NCBI GenBank assembly: GCA_030068145.1
Contig: JAPJBO010000233.1
Coordinates: 205,961 to 269,960 of the forward strand
DNA length: 64,000 nucleotides
From: Diplonema papillatum
Taxonomy: Eukaryota > Euglenozoa > Diplonemea > Diplonemida > Diplonemidae
Direction: 5' to 3'
In this document: one piece after another, positions 1-64,000 of the stretch
Position numbering within the stretch: position 1 is the stretch's first letter
How the letters are laid out: each line of letters opens with the position of its first letter
Notes under the pieces: generated by a model
What the model was told of the DNA's origin: nothing
What the model saw: the letters and a program-made list of their open reading frames with translations, nothing else
Databases searched by the model: none
Position numbers and translations under genes: made by a program

Positions 1-582
1 GTGGGGTGGTGGGGGATATAGCGGAAGCAGGAAGAAAGCGAAAGGCCGAAGCGGCGCTTGACGCACAGAACGACAAGGACAGGAAGCGCCAAGGCTGGGG
101 ACAAGTGACAACCCCCGGCCCGGTATAACCATGCCATCAACAACGAACACAGACCCAAGCTCGAAGGAGGATTCGCACTGAAGATAACTTGACAGGATAT
201 GTTCTGTGTCTGCTGTATACCTTCGGGCACTCAAGGAGTTGCAACTGCAGAACGGATGCCAGCAAACGATGATCGCAGACGAGAACTCCGCCGAGGACAG
301 AAACACGACGATACCTGCGATACTGCTCCCCCCCCGGGGGTACCACGTAGGGGGGGCAGGAAGTAAGTGGGGTGGGGTGATAGCGGAAGCAGGAAGAAAG
401 CGATAGCCTGCCCTTGTCGATGGGCTCCAAGAAGGCCGAAGCGGCGCTTGACGCACAGAACGACAAGGACAGGAAGCGATACGGCTGGGGACAAGTGACA
501 ACCCCCGGCCCGGCATAACCATGCCAGTTATCACATCAACAATGAACACAGACCCAAGCTCGAAGGAGGATTCCCACTGAAG
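1..582. repeat. Imperfect direct duplication of about 200 bp
   Basis: Bases 1-184 recur at 367-582. The two copies share the whole segment from a G-rich start through a stretch around 50-95 (420-480) to a shared end near 183 and 582. The second copy carries an insertion near 400-430. The shared segment could be read as a short Lys/Asp-rich peptide, but no start, splice sites or family match is evident, so I treat it as a duplicated non-coding repeat cut by the window edge. No gene is seen between here and 9.1 kb. Confidence 0.75.
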
Positions 583-1712
583 GGGGGGGGTGCCTTTTTA
601 GAGAGCAAGTTCGCTTAGGGATCCGGGATTTTAAAGCCTCCGGGTGACCATTGTCGTAAAGGTTCCTTTAAGGTATTGTATGATAGTGTGAGGCATGTTT
701 GGTCACTTAGAGGTTCGGTAGGGGAACCCCAGTCGGTGGGTCACAAGTTTCCCTGTGCAGCACCTATGGTCCTGATCTTGTCGAAAACATGAGCTTGACG
801 CAAGGCCACACGCCGCTGATCTGCGCGATATTAGGGCCGCGTTCAGGTCGCGAAGCTCCTCCTGGAGCTGTGGTTGCAGTGCCAGCTGGTAGTAGACAGG
901 TCGGCGGTTGCCGTTCGGCGTCGCGTTCAACGCCGCACACACTGCACAACAACAACAAGCTACATGCCCGCAAATCAGTATTCTGAATGGCACACTGATC
1001 ACCTCGCGCAGATTATGGAAAAAGACGACGACAAGCAACTAGCAAAATTCTAACAAAAAGGGCGGGGCCCCTCCACCGAGCCCGCTCAACAGACCAAACC
1101 TCTGCTGGCAGCGGAAGCACCGACGTCCTGCAAGGTCCTCGGATCTCGAAGTGGTCTCACTGCTGCACTGTCGTTGACACTGCTGCAAGCTCCGGTGGAC
1201 AACGCTGTGCCGCAAGGCTGGAAGTTGCACCGGAATGGTCGGCGCGGCAAGACATGAAGATCATGCGTGCGGATGGTTCGCCTACCAAAGTATTCTTGCC
1301 ACACAGTACCAGTGGCACGTATGCACGCTGTGTGGGTACAGACCCGCGGATGCTCCTGGGCAGGTCCTGAGAGCACCGTAGCGCCCGTCTGGTACCACGA
1401 GGCACGGTGATTGCCTTCGGAATCGTCTTTCTCACGGACCATTCAAGGATAGCTCTCCACAGCTGTTTTGCTGGTTCTTCGGGAACGAGCTGACTGGCGA
1501 AGTTGGTTGCCCAGCCTCAGTCGGATGGCCGCCTGGGTGGGAAAAACAAATGATATGACGCTATTTGATGGAGATCCACGCTCCTGCCGGGGCTTCGCTC
1601 GGGATCAGCTGAATTGAGCTCCTCCTCAAAACAGGCAAAAGCTTGCACAAGCCCCTTCGGCCGCGAAGGACCTGTTTAGTATCTTGACATGGCAGGTTCC
1701 CATGCAAGGTGT

Positions 1713-1826
1713 GATGAAACTGAACCGCCCAAGTGGGACCTTCTGATCATGATCATTCGCCAAGTTGCCACCTGAAACCACGTCCAGGACTTGGGTTCAA
1801 GGTAGTGCGGTCAACAAAAACTCCAG
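1713..1826. repeat. Dispersed repeat, copy 1 (copy 2 at 8193-8302)
   Basis: About 110 bases here are closely similar to 8193-8302 in the same orientation, with short indels. No terminal inverted repeats or coding capacity are visible. The surrounding stretch (600-2235) contains only short unsupported reading frames. Confidence 0.75.
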
Positions 1827-2235
1827 TCGTCTTTGCATGTTTCTCGCTGGAGCCCAAGCTGCTGCCATATGTTCCTTTAAAAAAACGGAAAGCGGGCGCG
1901 CGGTGAACAAGGAAGGCGAAGAAAGCACTGTTACAAATGCTTCCACAGTTTTCTCTTTATTTGCTGGGCCTCGCCCAGCAGAAACGAAGCAGGAAACGAA
2001 GCAGAAAGCAGAGAAGAAGCGTGTGGGTTACAAGGGGGTCTCCTTTTTTTTTGCGGACCGAGCCGATGCTCGTTTTCCTTTGCTGCGGCTGTTGTTAGTA
2101 TTTCGAAAACAGCCTCCTGAGAAACCTTTTAGTATTTCCACGGTAACCTGGAAGTTGGAGCTTGTTTCCGGTGCCTAGCTCGTTAGAACTGCTGTTTCCA
2201 GGTAGGCTTGCTAGTACTACAGTGAACTTGTCATA

Positions 2236-2350
2236 AGACAGCTACACAGTACTTGGCATCCGTACGGCAAAACGAGTCTCGTTGTGTGTGGAGGGTTGGG
2301 AGTTGCAAGAATGTGCTTGGAGTTCCAGGCATGTGCTCAACCCGTGCGGA
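2236..2350. repeat. Dispersed repeat, diverged copy at 7526-7640
   Basis: A segment with a CTTGTCATAAGACAG core matches the sequence around 7526-7640 in direct orientation, with moderate divergence. It is non-coding as far as I can see. Confidence 0.6.
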
Positions 2351-2671
2351 GGTCACAATCGGCAGACCATCGTGCGTGGCAGTGTCGAGAGAAGGTCACG
2401 CTATGCGTGTGTGTTCAGTGCTTTTAGTGGGGTAACGGCTGAATCGAAGTATAGCCCACTAGTCACTTACACCAGTCGGCTTTGAGTTTCGGGCATGATG
2501 CTTTTAGGTCCTGCGACTCCTTTTTGAAGGGAGGACGGATGGAGCGTGGGAAGTTGTCAGCTTCTATATCCGGCACTCGGCTCAAGACCGTTTTCATCTT
2601 GCGGTGTTAGACGGGGCTTTCGGCCTTACAACAGCTGAGAGCTCTTTACACAGACGGCACGTCCCACTCGA

Positions 2672-3025
2672 GGATGTGGCAAGCTCTCTCTGTGCAATGA
2701 GCTTGGCCTGACTAGCTGTTCCAAACTCATGGTGCAAGCACCCGTTCCGGGTCAGCAGTCGCCACCTAGGTCACAGTTTCGAGTCCTGTTCCGAGACTCA
2801 CTCGCACGGGGAAGTGGTGCGAGTCACTTGTCGCCAAGCATTCTGCAAAGGCTGACGACTGCTACCCCTAGTGTGTGGGCCTTTGAAGCGTGGATGATGC
2901 CTCTCGCGCTGCTCCCCTTGAGGTTCCTGGCTCATGCCAAAGCGCCGCCGCCCGGGTTAAGGGGTTGCGGCATCAGGCGTGGGCCAGGGCCAGGGAGACT
3001 GTTCGGAGGGGTCACCACCCACCGT
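2672..3025. repeat. Dispersed repeat family, related copies at 23885-24235 and 10873-11023
   Basis: The first part (2677-2850) matches 23885-24225, and the last part (2872-3025) matches 10873-11023. All are in direct orientation with small indels. The copy at 23885 is cut by the 5' end of a LINE, so this repeat served as an insertion target. No terminal repeats or protein motifs are seen. Confidence 0.7.
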
Positions 3026-3232
3026 TCGCGGGCTTCGTTACTTCACTGCCCCCGGCTCTCCCCGGCCTTCGTCATCCCGGGGGAGGGTTTCACGGCCATC
3101 CCCCCCCGCGTGGGGAATGGACTGGTGCTGTGCCGCGGGTCCTTCCGTGCGTCCTCGCGACGTCGCCGCTGTCGATGTCGCTGCCGCTGTTGCTGCCGCT
3201 GCAGCCGCTGTCGGACGGCGACTGCTACCCCT

Positions 3233-3264
3233 AGTGTGTGTGTGTGTGTATGTGTGTGTGTGTG
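3233..3264. repeat. (TG)n microsatellite
   Basis: About 32 bases of TG dinucleotide with one TA interruption, followed by a run of G. It follows a GACTGCTACCCCTAG segment that also occurs near 2860, at the end of the same dispersed repeat. Confidence 0.9.
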
Positions 3265-3688
3265 GGGGGGTGTCACTTTTCTTTCCTATTGCTAATCTTT
3301 CAAGCTGCGTAACGAAACGGACAAACAAACACGTGCACGGAGTCATGGCAAATCTTGTTTCGCTTGGTTCTACATACATATTATTGGGCGTACGAAGCAT
3401 GAGCGGCCGGGTTGCAGCCTGGGTTTACTAAAGAATCGACGTAGCTTTGTTTTACTCTTTTTACTAGCTCGTGGTCGGCAACAAAAAAAGGTAGGGACTC
3501 CCGTACCGTCAAATTAGGCGAGAAGCAGGCAGACGGTCGGGTGGTCACTTTTCGCGCCACTTTCCTTGTGAGCGTGTCTTGTAACAGGACTCAAAATTGT
3601 GACCCAATAACTCCAGTCTGCGTGGTGCGGTGAAATCCAGCCCTTCGGCGACGCGGGCTGTGTACCGCGGTCGTGCAGTGCAAACCTT

Positions 3689-4056
3689 GGACTACAACAG
3701 GCCTCGAGAGAGTGCAGAAGCCCCCACGAGCCAAGCAGCCAGGAGTTTCTGCTCTTCGTAGGACTACAACAGGCCTCGAGAGAGTGCAGAAGCCCCCACG
3801 GTGGGAAGTGAGCCAAGCAGCCAGGAGTTTCTGCTCTTCGTAGGACTACAACCTGAAGCTGCGCGGTGGGAGCAGAAATATTGCGTATCGCGTTGTTCGA
3901 TTTCGGCACCCTGATCCAGACGAGCAGGATTGCCAAACCAAAACTACGCATTGCTTTCTTTTGAAGTTCTCAGTCAGACAATACGAAGGGCAGAACCTCC
4001 TGGCTGCCTGGCTCACTTCCCACCGTGGGGGCTTCTGCACTCTCTCGAGGCCTGTT
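3689..4056. repeat. Tandem plus inverted copies of a 72-82 bp unit
   Basis: A unit containing GGCCTCGAGAGAGTGCAGAA occurs at 3689-3760 and 3761-3842 as a tandem pair, the second copy with a 10-base insertion. It occurs again in inverted orientation at 3982-4056. The whole could fold into a large hairpin. Open frames here are repeat-derived. Confidence 0.85.
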
Positions 4057-4348
4057 CAGCTGATGCGATAACGCAGCGTCTGGATAGGTAAGGTAGGGTA
4101 TACTTCGCTTCAGACGTCATACACGCTGAGCCATGAACTTATGGGCACGGTGGCACACAGCCGGGCGTCCCCTGCACACGGCGGACTGGTCGATTGTGCA
4201 TGCGAAGCTGCTAGTGATTGTCCACTAGAGTGCCTGCTTTGGTCCCGCATGAGAGGAGCCCACATGTATCCCGCCTGAACGGCACACGCCGAACCTCAGA
4301 GTTCTCAAAAGCGCGCACTTGCCCCACGCAAGGCGTTACCAAGTCTCG

Positions 4349-4530
4349 TGCAAGACTAGTGCAGCAGTCACCATGTTTTGCAACTTCGTCAATTGTAAAT
4401 TTGTTGCATTAGTGTGATTGTCAGGCCTTCGACTACCCTGAGCAACGCACTAACTTCGTCAATTACAAACCAAGTCTCGTGCAAGACTAGTGCAGCAGTC
4501 ACCATGTTTTGCAACTTCGTCAATTACAAC
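4349..4530. repeat. Partial tandem duplication
   Basis: The stretch 4349-4396 recurs at about 4470-4525. Between the copies lies a short dispersed motif (TGTCAGGCCTTCGACTACCC) that also occurs near 6733 and, with changes, near 11036. Bases 4530-5100 hold only a CTT-rich tract (4941-4981) and no supportable gene. Confidence 0.65.
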
Positions 4531-5254
4531 AGTCTGGGGGGGTCTCAAGTAATTGGGGCGAAAATGGAGCTAGTGGCAGCCAATCGACCCAGTCGTTGAC
4601 TGACAAGCACTTCTTCTTTTGTCTGCCGATCCCGAGAGACCAGCAGTTTGGATCTTGCAACTTTGTTTGTTTGTACAGGAATTCTGGCTGACACGATTCA
4701 GTTGTGGGAGAAAGACGTTTTTCTTTCTTTGAAGCGCAGTACAACGGGTCTAAGGGTCGAATGGCGACCGATTTCCCCAAGTAAAGCATCAAGGCGTGGC
4801 GCACCTTCGGGCTTTGCGCTGAACACAAGCTCGCAGAGACGGTCAGCCACAGGGCAAGGCGGAAGGGGTTGTGGCGCTGTGCTGCCTTCGACTCAAGCTT
4901 TGCAACCTGTGGTTGACCGTCACGTTCTTGACCGGAACGACTTTCTTCTTCTTCTTCTTGCTCTTCTTCTTCTTCTTCTTTGAAGCGCACTGTTACACAC
5001 AGGGGCAACCTACAACAAGGTACTGGCTCTGGACCCGGGAGCAGAAAACTGCTTTGGCCTCGTTGAACCGGTCAGCCCGACATTGTAATTCCCCAAGCCG
5101 CTTCACCCTTGTCTGATCGCGCAGCGAGGCGTTCAATCAAACCCGGAGGAGATAGTACGGTCGTGGGGCGGGGGGGATTTGCCACAGTGTTTTGACATCC
5201 CTGCTTCGATGAAGCCGTCGAAGACTTTCCCCCCGAGTTCGTGACTCTCAGTCA

Positions 5255-5295
5255 CGTTTTAGAGTTATAGTTCGCTTAAGAATCCGGGGTTTTGA
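5255..5295. repeat. Short dispersed repeat containing AAGTTCGCTT
   Basis: A TTTAGAGTT..AGTTCGCTT..GAATCCGG..TTTT motif occurs here. Similar versions lie near 596-640, 5874-5913 and (partly) 56293-56320. Its spacing and short length suggest remnants of one element family. The rest of 5100-6120 shows no gene. Confidence 0.55.
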
Positions 5296-6123
5296 TGTTT
5301 TTGTGTCTAAAACATGCAATTTGTCAGCAGCAAAACCCGATTGAGATGAACAAAACAACTTCGAAGGAAGTGCGCACAAACAAAAGGGACGTAAGTGAAA
5401 TGTCTGCCGTTTCATGGCGATGGCATCGATCTTTCTACTGTGAAGTGGAAGGACGTTGCCGCTGTTGTTGTTGTAAGAGTGACCGTAAGTTTGCGCGCAA
5501 ACAAAGGAAGAGCCAAATCCAATTTTGGCCACTTTGGCTTTGGGACTTGCGGGTACTCCGTGCCCATTCCCAGCCCCGCGCTTGCTGCCCTCCGTCTCCG
5601 CTCCCTTGTTCCGCTCCTTTGTTTGTGCGTGCCGGTTGATCGTTTTCCCACTTGTATTTATACCCTGTGTCATTTTCGGGTAAGGAAATCTGATCAACCA
5701 CCAAAACACACCGTCTACGCTTTTTAGCCCGCACAACTGAAACCCGCAAGATTGTTCGTACTAAAAAAGACCACAGTACTAGGCTTGGAGCTTGATCCGT
5801 CAACCTCATTCCGAAAAGGATCTCTGATTCCGAGCGGAGTGTCACCAACTGCAGCCATCCCATTCTTCAGAGTATTTTAGAGTTGAAGTTCGCTTGAAAT
5901 TCCGGAGTTTTAGGGTCTCTGTGTGACCGTTCATGAATGGGTTCTCTTAGAGCAAGAATGGGCTATGTTACGGGATGTATAGTTTGGGCACGCTTTCGTT
6001 ATGTCCGGGACTGTTTGTGACCGACACCAAGTACATTTTCTTTCGGACTGTGACTTGTGCGTTGTTGTGGAGATAGGTCATAATCTGGGCACAAAGTAGG
6101 TGTTACGCAATTGGATTAATGTT

Positions 6124-6262
6124 GACCCGGGTAAAACCTGGGACACCCCCAAAATCTTACGCTCCAAAGGTTCTTTCCTCGAACCTTAAGCGCCCACATG
6201 TGGGCCACACGTATTTTTTCTGTGACCGAAAACGGAGCGTAAGCCCTGGATTTTACCCGGTC
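6124..6262. mobile_element. MITE-like element with about 19-bp terminal inverted repeats
   Basis: The left end GACCCGGGTAAAACCTGGG and the reverse complement of the right end (6244-6262) match at 17 of 19 positions. The internal part, including GGAGCGTAAGCCC, is shared with the element at 24357-24662. There is no coding capacity, and no clear target-site duplication was identified. Confidence 0.7.
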
Positions 6263-6368
6263 TGTCATTTTCCCGTTCCAGCATTTCGTTCATTTCAACA
6301 CTATATATCAAATACGGTGCAGTGTTTTCCACCAGTTGGGTCGTTCTTGCTTGTCTGCTTAGTTGCAC

Positions 6369-6369
<1 letters not shown>

Positions 6370-6399
<30 letters not shown>
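6370..6399. repeat. Poly-T tract
   Basis: About 30 consecutive T. On the minus strand this is a poly-A tract, but no retroelement body could be recognised next to it. Confidence 0.9.
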
Positions 6400-6400
<1 letters not shown>

Positions 6401-6589
6401 AAGATTGAACGGTTTAGAGAATCACAATCATTGCAGGAAGCATCGAATCCTTTTTTGAAGAGCTCTTCATCGGCGAAGAAGCCAAGCGTCATCTTCCGAC
6501 TGTCCCCCACCCCCCCCGCACGAAGTAGCTATAAGATTAGAACGCACAGAAGCTGCTGCGATAACTGTGTCCACGAAACCGGCAGGTTC

Positions 6590-6735
6590 CGAGCTAGCAG
6601 GAGCTAGCGGCGGAAGGTTCCGAACTAGCGGCAGCTAGCGAACTAGCGGGCTAGCGGCGGCAAGTTCCGAACTGGCAGCAGCTAGCAGCGGCAGGTTCCG
6701 ATAGCTAGGAACCTGCCGCCGCTAGTTGTGATTGT
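6590..6735. repeat. GCTAGCGGCGGCAGGTTCC repeats ending in a hairpin
   Basis: Several imperfect units of about 25-30 bases containing GCTAGC and GGTTCCGA are followed by an inverted copy at about 6708-6726, which can pair with 6683-6700. There is no coding signal. The stretch 6735-8477 contains a copy of the 2236 repeat and nothing else I can support. Confidence 0.7.
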
Positions 6736-8192
6736 CAGGCCTTCGGCTACCCTGAGAAACGCACTATGCACACTCCGTGTCTACGTCACAGCAAATGGAA
6801 CGCATTTGTTGCGCCGCCGCCGAGGCGGGTGTCGTTGTGGCCTCCCGGCCGGAGCCATCGTTGGATGACCCTTCGCTCGTTTCTTCACGTTTGCGTCGGT
6901 TCGCGCGCCGGATGGACGCAGCTGGGGGTTGCGCATTGGGCGGGGGGTGTTGGCCCGGAGTTGCGGCGTTGGCCGCTAGTTGAATGCATGAAACCGATCG
7001 CACTACTCGAAAGTCTTCTTGCCGGGTTTACGCCTTCACCAACTTCGAAGACATCCCCCCACAGCCTCTGTCGTACGTTCGCCTTTTCTGTGCGCGTCTT
7101 CATCACGCACGTTCAGGCACGCGTTCTTGGACGCCGCAGCGCCTGCGTCTGACGTGCTTCTTCACGCCGTTTAGGCGTGACAACCGAGTGTCCTAAGCAA
7201 TCAAAAGTGCCGCGAGTGTCACTGACAGTCTGCTGAGGCTAGAGTGCAAAAAATGATGCGTGACGATAGGGGCACCTGCAAGTGAGTCACTCGGGCGACT
7301 ATCCACCGCAAACGCGGTTTTCCAATGACAAGAGATGAATAAGTCTTGAACGCAGCGCCGACAACACTTTTGACGCACAGGCAGCCTTTGGCGCCGATTG
7401 CTGATGATGCTCGCTGTCGACTGCCACCACCGGCCAACCTGCTGCGCACGCTTGATAACGGTTGACTGCATAGAAGTGTATTATTCTGTCCTGGTGGACA
7501 TCGATAAACATGAGAGTGACCCCTTGTCATAAGACAGGTAACCTCTACTTGGCAACCGTACGACATGTACGTGGTGCGTTGTGTGTTTGAGGATACAAGA
7601 ACGTGCTCGGAAGGTCTGCCTAACACCGCACCGTGCCTGTCAGCGACACGATACGCAGTATTAGCGCATACCCTGAGTTTCCGCAGATAGGCCAGCGGTG
7701 TGAAGGCGGCTGTTCGTAGCTCGGTACAGCCAGAGCACATTATGTGGACTAGCAAAAAATGGCAGCAAGGCCTCCAGAAGTGCATGCTATGCGTGCGTCG
7801 AAGCAAAGGACATGTTCATATTACCGCTGTGCCGTGAAGCCATGCGGGTGTTGACACTTGCTTGCAACTCGAGCTGTGTGTGTGGTGTTGGTTTTAAAAC
7901 GAAATCTTGGCTGAACACGAAAATAAAAGGAGGTGGCACTCCAGGGCATTGGCTTCCTGATACAGATTCCGTTTCTTTCGAGCACATGCGGGTATGTCAT
8001 TCATGCTCATTCTAATCGGCATCTCTCTTCTTTCCGTGGTGATGTGAACACCGCCACTTTGCGCGTTTTGTGGAAACTCCGCGCAGCGCAGTAGCTTACT
8101 ACTGTAGTAGTAGTAGTACTGTGCCCCATTGGACTTCATCTTCTGGGATATCAGTCCAAGCAGGTGCCATTTTCTTTTCGTCACAATGCGCG

Positions 8193-8302
8193 AAGAAACT
8201 GAACCGCCCAAGTAGGACCTTCTGATCATTTACCAATTAACCACCTGAAACCACGTCCAGGAATTAGGGCTCAGGGTAGTGCGGTCAACGAAAACTCTAG
8301 TT
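8193..8302. repeat. Dispersed repeat, copy 2 (copy 1 at 1713-1826)
   Basis: Direct copy of the repeat described at 1713. It lies about 175 bp from a MITE-like element at 8478. Confidence 0.75.
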
Positions 8303-8477
8303 TCCCTTTCTACTTTCTCTTACTCTCACAGTGTACGATTTTTGTACGTGCCGTGGGGAGGATTAGCCCTGATAGTGAGTGAAACATGACGGTTAGGCTA
8401 ATCCTCTCCCACCCAAACACAACCGCCAGCGTACTCCTTCGTGTTTACATTAAAGGGGAGGCGGTCGAATACTAACT

Positions 8478-8640
8478 ACACGGTGAGGTCCAGCCTCAGA
8501 AGCTGGAGTTAAAGAGGGGTGTGCCCGAGTCACACCCGAAAAGCGCGTGTGACAACCGAAACGCTTGTAAATCCACACCCGAAAAGCGGGTGTGACACCC
8601 GCTGTTTACCTCCAGCTTCTGAGGCTGGACTTCACCGTGT
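8478..8640. mobile_element. MITE-like element, 163 bp, 31-bp terminal inverted repeats
   Basis: The two 31-base ends (8478-8508 and 8610-8640) are inverted copies with one mismatch. They start ACACGGTG and carry CAGCCTCAGAAGCTGGAG. The interior holds two copies of a CACACCCGAAAAGCG motif. A diverged relative with the same ends and interior lies at 57768-57919. There is no coding capacity, so it would depend on a transposase elsewhere. Confidence 0.8.
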
Positions 8641-8999
8641 AAAAAAGCTTCGGGTGACTTAGTGCAGTGACACGAGAGGTGTAGAATAGGTGGGAGGCCG
8701 CAACAATGAAATACCACTACTCTTGTTGTCGCGTTACTTATCCAATGATGGGAAGACGGCAGCTGCTCCCTTGTGGGGTTAGGGTCTTCGGATCCGTAGC
8801 TTATCCGTTTCCACGTTTCCAGCGACAAACGGACTTCGGCTCGCGAATCCTCGTTTGGAGACACCAGTCAGGTGGGGAGTTTGGCTGGGGCGGCACATTT
8901 GTTACACATTAACGCAGGTGTCCTAAGGCAACAGAAATCTTGCGTAGAGCATAAGGGTAAAAGCTTGCTCGATACACGATCTTGGTGGCCGAACAGGAG

Positions 9000-9081
9000 C
9001 AGGACCAAACAGTGGTAGTGTTTTTACAACCAGACGCGCGTCTAATAACTGATATTCTTCGACCTCCCCCCCCTCCTTTAT
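9000..9081. repeat. Half copy of the foldback element at 52947-53118
   Basis: This segment, ending in a C-rich run and CCTTTAT, matches the right half of the element at 53039-53119 with about one difference in six bases. Only one terminus is present. It borders the last visible exon of the membrane-protein gene. Confidence 0.6.
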
Positions 9082-9112
9082 CGTTGTGTTGCTACGGAAA
9101 AGAGTGACACAC

Positions 9113-9682
9113 CCGCTTTTCCTTCTCGGCGAGGTCGTTGCTCCAAATGAACAGCAGCGCGACGAAGAGGCCGACTGCCGGGAGGATCCGGGCGGGGATT
9201 TCGGGGGACCCCTCGTCGGAGTGGAAGGTGGCCAGGGCTGCGAGGGCGAGCACCCGTTGGCCGGCGAGCGCGGACACGACGGCGGACGACGTCAGGTACA
9301 GTAGGCACCAGCACCACGACCCGAGCGACAGGGCCCGCAGGAGCACGAGGCCGACGAATGCCGGAAGCCTGTCTTGGCCCCTCCAACCGAAGAACAGCGT
9401 GCGCCACTCGGTGTGCGCCGGGTTGCCGTCGATGTCCGACGACAGCGCGAACGGAAGCTGGCCGAAGAACCCGCCAACGGAGATCAGCAGAAGGAGCGCC
9501 GGCAGCGTCATGTAGGGCCGCACGAGCTTCGCCGACACGCAGCACAGCGCGAGGCCGCAGCTGCCGACCACCACCGATATGTACGACCACGTGTCGTCGT
9601 GTTCCATGCCGTACGGCAGCCACATCGCGCCGACGAAGGAACCGATCAAGATGACGAGGCCGACGATGCTGCGCACGCTCAG
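9113..9682 (-). CDS. Multi-spanning membrane protein, downstream exon (C)
   Basis: The exon encodes 190 residues in phase 0. It is bounded by an acceptor (ACAAACACAG before 9682) and a donor (GTGTGTCA after 9113). The product is strongly hydrophobic, with about five predicted membrane helices: near the start (VGLVILIGSFVGAMW), around residues 33-50, 58-75, 112-132 and 165-180. A loop rich in Asp/Trp lies between. I do not recognise the family. It follows exon B (11224-11658) on the same strand, and the two share phase 0, so they probably form one gene whose introns have filled with repeats. Reading beyond the donor gives only six more residues before a stop, so this may alternatively be the last exon. 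Confidence 0.6.
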
Positions 9683-10872
9683 CTGTGTTTGTTGGAAGGG
9701 GGGTCATACAAACAAGAGAGAGAGAGAGGGATCAAGAACTTCATGAACGAAGTGAGTGAAGTTCTGGACGAACATATACCGAAGGGCGGACTTGGCGTGC
9801 GGGGGGGTGAACCTGTTGGTCAAGTACGTAGTAGTAGTAGTAGTATGTGACGTCTGCCGAAGCAGCCGGAGACAGCAGGCGCAGGGGGCAGGTCTTGCTT
9901 TACTTTTCTCGTCTTCATGGAGACCCGCCCCCGGCAATCCCGACTGCCTGGTCACTGTCGAGAAAGGTTTGCGCATATTATGATGAGGTGGTTGACCGGG
10001 CCCCCACGAAGCCTTATACACAACACGGCTACACCACGAGGATGCAGCTCTGCTTAGGTGTGCTCTCAGCCATCAGGCCATTGGCTGCTAAGCACGTCAC
10101 TTTTGTGGCCCTCTATTCGCCGGGTGGTGCTGTCAGCACTTGTTCCGCGCATCAAGTACATGATGCTGGCGGTTGGGGGATCGGCGACCGCGACTCAATT
10201 ATGGTGCGGTCAACAGTGTCGCCACGTGAAGGCCCCCATGACACCTATGGTCAAGTACGAAAACACAAAGACCGCAGGAGCACACAGCAACTCCCCTCCC
10301 GAGAGAGAGAGAACACATAAAACAAGTCAAAGGGTGTGGACCTCCACCGTCAGGTGGGCAGGCTACTTTCGGGGTGGTTCCCTGAGGGACAGGGACGGGG
10401 GAAGTCACGCCTTAGCAGTCCCAGGGCCTCTCCCCACCCTGCTGCAGAAAATTTGTTGCATTAGTGTGTGTGGTCCTTTTTAAGATGGAATGTGTCTGGC
10501 GCTCTCTCCCTTAGGGTTGCCGCCCGAGGGAACCGGCTGTGAGCCGAAACTCGACGCCGGTCTCTCCGGATTGCACCAGGAGAGAACTTCGCGGCGGATC
10601 ACAAAGCACCCGCCCTGCACGAGGCACGCGCCCAAGACCCGTGCATGGCTACCGTAACACCCTCCTTGTTTGCACCTTCCTCGGATGCTACGGTCGGGAA
10701 GGGGCTTCAATGTAGTTGGGAAAATACGTTCCCCTTTCCCGCTTTCTGCGTGTGGGGTTGCCACCGGGCAACTGCCGCAGCAGCCGCAGATACGTCCTTC
10801 ACCCTTGGCTCACTTTCGGGAGGTGTCGCTGAACACCTACCAGTGTGTTCCTGGTTGTTGCCCAAGATTTGT

Positions 10873-11023
10873 GGCATTCGTGTGTGGGCCTTTGAAGCGG
10901 ATGATTCGCGTTGCTCCCCTTGAGGTTCCTGGCTCATGCCAAAGCGCCGGGGAAAAGGGGCTGCGGCATCAGGCGTAGGCCACGGCCAGGGAGGCTGTTC
11001 GGAGGGGTCACCACCCACAATTT
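10873..11023. repeat. Dispersed repeat related to 2872-3025
   Basis: About 150 bases align to 2872-3025 in direct orientation, with roughly one difference in eight bases and small gaps. It lies inside the inferred intron. Confidence 0.75.
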
Positions 11024-11087
11024 TGTTAGTGTGTTTGTCAGGCATTCGACTACCCTGAGCAACGCGCCTGTATGTGTTGTTTGTTGA

Positions 11088-11213
11088 ACGCCCGCCACTA
11101 AACCCAGATTCACCTGTGTTTCGTGTGGGCTACAGCACATGTACCTCCTTTGATCTTTTGCAGCTGGCAGCCTCCTCAAGTATTTCCTACAAAGCAGGTG
11201 CTTATACAACCAA
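11088..11213. repeat. Dispersed repeat, family of four copies
   Basis: A segment starting near CGCCCGCCACTAAACCCAG and ending GGTGCTTATAC recurs at 40120-40240 and 58145-58262 with few differences. A short diverged copy lies near 40370-40460. The two longest copies (40028-40240, 58050-58266) extend about 90 bases further left. No clear Pol III A/B boxes or terminal inverted repeats were seen, so the class (SINE or other) is open. Confidence 0.8.
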
Positions 11214-11223
11214 AGAAGCGTAC

Positions 11224-11658
11224 CTGACGAGTACTGATCAGGCGGCTGAACGCAGCTGCGATGGGAGCGATGGCGTACAGGGACGACACGCTGCCGGCGA
11301 CGGCGGTGTGTTTTGTCCACGGCACGGTGTATAGGCCGTAGCAGACGAGGAGGAGAACCGACCGGTAGATCCCGTAATACGAGCTTATGTAGTCGTGGGA
11401 CCGCAGGTCGCTGAAGTCGCCGATGGCCCACGAGACCAAGACGGCGACGAAGCTGACGACGAAGAGGCCGCTCATGATCCAGAGCTGCGTGACCGACACG
11501 TCGGTGTTCGAGAAGAACTCCGACCGTTCTTCCTCCGGCTTCCGCATCTCGTAGAGCAGCAGGTACGTCTGGTACGCCTCCGCGAGCAGAGCCACGAGCA
11601 GGGCCACCCACGCAGCCAGAGGCCGGTTGTACACGATCACCAAGCAGATGCCCCCGCC
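11224..11658 (-). CDS. Multi-spanning membrane protein, middle exon (B)
   Basis: The exon encodes 145 residues in phase 0. The acceptor is ..CGCATAG before 11658, and the donor CAG|GTACGC after 11224 is close to the canonical form. The product has about four hydrophobic segments: residues 3-27 (ICLVIVY..), 55-78 (LWIMSGLFVVSFVAVLVSWA), 92-108 and 117-135. A charged, Glu-rich loop near residues 33-45 would lie outside the membrane. I do not recognise the family. Joined in frame to exon C, it gives a protein with about nine membrane segments. Reading frame, hydrophobicity and matching splice sites support a real exon; the function is unknown. Confidence 0.65.
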
Positions 11659-11771
11659 CTATGCGTGTTGTCGTGGTTTATCACATCAAAACGAGTTAAA
11701 GGGTATGGAGGGACAGGGACAGGGGTCGTCACGACTTACCAGTCGCAGGGCCTCTTCCCACCCCACCGGTG

Positions 11772-12062
11772 CACGGTGCACCAGTCATTTGAAAAGCAGC
11801 GTAATGACTAGTCATATTACTACTGAAAAGTGCTTACTGCTGTTTTTTGACGTGACTAGTCCTATTACTACTGAAAAGTGCTTACTACTGTTTTGACGTG
11901 ACTAGTCGTGGTACTACTTGAAGAGTGCTTACTACTGCAGGAGTAAGAATGACTACTGCAGTAGTCATTCTTACTACTGACAGTAGTCATATGACTAGTA
12001 AGATTTATGACTAGTAAGATCAGTAGTAAGTGACTAGTAAATGGCATGAATTGTGCACCGTG
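11772..12062. mobile_element. Foldback/MITE-like element, 291 bp
   Basis: The ends are a perfect 10-bp inverted repeat, CACGGTGCAC (11772-11781) and GTGCACCGTG (12053-12062). The left half has three direct units containing ACTAGTC..TACTACTGAAAAGTGCTTACT. The centre is a perfect 32-bp palindrome at 11943-11974, and ACTAGT motifs recur to the right end. There is no coding capacity. The structure predicts a strong cruciform. Confidence 0.8.
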
Positions 12063-12395
12063 GACGTGTTCCCGTGGCCATCGCTACTGCGCTGACCATT
12101 CCCGACGTGGGTAAGGTTTCAACAGCAGAATGCTACGTAATATTACGGAATATTTTGACCGGGGGAACCCCGACGGAGGCTGGAAGGAAAAACAACAACC
12201 GCCAAGTTGGCCTCTTTCGCTGACTGCTTGCGCCCGGGCTGAAGCCAGATGTTACCATGTGTTTCGTTTGGGCTTCAGCACCACCTCCCCGTGCCTACAT
12301 TTTGCCCCCCGCCATTTGCCTCGACTCACCCGGTCAAGTGCTGGGCGAGTGGCGCCAAAAGACAAGAAATCTTTGCGGGCCAACGCTCTCAGACT

Positions 12396-12440
12396 GATCG
12401 ATGCAGCTTATCTCCGCAGATTCTTTGCATTTTAACCCAA
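12396..12440 (+). repeat. 3' tail remnant of the second LINE family
   Basis: The stretch containing CAGATTCTTTGCATT matches the 3' end of the LINE at 60880-60912. Only the tail remains, consistent with extreme 5' truncation during target-primed reverse transcription. Confidence 0.6.
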
Positions 12441-12862
12441 ACTCAGGCTGGCTTTCAGGACCTGGCCGGCAGGTGTGGTATGCTGGGCGAGCAGAGTCTC
12501 GGAACAGGATTCGAAACTGAGGTGGTGACGCCGAGTTTTGCACAGCTGGTCAGGCCCAGCACATTGCACAGCGAGAGCTTGCCACATCCTCGGGGAGATG
12601 TGCCACCCGTGCACAGACAAGACGGGTTTCGGGTTGGGGTGAGGCGTTCCTCAGCTTTTGAAAAAAGGTTGCTGCAGGTAACCCTGCCCGCAAGATCATT
12701 GCCCGAGATATCAATTCTGGAACAGAGGATGCTGACAGGCAACTTGATGAAGCACCTTTCCAGACTTTACCCGAGAGCTCCGATGGCAATGGTCAAAATC
12801 TGGAAAACTTGGCCACGATCTGGAATAGACGGTACAAGGAGGTATGCGGTGGGTGAGCACAC

Positions 12863-13281
12863 CGAACTCTGGAAGATGCGGAGAGATTCGACTTCGTCCG
12901 GCAGCTTCGGCAGGTGCAAGCGGTTCTTGAGCCCAGGGCCCGTCGGGCTCGCAGCCGGCGTCGACGACCGTATGGTGGTGAAGGCGGCGCCGGTGTGGTC
13001 CTTCGCGATGCACAGCCGGGTCCTCGTCGGCAGCTTCGGGACGGCCTCCTGCATCCACGACCCGAGGGCGCCTGCCGAGGCTGCGCCGAGGAGGGCCCCG
13101 GCCGTGCTGGGGAGCTTCGCGTGCCTGTTCAAGATGGGCTGCTGGACGCTTTCATCTTCGACGACCGTCACCTCCGCCGACTTCGGGATCTCGAACCAGC
13201 AAAGGCCGTCGTTCTCGCTCGGAAACATCACTTCCGGGCCCGAGTCGATGGAGCCAAGAGACGAGTGATCCGGGTCCGACA
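12863..13281 (-). CDS. Hypothetical exon (A), possibly first visible exon of the membrane-protein gene
   Basis: An open frame of about 140 residues is bounded by an acceptor (CACGCAG before 13281, next to a (CA)n tract) and a donor (TCG|GTGTGC after 12863). The product is soluble in character, begins SDPDHSSLGSIDSGPE and has a Gly/Ala-rich segment (residues 60-75). No family is recognised. A second possible donor at 12770 would leave phase 2, which does not fit exon B, whereas the chosen donor is phase 0. Membership of the same gene as exons B and C is inferred only from strand, spacing and phase. The upstream exon has not been found; retroelements lie immediately upstream. Confidence 0.45.
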
Positions 13282-13285
13282 CTGC

Positions 13286-13305
13286 GTGTGTGTGTGTGTG
13301 TGTGT

Positions 13306-13347
<42 letters not shown>
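13286..13347. repeat. (TG)n microsatellite at the 3' end of LINE A
   Basis: About 62 bases of TG. On the minus strand it is a (CA)n tract following the 3' untranslated region of LINE A and preceding the splice acceptor of exon A. Confidence 0.95.
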
Positions 13348-15736
<2,389 letters not shown>

Positions 15737-15942
15737 GGAATCCCTATTGTTTCTTCGCTCTTCCTTGCAAAGTCGATAGAACGCGTGTGGCTCCGTTCTG
15801 GCTGTTCCGCTATCTCCCAGCTGTTTATCGCAGCAGAGCAAAGGGAGAAGCATCCGTCGAAGACATGGGGAAAAAGGTGGGGAACAGAACGGGGAAGAAC
15901 ATACAGGTAAAAAAGAGGGCCGTCAGAGACGGCACGAAGGGA

Positions 15943-15979
15943 TTCGAAGGGGGGAGTACAAAAAGGGGGCAAACGGTGG
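15943..15979. repeat. 37-bp direct repeat, 3' copy, of the recombinase retroelement
   Basis: Identical over 37 bases to 19252-19288. It starts TTCGAAGGGGGGAG and ends AAACGGTGG. It lies 29 bases beyond the RT stop codon. Direct repeats just outside the coding region fit the split direct repeats of Ngaro- and VIPER-type elements, although the second repeat of a full A1/B1-A2-B2 set was not found. Confidence 0.9.
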
Positions 15980-16008
15980 AAAATCTGTGCGAACTACTCA
16001 GACGTCTC

Positions 16009-17367
16009 TCATTCTGATGACGCTGAGGTCCGCCTTGAAGAGCCCCTGGTGCCTGACAATCCCCTGATGGCAGGGTCTAAAACTGTCCTCGCCGCTCCCT
16101 CCTCTTCTGGAGTACTCATCTGCGGACATGCGGTCAGTCGAGATCCAAGCAACACGGAAAGACGCGAAGGAAGAAATACTCGAAAACCTTCCGAAAGCCG
16201 CATCGCAGAATCCCAGGAGAGCCGCGAGTTTGCCACGCGGGTCGCCGTCAGTCGGACCCAATCCAAGATTCCGCCGTACGAGCACAGCCAGGTGCCCGTA
16301 GCATAGGATACCCAGACTACGCAGCCTACAACGAACCATGCTTGCCGAACAGTCACATACCGTAACGCCAACAAAGAGAGGATCTTGCCTCTCACTAACC
16401 TGCACCATGTCCCTGGGATACGGAAGAGCCGGTGCACCAGATCCCACTCTATTCCCAAATACTCGATGCGCCGTTGCGGGATGATGACGCTCTTGCTGGC
16501 GTTGATCTCGACGTCCGCGCGTCTGCATCGATCCAAAACGTATCGTACCCTGTCCGAACACTCTTCGCGCGAGGTGCCAAGAACAATGACGTCATCGTAA
16601 CACGCCGCGCCATCCGCCAAAGCGGCACCCATCAGAGCCTCCGTCGACCGCTGCGCAATGACAGGCGCCCAAGCCCAACCCATGGGCATCCTCTTCCAAC
16701 TATACCACGAGCTGACACGGAAGACAAAATACGAGCTCACGTGCTCGTCCAGCGGGAACTGATGAAAGTAGCCGCGAAAATCAATTTTCGCGGCCCACGT
16801 GTACTTCGACAGTATCAGGCGATTGAGCGAGAGTGGATCAGGGAGCTTGAAACGTGGGGGTTTCGACATCGCCAGATTCACGGGCCGACCGTCGACTATC
16901 AACCTGCGGATCAGCGGATCTTTCTTCGGAACATCGAAAAGCGACACCACGGCCCGAACAGGATCTCTCCTTTTCTTTTTATCGGCGACCCCGTGATCGA
17001 GACATTTCTGAACGTGTTGGGCAGCTAGGTTCGTGAGCGAGCCGGGCAGCGGGAGCGACGTCAGTACGGCTGCCTTAAAGGACACACTGCCTGACAACAT
17101 GTCCAGAATCGAGGGATCGCGACCAAGTTCTCTCATCATGCGACTGAGCACGTCTAGGCGCACGACGCCGGTTGGAAAATCGTCGAGTTGCGCGCGCGGA
17201 TCGTTACGGTGGCCATCAGAGCGGCGGGTGGGCGTCAGGACGGTTGCGGTCACCAGAGAACCGACCTGCGGTACGAGGCCGTTGTAGATCTTCTCGAGGA
17301 TCTCATCAAGGTCACCCCTTGGCAGGTCGTAGTCAGCACCTGCCACACCAAATAGTACGCGTCGCAT
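16009..17367 (-). CDS. Reverse transcriptase of the recombinase retroelement
   Basis: 452 residues from the ATG at 17367, which is 20 bases after the recombinase stop. The open frame continues upstream but only as an overlap shadow of the recombinase ORF. RT motifs are in order: PKKDPLIRRLIVDGRPVN (147-164), motif A KIDFRGYFHQF with Asp196, motif B RMPMGWAWAP (226-235), motif C CYDDVIVLG with Asp258/Asp259, and YLGIEWD. A connection-like region follows, but there is no room for a full RNase H before the TGA. These features match the RTs of DIRS-like elements. It would copy the element's RNA. Expression may rely on reinitiation or frameshifting after the first ORF. Confidence 0.85.
   Translation of the reverse strand: MRRVLFGVAGADYDLPRGDLDEILEKIYNGLVPQVGSLVTATVLTPTRRSDGHRNDPRAQLDDFPTGVVRLDVLSRMMRELGRDPSILDMLSGSVSFKAAVLTSLPLPGSLTNLAAQHVQKCLDHGVADKKKRRDPVRAVVSLFDVPKKDPLIRRLIVDGRPVNLAMSKPPRFKLPDPLSLNRLILSKYTWAAKIDFRGYFHQFPLDEHVSSYFVFRVSSWYSWKRMPMGWAWAPVIAQRSTEALMGAALADGAACYDDVIVLGTSREECSDRVRYVLDRCRRADVEINASKSVIIPQRRIEYLGIEWDLVHRLFRIPGTWCRLVRGKILSLLALRYVTVRQAWFVVGCVVWVSYATGTWLCSYGGILDWVRLTATRVANSRLSWDSAMRLSEGFRVFLPSRLSVLLGSRLTACPQMSTPEEEGAARTVLDPAIRGLSGTRGSSRRTSASSE
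16020..16170 (-). pseudogene. RNase H C-terminal remnant in a different frame from the RT
   Basis: In the frame shifted relative to the RT ORF, the minus strand near 16075-16130 reads AWISTDRMSADEYSRR. This resembles the W(I/V)..(D/E)xNxADxxSR end of the RNase H domain that follows RT in DIRS-like elements. The catalytic Asp/Glu blocks expected upstream are absent from all frames in the short space available. I read this as an internal deletion plus frameshift. It is a short match and could be fortuitous. Confidence 0.4.
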
Positions 17368-17387
17368 GATGGCGTCGTCTTTCTGCG

Positions 17388-19250
17388 CTATTGAAGGGGT
17401 GCAAGCGTCAGCGGCTTGTCCCTCACGTCTGACGGCGGTACAGTCATCATGTATCGCCGTGTCGTCCGGGAGTCCGCGTGTCGAAGAAGCTGCTGAAGGC
17501 CGTCGCGATCGACACCGCTTCTTTCCAGCTCTTGCGTGGCGCCCCTTCGGAAACTGTGCATCGCAGCTCCGTGGGGCATTGCCTCCCTGATCCGATGCAG
17601 CGAGCGTTGATAAGACGCCTGCGACTCTGCAAAAAGCGGGCCCGACCGCGTCTGTCGCGCCAGACGTACTAACCTCGCGGTTAGCGGACCCGGTGGCAGG
17701 TACTCGGGTGGCGAGTGGGCCTTTGCCTGCTTTTCCTTCAGGTATATCTGCAGGCCAACCGTTTCGGCATCCGCGGCCCCGGCGTTCTCGACTTCGGTCA
17801 CGTCCCCTGCCGTCAGGACTCGCACATCGGGAACCCGAGCGCGAGATAGCCAAACCGTCGCCACCATCGCGGCCTCGCGAGTGTGTGTCCTTGCCTCCAG
17901 TTTGGCGACAACCTCCCGGACCTCCTCGAGCCGCAACGGCAGCGCTTGACGTGGTCGGACCATGACCGACAGCCTCTGCAAGGCTTTTGACGTCTGCTGC
18001 ACCGCCCGGGTCCTCACGCCCCTCACGCCGCGATCGGCGAGAGCTGTCATCAGGCGGGACAAATAGTTTCGAACGGTGGCCGGCTTCGCGCTCCCAAGTC
18101 GACTCCAAACAAAGCGCACAAGGGCGGTATCGACCGGCGTGTCCGGTGCCTCCTTCTCGGCGAAGCTTTGAAACTGCGCCACCAACCGCTCGGCTTCTGA
18201 CGTGGACCGCTGCCCAGTCGCAAAAAGGTGTGCCGAATCGGGAGGAATCCGCTCCTTCAGCATCCGGCCCAACTCGTGGCCGTCGCGCACCAAGAACAAT
18301 TGGTGCTCGAGCTCGGCGCGCGCTCGCGCGTCTCCGGCGCGCGCTCCGTTGCTGTTCGACCTTGGACGGTTGCCGTAGTAGCGGCTGCCGGGGGTGCGGC
18401 TGGCAGAGGCGCGGTTCCCGTATGAGTGGCCGCGAAAGGACCCCGCTCGGCGTGAGCCGTCTCGCGCTTCTGGTTGGGCGGCTTGCTTCGACTTCACGGT
18501 CTTCTTCTCGGCTGCCTTCTCCGCCGCTGCTCTCGCCTTCTTGAGCCGTTGCGACAAGACCGGTGTCTCGTCGAGAGTTGCTGCGAAGGCATCGGCCGCT
18601 GCGTAACCTTGACTGGAGCGCACGCGCCAAAATTCCAACATCTCCCCTGCGCGCTCTAACACGTCCTCCAGGGGATCGTCGCCGATGAGGGCCGCCGACA
18701 GCTCCATCACGTGCCTGTAAGCCGTCGCGCCGGGGATGTCGGTAGGCGCTCGCCTCTCGAGTTCCGTCACCAAGGCATCGCGAAAAACCGGACCCTGATC
18801 GGCGTATGGCACCCACGTGCTGCCATTCAGTGCCACCTCCTTCAACGTGAGTGTCACGTTGTCCCGCGCTTCAGCGTCGACCGCCTCCTCTGCACTCGGA
18901 GGTCGCTGTTCCTGCTTTGCCCCGTGCAGCTTCCAGAAACGTGCCAGCTGCACGTGGGGGACCGCCTCGAACACGGATGTCCCCAGAACCACGATGGTGG
19001 CACCGTCGGGGCCTACGTTGGTCACGACTGCGACCTTCTCCCCGTCGGTGATCTGGACTCCAAAGTCCAGACCTTCCATCCTGGTCGGAGCACGAGAGGC
19101 AGCGACCGGCGCATCCTGTGCCTCCAAGCGGTTTACCTTGTCGGTGAGGCCGGCGAGTAGGATCATCATCTGATCAAGCCGCTTCGAGACCTCATCTACG
19201 GGGAGCGGGGCGGAAGTCGTTGCGACGGGCGTGGTTGAGTTCTTCGTCAT
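17388..19250 (-). CDS. Gag-like and tyrosine recombinase polyprotein
   Basis: 620 residues. The ATG at 19250 sits directly next to the 37-bp direct repeat. Residues 18-46 look like a coiled coil, and residues about 268-318 are Arg/Gly/Ser/Asn-rich, as in an RNA-binding gag tail. Residues about 320-440 look like the helical core-binding domain of tyrosine recombinases. The catalytic domain carries Arg472 (RARVPDVRVLTAGDV), His565 and Arg568 (HSFR), His591 (LLRHAD) and Tyr600 (RRYM), which is the full R-H-R-H-Y set. The recombinase would integrate a circular DNA copy. No zinc knuckle is seen. Fusion of gag and recombinase upstream of the RT is unusual; YR retroelements normally place it last. 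Confidence 0.85.
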   Translation of the reverse strand: MTKNSTTPVATTSAPLPVDEVSKRLDQMMILLAGLTDKVNRLEAQDAPVAASRAPTRMEGLDFGVQITDGEKVAVVTNVGPDGATIVVLGTSVFEAVPHVQLARFWKLHGAKQEQRPPSAEEAVDAEARDNVTLTLKEVALNGSTWVPYADQGPVFRDALVTELERRAPTDIPGATAYRHVMELSAALIGDDPLEDVLERAGEMLEFWRVRSSQGYAAADAFAATLDETPVLSQRLKKARAAAEKAAEKKTVKSKQAAQPEARDGSRRAGSFRGHSYGNRASASRTPGSRYYGNRPRSNSNGARAGDARARAELEHQLFLVRDGHELGRMLKERIPPDSAHLFATGQRSTSEAERLVAQFQSFAEKEAPDTPVDTALVRFVWSRLGSAKPATVRNYLSRLMTALADRGVRGVRTRAVQQTSKALQRLSVMVRPRQALPLRLEEVREVVAKLEARTHTREAAMVATVWLSRARVPDVRVLTAGDVTEVENAGAADAETVGLQIYLKEKQAKAHSPPEYLPPGPLTARLVRLARQTRSGPLFAESQASYQRSLHRIREAMPHGAAMHSFRRGATQELERSGVDRDGLQQLLRHADSRTTRRYMMTVPPSDVRDKPLTLAPLQ

Positions 19251-19251
19251 T

Positions 19252-19288
19252 TTCGAAGGGGGGAGTACAAAAAGGGGGCAAACGGTGG
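19252..19288. repeat. 37-bp direct repeat, 5' copy, of the recombinase retroelement
   Basis: Identical to 15943-15979. It ends two bases upstream of the gag/recombinase start codon. Beyond it, 19289-19417 contains short hairpins (for example GCGCCGAAGGCGC) and a GGATTCCAAC motif that is the inverse of GTTGGAATCC at 15734-15743. Confidence 0.9.
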
Positions 19289-19413
19289 GGCCTGCGTTTG
19301 TCAGTTTTTGCTTACCCCTCCAACCTCGCTTTTGGCGAGTGGATAATATGAGGAGTTCGCTCAGAAACGTAAGGATTCCAACTTGACGCGCCGAAGGCGC
19401 TCAAGCAAGCTTG

Positions 19414-19678
<265 letters not shown>

Positions 19679-19680
<2 letters not shown>

Positions 19681-22600
19681 ACGGACCTGTTTTAACGTGG
19701 TGCCTCCCTTCACGAAAGTACGACCACGCTCAGATTAGGCTAGGTGACGGCCGATGCACCCCCGGGCTGGGAGTGGGGGCCTCCATTCGCTCTCCTGTTT
19801 GCGTGATGCTTTGTGCAGCAGCTGGCTAATGCTTCGTTTTCAGCCACACAATCGCCGCAACGTCCTAGTCTGTGAGCTGTGCAGAAGTGCATCCGGGGCC
19901 TTAGACCATCCGATCCGTGATGATGCTGCTTGAGGCGACAGCAGGTCTCCGCCGGTAGACGCTTTTTTACGCACTCACTGCATCGCGGCTTTTTGTGGAG
20001 CGAGCAAACCACTCCAGGGCGGGAAGTGTTAGCAGCGCCTTCTGGGGCCTCGCACGGGGGGGCACCTTTGCGCGGGTCAGTGCTTGAACCCCTTTCGGCC
20101 TCTTCCGTTCTGCCTTTCCAGTCGGGTTTTCCCTGTGTCCATCCTGCCGGGTAAGCCTCCTCTGGCAAGAAGGTTGCGGCCCAATTCAGGTGTGGCGGGT
20201 AAGGGCTGCTCTCATGTTCGTCCGCGATTCCCGCCTGCGCGTGTTCGCGTATCCTCACGATGATGCCTTCTGTCGCCTCTGACAGCTGCGCTCGTCGGGA
20301 GACGCCCCGTACAACCGTCCCTCCCAGGGATGTCAGCACGGTGGAGGAGTACTCATGGCCATAGAACCACGGCTGTCCCGTCACCTTCTTGTACGCCTTC
20401 CCCATCTCAACGAGGCTAAGCGCTTTGCCCAAGGCGGACCGGCGAAAGTCGGCCAGCATCTTCTCTTGCCTTCGAGGAGTCGGCCGCTGGCGCTGCACCA
20501 AGTCCATGGCGGCGTTACTCAGGGCATCAGCGTCCGTGTTCCTCTCGCGCTTGACGTGCTCGATGCGCACTGTCATCCGTCGCTGCAGGGAAGAAACCAT
20601 TCTGGCAGCGCGTGTCTGGTATGGCTTGAGCTCCTCGGAACATGCCAGGCGTCGCAAAAGCTGCCCCACTACCAGTGCCGAGTCCCCCCGCACCGTACAC
20701 TGCGTGCCGTCCGCATCGTTCGCTTCGTTCAGCAGATGCAGGCCCGCTAGCACCGCTTCATACTCTGCCACATTATTGCTGCGCACGGTCGGCAGCGGCA
20801 GTATTACTTCCGACACCTTGACGCCGTCTCGGTACATTACCGCCCCTGCGCCAGCAACGGCGAAGGCGGTTCCGTTCGCTCTCGCCCCACCATCGAAGCA
20901 CACAAGCAACCTGCTGTCGCCCATTTCCCCATCCGCTAGCGTTGTGCGAGCTGCTGTCACCTTGCCTGTCTGTGCTTGAGGTACTGCTGTATAGTACCTG
21001 CTTTTGAGGTCAGGGAGCCGCTGTCCGGTGTGCATTTCGAACTCTACAGCTAACTCGATGAAGCTGATGCCCAGCTCGTCGTGTCCCGGGGGTGCCCATT
21101 TCACCTGCCGCAGCCAGTCGGTGAACGCCATCCACATTTCCCGTCCGTATTTCCATTTCGTTGTCACGGCGGATGGTGCAATGAAAGGGACTGCAAGTCG
21201 GCAGGGTTCAGTTGGTCTCCAGCCTCGCGGGTAGCTCTCTGTCCTGTGATGCCGGGCTGACCTGTCGAGCAGGCCGTCGGCACCCTGGCGTTCCCTCAGC
21301 ACTTCGACAAAGAACAGTTGTAGCCGCTTCACTACATGCCGCCTTTTCTCCTTTTCTGCCGGCAGCACGGAGATGCTTTCGTCTATCTGAGGGGCTGGGG
21401 CTATCCCGCACAAGCGCAGACACGGGGGCCAGTTTACCTGCATGGTCCTTATGTCTTCGTACTTCGCGCGCAAGTGCTCCCAAGCGGGGCAGCTCCAGAA
21501 AAGGTGATCCACCGTTTCTCGTTCCTCCGTATTGCAGTATAGACAGCTTTCTTCACCGGCCCCTGTTCGTCCAGCCGCCGGCGTGGCTCCCACAATCACT
21601 GATTTCAGCATGCCGGCTTGATACGCGGTGAGTGGGGAATCGTGCATCTCCAGCAGGTGCCGGGTTGTCTGGTAATCCACCCCGTCCCGCACTCCCCCGA
21701 AGTCTCCTCCCCGCCTTGCCGCGAGCTGAGCCATTTCGCGTAGTCTCAAAGCGTATCGCAGGTCGTGCTGTAGAAGCTTCGTGTTGTCCTGTGCCGCTGC
21801 ATCATGCACTACCTCGTCTCCGGCTTCGTTCGTGTAGGCGATGCTGGTTGGTGCCACCCATCGCCACCCGAGTCCGTCTAGCGCTTCTTTGAAGAAGGCG
21901 AAAGGTCCATGCAATGTCGCAAGCGAGTCGCTGTGCTCCCACGCTGTCTGTGACAGAGATCTCGCGGACTCCCACTTCTTGAGTTGCACTGCCCAGGTGG
22001 TGATTCTTCTGTATGCCGGCACAACTACCGGGTCGAGTCGGTGCCCATGATGTAGGATATGTAGGACCGCCTCTTGAGCTCGGCGCGGCGGCCCAGTCCA
22101 CATCGCCTCCGTGAACAATCTTCTCAGGCGCACGCTGTCCCGCTTCGTCATTCCCGATACTGCTGCACCGTAGTACCGTTTAGCTCCCGCTGACATGCTG
22201 ACCACGAGGTCCTTCGCTTCGCCTGGCAGCGGGAGGCAAGCTGCCCTTTTCAGCACCCGCTCAGCTTCGGAGTTCCTCTCCACAATCCGTTTCGACGGCC
22301 GAATTACCTCCCCCGGTGGCACCTTCTCTGTGGTTAGCATCACGCCGAGAACGTCGAATGTCACCCGCCTTTGTATACCTTCTTGTCGCCCGTTGTTCAC
22401 TGCTGTGCCGTCGCTTTCCGCATAATCAAGGGTTTGCGGGGTGTCCGACGCCGTCGTGAAAAAATGCGACTTTTTCTGCGTGCAGACTTTCATCCCGGTC
22501 AGCCCGGCGAACATTCCTGACCGCCTGGCTGCCTCCTCTAAATCGGCAAACGTCTTCAGCATTGCATACACGTCATCGACGTACGATAGCGGAATCGCCG

Positions 22601-23880
22601 CTTCGATGTCCGCTACGTGTCGCATCCAGACACTGATGATGACGTTAATGAGAATGACACTCAGCGGGCATCCCTGCATTATCCCGTTCGTAGGCACGAA
22701 GCCTTCTCCAACCGTTGCTCCCACCCGGAAGTGACGCCGCATGTTGGTGTAGGCTGCCCTCAGAGTCCGCAGTACAACCTCGTTAAACCCCAGCTCCTCG
22801 GCCAGCTTAAAGGCTACTTCGATCGGTACCGAGTCAAAGCACTTTTGGAAGTCCAGCGCTAGGCCAAAGAGTGGCTCTCCCGTTAGGTGCGCCTCTTCGA
22901 TAAGCGCTGCCAAGTGCCATACCAGGTCGTCTGTTCCATGTTCCTTCCGACATCCATGCAGGCCGCTCGGCGCAATCTCGTCCATCCACGCGAGTGCTGC
23001 CTTCGCCCTTACGGCTGCCCATATCCGGTACAGGACAGGCGTTATCGAAATCGGTCGTTGCGACAAGGGGTCCCCGTTGCTTTCGGGCTTCGGAAGCAGG
23101 TGAATGATCGCATGCATTAGCTGTTCCGGCCATCGTCCCTCGCTTTCCACTGCGTTCATGGCATCTGCCATGAGTTGTAGCTCGTGCACGCGCCATCCAT
23201 GAAGTCCGGGGGACGATGTCTTTTTCATCTTCTTGAGTGCCGCGTCAACATCAGCAGCACTGATGGGCTCGCATTCCATCGCATGCGGCGCGGGTAGATA
23301 CCGTGCGTACTGCGACTTGAATGCCTCCCACTCTGGCTCCGGTTGGTCCGCATACTTTTGAAATATACCTCCCCAGGCGCCGGGCCCTCTCAGCATCTCA
23401 TCGATCTCCGTCGGGCACGCGGTTAAGGTGCCATCCTGTCGTCGCAGAAATGCCGTTGGGATCCCTTGCTGTCCAGCTAGAAACCGATATATATCGCCTT
23501 TTTCTGGGCCACTCCAAGCCTTCTGCATTCGATCCTTCCAGAGGCGTGAGCGCTGCGTCTTCAGCGCGGCAATCGCTTCACGTTGGGATCCTTCCAGCCT
23601 CTCTACCGCCGCCACGAGTTCCTGCAACTCATCGCTGCTTCCGATGTGTGCGAGCTGCGGTAAGAACTCTCCCACATTTCTTCTCCGCAACGCGTTTCGT
23701 GCGTTGCGTTCTGCTACCGTCATCGCACCCACTTGTCCGCTACCGAGCCTCTGCCTTGCCTCCGCGACCACTGAGCGTAGCATTCCAAGAACTCTATCGC
23801 GTTGCTTCGTGGACCAATTCATAGCTCCTCGCGTCGTGCATGCCTGCCTCGCAGATGAGTGCGCCTCCCGTGTGCGGTAG
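19679..23880 (-). mobile_element. LINE B: non-LTR retrotransposon with RT and archaeal-type RNase H
   Basis: The best-preserved LINE in the window. The 3' end abuts a (CA)n tract. The 5' end is at about 23880, where sequence switches to a dispersed repeat also seen at 2677, marking the insertion boundary. No apurinic endonuclease is encoded before the RT, so the copy is either 5'-truncated or belongs to a lineage with a C-terminal nuclease. Combined RT plus archaeal-type RNase H is known from plant L1 elements and some oomycete LINEs. Confidence 0.85.
19740..23822 (-). CDS. LINE ORF2-like protein: RT, zf-RVT, RNase H, Cys/His tail
   Basis: 1,360 residues, intact; the frame stays open upstream to about 23880, so the true start may be lost. 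RT motifs: LPKPE..QRPISI (243-260), motif A ALDFQKCFD with Asp324, motif B NGIMQGCPLS (379-388) and motif C SYVDDVY with Asp416/Asp417. A zf-RVT finger spans residues 760-778 (CLYC..HLFWSC). RNase H has Asp977, Glu1020, Asp1047 and Asp1099, a full catalytic set, with FDGGARANG and NNVAEYEA typical of the archaeal type. The last 90 residues hold two CxxH-x4-CxxC..CC..HH units. It would reverse-transcribe its RNA at the target site. No apurinic endonuclease is present. Ends GGASAVT, as does LINE A. Confidence 0.9.
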   Translation of the reverse strand: MNWSTKQRDRVLGMLRSVVAEARQRLGSGQVGAMTVAERNARNALRRRNVGEFLPQLAHIGSSDELQELVAAVERLEGSQREAIAALKTQRSRLWKDRMQKAWSGPEKGDIYRFLAGQQGIPTAFLRRQDGTLTACPTEIDEMLRGPGAWGGIFQKYADQPEPEWEAFKSQYARYLPAPHAMECEPISAADVDAALKKMKKTSSPGLHGWRVHELQLMADAMNAVESEGRWPEQLMHAIIHLLPKPESNGDPLSQRPISITPVLYRIWAAVRAKAALAWMDEIAPSGLHGCRKEHGTDDLVWHLAALIEEAHLTGEPLFGLALDFQKCFDSVPIEVAFKLAEELGFNEVVLRTLRAAYTNMRRHFRVGATVGEGFVPTNGIMQGCPLSVILINVIISVWMRHVADIEAAIPLSYVDDVYAMLKTFADLEEAARRSGMFAGLTGMKVCTQKKSHFFTTASDTPQTLDYAESDGTAVNNGRQEGIQRRVTFDVLGVMLTTEKVPPGEVIRPSKRIVERNSEAERVLKRAACLPLPGEAKDLVVSMSAGAKRYYGAAVSGMTKRDSVRLRRLFTEAMWTGPPRRAQEAVLHILHHGHRLDPVVVPAYRRITTWAVQLKKWESARSLSQTAWEHSDSLATLHGPFAFFKEALDGLGWRWVAPTSIAYTNEAGDEVVHDAAAQDNTKLLQHDLRYALRLREMAQLAARRGGDFGGVRDGVDYQTTRHLLEMHDSPLTAYQAGMLKSVIVGATPAAGRTGAGEESCLYCNTEERETVDHLFWSCPAWEHLRAKYEDIRTMQVNWPPCLRLCGIAPAPQIDESISVLPAEKEKRRHVVKRLQLFFVEVLRERQGADGLLDRSARHHRTESYPRGWRPTEPCRLAVPFIAPSAVTTKWKYGREMWMAFTDWLRQVKWAPPGHDELGISFIELAVEFEMHTGQRLPDLKSRYYTAVPQAQTGKVTAARTTLADGEMGDSRLLVCFDGGARANGTAFAVAGAGAVMYRDGVKVSEVILPLPTVRSNNVAEYEAVLAGLHLLNEANDADGTQCTVRGDSALVVGQLLRRLACSEELKPYQTRAARMVSSLQRRMTVRIEHVKRERNTDADALSNAAMDLVQRQRPTPRRQEKMLADFRRSALGKALSLVEMGKAYKKVTGQPWFYGHEYSSTVLTSLGGTVVRGVSRRAQLSEATEGIIVRIREHAQAGIADEHESSPYPPHLNWAATFLPEEAYPAGWTQGKPDWKGRTEEAERGSSTDPRKGAPPCEAPEGAANTSRPGVVCSLHKKPRCSECVKKRLPAETCCRLKQHHHGSDGLRPRMHFCTAHRLGRCGDCVAENEALASCCTKHHANRRANGGPHSQPGGASAVT

Positions 23881-23884
23881 CCGG

Positions 23885-24235
23885 GGCAAGCTCTCTCTGT
23901 GCAATGAGCTTGGCCTGACTAGCTGTTCCAAACTCGTGGTGCAAGCCCGTCCTCGAGTCGGCAGTGCTTACCAGAAGTGGCCCACATAGAACCAGGATTC
24001 TACGTCAGGGTTCAATGAAGTAACCCCGAGCTCACGCCCATTTAAAGTTTGAAAATAGGTCGAGAAGGAAGCGATTTCCCCAATGCCTCTAATCATTCGC
24101 TTTACCCGGCGTAACTCCCGTTTTGGTTCTAGCTATCCTGAGGGAAACTTCGGAGTGAACCAGCTACTCGCTCGCACGGGCGCGAGTCACTTGTCGCCAA
24201 GCATTCTGCAATGCTGACGACTGCCACCCCCCTGT
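23885..24235. repeat. Dispersed repeat (relative of 2672-2870) beside the LINE B 5' junction
   Basis: The match with 2677 starts at GCAAGCTCTC and continues, with an internal difference near 23960-24160, to GCCAAGCATTCTGCAA. Its abrupt start marks the 5' boundary of LINE B. Confidence 0.7.
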
Positions 24236-24356
24236 ATTTTGGAATCCCTTCTGTTTCTTCGCGATTCCTGGGAAGTCGATAGCTCGCCATGTCACTCCGT
24301 TCTCCGCTGAGTGCTACACCGCCTCGGCCCTCAAATAGAGCATTCGCTCTTCTTCC

Positions 24357-24662
24357 CAGGGCTTACGCTCCACGTGTGGAACGTGTGGATTTCCACACGT
24401 TAATTTTTTTTGGATTTTGTTCCCCACGTGTGGATCCACAGGTACCACATGTGGATTTTGATTTATTGGTCCACATTCAGGGGAGTCCCACTAGTGGTCA
24501 AGGCCGCACAGCCAGGTGTCGCCAAGTCCAGTAGCTACGCTATTTCTTTTGCCGTCGCACCTGCAGCAGGGGGAAAGGTTTTTTTTTCCCCCTCGAATCT
24601 TAAGCGCCCACACGTGGACCACACGTATTTTCTCTGAGACCGAAAACGGAGCGTAAGCCCTG
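24357..24662. mobile_element. MITE-like element with 15-bp terminal inverted repeats
   Basis: CAGGGCTTACGCTCC (24357-24371) and its perfect inverse (24648-24662) bound 306 bases containing several CCACACGTGTGG-like palindromes. The right half matches 6155-6252. There is no coding capacity. Confidence 0.75.
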
Positions 24663-25182
24663 CTTCTTCCCATGTGTAAGGAAATAAGAGCCCGTCACCC
24701 CCACAACCGCGGCTGATACAAAACTGATGATGATGATGATAGGAAGAGAGTTTCGTTGAACGCAGTGTCTGATCGTTTTTACGTAAAGCTGGATTCAGGA
24801 CGCAAGCGAAAACGCCACGGTTTGCGGCGACGAGCTTCGCATTTTCCTCCGAAAGTTCATACTTTTGTGTGCGATTTAACCTACACGTGTTCTGGTTAAA
24901 CTGCTTGCCAACGTTCTTTTCAGCTGTAACAAATACTGTCTCCGGGGAAGCAGAAATTGGTTGTCGCCAACAACCCACTGTGGACCTACTGTGGGACCCA
25001 CCTTAGCTAAATTCTCTAAGGTGAAATGGTGGAAAAAGTGGGTCAAAAATCTTTTTTTTCGAGTGCTTTTTTGGGAGGATTTGGGCCAAAAAAAAAGTTT
25101 TTTTTTTCTTGGTCGCTGCTGAGGAAACCACCTTAGAGCGGTCACCACCCTGCTGCACACAGGCCCTGCACGGTAGACCGGT

Positions 25183-25280
25183 CATGGTCATGACCGCATG
25201 TTTGACCGGTCAGTTTTTGACCGGTCATCTGAGAAAGTTATGCGGTCAATGACCGCAAGGTTGCGGTCATTGAACGTATC
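25183..25280. repeat. Cluster of GACCGGTCA / GACCGCA palindromic motifs
   Basis: Alternating TGACCGGTCA, TGACCGCA and TGCGGTCA motifs are spaced by a few bases. The same motif set is found in tandem at 29283-29476. This is non-coding. The stretch 24663-26380 otherwise shows only T/A-rich tracts near 25045-25110 and no gene. Confidence 0.75.
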
Positions 25281-26379
25281 CTGTGGTAAGCCACAAGGAT
25301 TCCTGCCTTTTTGGGTAGAAAATCACCCGGTCTCGGTCTCTCTCTTTTCTGGTAAACGTGCTTCTGCGTTTCAGGGGTCAGAAACGCTGGTTGGAGAAAA
25401 GGTATGTTGGGTGTCACATACAGGGCTTTTTGGTGGGATTTCTGAGGTCACAATCACACGGTGTGCTCCAGCACCGGGTGAACTGTGCAGTCCATTTTGC
25501 GGGTGTCACACCCGCACCTGTGTAAAGTTTAGATGGCTTCGAAGTTGTAGACGTTGGAGTGCCGCGGTCTTGACCAGGACTCGCCTGGCCGCTCGCGCTC
25601 CGATCTGTGCCAAGCAGTCAGGGCGCGAGCGGAGGCATCAAATTTATGGCCTCATACGTCAAGAACCTTGTGCGCCCTGGACGCCCGCATACTCGAGGTT
25701 CTAAGCAGCGCCAGAAACTCGCCCAGAATCTGGGGAGCAGCGCCGTGGTCATGGACGGCATCGAAGATCGTCCTGAACTCCTTCACGCCCGGCGGCTTCG
25801 CCCGCCGTGGGTCCGGCGACTCCTCCTGAGGACAGCCATCATCCTACTCACGCTCTTTCATTGAGCGGGTCGTCGAGGACACACGCCGCCGCTTTGTTCT
25901 CCGCCAGCACGGACGCCATGATGTTTAGGGGCACCCCATAGGCCCATTGTCGCCCATCAGCAACAGGCGACCACCGCCACCGTAGGGCCCGACGCCCATG
26001 CCTCGACACTTGGGCCTGTGTCCGTGGCTCTCGGAGCAGGGAGCCCCGGGGCTGGTCGGTGCCCGGGGCTCAGCCCCGGAGCGCTCCAGGAGCCCGACAG
26101 GGACGGGCATAGAACACACTTTCTACTGTTTTCCAGGTAGATCCGTTCTCAGCCGCGAGCGAGGCGACTCCTCGACTCGTCTGTGGGAGAGCGGCAGAAG
26201 AGGATAAAGGCATCCCAGAGCTTGTATTTCCCAGCACCTTTCTTTCTTGTCCTGCTCATCCGCACCCAGTTCACTTTGGTCGTCAACGCAAACCCATCAA
26301 CGCTCTCGTCCTCCGAATCTTCATCGACGGGTGAAGATCAGAGCCAAAGGGGACAGCTTTATCGGTCTCAGGGGTGAAC

Positions 26380-28080
26380 ACCGACGACCCCCTGCAGATG
26401 GCGCAGTACATGGCGCAGCTTGGGTGCGGCGGCCATCACTCAGCTGCCACCCGGACGGTGTTAACGAGTTTTCAGATTTTTCTGGACTCGGTGCCGTCGC
26501 CGCCGAAGAACCTGGCAGACCAGATCACTGCCTGGGGAGCTTGGCCGACGGCCGCCGCCCAGGCTTTGATGTGGCAAGGGGCGGTGCGGACTCGTTGCCG
26601 CTCCTCTGTCCGCATCGTGCTGCGGCACCTCGATGGGATCTCGGGCCCGAACCTCCTGCTTTTCCCGGGCCACGAGTACCAACAACTGCTCGGGACCTGA
26701 AGTCCTATTTCTTCCAATTCCCAGTAGGACGGCCGACGCCGGGGAGCCCAACAGGCTACGAGATGAGGCCAATTTTCCGCGGCGGCGAGGAGACGATGGG
26801 GGTCTCTGAGACGCAGCTGAAGGCGAGGCGTGGGGGATGGACCTTTTCCCGACGTACAGAAGAGAGAGGGCGGAGCGTGCAGCGAGATGGACGGCCTTCG
26901 ACGACACCACGGAGAAGAAGGGCAAGAAGTCGGCCGTTGTCGGAGGAGACCCGTGGCTCGTACCGGAAGGGATTTCCCGACACGAAAAGTGGGGTGAGCG
27001 GAAATGTGTGCCGAGCACCGGATGACGCAGTGCACCACATGTAAGACGACAACGGAATGCTGTCGCAACCATCACCACCGATGTCTCGACCATGAGATGC
27101 CGACGTGCGACAGCTGCAAGAAACACGCCGACCTGAGGAGTAGGAGACGCGGGCACTGCTGCAGGAAAGGGCACCACCGGGCGGCCGTGGCGAGAGGAGA
27201 AGAATCAACGACGAAGAAGAGGAAAGCGGAGCCGGAGGGCCCCGCGTCAGCGCCGAGACAGGCGAAGCGTGAGAGCGTGGTGCTCGTTCTGCCGGAAGCA
27301 GCGGAAGGCGAGCGAGGACCCGCAACATCGACATCGACTTCAGCAGCGAAGGTCGGGAAGACGGCGCTTTCTTCGGGCTTCGGACCAGGAGACCCGACGG
27401 GGGCGTGGCTCTGTATTGGTGGCGCCTGGGCAGGTCGTTTTCTATGATTGCGCAGGACTCTGATTTTGTTATCACGGAGGTTGCCGGGGACGACAGGATA
27501 GTCTGGTACGACGACTGGGCCCTCGTCGTTGCCTGTCCGGGCGCGCTTCGCGCTGTGCGCAACCGGGTCCTGCAGCATGCCCGTATGGTGCGCATGATGG
27601 TCAAGGACGAGTAGTCTGTCCTCGAGCAAGGACGAGAAGTCTGTCCTCGAGCCCAGCTCGACGCCGGTTGTCCTGGGAGTCGAGTTCGACTTCGCAGCGA
27701 AGAGGTACCGGCTGAAGCAAGGGTGGGTGCAGAAGCCGCACCTCCTCTTTTGCTCGGTCGATTTGACGCAAATGACTCTGCGCGGCGTCTGGAAGTCGTC
27801 GAGACCGCAATTTGAGCGTGGATGGTATGGGGCACACTGCACTGCAGGGTGAGCCCAGTGCTTGCGGATGGTGACCCGAGTCGCTAGTCCGCGTGAGCGA
27901 CGATATCGTTTCGTTCCTGCGGGGGTGAGCCGGCGTCTATCGGACAACCGGTGGGTCGGCTTCGACTCGAAGCTGCACCCTCGTGGAGGCGTGGTCCGAT
28001 GCCGGCACGCAGGGACTGGTGGGCTCTCACAGTTGCACTCAGGGAGTTGATGCACCACGAAAGTCGAAAAGAGATTTGGG
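26380..28080 (+). pseudogene. Decayed RT-RNase H element (DIRS-like), interrupted by a LINE fragment
   Basis: Pieces of one RT are scattered over frames. An ARDLKSYFFQFPV motif-A-like segment lies near 26692-26730. After an inserted LINE fragment come DRIVWYDDWALVV (motif C, 27494-27532) and KSVLEP..VVLGVEFDFAAKRYRLKQGW (27636-27730). A WSDAGTQGLVG segment near 27990-28020 recalls the first RNase H block. Frames are broken by stops, frameshifts and a 25-bp tandem duplication (27602-27651). It resembles the RT at 16009-17367 in style but is not a close copy. It is non-functional. Confidence 0.55.
26745..27367 (+). mobile_element. Internal fragment of the second LINE family (LINE C)
   Basis: DNA from CTACGAGATGAGGCC onward matches 59870-60610 closely. 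The copy has a 21-base deletion near 26830 and a larger deletion near 27003 that removes the first Cys/His unit. The remaining two units (CAEH..CCRNHHH and CLDH..CCRKGHH) are still readable. The fragment ends abruptly near 27367, where the decayed RT resumes. Confidence 0.8.
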
Positions 28081-28350
28081 ATAGCATGCAAGAATCTGTA
28101 GCGATAATCTGCATCGCCGGTTCGCACGTGATGTGTCATGTTTTCGCCTCTTTAGCCCCCTTGGGCGATGGCCGCGCTTCGATGGGCGCTCTTCTACGCC
28201 GTTTTGTTGTCGGCTCCGACGCAGAGTTCGTCCGCTTCTTCGCTCGCGTCAGTGCCGTCTTCTTGACCCTCGCCGCTGGCTTTAATGTTGATGTTGCGAG
28301 TCTCTGATGTTGGTTGTCTTCTGCTGCTTCAGGTAGCATTCCGGGTGTGC
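28080..28350 (-). mobile_element. 3' end of a LINE C copy, opposite strand
   Basis: The minus strand matches the last 250 bases of LINE C, including the basic tail (TKRRRRAPIEARPSPKG resembles PKRRKGRVDAPRPSPRR) and the GATGCAGATTATCG..CAGATTCTT terminus at 28085-28115. It is 5'-truncated. Confidence 0.75.
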
Positions 28351-28399
28351 TCTTTGTCGCTTTGACGATACGTGGCGAGCAACGTTTTCCCCTCATGTG

Positions 28400-29280
28400 G
28401 AAACCGAGTCAGTAATCGGTTCCCTCAATCCGCTGACCATGATTGGTGCTGAAGCTCGATTCGATTGTACTTACGGTGAGGCAGTTTCTCACTGGCGTTG
28501 TGGTGGATGGAAGGTGACCTCGCCCAAGCTCGTTTCCCGGGTTAAGGCAGTCACTCAACATTCCCTTGCGCTAGTGATATCAGTTACAAAGACGTGTTCT
28601 TACTTTTCCCTTTCTTCTGGGCAGTTCTCGTCAGACAATACGAAGAGCAGAAGAAACTCCATGGCGATGTGGGCCCCGTAGAGATGTCCCGCAGCACATC
28701 TTCTTTGCCGAGCTGACGACGGCAAAGTTTGCGACTCCGCTGTCGACAAGTAGAATCTTTGTCGACAACTTGCCTTTGTTTGTGCGCTCGCAGCCTTTGT
28801 TCGCACTTTCTCTCGTTGAAGAGATATTGTGCTATTTGCAAAGGCTGCCTTCCTGTTGAAATCATCTGTTCTCATAGTAGTGGACGCCACACTAATTTTT
28901 GTGTACGCCGGTACACAACTGTTTGCGAGACTGGAGGCACTCGTTGCATCGAAGAGTTTGCAAAGGTCGACAGTCAACCTTGGGTTTTACATCGTCTGTT
29001 ACGATGGAAAGGTGCGTGGCGTCCCGTGTCTTTCTTCGCACGGGCTCACCGTCGCATCGTTTGAGAGAGCTACACCACCAGGCTCGTTGCCAATCAAAAA
29101 ACTGTCAGCTGCCCTGAAAGTGTCTCACTCCTCTGCGAGGTCGGTTTGAGACGCTTTCACGGGTAAAAACGGTGAGCCACTTACACGGGGGGGGGTACGT
29201 ATAGTTGTAAGTGCGTACTTCGAGAATTAGGCCTTGCGTGGGTACACTTTGCTGCCTATTCTACCTTGCAAACTTTCATA
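28400..29280. other. Gene-free stretch
   Basis: Only modest overlapping open frames on both strands occur here, none with recognisable motifs or consistent splice sites. A short poly-G run lies near 29187. I see no supportable feature. Confidence 0.5.
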
Positions 29281-29282
29281 AG

Positions 29283-29476
29283 TACCGGTTATTGACCGGA
29301 ATGTTGCGGTCAATGACCGCATGGGTGCGGTCAATGACCGCATGGGTGCGGTCAATGACCGCATGGGTGCGGTCAATGACCAGTACCCTACCGGTCAATG
29401 ACCGCAAGGTACCGGTCAACATTATTGCGGTCAGCGTGGTGCGGTCATTGACCGCACCAGCCCTTGACCGGTCCAC
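29283..29476. repeat. Tandem 21-bp GACCGCATGGGTGCGGTCAAT-type repeat
   Basis: About four near-perfect 21-base units, each containing an inverted pair GACCGCA/TGCGGTC, lie at 29306-29385. Diverged GACCGGT/ACCGGTC versions lie on both sides. It is the same motif family as 25183-25280. Each unit can form a hairpin. Confidence 0.85.
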
Positions 29477-29609
29477 CGTGTGCAGGAGGGGGGGGGGGGA
29501 CCCACCCACCCTCGTTGCCGTCCGGCTGACAACGATGCCGAGTTTAGAGGCCTTAGCATCAGCACTGGGGGGGGGGGGGGGCATCATACGGTTTTCGACC
29601 ACAGCGCAC

Positions 29610-30103
29610 CGGTTGATGCTGTAGGACAGCCCGCCGGCCGGCTGCGGCAGGTTCTCGTGCTCGGCGATGGAGCCCAGGGTGAAGTCGGAGCTGGTGGACA
29701 CTCTCTCGAGGTCCACGTTGCGCGTCGAGTTCGCACCGGGGTCGTTGACGTGCTGCGCAATCGCATTTTTCACCTTGAACCGTGGAGTGCCCACGGGCAG
29801 TGTCCCAGCCCTGTTCAAAGGCACGTCCATGTCGAACTCTGTGCTGGCCATGGGCCCCGTGGAGCGGAACCCGGACTCGCTGGGAGGCGCGTTGCCGGGC
29901 GCGGCGGACATGCGGCCGCTGGCGGCGTCGCCCCGCGTGGCGAGCTTCTTCGTGATCGTCGACACCTTCACGTGCAGGTCGTCGGCCAGCTGGTCGATGC
30001 ACACCGTGGCCATGGGGATGTTCACCCACCGGCTCCCGCGGGACGAGGCCCTGGAGTGGCCGTCCAGCAGACCCTGGTCGGCGCCTTCGCTGTCCATGTC
30101 CAT
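29610..30103 (-). CDS. Hypothetical protein, probable first coding exon
   Basis: The exon opens with the in-frame ATG at 30103 (MDMDSEGADQG) and runs about 164 codons to a plausible donor, G|GTGCGC at 29610, before a poly-C tract. The product is Ser/Gly-rich and hydrophilic. A mid-segment (WVNIPMATVCIDQLADDLHVKVSTITKKLA, about residues 24-54) looks helical. I recognise no domain. A degenerate copy of part of this exon lies upstream at 30490-30550. GC-rich third codon positions support coding. The downstream exon was not found. Confidence 0.45.
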
Positions 30104-30489
30104 TTTCGGGCAGACGAACGGCACGCAGCGCGCTTGTCTACCTCTTCTCCACCCTTTTGCAAACCCTCTTGTCCGCAAGAATAGGAGAGAGGGGGGGGTG
30201 GAATCTTCTGGATTATGTAAGGATACGTGTGTTATGGACGTGTATCGGGAGTGATATACAAGCAATGTCTACGAGGGGTTTAGCCTCGTAAGTGAATTCA
30301 CATGTTGTGTAGGTAGCAATATGTGATTGCATGCTTTTTAACTGTAACAGCATGTGGACATGTGGTTGCATGTTGTGTCATTTCACATGTTATGCCTCAT
30401 TGTGTGAAGCATGTGAACCCTAAGTCATTTTGAACATTTCCAAGGACGGTCCATAATGGGTCAAAAGTTTGAAGTATGGTCTCTAATGG

Positions 30490-30550
30490 TAATTGGCCCG
30501 GCAAGTTGGTTTATGCACACGGTCGCCACGTGGGGATGTTCACTGCCGTG
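30490..30550 (-). pseudogene. Degenerate duplicate of part of the 29610-30103 exon
   Basis: The segment with GTTTATGCACACGGTCGCCA and GGGGATGTTCAC matches 29985-30030 (GTCGATGCACACCGTGGCCA, GGGGATGTTCAC). It carries stops in the corresponding frame. It lies about 390 bases upstream of the start codon of the exon. Confidence 0.55.
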
Positions 30551-30559
30551 CCTATTACA

Positions 30560-31090
30560 GGTTTGCATCCGTACACGCGAAGAACAAGTACCCTTCTGCC
30601 GTATCGTTTTCACGATCATCGATCAGTTGATGCGCCCGTTTCTGCTTTTACCAGTACGTGACCCTACCTGCGGAAATGTTCACGGAGCCTAGCTCGGTGA
30701 ACCGGTAGTCGTCACTTTCCCACCTTTGCGCTTGAATGAACAGTATACGGGGAAGAAAAAGGCTGGAGAGATAGGGATAGCCTTCGTGGCTTCGTACTGT
30801 CGTCGATGTGGTGCAGCTTTGGGCGTTTGCTTCTTTGATGGAAGAGGTAGCGGTGATCCTTCTCGGTCTCCCGGACGCATTTATTTCCGAAGAAAGCCAG
30901 GTTGCAAAAAAAAAAAAAAACGAAAAGTAGAACGCACCACCCACGGCTCACTAAATGGACTCGACACAACACGTCTTCTTTTGGCAAGTAAAAGTGCATA
31001 GCAAGTGCGTCTTGCAACCACAAAGCTGAGGTGCACGAATGAACTCGTCTGTGGTGGCGAGTGGGCACACTAGACCGGCAATGTTTACGT
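30560..31090. other. Gene-free stretch
   Basis: Contains a poly-A tract (30905-30919) and overlapping short frames without motifs. Nothing supportable. Confidence 0.5.
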
Positions 31091-31095
31091 CAGCT

Positions 31096-31255
31096 TCTCC
31101 GAAGGGAGTGGTCTCTGGATGCCTTGCTGTGAGTCAATTTCTTCGAAGGGACTGGTCTTGAGAGGCCTTGCTGTGAGCCAACTTCTTCGAAGCGACTGGT
31201 CTTGAGAGGCCTTGTTGTGAGTCAATTTCTTCGAAGGGACTCGTGTTGAACAAAC
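31096..31255. repeat. Tandem repeat, about 52-bp unit, three copies
   Basis: Units begin near TTCTTCGAAGGGACTGGTCT and include GAGGCCTTGCTGTGAG. Three full or nearly full copies are seen with a few substitutions. Confidence 0.85.
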
Positions 31256-32204
31256 GAGTGACGCATGGCGGTCCGACCCGGGAGGCGATCAGAGCGCGAA
31301 CAGCAGCAGTGACGCGTCGGCGTTCCAGCGCAAAATTATTGAAAATGTAACAAAAAGGTTGTGAACAAGACAGGCGCAACTCGCTATGCAGTTTCACTCG
31401 TTCCTCCGCTTGTTCCACGACAAGCGAAAGTGCATAACTGGATGTAGTAGTAGTTGTCGAGCTGCCCCTGCATCCGGACACAGCGCGGTCAAAAGCTATC
31501 CTGGGGAAAAACTTTCGCAGCGAACCACCCACAACAGTCGTTCGCCCCTCATACCCAGATTTGACGAGCGGGCAGGTCAATACTGGAGGGAACCTCAGAG
31601 TTTTCTCCCGGCTTCGTCCTATCCCACGCATAATTCACCACATCATTGCGGGGTTCCACCAAGTGAACCAGCTGTCCCCTCGAGTGCAGCGCTGCAATGG
31701 AAGGAAGCGCGATGCGATGAAAACAAAACGTGATTCCGCAGAACCGACTGGGGTTGTACCTTCACGAAAAAGCCCGTATGGCCCGAAGGATTTCTGAAAA
31801 ATCATGCTGATGACGTTGTGCACCACCGCGCACCAACCAGCTTTAGCGTTCACACTGCGTTGGAGGGAGCTTAGGGAATGGATAGGTATGCACGCCTAGT
31901 ATACACCACCTACTACATCGTACCACTCTATCTCCCCATCAGGTGGTACGTGGTGGTGGTATGTACGCACTCCACAGCGAGTGCATACTGTGTGTAGGGT
32001 ACCAATACGGTCCTCAGGACCTCTGCTGCTGTTGGCAGAAAAGGAAACCGGCGCAAGTGCCTTCGGTGGCGCTCTCGGGGTCAGGGTAGAGTGCGGCCTC
32101 CGATGTCGGGAGACAAAGCAAACGGTACACGGTACTAAAATGGCAAGTGCCATGCTGGGATGTTGACTACAGCACGATTGAGATCGGTTTGAAAAGAGAG
32201 CGAG

Positions 32205-32205
<1 letters not shown>

Positions 32206-32270
<65 letters not shown>
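32206..32270. repeat. (GA)n microsatellite
   Basis: About 65 bases of GA repeats. The region 31260-32200 shows no gene. Confidence 0.95.
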
Positions 32271-32273
<3 letters not shown>

Positions 32274-32329
32274 AAGAAAGTGTCTTTGTTGCCACTGTCA
32301 GTAGCTGCACGGACTCTTCGCTCACCTTC

Positions 32330-32765
32330 AACAATTGAGACGGCCACGTGTCAGAGCGTCATACGTTACATTGCAACAGGAACTGCTCTGATTGTGGCTC
32401 GTCTGATACCCATTAGGCAGAAGGTCTCGGCAGGGGCTTTCAACACGGCTCCAGACGACGGCCTTTTTGGTTGCTGCCAACGCTGTACAAGCTCTCAGCG
32501 CACCTTCAGAAGGATGAAGCTTCGCACGCTACATTGACACCCGACAAGGACTGCTCTCGATACGGCCCGTCTGATACCCATAAAACAGGGACTTTGCCCA
32601 CGGCCCAGACGACAGCCCCGTTGGATGCTGCCAAGGTTGCTGCACAAGCTCAGCTCACCTTCCGAAGGGATGCAGCGTTGTACGCTACAGACTGGCATCG
32701 ACATCCGATAAGAACTGCTGCTCGGTGCTTTTCCACCCGCAGCAGGCGGAAACTGAAGAAGCGGG
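32330..32765. repeat. Diverged tandem repeat, about 165-bp unit
   Basis: Elements such as GCTCACCTTC, CAACAGGAACTGCTC and CTGATACCCATTA recur around 32330, 32497 and 32656, indicating two to three diverged units. Non-coding. Confidence 0.65.
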
Positions 32766-32973
32766 CACACGGATAATTTTCTTCTCATGCCGTGAGGCTG
32801 CCTGCTGGACTGACGAGACGCCGCGCCCCTCCTGAACTGAAGTGTCCTACAGACAGTATCTGGCTCCTACGCTTCAAGTAGCGTTTGTGCGCACCCCGTG
32901 CACACAAACGGCTCAGCAACAGAACGAAGCAAGCACTGGCGTCATCGACAGCCTTTTGAATCCGTTGAACGTT

Positions 32974-33260
32974 GTTCTCAGCAAGGTAGTTGTACATACT
33001 CCCTGCGTGGGTCTGTTCTCAGCAAGGTAGTTGTACATACTCCCTGCGTGGGTCTGTTCTCAGCAAGGTAGTTGTACATACTCCCTGCGTGGGTCTGTTC
33101 TCAGCAAGGTAGTTGTACATACTCCCTGCGTGGGTCTGTTCTCAGCAAGGTAGTTGTACATACTCCCTGCGTGGGTCTGTTCTCAGCAAGGTAGTTGTAC
33201 ATACTCCCTGCGTGGGTCTGTTCTCAGCAAGGTAGTTGTACATACTCCCTGCGTGGGTCA
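32974..33260. repeat. 41-bp minisatellite, seven copies, derived from the hisC-like gene
   Basis: Seven virtually identical 41-base units start GTTCTCAGCAAGG. Each matches, with several substitutions, the gene at about 34386-34422. Its minus-strand translation in one frame is GSMYNYLAEN, against GSVYNYLAENN in the intact protein. As 41 is not a multiple of three, the array is not a coding repeat. The last unit differs only at its final base. Confidence 0.95.
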
Positions 33261-33400
33261 AGGGCGTCCTTCGCACAGCCTTCGCCCAACCGTGCCTTGC
33301 AGGCAGTTGTGGCAGCCGTGGATCAGTCGCGGAGATCGGTCGAGGAGGCGGAGGCTCCAACAAAAGCGCCCGACCACCGGATGTCGCGCGCGGAGGTGGT
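33261..33400 (-). pseudogene. Fragment of the histidinol-phosphate aminotransferase 3' end
   Basis: Downstream of the minisatellite on the plus strand, the minus strand encodes HGCHNCLQGTVG. It corresponds to PGCHNCLRVTVG near the C-terminus of the intact gene at 34256-35377. Relative to the gene, this fragment and the minisatellite segment are in swapped order. That suggests tandem or rearranged copies of the gene's 3' end. It is non-functional. Confidence 0.7.
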
Positions 33401-34255
33401 CGTTGTTATTGGTGCTGGTTTTGAGGGATAAGGAACCATTAGAAATCTTTTTGCGGTGGTCTCCGCTGGCCCGGTAGTTTGTGCTACCGCCCAATTCTTT
33501 TACACTCGTTCTCTTCTCTACTCACTACTGTTACGTACTCTTTCACTCTTTTCCTCACTTTGGCTAGGCAAAAAAAAGAAACACCTGCGACCGAAACCAC
33601 GAACACATTCGCAATGAATGTGGCCCTGGGCCCCCCACGTGCATACATGTTGAGCAGTGTGAGCTTGAAATGCAGGTACCACAGGGGTAAGCTTGCATTT
33701 GTCATAGGCTAGGGTTATTTGCATACGTCGTCCGAGGACGATCTCATGTTGAACAGGGGTTGCCATGTACGCGTGCCATGTGCGCGGAGGTGGGGGGGAA
33801 ACGGTCCAAGACACTCACCGAAACCCTTTCCTCCTGTTGCAGGTGCGTGCCCCGTCCGCCTGAGGAGGGGGGGCTGCGCTGTGGAGAGGGGCAGCGCGCC
33901 TCGTCGGCTGTCGCCCCGACCCCCGCGACCTGAGGGGGTGATGGCCTCCAGCACCAGGCCTCCTGGCGGAGTAAGCTAACAGAGCGGTCAAAAGTGTCAG
34001 GTGTAGGTTCATCCGCAGTTCCAGTGTGCCATGCCCGCAAATCCAGCGCGAAATCCGGTGTGACACCCACAAATCCAGCATGAATCCAGTGTGACATCCG
34101 CAAATTCAGTGCGAAATCCAGTGGACGACGGATGAGATTTACAGTGGACTGTCGGGTGCGGCGTACTGACTTCCACACCCGCAAAATAGACCGCACGGTT
34201 CAACACCCCCCACCCGGTGCTGGAGCACACAGCTGCAGGACGTTGAAACACACTC
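33401..34255. other. Gene-free stretch with short repeats
   Basis: Contains a two-and-a-half-copy repeat with CCGCAAATCCAG..GTGTGACA units at 34015-34125 and no supported coding frame. It is the 3' flank of the aminotransferase gene. Confidence 0.6.
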
Positions 34256-35377
34256 CTACAGCTTCGCAAGAGATCGGAAGCTGCGAAGGAGGCGCAAGAG
34301 AGTGTCGTTCTCGGCCTTGGTCCCGACCGTGACACGCAGGCAGTTGTGGCAGCCGGGTTGCGACGACCTGTTGCGGACCACGACGTTGTTCTCCGCCAGG
34401 TAGTTGTACACGCTCCCCGCGTCTGCGACCTTGACGAGGAGGTAATTCGCGTCGGATCGGTACACCTTTTCGACCACCCGAAGCTTCGGCAGCTCGTTCA
34501 GTATCCGCCTCCTCTCGCCGAGCAGAATCTGCACCTTCTTCCTCATATCCGCGGCGTTGTTCTCCAACGCGCCGAGGGCGACGGAAGCGGTCAGAGCGCT
34601 GATGTTGTATGGTGCTTTGACCTTGTTGAAGATTGAGATCACGTCCGGCGTCCCGTACGCGGCTCCCAGCCTGATCGCGGCCAGGCCGAAGCTCTTTGAG
34701 AAGGTCTGCATGACCACGAGGTTCGGGAAGTCCCCCACCCTGCTGCACCAGCTGCCTTCGCCGGAGAAGTCGACGTACGCCTCGTCCACTACCACGATGC
34801 CGTTGAACTGTTCGAGCAGTGACACAATCGACCTCCGGTCGATGACGTTGCCTGTTGGGTTGTTCGGGGAGCAGATGAACACAATCTTGATGGCAGGGTC
34901 AGCCTTCACCGCGCGAAGCACCTCTTGCTCATCGAGGGCGAACGATTCCTTCAATAGCGGCACGTTGACAACCCCGACGTTGTTGGTCGCCGCACTGACG
35001 TTGTACATGCCGTACGTCGGCGGGCACTGCAGGATCTTATCCTTCCCCGGCTCGCAGAACACCCGGATGGCCAGGTCGATGGCTTCGTCGGAGCCGACGC
35101 CGAGGAAAAGGTTGCTGGGGGACAGCGACGGGTTGCGCAGGGCGACAAGCTGCTCCTTCACCGCGAGGACCTTCGGGTCCGGGTACCGCTCAAGGTGCAA
35201 GCTCCGGAGGTACTTCGTGCTTTGCTTGCCGGTCGTGGACAGGCACGCCCCCAGCGCGTTCTCGTTCGCGTCCAGCATCACCTCCTTAGCCTCGGCGAAC
35301 TCATCGCGGGCGCACGTGTACGCCTCGAGGTTCCAGATGTTCGGACGCACCAACGAGCGCAGGTTGAACGACGTCAT
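34256..35377 (-). CDS. hisC: Histidinol-phosphate aminotransferase, single exon
   Basis: 373 residues from the ATG at 35377, complete and without introns. It catalyses the PLP-dependent transamination of imidazole-acetol phosphate with glutamate to histidinol phosphate in histidine synthesis. Fold-type I features: LVRPNIWNLEAY and DANENALG near the start (9-43), GVGSDEAIDLAIR (93-105), PPTYGMY (119-125), CSPNNPTG (169-176), VDEAYVDF with Asp198 (197-204), PLP-binding Lys228 in TFSKSFGLA, Arg236, and the C-terminal substrate Arg in CLRVTVGT. Length and motifs are those of the family. No targeting sequence is obvious, so it is probably cytosolic. Wording such as RPNIWNL..ARDEF and NKVKAPYN recalls fungal and Bacteroidota enzymes. 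The upstream region has a T/C-rich tract and a 24-base poly-G run. Fragments of its 3' end lie at 32974-33400. Confidence 0.95.
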   Translation of the reverse strand: MTSFNLRSLVRPNIWNLEAYTCARDEFAEAKEVMLDANENALGACLSTTGKQSTKYLRSLHLERYPDPKVLAVKEQLVALRNPSLSPSNLFLGVGSDEAIDLAIRVFCEPGKDKILQCPPTYGMYNVSAATNNVGVVNVPLLKESFALDEQEVLRAVKADPAIKIVFICSPNNPTGNVIDRRSIVSLLEQFNGIVVVDEAYVDFSGEGSWCSRVGDFPNLVVMQTFSKSFGLAAIRLGAAYGTPDVISIFNKVKAPYNISALTASVALGALENNAADMRKKVQILLGERRRILNELPKLRVVEKVYRSDANYLLVKVADAGSVYNYLAENNVVVRNRSSQPGCHNCLRVTVGTKAENDTLLRLLRSFRSLAKL

Positions 35378-35444
35378 GCTGCCTTTTCTCTTTCGTCTGC
35401 TCTTTTCTTTTTTTTCTTCTTCTGAAAAAGATAGCCTGTAATAT

Positions 35445-35572
35445 GGGGGGGGGGGGGGGGGGGGGGGGCCCGGCTATAGGATGGAAACGTTGGAAACGTT
35501 TCCGTTTCCGTTTCCTTCTTTTTGGCGGTGGATGGAAACGCCGTTTCTTTTCAAAAGAAACGGCTGGTATGC
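35445..35572. repeat. Poly-G run, TTTCCG repeats and a 12-bp-stem hairpin
   Basis: 24 G at 35445-35468, then GGAAACG/CGTTTCC repeats, then a perfect hairpin at 35548-35572 (12-bp arms around one base). The same parts, inverted, lie at 36271-36408. This looks like a dispersed element upstream of the aminotransferase gene. Confidence 0.85.
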
Positions 35573-36270
35573 CACTAGTATACGTATGGTTGCGTCTGCT
35601 CCACGCGGTCGCAACTCTTATGCTTCTTTCCTCCCTCTTTTTCGGAGCCGCCTTGTCCATTGTTTCCCACTGGATTGCGGGGTCCGCCGTTCGGAACACA
35701 TTTCCGGTCGGACCTTCAGCCAGGGCAGCGGGCACTTCTCTTCCTCCGTCTTCTGGCGGGCTCTCTGACTCTTCAGGGCCCTTCCTGGGCTGTTCTTCGA
35801 CTTGGCTCGGCCCCTTCTTGTGTGTCGTCGCGGTCTCGTTTGTGCAGAGCAGTCGCTGATGCTCACCGCTTTCTTTCATCGGCGATCTGACACGAGCAAA
35901 TAGGTAACCACAAGCTAATGATGCAGAATGTCGTCACATGCGGATGCTGAGGTTTTCTGACACCAGATTCCACTCTTCTGTGCCTACCACTTCGTCCTCT
36001 GCTCACGTTCTCATGTTTACTTGTATCGGCGGCCGTGCCGAGTGGGGCTTTTTGAATCTGCCGTCCTCTTCTGCATTGTCGGTGGGGTTCTTCCTGCCGT
36101 CGCTGTCTATGCTCCGACAACACCTCCCGATGGTGGTAGATCAAAAGAAGAAGGTGATCCCGCCCTCTGAAAGGAAAGCCAAAATTTGGCTGGAAACGGA
36201 CACCCGACGGACACACAGAAGGACCCGCGAAGTGGTATCCTATAGGACCCCTCAGCATGAGGAGCCTTCC

Positions 36271-36377
36271 GGCGTTTCTTTTAAAAGAAACGTTTCCGTT
36301 TCCGTTTCCGTTTCCGTTTCCGTTTCCATATTTCAAAAAAACTAAAAGAAACGGCGTTTCCATCCAACTTAGCCCTA

Positions 36378-36408
<31 letters not shown>
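36271..36408. repeat. Inverted relative of 35445-35572: palindrome, (TTTCCG)n and poly-G
   Basis: A perfect 20-bp palindrome CGTTTCTTTTAAAAGAAACG is followed by about five TTTCCG units, an AAAAGAAACGGCGTTTCCATCC segment and a 31-base G run (36378-36408). It is in opposite orientation to the copy at 35445. The stretch 35573-36270 shows no supportable gene. Confidence 0.85.
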
Positions 36409-36409
<1 letters not shown>

Positions 36410-36659
36410 GCGACTCCCATTGTAAATTTGTCCGTTTTATTATTTTTGCCATTTTTGCATGCTTCGGAGGCACCTCCGGGTACTTTGAGCCCTAAAAGTA
36501 TGTGTTCACGAGGCTTTTGAGGGTCCTCAACCCAGGAATCGAACAGAATCTCGCCCAAAAAGGCAGAAATGATGAGAATATTGTGAAAAATAGAGGGACC
36601 TGTCCGTGTTGGCAAAGAGATAATCTTCCCTTCGTCGACCAGAAACTGCCATGCATGGC

Positions 36660-36800
36660 CCAGAATTCGGGAATTGGTCCAGAATCCACTCTCCCTGGTC
36701 CAGGATTCACCCTCCCTAGTCAGGAGTTCACCCTCCCTGGTCAGGAGTTCACCCTCCCTGGTCCAGAATCCACCATTCCTGGCCCAGGATCTCCCTTGCC
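36660..36800. repeat. Tandem repeat, about 24-bp unit
   Basis: Five or six imperfect units of the type TCAGGAGTTCACCCTCCCTGG, with TCCAGAATCCACC variants. Non-coding. Confidence 0.8.
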
Positions 36801-36954
36801 CAGAGCCCGCGGGTGCCGTCCGACGGACAGTTGGCGGATTCCTACACGCGGGGGACCTTGTTGCCTCGGTTCCCGGCGCACCTTCTGCTTCCGCGGTCAC
36901 GTGCCACACCCGTTGACTTCTTTTATCTTCTAGCGTTTATTGTGGTTTAGGCTT

Positions 36955-37780
36955 CTGCAAGAACCGCTTCGCCTCAGTTGTCGCAGCTTCCAGTATGTTT
37001 TTCTGTAGCTTTTTTCGAGTATAAATTCGGAAATTTGGGCGTTGTGGTGTGCTCCCTTGGGGTTTCGCCACGCATTTGACCTTGAACCGGGCCCAGTCCG
37101 GGTTGGTCTGGGGTGATCCGGGTTGGTCTGGGGTGATCCGGGTTGGTCTGGGCTGATCCGGGTTTGGTCCGGGCTGATCCGGGTTTGGTCCAGGGTCATC
37201 TACACCAGGAAGCAGCCTCAAAAGACGGTAGCAGGGTCAGACTATGCCTGGAATGACTCAAGATGCAGTTTTTTGTGCCCAGGGATGCTCAAAATGTTTT
37301 CTCCGGTCTGTTTTTCCTCCAGATTTGGGACCCGCTTGTAGCAATTCTAGACTTGGCTCTGTTCTCAATCTTCTCCAGGAACCGCTTCGCCCGGTTGCCG
37401 CAGTTTCCATGATGATTTCCTTGTGGCTTTTTTCGTATAAATTTCAAATTTGGGCGTTGTGGAGTGCTCCCTGTGGTGGTTTCGCCAGCATTTGACCTTG
37501 AACCGGGCCCAGTCCGGGTTGGTCTGGGGTGATGCGGGCTGATCCGGGTATGGTCCGGGCTGATCCGGGTATGGTCCGGGCTGATCCGGGTATGGTATAG
37601 GGACATCCAAACACCAAAAAGCAGCCACAAACGACGGCAGCAGGGTCAGACTGTGACAGGAATGACTCCGGATGTGGTCCTTTGTGCCCCGGAATGCTCC
37701 AAAAATTTCTCTACACTATTTTTCATCCAGATTTGAGACTCGTTTTGTAAAAGTTCTAGAGATCGGTTATTTTCGGACAT
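36955..37780. repeat. Tandem segmental duplication, about 415 bp, each with an internal 20-bp array
   Basis: The segment 36955-37365 is repeated at 37372-37780 with roughly one difference in six bases. Each unit holds a variable number of GGGTTGGTCTGGGGTGATCC or GGGCTGATCCGGGTATGGTC units (37090-37195; 37510-37600). No coding capacity. Confidence 0.8.
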
Positions 37781-38174
37781 CTTGTCGAGGTGGCCGAAAC
37801 CTCCATTTTGCACCATGCTACCCCTTCTTTTCGCACTTTTGGGTGACATTCTGATCAGTTTCTGGCTCGCGCGCCCTCGACAACCTCATCTGAACCGATT
37901 TTGGGGGCGAACGACACCCGCAAGGGCCTTACAGTATGCAGAAATCGCGCAAATAATAAAACGGACAAGATTTACCACGGCGTTCGCACCCCCTAGGGCA
38001 ATGCTGTCAGCGTACGGCTAACGTCGACTCTGCTCTCGATTGCCCTGTCAGCGGGGAGCATGCAGTCGGGTGAAGGTGCGGCCACCTTTACCCTCAGGCA
38101 GCGAAGTGGTGGCATTGAACGCACCGCTGCTTCGTCTCGATGGGCTCAGCTTGCGGTTGCGCCTTGCTCGTCCA

Positions 38175-38620
38175 GTGCCTGGGGAGGATGCGAAAGGAGA
38201 AGCGACGTGCCGACGCGGGTCGTTCCTTTTTGAGATGCACGCCGTCAGTTAGCGGCTCGCTGTCAGTAACTCGGTAACTGTGATTTTTGACGGCAAGTGC
38301 TCACATGGCTTCGCACTCTATCGGCAAGAATTACCCCGAAACCTGCGTGCCTAAAACGTCGGGGTGCCCATCCAACATCGAGACGGGACCGCAGGTTCTG
38401 CCTTATCAGCGTCGGAGTCACTGTCTTTGGGCGCAGTCGACGCTTTCCAGGACAAAGCCCGGACTCGCAGTGTCCTTCGAGCACAACGCAGATTGCGACG
38501 CGGTGCGTGTCTTGCAATTCAAGTGGTTTGTAGAAACTTGGGCAACCGAAACATAGTCACTTGCTGTCTCTGTTGAGATCGTGCCTTGGCGTTGAGGAAC
38601 CCGTCTTGCGGGCGAGACAG
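38175..38620. repeat. Dispersed repeat, copy without minisatellite
   Basis: Matches 42985-43785 in direct orientation (shared GGTCGTTCCTTTTTGAGATG, GCGGCTCGCTGTCAGT and GAGATCGTGCCTTGGCGTTG), except that the other copy carries a 65-bp minisatellite in the middle. The junction here is around 38400-38450. No protein motif. Confidence 0.8.
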
Positions 38621-38997
38621 GCAGCTTACGGCACGGCTGCTGTGGATCTGCGCCGAGCCCACCACCTTGCAGCTCTATGTGCCAGCAACTAAAGCGCGAA
38701 GGTTGAGCCAATGAGAGCGATATCGCCGGCGCTCAGCTGTTCAGGATTTCCAAGAAGTGGTCCTCGCTGAAGTAGTCACAGCGAATGCGCCTTCCATCGA
38801 AGATGCTGTGGGGTTTTTTTTCGCAAGTAATTACCTTCCCAGAAGTGCACAGTTTTGTATTGCAACAGGCAAAAGGAGGTTCGGAAGGATCGGAAGCCAC
38901 AAAAATCCAGGCATGTTGACCGTATCAATCAAGTGGTAGCCCCGGGCAATGCGTTCCAATCTAATGATATTCCCAGGGGAGATCAATGCGGACACAC

Positions 38998-39819
38998 CTC
39001 CCTTCCATGACTTCGAGAGATCGCGTGGCGCTTTGTGGGTACTGGAACTGGACGAGGATTTTTGACTCGATGGTGCTCATCGGTGATGATGACGTTGGTG
39101 ACGGGGCCGAACTTCGAACACTCCGCTTTGACGCTGTTGACCAGATCCGCGTCAATTTCAGACGGATCGGCGACCATGTTCGTCAAGCACACGACACGAG
39201 AGCTGGTTGTCGTATCCGAAATGACTGGAATCTTCGGGTTGTTCAGCAGGAATAGAAACTCCTGCAGCACACCCTCGACCGACGCGGAGTCGCCTTTGAC
39301 GGTGACGTTGGCGCCGGGGTTCGTGTCCATGGACGGGATGCGGATCTCGCAATTGTACTTCGCCGACAGGGCGGCGTGCTGCCTGCCCTGCTTGACGATG
39401 AGGAGGCCGCACTTTTCGCGGGGGATGTCGAGGACCAGCGTCTGCTTCACGAACGTGCTCTTCGGGCGCATGAGCGCCGACAGCTGCTGCTGCTGGCTGT
39501 GCTGCTGCTTTGCCCTGCTTTTGCCGCCGATCGCCGGCTCGGGACCTGCCATGAGCGGGTTGAGCAGCTCAGGTTTCGGTGGCGCTCTGACGACGGGCAC
39601 CGCGGGTTTCGCGGCAGCCGAGAGAGGCGTGGGGGCGGTGACGGTGGTCGCCTTGTTCTGTGACAGCTTCTGCATGAGGGCGATCTTCGCGGTCTGCCTG
39701 CTCAGGTTCAGGAGCTCGTCTTCGACGCTCGAGTAGAACGGCTGAGCCGCCGGGACTGCGGGCTTCGGCCCCGCCGACACGGGCATGGCCGGATCCGCCA
39801 GCGACGATGCTGTGGTCAC
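38998..39819 (-). CDS. RNA-binding protein with KH domain and U2AF-homology-type RRM; apparent frameshift
   Basis: An exon of about 275 codons. The N-terminal third is Ala/Pro/Gln-rich. Residues about 130-195 form a KH-like fold (PREKCGLLIVKQGR, then a VEGVLQEFLFLL helix). Next comes an RRM start resembling the UHM of SPF45/U2AF proteins: VVCLTNMV, an ECSKFG helix end and VTNVIITD. The RRM continues correctly (SKILVQFQYPQSATRSLEVMEG) only in another frame, so a one-base insertion or equivalent lies near 39065-39080. A donor (GAG|GTGTGT) ends the exon at 38998, and the last RRM strand would be on an unseen exon. The role is probably splice-site or RNA recognition in the nucleus. The start is uncertain: first ATG at about 39786, with a possible upstream exon. 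Confidence 0.6.
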
Positions 39820-39829
39820 GAGAATTTGA

Positions 39830-40027
39830 CCTCTCCCCTCACTTTCGTCTTGCCGAATGCCTCCGCCGGGGGTGCTGCGTTTTGGTTCGATGGGTTGGGT
39901 AAAAAAAAACGGCGGGGCGTGTGTCTGTGCTTTGTTTGCGCACTAGCAGAACTCACCTGCTTTGGTAAGTTTCATGTTGCCAACTACTAATTTCTAGTAC
40001 CAACAATGCATTGTTAACACAAGAATA
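39830..40027. other. Upstream region of the KH/UHM gene
   Basis: Contains a short poly-A tract (39901-39909). No clear promoter element can be named. Confidence 0.3.
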
Positions 40028-40240
40028 CTCGAGGGACTGCCTTGTGCTCATTTCGAAGGAGGCTAGAGGGGGAGAAAACAATACAACTACAAAGTGGGTC
40101 TTTTTTGTTGAACGCTTACGCCCGCCACTAAACCCAGGGTTACCTGTGTTTCGTGTGGGCTACAGCACATTTACCTCCTTTGATCTATCGCAACTGGCAG
40201 TCTCCTCAAGCATTTCCTACAAAGCAGGTGCTTATACAAA
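40028..40240. repeat. Dispersed repeat, long copy (also 58050-58266)
   Basis: More than 200 bases starting near ACTCGAGGGACTGCCTTGTG are nearly identical to 58050-58266 and include the segment also found at 11088-11213. Near-identity suggests recent activity. A diverged short copy follows at 40370-40460. Confidence 0.85.
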
Positions 40241-40499
40241 AAAACTCTTGAAGGTCGGTTGTGTACAAGCGATGTCCCTGTCCCACCGGCAGGTGCTCTG
40301 CACAGCTACGTAGCCAAGAGACGGCTGTAGCGTGTGGCTACCTGTGCTGTTCATGTGTTTGTTGAACGTTACGCCCGCCGCTAAACCCAGATTTACCTGT
40401 GTTTCGTGTGGGCTTCACATCGCTTGTCATCACATCACCTCCCTTGAGATTTATTCGTAACTGGCAGCGTCAGTTCCTAAGAAGCAGGGTGCGTATCTA

Positions 40500-42600
40500 G
40501 CAAACGCTTTAACCACAGACGGCGACGGTATCAGAGTTGGGCCCATTATCGGAGTTTGCCCCCGGAGCCGAAATTATCGGATTTAATCTCGTTTTATCGA
40601 AAGCGATAATGATATCGCTTTTTTCGAAACCTGAACAAAGGCAGGAACAGTAAGTCCTGACAACAGACGCTTCGTAGACCGCCTCTTTATCGCAGAGCAG
40701 GAAAGCTCCGGAGTGTACGAAAAGGGGATGTTTGTGTCCTTCACCGACTTTCAGCCCAGCGACACATCGTGCAAACGTCGCCAACTACGTTCTGCTGTAG
40801 CTCAGTGAATCTTGAACACAGTTTGTTCGTTATGATCCGATTCGCTTGCGCAGCGGATCCTAGTGGTTGTGTACCCGCCTTCAAGAGTGGTTCACTAAAG
40901 AATCCCAGGTTGCTGCGAAGTATTGTAATGTCCTTCCAGTTTTTTTTTTTTTTTAGACTGTTTCTCAGTGCTCCCGCTTACCTCCGAAATGCCGGAGGAA
41001 GCCTAAATCTGGAAAAGTTTTTTTTTTTTGGCGCTGTCGCGGTGTCGCGCTTTTTTTAGCAGTGTCTGTCAGTGCTCCCGCGGTGAGCTGGAGTTAGAGA
41101 TGGGTTGCTCCACCACAACCAAAATGCGCGTGAATCTGCACCACACGCGCTTTTTTTACTGTAGCTTTGACAGCTTCTGAGATTGGATCCCACCGCCAAC
41201 TCCCGACATGCCGGAGGAAGCAAACACCAGCAATTTCATGCTGTTCGTGCAGTGCACAAGCTGGGTATGGTAGATAGATGCAGATGCCACTGCAGTGTCA
41301 GCCGAAGGTGCTGATCCTCACAAGCGAGATCTCATGCCGGGATATCACTGCACTCCTACCAGTCATCAGCAGACCTAAATTTGATATGAATCCTTTGCCG
41401 GTGGACACTTTGGACAAAACGAGACAAATGATGACATAGTCCTACATCCTGCGCCGCAGGCGCGGAAAAAAATTGGAGGCCTTGTCTGGGGCAGTACGAA
41501 GATCCCGAAAACTGGCATGGTGTCACACACAGCGGTTTGCCCAAAGAGTATTTGAGAGCACAAAGACTCCTGATAAGCATGAGGATAGACACTGTCCTTC
41601 CCTCTTCACAGTTTTGTGTTGGACTCAGTCAGTTTTGATGCCAAATGTGACAACATGCTCGCACCATCAGCCACATCTTGTGCCCCAGGCGCGGTTTTTT
41701 GAAGCAGTCCGTGCCGCAGGTGAGGTAGAAAGATTCTGCAAAGACTTCATGACCAGTACTAGTCGCGAGCTACACCCACACGGGTTCACTCCTACGCCCC
41801 AGGTACCAGGCCGGAGGAATTCCTCAGGGCCCCCCGGAGGAATTCCTCCGGGGCATTTTTCAGCACCTTTTTTTTTTTGAGGAATTCCTCCGGGGTTTTC
41901 GTTAGCGGGAGCACTGCTGTTTCTAGAGAGAGACGAGTTAGACTTCTGACTGTTTCTTGTCGTAAGCGGTCGGTTTTTCTTTTTTTTTTAAGACAATCCC
42001 AGTCAGGGCCTTATATATAAAAATTCCTCCTACGTAACTGTCCAAAAGTTGCTCGGAGTTACTAAAAATCCCAGTTGCCGGGACCCTGCACGTTTATGTA
42101 GCCGACAGGGTGCACCTCTTTGTGGTTGTCACTACTGTCCATCACAGAGACTATCCTTCGGAAGCAAAAGAGCCATGCGAAGAAGGCGAGTGTTGGGGTA
42201 CTTTAGCAGTGTGCCGGGATCATTCAAGAACACTTGGCAGTAATCTGAAACAGCAGGGCGGACAGCCGCGGTCTTCGCTTTCTTGGCAAACACGTCATGA
42301 AACAATACACAAGCCAGAAATACCAGCGCCGCAGGCGCGGCAATTTTTTTTCAAGCTATTGGGCCAGTCGCAGGTTCCAAAATTGAGGCTGTACGTTGCT
42401 TCAACGATGATCCAAAGGTGCAGTAACCGGTGCTGTGTACTGCTAGTGTGACTGCTGTACTGTAGCATTACTACTGGGCCCCTCAGCCAGAGCATACTGT
42501 GTGTTGCTCGGACTTGGTCCGAGCACCAGACCCATATATAAGCCACTGATCCCAGTTCCAGGTTATTAGCTTCATTTTGCCTCAGTTTTCCAAATTCTGT
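40500..42600. other. Gene-free stretch with small palindromes
   Basis: Contains poly-T tracts (40940-40954, 41020-41030), a CCGGAGGAATTCCTCCGG palindrome family (41811-41900, three copies), and three scattered GGCGCGG-rich motifs (41450, 41690, 42330). Near 41080-41180 is a diverged relative of the 8478 element's ends. No supportable gene. Confidence 0.55.
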
Positions 42601-42604
42601 CTCA

Positions 42605-42940
42605 ATAGCAATAGGAACCCCTCGTCGCCATCAAGAGCGAAGTTCGAGAAGGCGGCACCGGCGCGAACGAACCTCCGCGTCTAAGCCGGGAGTTAAACAG
42701 CGTGAAGGAGGACCCGCCGAAGCACAGCCGAGCAAGCCGAGCGGGCAGACGACAACGCCGTGAGGACGCAGTTATCGATGCGCAACCGATGAAGCTGGAC
42801 GAGCAGCGAAAGAGAAGCGAAGCACCAAGCGCGGGCCTCAACGCGACGATCATGGCGAGCTGAAGAGGCGAAAGCATGCCACATCACGTGCGAAGAGGTC
42901 ACCGCGACGCCGGCGACGCAGATCATCGCCACTCATGATG
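42605..42940 (+). mobile_element. 3' end of a LINE C copy
   Basis: The last about 190 bases match the C-terminus and 3' end of LINE C (GAAGCGAAGCACCAA, AGGCGAAAGCATG, CACATCACGTGCGAAGAG, GCAGATCATCGCCAC). The copy is 5'-truncated and frameshifted. Confidence 0.75.
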
Positions 42941-42984
42941 TGCATTTAACACAGACGATGGCTCAGTTCGAGGCGTGCCTTGCT

Positions 42985-43785
42985 CGGGGGGATGCGATAG
43001 GAGAAGCGAGGGGTCGTTCCTTTTTGAGATGCACACCGTCAGTCAGCGGCTCGCTGTCAGTTACTCGTTGACTTTAATTTTGACAGCAAGTGCTCGCACG
43101 CTCAGCCACGCAGGCAGCAGGGCTAAGCCACTCTACCAGAAAGAATTTCCCGAACCTGAGTGCCAGGGGGCTGCATACGACTTCATACCGGACGGTCCGC
43201 AAGTTCTGCCGTGTCAGACTGTATAACATCTCGAGACAGGAACTGTTATGTTTTCCGGTCTATCAGACCGGAAGCCAGACTCCGTGTATAACATCTCGAG
43301 ACAGGAAGTGTTATGTTTTCCGGTCTATCAGACCGCAAACCAGACTCCGTGTATAACATCTCGAGACCGGAAGTGTTCTGTTTTCCGGTCTATCAGACCG
43401 CAAACCAGACTCCGTGTATAACATCTCGAGACCGGAAGTGTTCTGTTTTCCGGTCTATCAGACCGCAAACCAGACACCGTGTATAACATCTCGAGACAGG
43501 AAGTGTTATGTTTTCCGGTCTATCAGACCGCAACCCACACAAATAACATCTCGAGACAGGAAGTGTTATGTTTTCCGGTCTATCAGACCGCAAACCAGTC
43601 CAGCTACTGTCCCGGACCACAGTCGACGTTTTCAGAGCGAAGCCCGGACACGCAGTGCACTCCAATCATAATGCAGAGTGCGACGGTACATGTCTTGCAA
43701 TTCAAGTGGTCGTGGAAATTGGGCAGAGAACATAATCACGCCTCTGTCGAGATCGTGCCTTGGCGTTGAGGGACTCCGCCCTTCG
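42985..43785. repeat. Dispersed repeat copy containing a 65-bp minisatellite
   Basis: Flanks 42985-43218 and 43605-43785 align with 38175-38620. The intervening 380 bases are a tandem array absent from the other copy. It lies directly downstream of a LINE C 3' end. Confidence 0.8.
43220..43599. repeat. 65-bp minisatellite, six copies
   Basis: Units start at 43220, 43285, 43350, 43415 and 43480, followed by a shortened sixth. Each begins TGTATAACATCTCGAGAC and contains a hairpin (CGGTCT..AGACCG) in the middle. Copies differ by only a few substitutions. There are no variable spacers, so it is not a CRISPR array. Confidence 0.95.
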
Positions 43786-44239
43786 TTTTGAAACGCCGGC
43801 TGGCGCAAAGAGACCCGGAGAAAAGGTGGTGGCTTTGGGACTGCATACCTTTCTCAGCATCGGGAACGTCCATCATCCCCCACTTGCTGATCTGGTCGCG
43901 TTTCTGGGCCTTACGTTTGCGTCGCGCACGCTCGCCTGCTCGAATCCGAGCTACTGCTCGAAGACGAGTACTTCCGCCGTCTCCGGCGGTCTGCGTCTTT
44001 CCCCATCTTGGTATCTCCCCACCCTTCACAACCCCCCCTTTCCGCTGTGCTTCGGGAGTTGACGTCCGCAGCTCGAGACCCACCAGCATCAATGACAGAA
44101 GCCCGGACGTCCTGACTTCACGGAGTGAGAGTTTTCTGCGAGAAAAGAAAAGAGCGCGGCCGGAACGAACCTCTCCGGCTTCGTCCCCCCGAACAGCGAT
44201 AACGACACAATATTCTGTTTGCGCTGCACATTCCCGTTT

Positions 44240-44482
44240 GTTACGATCCACGCCACGGACACATCAGGCGGACTGTGGTGTTACAATCGGACACATCAGG
44301 CGGACATGTGGTGATACGATCCACGGACACATCAGGCGGACCGATCCACAGACACATCAGGCGGACGTGTGGTGTTACGATCCACAGACACATCAGGCGG
44401 ACGTGTGGTGTTACGATCCACGGACACATCAGGCGGACGTATGGCGTTACGATCCACGCCACGGCACACATCAGGCGGACGT
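44240..44482. repeat. Minisatellite, about 36-bp unit, seven partial or full copies
   Basis: Units of the form GGACACATCAGGCGGACGTG + TGGTGTTACGATCCAC, some shortened. No spacers. Frames across it on both strands are repeat-driven. The stretch 43790-44240 and 44490-46340 shows no gene I can support. Confidence 0.9.
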
Positions 44483-46340
44483 GGGGAAATGATTTTCCTC
44501 AGGTAGCTCGACGAAAGGGCCCTTCCCGTCCCCACGTGATCGTCGACAAGAGACGCGAAGAATCTCAGTCAGGCTCATTCGGTTTGCTCCCTTGTTGCGA
44601 CAGAACGGAGAGCATTGGATGGCAACGACAAAAGAAAGGGTCACAAACGCATGCCAAATGTTTAGGCAGAGCACTGCCTCTCATCAGGGGGGGCGATGAA
44701 GAGCAGTCCCGACTCTGGATGGCAGCACCAGTTGCATGGACATGAGTTTTTTTGTGCGGTTGGCCTTTGTTGGTTAGCTCACTTTTTTGAATGTATGCAG
44801 GTGGTTCTTGGCCGTAACGGTCCCACAACTGAGGTTTTACGGACTGGTGTGTCCAATTGCTTATTCGTTTGGTTGAATGAGAAGACGCTGTAGCTTATTA
44901 ATGGGCGAATACTGGAAGACGACGAGAAAGATGGAAACGCGTGCCCGACACCGGCTCGGAAATGATCGCTACACGACGTTCTCAATCTGTACGTAATGTT
45001 GACAAACTTGACCGACTAAATTGCGCTGCCAAAACATCGAGGCGTCATGTGGTCAAGCCCGCCACCACGCAGCCGAGCTGACAGGGTGTGGCATCACAAA
45101 CAGGTTTGTGCTGCAGTAAACCGCGGGGCACCTGGTTCCACTCCCTTCTAACTCTAACCTGGCCGCGCATAGCCAAAACATGATGTGCTTCCTGATAGGG
45201 TGTGTAGCACTGTGAGTCCTTCGAGTGACATGCATTCGAATGGCACTCAGTGAGTCACCAACCGGTCTCTTGGCACACCACCCGTGGAAATAGCTGCACC
45301 TTTGCGCCTTGTTTCCGCCAGTTTGTTAAGCGAACACGCCGGGTGTCGCTTGCCATCGTCAGGCGTAAACCCCACCCGGAGGCGCCGACAGAAAGTAGCA
45401 AAAGGGCGTGTTCTCTTGGGTGAAGAACCAAGGCGGAGGGCTCGGAGACCTCAAGATCAATGCAGGTTTCGCGTCGTGCAAGAGCGCACGTGACACCGCG
45501 CTCGCAAGTCTGCGTCGCGAAACCGATCCGGTTTACACGAACTGCGCCTGCGTTTGCTTACGTTCTTCGCGCCCGGCGCAAGACACAGCGCTTCCTTCAT
45601 GTAGCAACAAGCGGCATTTCGCATCTTCGGTTGCTAAGAGCCTGTTTTGGCGGGGGTGGTGGGTGTGCATTTATTTCCAAAGGCGGAGGTCCTTTCCGTC
45701 CCGCGCAGGTGATATGATACCACTGGGACAAAGGCTGGCTGCTTCAAAGCCTGCCTGCATTGGAACACGATCTAGAAAAGAGCCATGGACAACGTCGCCC
45801 GGTCGCGCTGCAGGAGTCGAGTTCTGAGGACAGCGACTATGCCGAATAAAGCTGGTAAGCGTGATGCAGCTGTCTCCACATCGCCAGTAGACCGATTCCA
45901 TCGCAGACTTGAGAATATCCGTGAGGAATCGAAGAGCAACGCTCGAAAACTAGAGGTATTAGTTTACACTGCAGGTTTAGACCGAAAGTCTGAATCTGCA
46001 AACCGGGGGCGTCGGCGGAGGAGGAGTAGTAGTAGTTTGGACTTGATAGGCAGCAACAATCTGTGACGATAGACTTTGCACGCGCTGTGGTGTGCAGCAG
46101 TCGCTTCTTGCCGCGCGTACTGTTTGTCTCCAGTGCGCGCTTCACGTCCAATGTGCAGTTTGACGACGAGCTCGAGGAATCACCCTATGATAGTAGTATC
46201 TGTGTCGTCCTGGTCCGGAACAAGTCAGGGAGAAGAACGGAGCAATCTTTACAAACAAACGAGTGACTTAAGGTGGCCGCTTGAGCGGCGTCAATCCAGT
46301 GGCACGTCGGCAGGATTTGCACTTCGGGATGGGGCTGCCA

Positions 46341-49300
46341 TCACAATGCACAGCAATGCACAGCAATGCACAGCAATGCACAGCAATGCACAGCAATGCA
46401 CAGCAATGCACAGCAACGCACAGCAACGCACAGCAACGCACAGCAACGCACAGCAACGCACAGCAACGCACAGCAACGCACAGCAACGCACAGCAACGCA
46501 CAGCAACGCACAGCAACGCACAGCAATGCACAGCAATGCACAGCAATGCACAGCAATGCACAGCAATGCACAGCAATGCACAGCAATGCACAGCAATGCA
46601 CAGCAATGCACAGCAATGCACAGCAATGCACAGCAATGCACAGCAATGCACAGCAATGCACAGCAATGCACAGCAATGCACAGCAATGCACAGCAATGCA
46701 CAGCAATGCACAGCAATGCACAGCAATGCACAGCAATGCACAGCAATGCACAGCAATGCACAGCAATGCACAGCAATGCACAGCAATGCACAGCAATGCA
46801 CAGCAATGCACAGCAATGCACAGCAATGCACAGCAATGCACAGCAATGCACAGCAATGCACAGCAATGCACAGCAATGCACAGCAATGCACAGCAATGCA
46901 CAGCAATGCACAGCAATGCACAGCAATGCACAGCAATGCACAGCAATGCACAGCAATGCACAGCAATGCACAGCAATGCACAGCAATGCACAGCAATGCA
47001 CAGCAATGCACAGCAATGCACAGCAATGCACAGCAATGCACAGCAATGCACAGCAATGCACAGCAATGCACAGCAATGCACAGCAATGCACAGCAATGCA
47101 CAGCAATGCACAGCAATGCACAGCAATGCACAGCAATGCACAGCAATGCACAGCAATGCACAGCAATGCACAGCAATGCACAGCAATGCACAGCAATGCA
47201 CAGCAATGCACAGCAATGCACAGCAATGCACAGCAATGCACAGCAATGCACAGCAATGCACAGCAATGCACAGCAATGCACAGCAATGCACAGCAATGCA
47301 CAGCAATGCACAGCAATGCACAGCAATGCACAGCAATGCACAGCAATGCACAGCAATGCACAGCAATGCACAGCAATGCACAGCAATGCACAGCAATGCA
47401 CAGCAATGCACAGCAATGCACAGCAATGCACAGCAATGCACAGCAATGCACAGCAATGCACAGCAATGCACAGCAATGCACAGCAATGCACAGCAATGCA
47501 CAGCAATGCACAGCAATGCACAGCAATGCACAGCAATGCACAGCAATGCACAGCAATGCACAGCAATGCACAGCAATGCACAGCAATGCACAGCAATGCA
47601 CAGCAATGCACAGCAATGCACAGCAATGCACAGCAATGCACAGCAATGCACAGCAATGCACAGCAATGCACAGCAATGCACAGCAATGCACAGCAATGCA
47701 CAGCAATGCACAGCAATGCACAGCAATGCACAGCAATGCACAGCAATGCACAGCAATGCACAGCAATGCACAGCAATGCACAGCAATGCACAGCAATGCA
47801 CAGCAATGCACAGCAATGCACAGCAATGCACAGCAATGCACAGCAATGCACAGCAATGCACAGCAATGCACAGCAATGCACAGCAATGCACAGCAATGCA
47901 CAGCAATGCACAGCAATGCACAGCAATGCACAGCAATGCACAGCAATGCACAGCAATGCACAGCAATGCACAGCAATGCACAGCAATGCACAGCAATGCA
48001 CAGCAATGCACAGCAATGCACAGCAATGCACAGCAATGCACAGCAATGCACAGCAATGCACAGCAATGCACAGCAATGCACAGCAATGCACAGCAATGCA
48101 CAGCAATGCACAGCAATGCACAGCAATGCACAGCAATGCACAGCAATGCACAGCAATGCACAGCAATGCACAGCAATGCACAGCAATGCACAGCAATGCA
48201 CAGCAATGCACAGCAATGCACAGCAATGCACAGCAATGCACAGCAATGCACAGCAATGCACAGCAATGCACAGCAATGCACAGCAATGCACAGCAATGCA
48301 CAGCAATGCACAGCAATGCACAGCAATGCACAGCAATGCACAGCAATGCACAGCAATGCACAGCAATGCACAGCAACGCACAGCAATGCACAGCAATGCA
48401 CAGCAATGCACAGCAATGCACAGCAATGCACAGCAATGCACAGCAATGCACAGCAATGCACAGCAATGCACAGCAATGCACAGCAATGCACAGCAATGCA
48501 CAGCAATGCACAGCAATGCACAGCAATGCACAGCAATGCACAGCAATGCACAGCAATGCACAGCAATGCACAGCAATGCACAGCAATGCACAGCAATGCA
48601 CAGCAATGCACAGCAATGCACAGCAATGCACAGCAATGCACAGCAATGCACAGCAATGCACAGCAATGCACAGCAATGCACAGCAATGCACAGCAATGCA
48701 CAGCAATGCACAGCAATGCACAGCAATGCACAGCAATGCACAGCAATGCACAGCAATGCACAGCAATGCACAGCAATGCACAGCAATGCACAGCAATGCA
48801 CAGCAATGCACAGCAATGCACAGCAATGCACAGCAATGCACAGCAATGCACAGCAATGCACAGCAATGCACAGCAATGCACAGCAATGCACAGCAATGCA
48901 CAGCAATGCACAGCAATGCACAGCAATGCACAGCAATGCACAGCAATGCACAGCAATGCACAGCAATGCACAGCAATGCACAGCAATGCACAGCAATGCA
49001 CAGCAATGCACAGCAATGCACAGCAATGCACAGCAATGCACAGCAATGCACAGCAATGCACAGCAATGCACAGCAATGCACAGCAATGCACAGCAATGCA
49101 CAGCAATGCACAGCAATGCACAGCAATGCACAGCAATGCACAGCAATGCACAGCAATGCACAGCAATGCACAGCAATGCACAGCAATGCACAGCAATGCA
49201 CAGCAATGCACAGCAATGCACAGCAATGCACAGCAATGCACAGCAATGCACAGCAATGCACAGCAATGCACAGCAATGCACAGCAATGCACAGCAATGCA

Positions 49301-52300
49301 CAGCAATGCACAGCAATGCACAGCAATGCACAGCAATGCACAGCAATGCACAGCAATGCACAGCAATGCACAGCAATGCACAGCAATGCACAGCAATGCA
49401 CAGCAATGCACAGCAATGCACAGCAATGCACAGCAATGCACAGCAATGCACAGCAATGCACAGCAATGCACAGCAATGCACAGCAATGCACAGCAATGCA
49501 CAGCAATGCACAGCAATGCACAGCAATGCACAGCAATGCACAGCAATGCACAGCAATGCACAGCAATGCACAGCAATGCACAGCAATGCACAGCAATGCA
49601 CAGCAATGCACAGCAATGCACAGCAATGCACAGCAATGCACAGCAATGCACAGCAATGCACAGCAATGCACAGCAATGCACAGCAATGCACAGCAATGCA
49701 CAGCAATGCACAGCAATGCACAGCAATGCACAGCAATGCACAGCAATGCACAGCAATGCACAGCAATGCACAGCAATGCACAGCAATGCACAGCAATGCA
49801 CAGCAATGCACAGCAATGCACAGCAATGCACAGCAATGCACAGCAATGCACAGCAATGCACAGCAATGCACAGCAATGCACAGCAATGCACAGCAATGCA
49901 CAGCAATGCACAGCAATGCACAGCAATGCACAGCAATGCACAGCAATGCACAGCAATGCACAGCAATGCACAGCAATGCACAGCAATGCACAGCAATGCA
50001 CAGCAATGCACAGCAATGCACAGCAATGCACAGCAATGCACAGCAATGCACAGCAATGCACAGCAATGCACAGCAATGCACAGCAATGCACAGCAATGCA
50101 CAGCAATGCACAGCAATGCACAGCAATGCACAGCAATGCACAGCAATGCACAGCAATGCACAGCAATGCACAGCAATGCACAGCAATGCACAGCAATGCA
50201 CAGCAATGCACAGCAATGCACAGCAATGCACAGCAATGCACAGCAATGCACAGCAATGCACAGCAATGCACAGCAATGCACAGCAATGCACAGCAATGCA
50301 CAGCAATGCACAGCAATGCACAGCAATGCACAGCAATGCACAGCAATGCACAGCAATGCACAGCAATGCACAGCAATGCACAGCAATGCACAGCAATGCA
50401 CAGCAATGCACAGCAATGCACAGCAATGCACAGCAATGCACAGCAATGCACAGCAATGCACAGCAATGCACAGCAATGCACAGCAATGCACAGCAATGCA
50501 CAGCAATGCACAGCAATGCACAGCAATGCACAGCAATGCACAGCAATGCACAGCAATGCACAGCAATGCACAGCAATGCACAGCAATGCACAGCAATGCA
50601 CAGCAATGCACAGCAATGCACAGCAATGCACAGCAATGCACAGCAATGCACAGCAATGCACAGCAATGCACAGCAATGCACAGCAATGCACAGCAATGCA
50701 CAGCAATGCACAGCAATGCACAGCAATGCACAGCAATGCACAGCAATGCACAGCAATGCACAGCAATGCACAGCAATGCACAGCAATGCACAGCAATGCA
50801 CAGCAATGCACAGCAATGCACAGCAATGCACAGCAATGCACAGCAATGCACAGCAATGCACAGCAATGCACAGCAATGCACAGCAATGCACAGCAACGCA
50901 CAGCAATGCACAGCAATGCACAGCAATGCACAGCAATGCACAGCAATGCACAGCAATGCACAGCAATGCACAGCAATGCACAGCAATGCACAGCAATGCA
51001 CAGCAATGCACAGCAATGCACAGCAATGCACAGCAATGCACAGCAATGCACAGCAATGCACAGCAATGCACAGCAATGCACAGCAATGCACAGCAATGCA
51101 CAGCAATGCACAGCAATGCACAGCAATGCACAGCAATGCACAGCAATGCACAGCAATGCACAGCAATGCACAGCAATGCACAGCAATGCACAGCAATGCA
51201 CAGCAATGCACAGCAATGCACAGCAATGCACAGCAATGCACAGCAATGCACAGCAATGCACAGCAATGCACAGCAATGCACAGCAATGCACAGCAATGCA
51301 CAGCAATGCACAGCAATGCACAGCAATGCACAGCAATGCACAGCAATGCACAGCAATGCACAGCAATGCACAGCAATGCACAGCAATGCACAGCAATGCA
51401 CAGCAATGCACAGCAATGCACAGCAATGCACAGCAATGCACAGCAATGCACAGCAATGCACAGCAATGCACAGCAATGCACAGCAATGCACAGCAATGCA
51501 CAGCAATGCACAGCAATGCACAGCAATGCACAGCAATGCACAGCAATGCACAGCAATGCACAGCAATGCACAGCAATGCACAGCAATGCACAGCAATGCA
51601 CAGCAATGCACAGCAATGCACAGCAATGCACAGCAATGCACAGCAATGCACAGCAATGCACAGCAATGCACAGCAATGCACAGCAATGCACAGCAATGCA
51701 CAGCAATGCACAGCAATGCACAGCAATGCACAGCAATGCACAGCAATGCACAGCAATGCACAGCAATGCACAGCAATGCACAGCAATGCACAGCAATGCA
51801 CAGCAATGCACAGCAATGCACAGCAATGCACAGCAATGCACAGCAATGCACAGCAATGCACAGCAATGCACAGCAATGCACAGCAATGCACAGCAATGCA
51901 CAGCAATGCACAGCAATGCACAGCAATGCACAGCAATGCACAGCAATGCACAGCAATGCACAGCAATGCACAGCAATGCACAGCAATGCACAGCAATGCA
52001 CAGCAATGCACAGCAATGCACAGCAATGCACAGCAATGCACAGCAATGCACAGCAATGCACAGCAATGCACAGCAATGCACAGCAATGCACAGCAATGCA
52101 CAGCAATGCACAGCAATGCACAGCAATGCACAGCAATGCACAGCAATGCACAGCAATGCACAGCAATGCACAGCAATGCACAGCAATGCACAGCAATGCA
52201 CAGCAACGCACAGCAACGCACAGCAACGCACAGCAACGCACAGCAACGCACAGCAACGCACAGCAACGCACAGCAACGCACAGCAACGCACAGCAACGCA

Positions 52301-52350
52301 CAGCAACGCACAGCAACGCACAGCAACGCACAGCAACGCACAGCAATGAA
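46341..52350. repeat. 6-kb satellite, about 599 copies of a 10-bp unit
   Basis: The unit CAGCAATGCA is repeated without indels from 46351 to 52340. A CAGCAACGCA variant forms a block of 11 at 46411-46520, a block of 14 at 52201-52340, and two singletons at 48371 and 50891. Because 10 bases is not a multiple of three and the unit lacks stops on either strand, all six frames stay open for about 2,000 codons. The very long ORFs are artefacts. Confidence 0.98.
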
Positions 52351-52946
52351 TAGCAGCGAAGCGGAGCCACTTTCTCTGCAACTCCACTTCGATCCTCGGG
52401 AACTGATCGGCAAAGAGGTTATTATTGCTACAGCGCGTCTCGCGAACCGAACAAGGCAAGCATAAGCTCCCGTGATCTGAGGAGGCAGGGAAGTTCGATC
52501 CAGGTTTCGGCCTGACAGAAAGACGGGAACCACGAGCGTTTTGAACGTCGGCGGGGGAAGAATAAAAGAAATCGCCGGAAAAACGCAAAACACAGCGTTT
52601 TCAGGAAAGATAGGTGGGGGGTGGCTTTCACAACGGTGCGCGAAGGTGTCGGGGCTGGAGGGCAGACCCGGATGTTAAAAGCCGCCATTGACCCTGAAGC
52701 ACCAGGTTGCTCGGCTTTTATTGATGATCCAACGCGCAAGGCTGTGAACATGCCGAAGCGGGCCGTGCCCGCGCGAACGTGCTTGGGCACATTTTCGCTT
52801 ATCTTTTTGCACCGAGGTTACGTACTTGGACAAAGTTGCGGAGGGTGTTCCGCCCCAATCCACCGAAACAACAATTGACCAAGGCGCCCCAGAACCACCC
52901 ACCATTAACGGTCAAGATCTGCAAACCCCAGGAATCTCTGAACTAA

Positions 52947-53118
52947 TAAAGGGGGGGGGGGGGGGGGTCGAATAATAACACCTGTGTTATTCTTCGATTT
53001 GTCGAATACTAAAAAGGTTCCGGGTAGCCGAACAGTAGCAGGATCGAATAGTGTGGTCGTGTTTTTAGACAACGAGGCGTGTGTCAAATAACTGTTATTA
53101 TTCGACCCCCCCCCTTTA
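52947..53118. mobile_element. Foldback element with G-run/C-run terminal inverted repeats
   Basis: The left end TAAA-G(17)-TCGAATAATAACA and the right end TGTTATTATTCGA-C(9)-TTTA are inverse copies around about 130 bases. A half copy lies at 9000-9081. No coding capacity. It sits just beyond the last visible exon of the seven-helix/ankyrin gene. Confidence 0.75.
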
Positions 53119-53155
53119 CTCTGGGTAGTTTCTGAAATAAAATCTGGGCGCACAC

Positions 53156-53371
53156 CTCGAACACGTGTGTCAATCCGCGTTTTTTGGCATATTGAGCGGG
53201 TGTCTGTCCTAGACACGGCGAAGCCCACGCAGCACCATCGAACTTGTCAAGTGGGGTTGCTTTTGGGTTGTCGAAGATGTCACGTTTGGCGCCGTGTTGC
53301 AACATCATGATGACACTGTCCGCGTGTCCCTCAAGCACGGCATAGTGCAACGGTGTTCTGCCGAGATAGTC
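53156..53371 (-). CDS. 7TM-ankyrin protein, exon 3
   Basis: 72 codons in phase 0. Acceptor ACTACCTTACAG precedes 53371; donor GAG|GTGTGC follows 53156 (without splicing the frame reaches a stop at 53084). It encodes two ankyrin-type units: GRTPLHYAVLEGHADSVIMM followed by a GAKRDIFDN turn, and GQTPAQYAKKRG. It joins in frame to exon 2 (54064-54300). It continues the cytosolic ankyrin domain of the receptor-like protein encoded by exon 1. Confidence 0.75.
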
Positions 53372-54063
53372 CTGTAAGGTAGTTCAGTTTTCTGCGCCCA
53401 AGCGGACCAGGAGCATTGCACGTATCGACAGCCATCTTCACACAGTAGAGGTGCGAAAACTACGAAAACGCTCGCCGAGAACGCCCCACTGCTCACAGGT
53501 CAGCTTGGCAACATTCTGGAGCTCCAGTAAGGTGAAACACCACCAGAGCCTCCTCCTGGATGGCTCCTCACTTTTCTGCGCCTTGCAGTCAAGTCACCGA
53601 ATGTCCTACCAGCAGGCACACACACACTCTGAAGCTGGCAACCTCTCAGACACACGATCCCATGGACCATGGCCTGTGGAACTTAACCGCAAAAGTCGGC
53701 AGCCTACGGCTAAGTTCCAATGATGACCTTGTACTCATAGAAGTTGCCAATAAGCCGTTCCAGCGACTTACAAGCCTGGCAAATACAGGCCTCCACAAAT
53801 TTTTCCCTATACGAATGTTAGAAAACCCCGAAGACCCCGACCAGGAAAACTCCCCAGAACCCCTGGGACCCCCAGAACCCCCATTCACCCCTGGTCCTGA
53901 ATCTCACCTTTGTGTTGCCGACAATCAACCGCACTCTGGTGTCTTTCGACGTTCTTGCTATCCTGGTGCTTTTTTTCAATTTCCCAAACCAGCAAATGTA
54001 GTGAAGCTATTCCCCTAGCTGTGTATGTATGCTGTGCAGCAACGAAAGATGGGAGCAACAAAC

Positions 54064-54300
54064 CTGTTTGCTGAGCATCTCTTTCAGCGGTATTGGCTTT
54101 TCGCACAACAGACTCTTGCCAGTGATTGACGTGCTCTGGTCTGAGGATAACGAGGGACCCAGACTGTCGGTCTCATCGGTCTGCCGGTAGCTGCCGTTGC
54201 TGTTGATGTAGCTTTGCGACAACGATGTGCACTCGACGTGGTCCGAATGGTACGCGTTTCCGGTCGGAAGCAAAACGCTCTTCACAAGCATGGCCATGCA
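54064..54300 (-). CDS. 7TM-ankyrin protein, exon 2
   Basis: 79 codons in phase 0 between acceptor CCCTCGCAG (before 54300) and donor CAG|GTTTGT (after 54064). It completes the ankyrin repeat begun in exon 1 (HHPE joined to CMAMLVKSVLL), then gives a Ser/Thr-rich linker (about residues 20-60). The intron to exon 1 is 174 bases. The larger intron to exon 3 (53372-54063) shows nothing else. The exact ankyrin fit across both junctions is the main support. Confidence 0.7.
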
Positions 54301-54474
54301 CTGCGAGGGTTACGAGGGGGTATTAGAGCATGATAAATCCGATACTGCCCCCAGTAAGTAATGCCGTTCTTGTGAAAACTTATGTGACGCTGCACGATTC
54401 TGGAGTATAGCTAACGAATGTGCCTGCACTGCGTTATACCATGACGAATACGAATACGACACATTTGCACACAC

Positions 54475-56175
54475 CTCGGGATGGTGGAACATTGCAGCGT
54501 AGTGGAAAGCGTTTCTCTTGTCGACATGGTTCGTGAAGAAGAGATTGATGTGGTCATGCGGCAGCAGTAAAAGGGATCGAAGCACATCTTCCTTTTGCAA
54601 AATAAGCGACAGGTGAAGCGGAGTCCAACCGTGGACGCAGGGTTGCCAGCGCATGCTGTCGTCTGGTGCTGCGTCAAGAAGCATGTGCACCAACTCTGTA
54701 GAGCCGAGTTCGATGGCCAGCGTAAGTCCTGATTTCTTGAAGTCCTTTTGCCACCCCCTCTGTTCGCAGTGGACGATATGGCCATCCCACGGGTCTCCGC
54801 AGCGTATAGGTGAGAACGGGCTAGTGGTGAACAAGCTTAGCAGGCAAGACACCGCGTCGACTTGGTAGTTCACGATGGCTTCTTGCAGCGCGCTTCGCAA
54901 AAAGTCTTCGGAGCGCGGGTGCGACTTGCCACTGCTGTACAGGATTCTAATCATTACAACGTTCCCCAATCCAGCGGCCACACTCAGTGGCGGTAGCCCT
55001 TCCGCCGACAGAGCGTTTGCGTCCGCCCCCATGTCTAGCAGCAGAATCAGGACGTCGACAAAGTTATTACGCACCGCGCGATGAACCGACGTTCCGCCGT
55101 CCCTGTCCCGGCTGTTGATGGCGGTTATATTCGTCTTGCGGAGGCACGCGGTCACGGACGCTACGTTGCCCGTGTCGATTTCTGACGCCAGCATCTCGAC
55201 TTCGAAACACACTTCCACCGAGCCGTTCGATCCGCTTGAATCTGAACGCTGACTGCTGTCCGCAGTGCCGAGTTTCCCGCTTTCAATGAGCGGTGCCCGC
55301 AAAGGTATGCTGAGCTTCATTCGATCGTTGAAGCGTTGCAAGTACTCCTTGTCCTGTCTGTACAGCGGTTTGCCCAGGGCGGCCCCGAAGCAACAAAGTG
55401 GCGCGAACAGCGTGGCTACTGTGTGCATGTTGTTGAAAATGCTAGGGCTGAGGTCGAATGTGTCATGGAGCCAAACCATCAGCAACAACGTCAAGGCGAC
55501 GACAAGAACTGCCACCACATCGCAGAGGCAAGAGGAAAGGCACGGGTGCCACGTCGAAGGATCGGACAGCTCCCTCGTAAACCACAGCACTGGAACCGCC
55601 GAGAGAGCGACGTAAGCGGACAAGACCCTCCAAAAAAATGCGTCTGCTCCACAGTACCCGTACGTCATCATGTCCCAGCCGTTCATGCACGGTAGCAACA
55701 TGAGCGAGATGAAGTGCGTGAACAGCACCACCCCTAGCCAGCGCGGCGCCATGGGACGCGTGTTGTTCACGAACAGACGAGACCAGCTGTATTGTTTGCA
55801 GATCAGGCTCCCAACAAATAGCAGATACCCGCCCGATCTCGCAGCTGCCATGAGCCAGCAGTAGACTGGCACGGCGGGGATGTCTGGTTGCAAAAAGAAC
55901 TGCCGCTCGACGAGTTGCGAAGCGAACATGACAGCCCCCCCGCACGCAGTCAAAATGCTGAACTCGGGAAGTCGAACGGACACAGGCAGCGACCGATGTC
56001 TTCGAAGCATGGCAACGCAGACGAGGGCCAACACGGCGTAAAGGACGCATCCCAGGACCGCCGCGCCGGAATTGAACACGGACTGCGCTCGCGAGACGGT
56101 AGGTGTACTGTGGATGCTGTTCGGAAAGAAAGCATCGTCCAGTGTAACACCCCACCAGGACGTGTGCACCCGCAT
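54475..56175 (-). CDS. 7TM-ankyrin protein, exon 1: class C GPCR-like receptor with ankyrin repeats
   Basis: 567 codons from the ATG at 56175 to donor GAG|GTGTGT at 54475; the frame stays open upstream but has no ATG, so an upstream exon is possible. A short N-terminus is followed by seven hydrophobic helices (about residues 37-57, 68-90, 103-128, 144-165, 180-203, 218-245, 255-280). Helix 1 ends MLRRHRSLPVSVRLPE and helix 3 carries a Cys start and LICKQYSWSRLF. This resembles the vRHRdtpvVk and lL.KtyRi..iF signatures of class C GPCRs. Ankyrin-like repeats follow: GGTSVHRAVRNNFVDVLI, GLPPLSVAAGLGN, GWTPLHLSLILQKEDV, NAFHYAAMF. A membrane receptor signalling through a cytosolic ankyrin tail is inferred. 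Confidence 0.75.
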
Positions 56176-57767
56176 CGGGGCGCCCGCCGCTGCGATCGCA
56201 GCGCTATTTCTCGGCGGCCGACGTTGCACGTCTCGGGGTGTGGAGGCCACGGCTCTTGTCCGGTTGGGTTTGGAAGACTCGCACGGTCCTGCTTTAGAGT
56301 TAAAGTTCGCTTGAGTTTTTTGGGGGAGCTTGAGGTGGCTTTTGTCTTCTATGCCCAATGTCCTTGATTTGGGGCTTCTGCTTCCAGCCGACTCCGCCTG
56401 CGGGAGGGTTGCTCTGGTGCGTCCTGGAATCTGGGCGGTGCCTGAAGAGCGTGTTCGGTGACAAGTTCCGCCTCATTGCATGCTCCGACGAAGTGGGTGA
56501 AGGGGCCCCTCCACTGGATTTGGAGCCTGGGCTGAAGCGGATGAACCTATCGTCTGCGTAACCTAGAGGGTGTTGTGACCACCTGGTAACCCCAGGGCGA
56601 CTTTTGAAGGAAGGTCGGTCCTGTCTTGGTCTTGTTCGATTCCGCCGGGAGTTCGATATGAAAAAATGCAAGATTGACTGAGAGGCTGCCTGGCAAGGCC
56701 AGGCGTATGAGTACGGGATCGTTAGGGTCTCACTTTCCCGTGCGGATAACTGAAGGCCCCGGAGTGCGAGCTGCTCGGGGGAGTGAGGGCTAATTCGAAC
56801 AAAAGACTGGGGGGGTAGGGGGTCGTTGTTATTGGTGCTGTCTCCTTTCTTTTCCACTCGTTCTCTTCTCTACTCACTGGGCTGGTGGCTGGTGTTTCTA
56901 CGCAGTAGTAGTTACTCCACAAAACCCGACTGCAGATAAAGGTGTCACGGGAGAAGGCGGCAGCCGCTGCTAAACGGCTCTATCGCGTGGGGCCGCCCTG
57001 GTGTTACCCCCCTCAGGTTGCAATGTCTCGAAAAAAGAAATAGAGCATAGGGGACTCACCTGCCAGTGTTGCATGTCTTTGCCTCTGCCTCCTGGCCTAG
57101 TGTCGCGGTGGTAAGCAACAGCAGGATCTGCCGACCGGAATCCCCAGTGCGGTTGCTTCCCCAGATGAAGGATCTGCAGAAAACATAATACGTGCTGATA
57201 ACGTACTGATTTCGTGCTGAACGTAAGGCCTGGCAGGCACCCTTTGCAGCAGCGGCCATCCATACATCCCGGCCACTGTGCTTGCAGCCTTCAACACCAG
57301 TCTGTTTTCAATCAAGTGGGCTCCAACGGTGCGGCGAGCTTATACACTCGCTTGAAAGGAAGCACGGAAGTCCCTGACGTGCTCGAGCGTTGACCTCAAA
57401 ACGCCAACTCGTAAGGTAAGGAGAAGCGCTGGATGGACAAAAGGAGGGATGGGCAATTAGCGAATCAAACTGCCAACCGGGTAGCGAGTGCTGCTTTGTC
57501 CCGGTGTCATACAAGCATTCGAAGAGGCCACTGAGAGGGGCTTATTCTGCAACTTAAAGTGAGAGAGAGATAGAATTAAAGAAAAGGGGGAAATGAAGGG
57601 CGCGGGGGAGGCGGCGGAGAACATGAAAAAAGAAAGACGAACCACAGAAGAAAAGAGAGACAGAGAGCGGACGAAGACGACAAACAAAGAAAGAGATGCA
57701 CGAAGAAGAGAGGATTGGCGGGCGGTGACTTTCTCGAATGGAGGCAAGGGGGAGTCAGGAACTAGAT
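56176..57767. other. Gene-free stretch
   Basis: Holds the short AAGTTCGCTT repeat near 56293-56320 and purine-rich tracts near 57563-57660. No coding signal with motifs or splice sites. Confidence 0.5.
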
Positions 57768-57919
57768 ACACGGGAGGTTCAGCCTCAGAAGCCGGAGTCA
57801 ATGCGGGGGTGCCTTAACAGGTGTGCAACAACCACAACGCATGGGACTGCACGCCCAAAACGCTGGTGTGACACCCGCTTATGAGACTCCAGCTTCTGGG
57901 GCTTGGGCTACAACGTGTC
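57768..57919. mobile_element. MITE-like element, relative of 8478-8640
   Basis: Ends ACACG..TTCAGCCTCAGAAGCCGGAG and CTCCAGCTTCTGGGGCTTGG..CGTGT are inverse copies with several mismatches. The interior shares CGCCCAAAACGCTGGTGTGACACCCGC-like sequence with 8478-8640. Confidence 0.7.
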
Positions 57920-58049
57920 TACGGTGATCTCCTCCACACCATGCCTTCCGCACTCCGCCTTTCTTTCTTCTACTGGACGGAAACACACCCCCCGCAGGTC
58001 AGATCGTTGTAGCACCAACGCCGCGCAGTAACAGTAACCACGCTGCAAT

Positions 58050-58266
58050 ACTCGAGGGACTGCCTTGTGCTCATTTCGAAGGAGGCTAGAGGGGGAGAAA
58101 ACAATACAACTACAAAGCGGGTCTTTTTCTGATGAACGCTTACGCCCGCCACTAAACCCAGATTTACCTGTGTTTCGTGTGGGCTACAGCACATTTACCT
58201 CCTTTGATCTATCGCAACTGGCAGTCTCCTCAAGCATTTCCTACAAAGCAGGTGCTTATACAAAAG
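58050..58266. repeat. Dispersed repeat, long copy (also 40028-40240)
   Basis: Nearly identical to 40028-40240, with a small indel near 58128. It ends at TATACAAAA just before a hairpin-rich stretch. Confidence 0.85.
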
Positions 58267-58300
58267 AAAAAGGTGAATTTCCCTTATATCCCACCACTTC

Positions 58301-58376
58301 AAATTTTGTTCCCTTATATCCCAATGGGGCTACCTTGGGCAAGGCAATCCCATTGGGATATAAGGGAACAAAATTT
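58301..58376. repeat. Perfect inverted repeat, 28-bp arms, 20-base loop
   Basis: Arms at 58301-58328 and 58349-58376 are exact reverse complements. A diverged third copy of half an arm lies at 58279-58293. A strong hairpin or cruciform is expected. It could be a small foldback element; no further terminal structure is seen. Confidence 0.95.
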
Positions 58377-58410
58377 GTTGACCCATTGGGTTATACATAG
58401 ATGGCCGGTT

Positions 58411-58482
58411 GATAACGTTATATAACGTTATATAACGCTATAACGGTGATAACGTTATATAACGTTATATAACGTTATATAT
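58411..58482. repeat. ATAACGTTAT decamer repeats
   Basis: About seven copies of the self-complementary decamer ATAACGTTAT with small variations. Similar motifs recur at 63033-63062. It lies between the 28-bp hairpin and the LINE C target array. Confidence 0.9.
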
Positions 58483-58520
58483 GAGCCAATTCACCTACCC
58501 CCCCTGAAAGCGACTTGAGC

Positions 58521-58562
58521 TCGATTACACTCGATTACGCGTCGATTACACTCGATTACACT
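58521..58562. repeat. (CGATTACACT)n array, left of LINE C
   Basis: About four units of a 10-bp repeat. The same repeat resumes immediately beyond the 3' end of LINE C at 60914-60960. A related array lies at 62519-62606. Confidence 0.9.
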
Positions 58563-60913
58563 GCGCGGCGATGGCGGTTCTACCGGCGGCGACATACGGC
58601 TCGGAGTTCGCGCTTCCGACGGTGCGGGGGCTGGGGAAGTTCACCGCAGCATTGCTCAGAGGCGTCTGGGACCCGGTGAGGCTGCATCGGGCACAGGAGG
58701 CCGTGTTGGGCATTCTAAACAAGGCCCACATGCTCGACCCCTACACAGTGCTGCCATATCGGTCGCTCGGCATGATCGCAGAAGTGTGCCGAAAGAGGCC
58801 GGTATGGAGGGCCCGCGTCGCAACAGTTCGAAGGGCGTATGGCAGCAGAATCCGCGCATGGGGACCGATCGGTATTGCGGCCGAGCATGCAAAGAAGCTC
58901 GGTATACGATGGACAGAAGATCTCGACGACGCCGAGGACGAGGCAGGGAATGTGCTGAGGCTGGTGCGACAGAGTAAGGGGGAGCGAGGGCACACCCTGA
59001 GAAAGGCGATTCACGGCTGGCGACTAGGGGAGCTCGAGAAGAGGCGCACAAACTTCGGAGGGGTACGGGCGGGTGTCGACTACACCGCGACGAATGCCTA
59101 CGGGCTGAAGGCGTCGACAACGCTGACGGCCGCGCGGGACGTTGCCGAGGTCGTAGCAGGGTCGGTGATGACGGAATCACATGCTGCCAAGCTGTGGGGA
59201 GGTGACGGGCTGTGCAGACGCTGTGACGAGGCGACGGAAGAAACTCTGGGCCACATTTGGTGGCAGTGCCGGGCGTATGAACGAATCCGAATGCAACAGC
59301 AGTATGCCGAAATTGTTGACGCAGATCGCTCGACTTGGCCTCCGTGCCTGCAAGAACACGGGATTCTGCCGAAGGGAAGTCGGATCAACATCGAAGTGCT
59401 GCACACATTCATGGCGGAAGTCATGCAAGAGAGACGACGGCTGGAGAGAGAAGGAAGAGACCGGGCAGTCGGCCACCCCTGGAGACAACTGCACCCTGAC
59501 GACTGCCCCCCGCGCCGGCTGAATTTCGAAGCGATCGCTGGACCGGGGACCTTCACGGCGGTAGCAGGAGAGAGGTGGTTCCGGGCGCTGCAGTATTGGC
59601 TGGATGGGATGTGCTGGTCGGTAGCGGGTGACGTCTCGACGGCAGAGCTCGCAGTAGACTTCGAAGTGTACACCGGGCTCGATCTACCGGGCAGTTTAGT
59701 GGCGACGACAGGTGGGACGCCGCTGTGTATCCGTGCGAGAATGTTGGCGCGGATGCTGAAAACGATCGGGGAAGCGCTTGAGCGGAAAGGGGTGGGGCCG
59801 CTTCTGCCGGGTAGAAAGCTGGAGAAGATAGGTTCATTGAGAACGGTAGGGGCCCCCCCATGCCTCACGGGCTACGAGATGAGGCCAATTTTCCGCGGCG
59901 GCGAGGAGACGATGGGAATCTTGGAGACGCAGCTGAAGGCGAGCCGGCATGCGTTCACCGGCGAGGCGTGGGGGATGGACCTTTTCCCGACGTACGGAAG
60001 AGAAAGGGCGGAGCGTGCGGCGAGATGGGCGGCCTTCGATGACACTACGGAGAAGAGGAAAGGGAAGAAGTCGGCTGTCGTCGGAGGGGATCCGTGGCTC
60101 GTGCCGGAAGGGATTCCCCGACACGAGAAGTGGGGTGAGCGGGTGTGCCCCGGGCACCAAAAGGTGAAGTGCGACGTGTGTAAGCGCCGGGGCAAGTCGG
60201 TGGCGTGGTGCTGCCAGGCCCATCACAGGGAGGGTGATGGCCTAGCCGTAAAAATGTGTGCCGAGCACCGGATGACGCAGTGCGCCACGTGTAAGACGAC
60301 AGCGGAGTGCTGTCGCAACCATCACCACCGATGCCTCGATCATGGCATGCCGACGTGCGACGGCTGTAAGAAACACGCCGACCTGAGGAGTAGGAGACCC
60401 GGGCACTGCTGCAGGAAAGGGCACCACCGGGCGGCCGTGGCGAGAGGTGAAGAAACAACGGCGAAGAAGAGGAAGGCGGAGCCGGAGGGTCCCGCGCCAG
60501 CGCCGAGACAGGCGAAACGTGAGAACGTGGTGCTCGTTCTGCCGGAAGCAGAGGAAGACGAGCGAGAACCCGCAACATCAACGCCGACATCAGCAGCGAA
60601 GGTCGGGAAGACGGCGCCAACGCCAGCGAAGAAGCGGCAATCAGACTCCGCGGCGGAGCCGGTACCGAAAAGACGCAAAGGACGCGTCGATGCGCCACGA
60701 CCATCGCCCAGGCGCCGGGAAAAAGCAGAAATCGACGCGCAACCGATGAACCTCGACGAGCAATCGAAGAAGAAGCGAAGCACCAAACGCGCGCCTGAGC
60801 GCGACGATCAAGACGAGCTAAAGAGGCGAAAGCATGACACATCACGTGCGAAGAGATAACCGCGCCGTCGGCGATGCAGATTATCGCCACAGATTCTTTG
60901 CATTCTAATCCAA
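58563..60913 (+). mobile_element. LINE C: 5'-truncated non-LTR retrotransposon in a decamer array
   Basis: The body begins within an open frame without an RT domain. It ends after a CAGATTCTTTGCATTC terminus that is also found in the fragments at 12396, 28085 and, in part, 42605. Both flanks are (CGATTACACT)n, so the element lies inside this array. Confidence 0.85.
58571..60859 (+). CDS. LINE C ORF remnant: zf-RVT and triple Cys/His array, no RNase H
   Basis: 762 codons from the first ATG after the truncation. The beginning (HRAQEAVLGILNKAHMLDP) aligns with LINE B residues 581-598. A zf-RVT finger (CRRC..TLGHIWWQC) lies near residues 216-235, and the conserved ELAVDFEVYTG near 360-370. The RNase H present in LINEs A and B is absent. 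The C-terminus holds three units of CxxH-x4-CxxC-x(6-14)-CC..HH near residues 535-625, then a basic Lys/Arg-rich tail. The RT is lost, so the copy is dead, but the frame is intact, suggesting recent insertion. Related fragments lie at 26745, 28080 and 42605. Confidence 0.85.
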   Translation: MAVLPAATYGSEFALPTVRGLGKFTAALLRGVWDPVRLHRAQEAVLGILNKAHMLDPYTVLPYRSLGMIAEVCRKRPVWRARVATVRRAYGSRIRAWGPIGIAAEHAKKLGIRWTEDLDDAEDEAGNVLRLVRQSKGERGHTLRKAIHGWRLGELEKRRTNFGGVRAGVDYTATNAYGLKASTTLTAARDVAEVVAGSVMTESHAAKLWGGDGLCRRCDEATEETLGHIWWQCRAYERIRMQQQYAEIVDADRSTWPPCLQEHGILPKGSRINIEVLHTFMAEVMQERRRLEREGRDRAVGHPWRQLHPDDCPPRRLNFEAIAGPGTFTAVAGERWFRALQYWLDGMCWSVAGDVSTAELAVDFEVYTGLDLPGSLVATTGGTPLCIRARMLARMLKTIGEALERKGVGPLLPGRKLEKIGSLRTVGAPPCLTGYEMRPIFRGGEETMGILETQLKASRHAFTGEAWGMDLFPTYGRERAERAARWAAFDDTTEKRKGKKSAVVGGDPWLVPEGIPRHEKWGERVCPGHQKVKCDVCKRRGKSVAWCCQAHHREGDGLAVKMCAEHRMTQCATCKTTAECCRNHHHRCLDHGMPTCDGCKKHADLRSRRPGHCCRKGHHRAAVARGEETTAKKRKAEPEGPAPAPRQAKRENVVLVLPEAEEDEREPATSTPTSAAKVGKTAPTPAKKRQSDSAAEPVPKRRKGRVDAPRPSPRRREKAEIDAQPMNLDEQSKKKRSTKRAPERDDQDELKRRKHDTSRAKR

Positions 60914-60960
60914 ACGATTACACTCGATTACACTCGATTACGATCGATTACAATCGATCA
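60914..60960. repeat. (CGATTACACT)n array, right of LINE C
   Basis: Four to five units, continuing the decamer interrupted by LINE C. It is followed by a G run and an unremarkable stretch to 62.5 kb. Confidence 0.9.
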
Positions 60961-60999
60961 GCTTTTGGTGAATTGGGGGGGTACTGTAACAATTGATTA

Positions 61000-62515
61000 A
61001 ACACACAGCACTCAGCCAATCCTGATTAGCCGATGCAACGTGTCTATTATCGAGCCTTCTTCTGGGGCTAAAGATGCTGATAGCACGATCATCGAATATC
61101 GAACAAAAAGAAGCATATTCGTCTGAAAAAAGGATGTAGCCAGGCAGTGCAGTTCGGACTGACTTGTGGAAGCAGGTTGTCGAGTGCATAGGGGCTCGGG
61201 TACCCGTTTTCCCGTATTAGCAACCTTTGCAATTTAGCGCAGCTAATACTCGAGCCTTTTGGCATTCCCTGCGGGGCAGTTCCAGGCGATAGGGCAAGCG
61301 CTTGGCAGACACCCTGTCCTCGAAGATGTCAAGTTTCTGTTTGTGGGTTCGATCTCCCTGGCGACAACAAGGCGGTTGAAAACGGAGGCTAATCTCACCT
61401 TTAGGCACTGCAATGTCACGCATGCCATTGTCAGACGCTACCGTCTGGCATTGCGCAATTCGTACCATAGTCGTTGGGGGTATTGACAAGGGGGTTCAGT
61501 GGACACTCATCTTCGTTCTTGAACTTTTTCTTCGGCTTCATGCGGTTCATCGTCCCGGCCTGCCCCTGGTACACGACTCGTCTCGTCTCCGTAGCTCGTC
61601 TATCCTGCTTCACTTCGTGCTTCCATCGAGCCTACTTGCGCTGTCACATTCCGATGGGTAGTGCGTCTGCGGGAGGAACCTGCCGTTATTGTGGCTGACA
61701 CACCCTGTCCCTGCGGCCTTCATCGCTGTCTGCTCTCGTGCGGCCACTGTGGGGCATGATTCCGCCTCGGATCCTCGGTTGTGCTCCTTAGCTGGATCGC
61801 TAGCTCGATAAGAAGAGCTGGTGTGTGGGCACAAGCGAATGTGGTTGCGGTTGCGGGCCGGCCGGCGTGACTGCGAGCAGACAGGCTGCATGCGCGTGGG
61901 CCCAATCGCGCCATTCACGCGGTACTCCAAAGGCCTAATCGGGCCGGGCCGGCACATACAGATTGCGACCGGGGCCAGCGTCGCACCTCGGTCTCGTCCC
62001 TTACAGCCGGAGCACGTGGCTCTCCCCAAGCCTCTGGGAAGGTGGCGGAGCTGGGAAGACGCGAGAGAAAACCAAAGTAGCGGCGGCCGACCTCTGTCTG
62101 CAAGCACGTCTCTGGCAGGGCAGTCGGCACCAAACGGAGCACAGTACCTCTTCCAAAGCAGTCGGCTGAAGCGGAGCACAGTCAATGGGCATTCAGAGAG
62201 TGCAAAGCATGTCTCTTGTAGGGCAGTGGGCAGCGGGCTTTGAGGGAAAGGTCAGCGCGGTAGCGATGACCAGGAGAACACATACAGATGGGTGGGGAGA
62301 GGCCCTGGGACTAAGGCGTGACTACCCCCGTCCCTGTCCCTCCCAGGGCGCCACCCCGAATCTAGCCTGGCTCCACCACGGTGAAGGCCCACACCTGCGG
62401 TTTCCGTCCCTCGTATGCTTGTGCTTGGCACTTCTTGGGCCAGACAGTGGTCAACATGGTCGCTCATGGGCCAGCCAGGGGTCCACCAGTGGTCGAACCC
62501 AAAATACTAGTGTCA
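61000..62515. other. Gene-free stretch
   Basis: Contains an inverted copy (62290-62360) of the 10370-10440 dispersed segment and overlapping unsupported frames. Nothing else identified. Confidence 0.5.
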
Positions 62516-62518
62516 ATT

Positions 62519-62606
62519 TCGATCACACTCTACAACGCTCGACTACACTCTACTACACTCTACTACACTCGATTACACTATATTACACTCGATTACGCTC
62601 GATCAG
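62519..62606. repeat. Diverged (CGATTACACT)n array
   Basis: About nine units of a decamer with CTACTACACT and CGATTACACT variants. It is followed by TATATAACGG motifs, mirroring the decamer and TAACGTTAT neighbourhood left of LINE C. Confidence 0.85.
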
Positions 62607-63675
62607 GGGGTGTGAATATGGCTCATATATAACGGTCGAAAACGCAAAATAACGGAAAAAATAACGCAAATAACGGTTTTTGGGAATTTTCAGATTTTGG
62701 CCATTTTTTGCCGATTTTTCCAGATTTCGGCCATTTTTACCCTTGTGTCCAGATTTCTGGCCGGTTTTTGGTCAAGCTTGGCCGATTTTCTCAGATTTTG
62801 GCCTATTTTGGTAGTACCTTCGACCTCCGTTTTTTAGCAAACGGTGCTTGACTGGAGCGTGCACGGGAGGGGTTTTCTTCACGGATCTTTGAGCACTGAG
62901 GGCCAAACACTACCGGATTTGGCTCAGAACGAGCTGAAAACGCGCGATTTCACTCACCACAGGCAGAAAATCTTTTTTTGCGAGGGGTGTCCCCTACAGA
63001 TTTCTCCCTACTACGGTATCATGCGACGAAAATAACGTTATAATAACGTTATATAACGTTATTGGGGATCCCTTTAAAAAGATTTCCCGGGGGTCAAAGT
63101 GACTATTCGGGGACGTTTGGTGCCGTTGAAACAAAAGAATTCCAAATCTGAGGCTGCGTTTACCTCCAAAATGAGGTTTCAATTTCTCAAATCTCACTGC
63201 CACTTCGGCCCTTGTGGTCATGCCAGAGGAAGAGGAAGCAATCGTCGTAACAAGATTGGCAGCAGGACCAGCACCAGCAAATTCAATTCTGGAAGCAGTC
63301 AGCACATGTTTAGCACTGCCCTACTTCGCATCCGGTTGCGCTGCAGCTTCTTGCATGTTTGCGTGTTTTACGTTACGGATAAATTTTTTCCATTTGCATG
63401 AGCGTGCACCCGTATCCTTTTTTACACTCTGCTCAACGACGCCTTTCTTTTCGGGAGGGCAAAGAGGAAAGGGAGTGGTAACATTGCATCGTCCTGCGTA
63501 AAGTCATCTGCACCATGATCGACGGAATTCGCTCTCTAAGTACGGAGTCAAGTCTCGTCTGTATACGCGATGCGGTTTACCGAAGCCATCGAGCGCCACG
63601 GCCAGGGATGGATACGTTTACTCGCTGATCGATGCTACGGCAGTTCCGCAAACCCACTATGCAGCCTGAGTTCAG
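62607..63675. other. Gene-free stretch
   Basis: Has GATTTTGGCC/CCATTTTT repeats around 62690-62810, an ATAACGTTAT cluster at 63033-63062 and overlapping frames with no motifs. No supported gene. Confidence 0.5.
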
Positions 63676-63680
63676 CCCCG

Positions 63681-63832
63681 CGCATCTACGCTCACAAGGC
63701 AACCCATGATCACTTCGGTGTGAGGGATCAGTCCTGACCGAGCCTATTGCCTCCCGCGCATCTATGCTCACAAGGCAGCCCGTGATCACTTCGGTGTGAG
63801 GAATCAGTCCTGACCGAGCCTATTGCCTGCCG
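63681..63832. repeat. Tandem duplication, 76-bp unit
   Basis: The unit starting CGCATCTACGCTCACAAGG is present twice (63681 and 63757) with four differences. A second short duplication (GAATCATGTTC..CTGTGATTCGT) follows at 63892-63967. Confidence 0.9.
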
Positions 63833-64000
63833 GGCGCCTGCTCCGTTGCGGTGTTTTGAAAACTTGGTAACTTTGTGCTCAGCGGTCCTACGAATCATGT
63901 TCCACGTCCTGTGATTCGTACTTTCAAACTTAATCCATGAATCATGTTCTACCTCCTGTGATTCGTGTGGACTTTTACTTTGTACCTTCCTATTTTGTTC

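What the first reader, a model, noticed from the sequence alone, without database searches (positions are those of the whole stretch)
15943..19288. Retroelement with tyrosine recombinase upstream of the RT
The element encodes gag and a tyrosine recombinase in one ORF (Arg472, His565, Arg568, His591, Tyr600), followed by the RT (YDD motif), within identical 37-bp direct repeats. DIRS, PAT and Ngaro elements place RT-RNase H before the recombinase. The reverse order is described for trypanosomatid VIPER elements. If this host is not a kinetoplastid, as its intron-bearing genes suggest, this may be a new lineage of recombinase retroelements or a wide extension of VIPER. The fusion of gag with the recombinase is a further difference.
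Basis: partly seen in the sequence, partly recalled or inferred. Interest (0 to 1): 0.8.

Follow-up and report, generated by a model that had tools for sequence, protein, structure and literature searches.

The report
VIPER-like retroelement in TG microsatellites
A broken copy of a jumping element that copies itself through RNA and inserts with a phage-type recombinase sits in a TG-repeat tract of the marine flagellate Diplonema papillatum; the type is known from its trypanosome cousins, but here its families appear to home to simple two-letter repeats.

Summary
In detail: on the minus strand a gag-like region plus tyrosine recombinase (YR) precedes a reverse transcriptase (RT), between identical 37-bp repeats. 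But those repeats are not the ends, and the stressed fusion belongs to this copy alone. The element runs about 15736-19417 with a (TG)n array on each side. Fifteen of 15 other copies aligned across the gag/YR junction carry 56 or 62 more bases, and the copies read there have separate gag and YR ORFs. A 355-bp loss removed the RNase H core. The host is Diplonema papillatum, a diplonemid (sister group of kinetoplastids). The family has gag / YR / RT-RNase H and, in 6 of 21 loci, split direct repeats A1-body-B1-A2-B2: the VIPER/TATE anatomy. The genome paper already mentions TATE-like ORFs. New as far as my searches go: the target. Termini abut (TG)n genome-wide; a family with 38% RT identity and a similar 5' terminus abuts (AG)n. 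Best reading: a VIPER-like lineage whose YR inserts circular DNA into dinucleotide microsatellites, with a target switch between families. Clade membership by tree could not be tested, and no empty site was found.

The parts
15603..15735 (.). (TG)n array, 66.5 copies, abutting the 3' end of the element
   Evidence: junction read
15736..15979 (-). B unit (3' terminal segment plus 37-bp repeat), begins TTGGAATCCC; the core T/TT at the edge is ambiguous by 1-2 bases
15943..15979 (.). 37-bp direct repeat, copy 1 (internal, inside B)
16012..17367 (-). RT ORF, cut short; RVT_1 match at residues 146-307; C-terminal tail out of frame after the deletion
16178..16181 (.). point of a 355-bp loss that removes the RNase H core (355 bp present in 10 of 11 loci aligned on both sides, 342 net in the eleventh)
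17391..18338 (-). YR domain (R, K, H-x-x-R, H, Y), fused here to gag
18342..18347 (.). point of the private 56-bp deletion that joins gag and YR in one frame
18343..19250 (-). gag-like region, Met at 19250, one base from the 37-bp repeat; its start is 318 bp shorter than in 14 of the loci compared
19252..19288 (.). 37-bp direct repeat, copy 2 (internal, inside A)
19252..19417 (-). A unit (5' terminal segment), ends GCAAGCTTGCTAG; GGATTCCAA at 19373 is the reverse complement of the B terminus
19418..19678 (.). (GT)n array, 131.5 copies, abutting the 5' end of the element

Best explanation
An internally deleted copy of a VIPER-like tyrosine-recombinase retroelement of Diplonema papillatum. Other copies encode gag-like, YR and RT-RNase H ORFs and carry split direct repeats (5' A1, body, B1-A2-B2 3'). 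Proposed cycle: the RNA is copied by RT-RNase H; the repeated A/B segments let a DNA circle form with an A|B junction (seen here only as A2|B1 junctions inside integrated copies); the YR recombines that junction, GCTAG-GT-TGGAATCC, with a (TG)n microsatellite through a short shared GT/TG core and leaves (TG)n-B-body-A-(TG)n. A distant family does the same with (AG)n. Shown: domains, order, repeats, termini and their genomic context. Inferred: the circle, the strand exchange, and that the arrays were there before the insertion.
For: RT (1.9e-18), RNase H-like (7e-6) and Phage_integrase (1.9e-6) matches (PHROG integrase 4e-15). YR-RT order in 66 of 70 RT matches. Split direct repeats in 6 of 21 loci, 100% identical over 166 and 242 bp in the locus compared with itself. 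B terminus against TG in 14 of 15 loci, A1 against TG in 15 of 19, none of 8 internal A2|B1 junctions with an array. Genome-wide: 66 of 79 listed non-satellite A termini run into TG against 0 of 24,000 background windows; B terminus after TG 157 against 1. Families with 54-58% RT identity also lie in TG, one with 38% in AG.
Against: No empty site was found for the two insertions tested, so prior existence of the array is unproven. Three untruncated A1 ends (L009, L010, L022) are followed only by a short or degenerate TG stretch. In the AG-type terminus class 28 of 65 readable places are followed neither by an AG run of 8 nor by their own left end. No circle or transcript was observed. No VIPER or TATE sequence was at hand, so kinship rests on anatomy.
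Confidence: 0.72

Rival explanations
1. The (TG)n arrays are not the target: they belong to the element or are made by it (a terminal dinucleotide that expands after insertion), or elements only survive in repeat-rich regions.
For: No empty site found. The termini themselves begin GTG/TG, so slippage could lengthen them. Arrays reach about 130 units.
Against: Eight of 8 internal A2|B1 junctions have no array between A and B, so it is not carried by the element. Array starts of 24 bp or more number 2459, more than the 600 A termini found, so many arrays seem to lack this terminus. A LINE family also abuts (TG)n. Arrays lie on both sides in the same orientation.
Confidence: 0.2
2. A separate YR-retroelement lineage that reached the VIPER gene order and split direct repeats independently of VIPER/TATE.
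For: No VIPER/TATE sequences to compare; no relatives found in viral contigs, prokaryote contigs (81) or plasmids (65), none of which is a collection of eukaryotes. Structural features of YR elements are known to be homoplasious (PMC4157794, passages).
Against: Host is in the sister group of the only hosts known for VIPER/TATE; order, three ORFs and repeats agree; the genome authors saw TATE similarity (PMC10161547).
Confidence: 0.2
3. A chance or nested juxtaposition of a Crypton-like YR element and an unrelated RT element.
For: None beyond the single window copy; YRs of retroelements and Cryptons are thought to be related (PMC6681497, section 13).
Against: 66 of 70 RT matches, at 38-100% identity, have the YR directly upstream at gaps of 24-186 bp; 4 without are fragments or contig edges as far as the coordinates show. 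RT and YR identities fall in parallel.
Confidence: 0.01

Closest known systems
VIPER (trypanosomatids, Bodo saltans)
   Same: gag-like / YR / RT-RNase H order, split direct repeats A1 ... B1 A2 B2, solo A2-B2 relatives (SIRE) like the solo B-A units here (PMC6681497; PMC12278014; here)
   Different: Diplonemid host; termini in (TG)n or (AG)n arrays; no tree kinship tested
TATE (trypanosomatids)
   Same: Same anatomy; insertion in a tandem simple repeat, the telomeric hexamer (PMC6681497, section 3); tandem copies
   Different: Dinucleotide arrays in place of telomere repeats
Ngaro / PAT
   Same: YR, RT-RNase H, split direct repeats
Nimavirus tyrosine recombinases
   Same: Eukaryotic YR associated with insertion in a short tandem repeat, (TAACC)n (PMC10871703, passages)
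   Different: Large DNA virus of crustaceans, not a retroelement; pentanucleotide motif

Membership tests
VIPER-like (VIPER/TATE) | YR and RT-RNase H in one element | tested here: met
   the window copy itself has lost the RNase H core
VIPER-like (VIPER/TATE) | Order gag-like, YR, RT/RH on one strand | tested here: met
VIPER-like (VIPER/TATE) | Three ORFs, the YR and RT/RH ORFs overlapping | tested here: inconclusive
   Three ORFs; the open RT frame runs upstream through the YR frame, but the first RT Met lies after the YR stop
VIPER-like (VIPER/TATE) | Split direct repeats A1 ... B1 A2 B2 | tested here: met
   6 of 21 loci; not in the window copy
VIPER-like (VIPER/TATE) | No methyltransferase domain | tested here: met
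   No such Pfam match in the five ORFs scanned
VIPER-like (VIPER/TATE) | No target-site duplication | tested here: inconclusive
   A duplication cannot be seen inside a dinucleotide array
VIPER-like (VIPER/TATE) | RT groups with VIPER and TATE in a tree | not testable with these tools
   No VIPER or TATE sequences at hand
TATE in the strict sense | Insertion in telomeric hexamer repeats | tested here: not met
   Dinucleotide arrays
DIRS / PAT / Ngaro | RT-RNase H before the YR | tested here: not met
DIRS / PAT | Methyltransferase domain | tested here: not met
Crypton | YR element without RT | tested here: not met

The most novel reading that the evidence does not exclude
A diplonemid radiation of YR retroelements whose recombinase uses dinucleotide microsatellites as attachment sites, the target switching between (TG)n and (AG)n by change of the A|B junction while the flanking terminal sequence stays similar. 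VIPER-like YRs as a class would then be short-tandem-repeat integrases (hexamer in TATE, dinucleotides here), and their solo units would seed satellites.
Probability: 0.4. Interest if true: 0.65.

Novelty: new variant of a known kind. Interest (0 to 1): 0.45.

Why it matters
It carries the VIPER/TATE type from kinetoplastids to their sister group with complete anatomy, which bears on how old the type is in Euglenozoa. It also offers a natural series for how a retroelement tyrosine recombinase chooses its target: related families that abut TG or AG repeats. Simple repeats are usually put down to replication slippage; here many long TG arrays carry the ends of mobile elements, so microsatellites act as a niche for mobile DNA.

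Tried and rejected
Rejected: nested insertion of unrelated YR and RT elements; the gag-YR fusion as a family trait; the 37-bp repeats as the ends.

Led nowhere: relatives in viral contigs, prokaryote contigs (81) and plasmids (65), none found. NCBIfam gave only matches below cut-off. PDB by sequence: two RT matches, 'Enzymatic polyprotein' 8r0s at 5.7e-7 and an RT/RNase H 4ol8 at 2.7e-5, and one weak integrase for the YR, 0.062. Gag: no credible family; the best Pfam match is below its cut-off. Rfam on 12000-24500: none. AlphaFold models unusable (mean pLDDT 33 and 42), so no fold search was made. Empty-site tests for two insertions: none found. Paper searches aimed at microsatellite-targeting YR retroelements: none evident from the listings; most listed papers were not opened.

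Limits of counts: one search scored 36 of 244 candidates, 76 of 2423, 124 of 916, so copy numbers are lower bounds. One search used all 77 RT rows and the first 99 of 128 YR rows. One search used the 100 listed of 600 places (21 from one satellite array set aside, 79 kept) and the 65 places that showed letters, of 162. Patterns 60 and 61 end in G/T and A/G, so other flanks are undercounted about twofold. The reversed control is no null, because a reversed array is an array.

Full report
WHAT IS THERE. The finding lies on the minus strand. The 37-bp repeats are identical but are not the ends. Sequence shared with other copies continues outward to about 15736 (TTGGAATCCC) and 19417 (GCAAGCTTGCTAG), and each end meets a long (TG)n array, 15603-15735 and 19418-19678.

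HOST. The window lies in contig C233 of a 271,365,524-bp assembly in 2910 contigs. A core of the euglenozoan spliced leader (recalled) occurs 625 times against 0 for the reversed control. The diplonemid leader exon as I recall it is complete in 4 of 8 loci looked at; three others hold the match on the other strand and were not turned, and one differs upstream of the core. Contig C1 is 1,009,103 bp long, exactly the length given for contig tig00022654_12 of Diplonema papillatum in PMC10161547 (passages); that paper gives 280,293,864 bp in 6181 contigs, so the set here is not identical in extent. I take the host to be that species, a diplonemid.

THE FAMILY. Twenty further loci were fetched. In the copies read frame by frame (L009, L012, L019; ORF scan of 20 loci) gag-like and YR are separate ORFs. 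Fifteen of 15 copies that align across the gag/YR junction carry 56 (4 loci) or 62 (11 loci) more bases than the window copy; three more (L019-L021) align only in part. The window copy also lacks 355 bp of the RNase H region that 10 of 11 loci aligned on both sides carry (342 net in the eleventh, L025). So the fusion and the truncation are defects of this copy. Uninterrupted RT-RNase H ORFs exist elsewhere, and five copies are 100% identical over 575 aa, which suggests recent spread or recent duplication. At its 5' start the gag of the window's subfamily is 318 bp shorter than in 13 loci compared, and 316 bp shorter than in a fourteenth.

ANATOMY OF THE ENDS. Call A the 166-bp 5' unit and B the 244-bp 3' unit; each contains one 37-bp repeat. 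In 6 of 21 loci (L012, L013, L016, L017, L020, L025) the coding-strand order is A1-body-B1-A2-B2, with an extra B-A unit in L013 and L017. In L012 the copies of A and of B are 100% identical over 166 and 242 bp. These are the split direct repeats described for VIPER and TATE (PMC6681497, section 4). The window copy has one A and one B. A solo B-A unit between two (TG)n arrays occurs in L014, which may be one reason why A termini (600) outnumber scored RT copies (70).

TARGET. Of 15 loci with a B terminus, 14 have TG fraction 0.93 or more in the 30 bp outside; the exception, L026, is a rearranged fragment. Of 19 loci with an A1 end, 15 run into (TG)n; L009 and L010 have only a short GTGTG, L022 a degenerate repeat, and L021 is truncated. 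None of 8 internal A2|B1 junctions has an array. Genome-wide, 66 of 79 listed non-satellite A termini run into at least 12 bp of TG, against 0 of 24,000 windows in 24 kb of unrelated loci. The B terminus after TG occurs 157 times against 1 control. Array starts of 24 bp or more number 2459. Families with 54-58% RT identity also lie in (TG)n: C10 on both sides, C51 on both, C149 and C991 on the 3' side read. The C76 family (38% RT, 40% YR identity) lies in (AG)n on both sides, the right array running to the contig end; its 5' terminus CACCGAAGGTGCTCAAACAAGTTTGCT resembles CGCCGAAGGCGCTCAAGCAAGCTTGCT of the window family. Of 65 readable places with that terminus, 31 run into AG repeats, 6 into their own left end (tandem junctions) and 28 into neither; the background rate for the AG run is 16 of 24,000. 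The AG claim is therefore weaker than the TG claim, although 14 of 18 places of the TAGAG subtype fit it.

MECHANISM. The junction GCTAG-GT-TGGAATCC and the products (TG)n-TTGGAATCC and GCTAG-GTGTG fit a crossover within a GT shared by junction and array; in the C51 family the junction GCTAGTATGGAATCC and its products fit a TG core. GGATTCCAA in A is the reverse complement of the B terminus and gives inverted arms around the junction, as expected of a recombinase site. The circle, the strand exchange and the prior presence of the array are inferred; two empty-site tests found none.

COMPARISON AND NOVELTY. Order, ORFs and repeats are those of VIPER/TATE; the tree test could not be made. The genome paper already counts TATE among the proteins that Diplonema ORFs resemble, under DNA transposons (PMC10161547). 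TATE inserts in the telomeric hexamer (PMC6681497, section 3) and nimavirus YRs are associated with (TAACC)n (PMC10871703), so tandem-repeat targeting by eukaryotic YRs is not new in itself. Dinucleotide targeting by a retroelement YR, and different dinucleotides in related families, did not appear in my searches, which cover open papers only. Papers seen: abstract and sections 3, 4 and 13 of PMC6681497; passages only of PMC10161547, PMC12278014, PMC10871703, PMC4157794, PMC3266345, PMC2663770 and PMC2664479.

Noticed in passing
window 19740-23918 (-) and about 13350-15600 (-): A non-LTR retroelement ORF with RT and RNase H-like domain (RVT_1 3.7e-17, RVT_3 8.8e-9) and a relative cut at its 5' side; both have their 3' end on a (TG)n array, and the joint TG-YTACGGACCTG occurs 31 times in the genome against 0 control. 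TG arrays seem to be shared by two kinds of mobile element.
   Followed up: partly
window 46344-52348: A 6-kb satellite of the 10-bp unit CAATGCACAG, 600 copies, 99% matches.
   Followed up: no
G000:C76:304474-305665: A tandem array of about 58-bp units, each holding the element's A terminus GCAAGCTTGCTAG (21 of the 100 listed places): a satellite that may derive from the retroelement end.
   Followed up: no
L049 (G000:C2170), also G000:C111: Head-to-tail arrays of whole elements (period 4681 bp in C2170; four copies in C111), with B joined directly to A at the junction read.
   Followed up: partly
L029-L032: Complete spliced-leader exon followed by other sequence and, in 3 of these 4, not by GT: they look like reinserted copies of trans-spliced mRNAs.
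   Followed up: no
L012 and L023, left flanks: Coding-like sequence ends in AAG or GAG followed at once by GTGTGTG, as if the TG tract began at an intron's 5' splice site.
   Followed up: no
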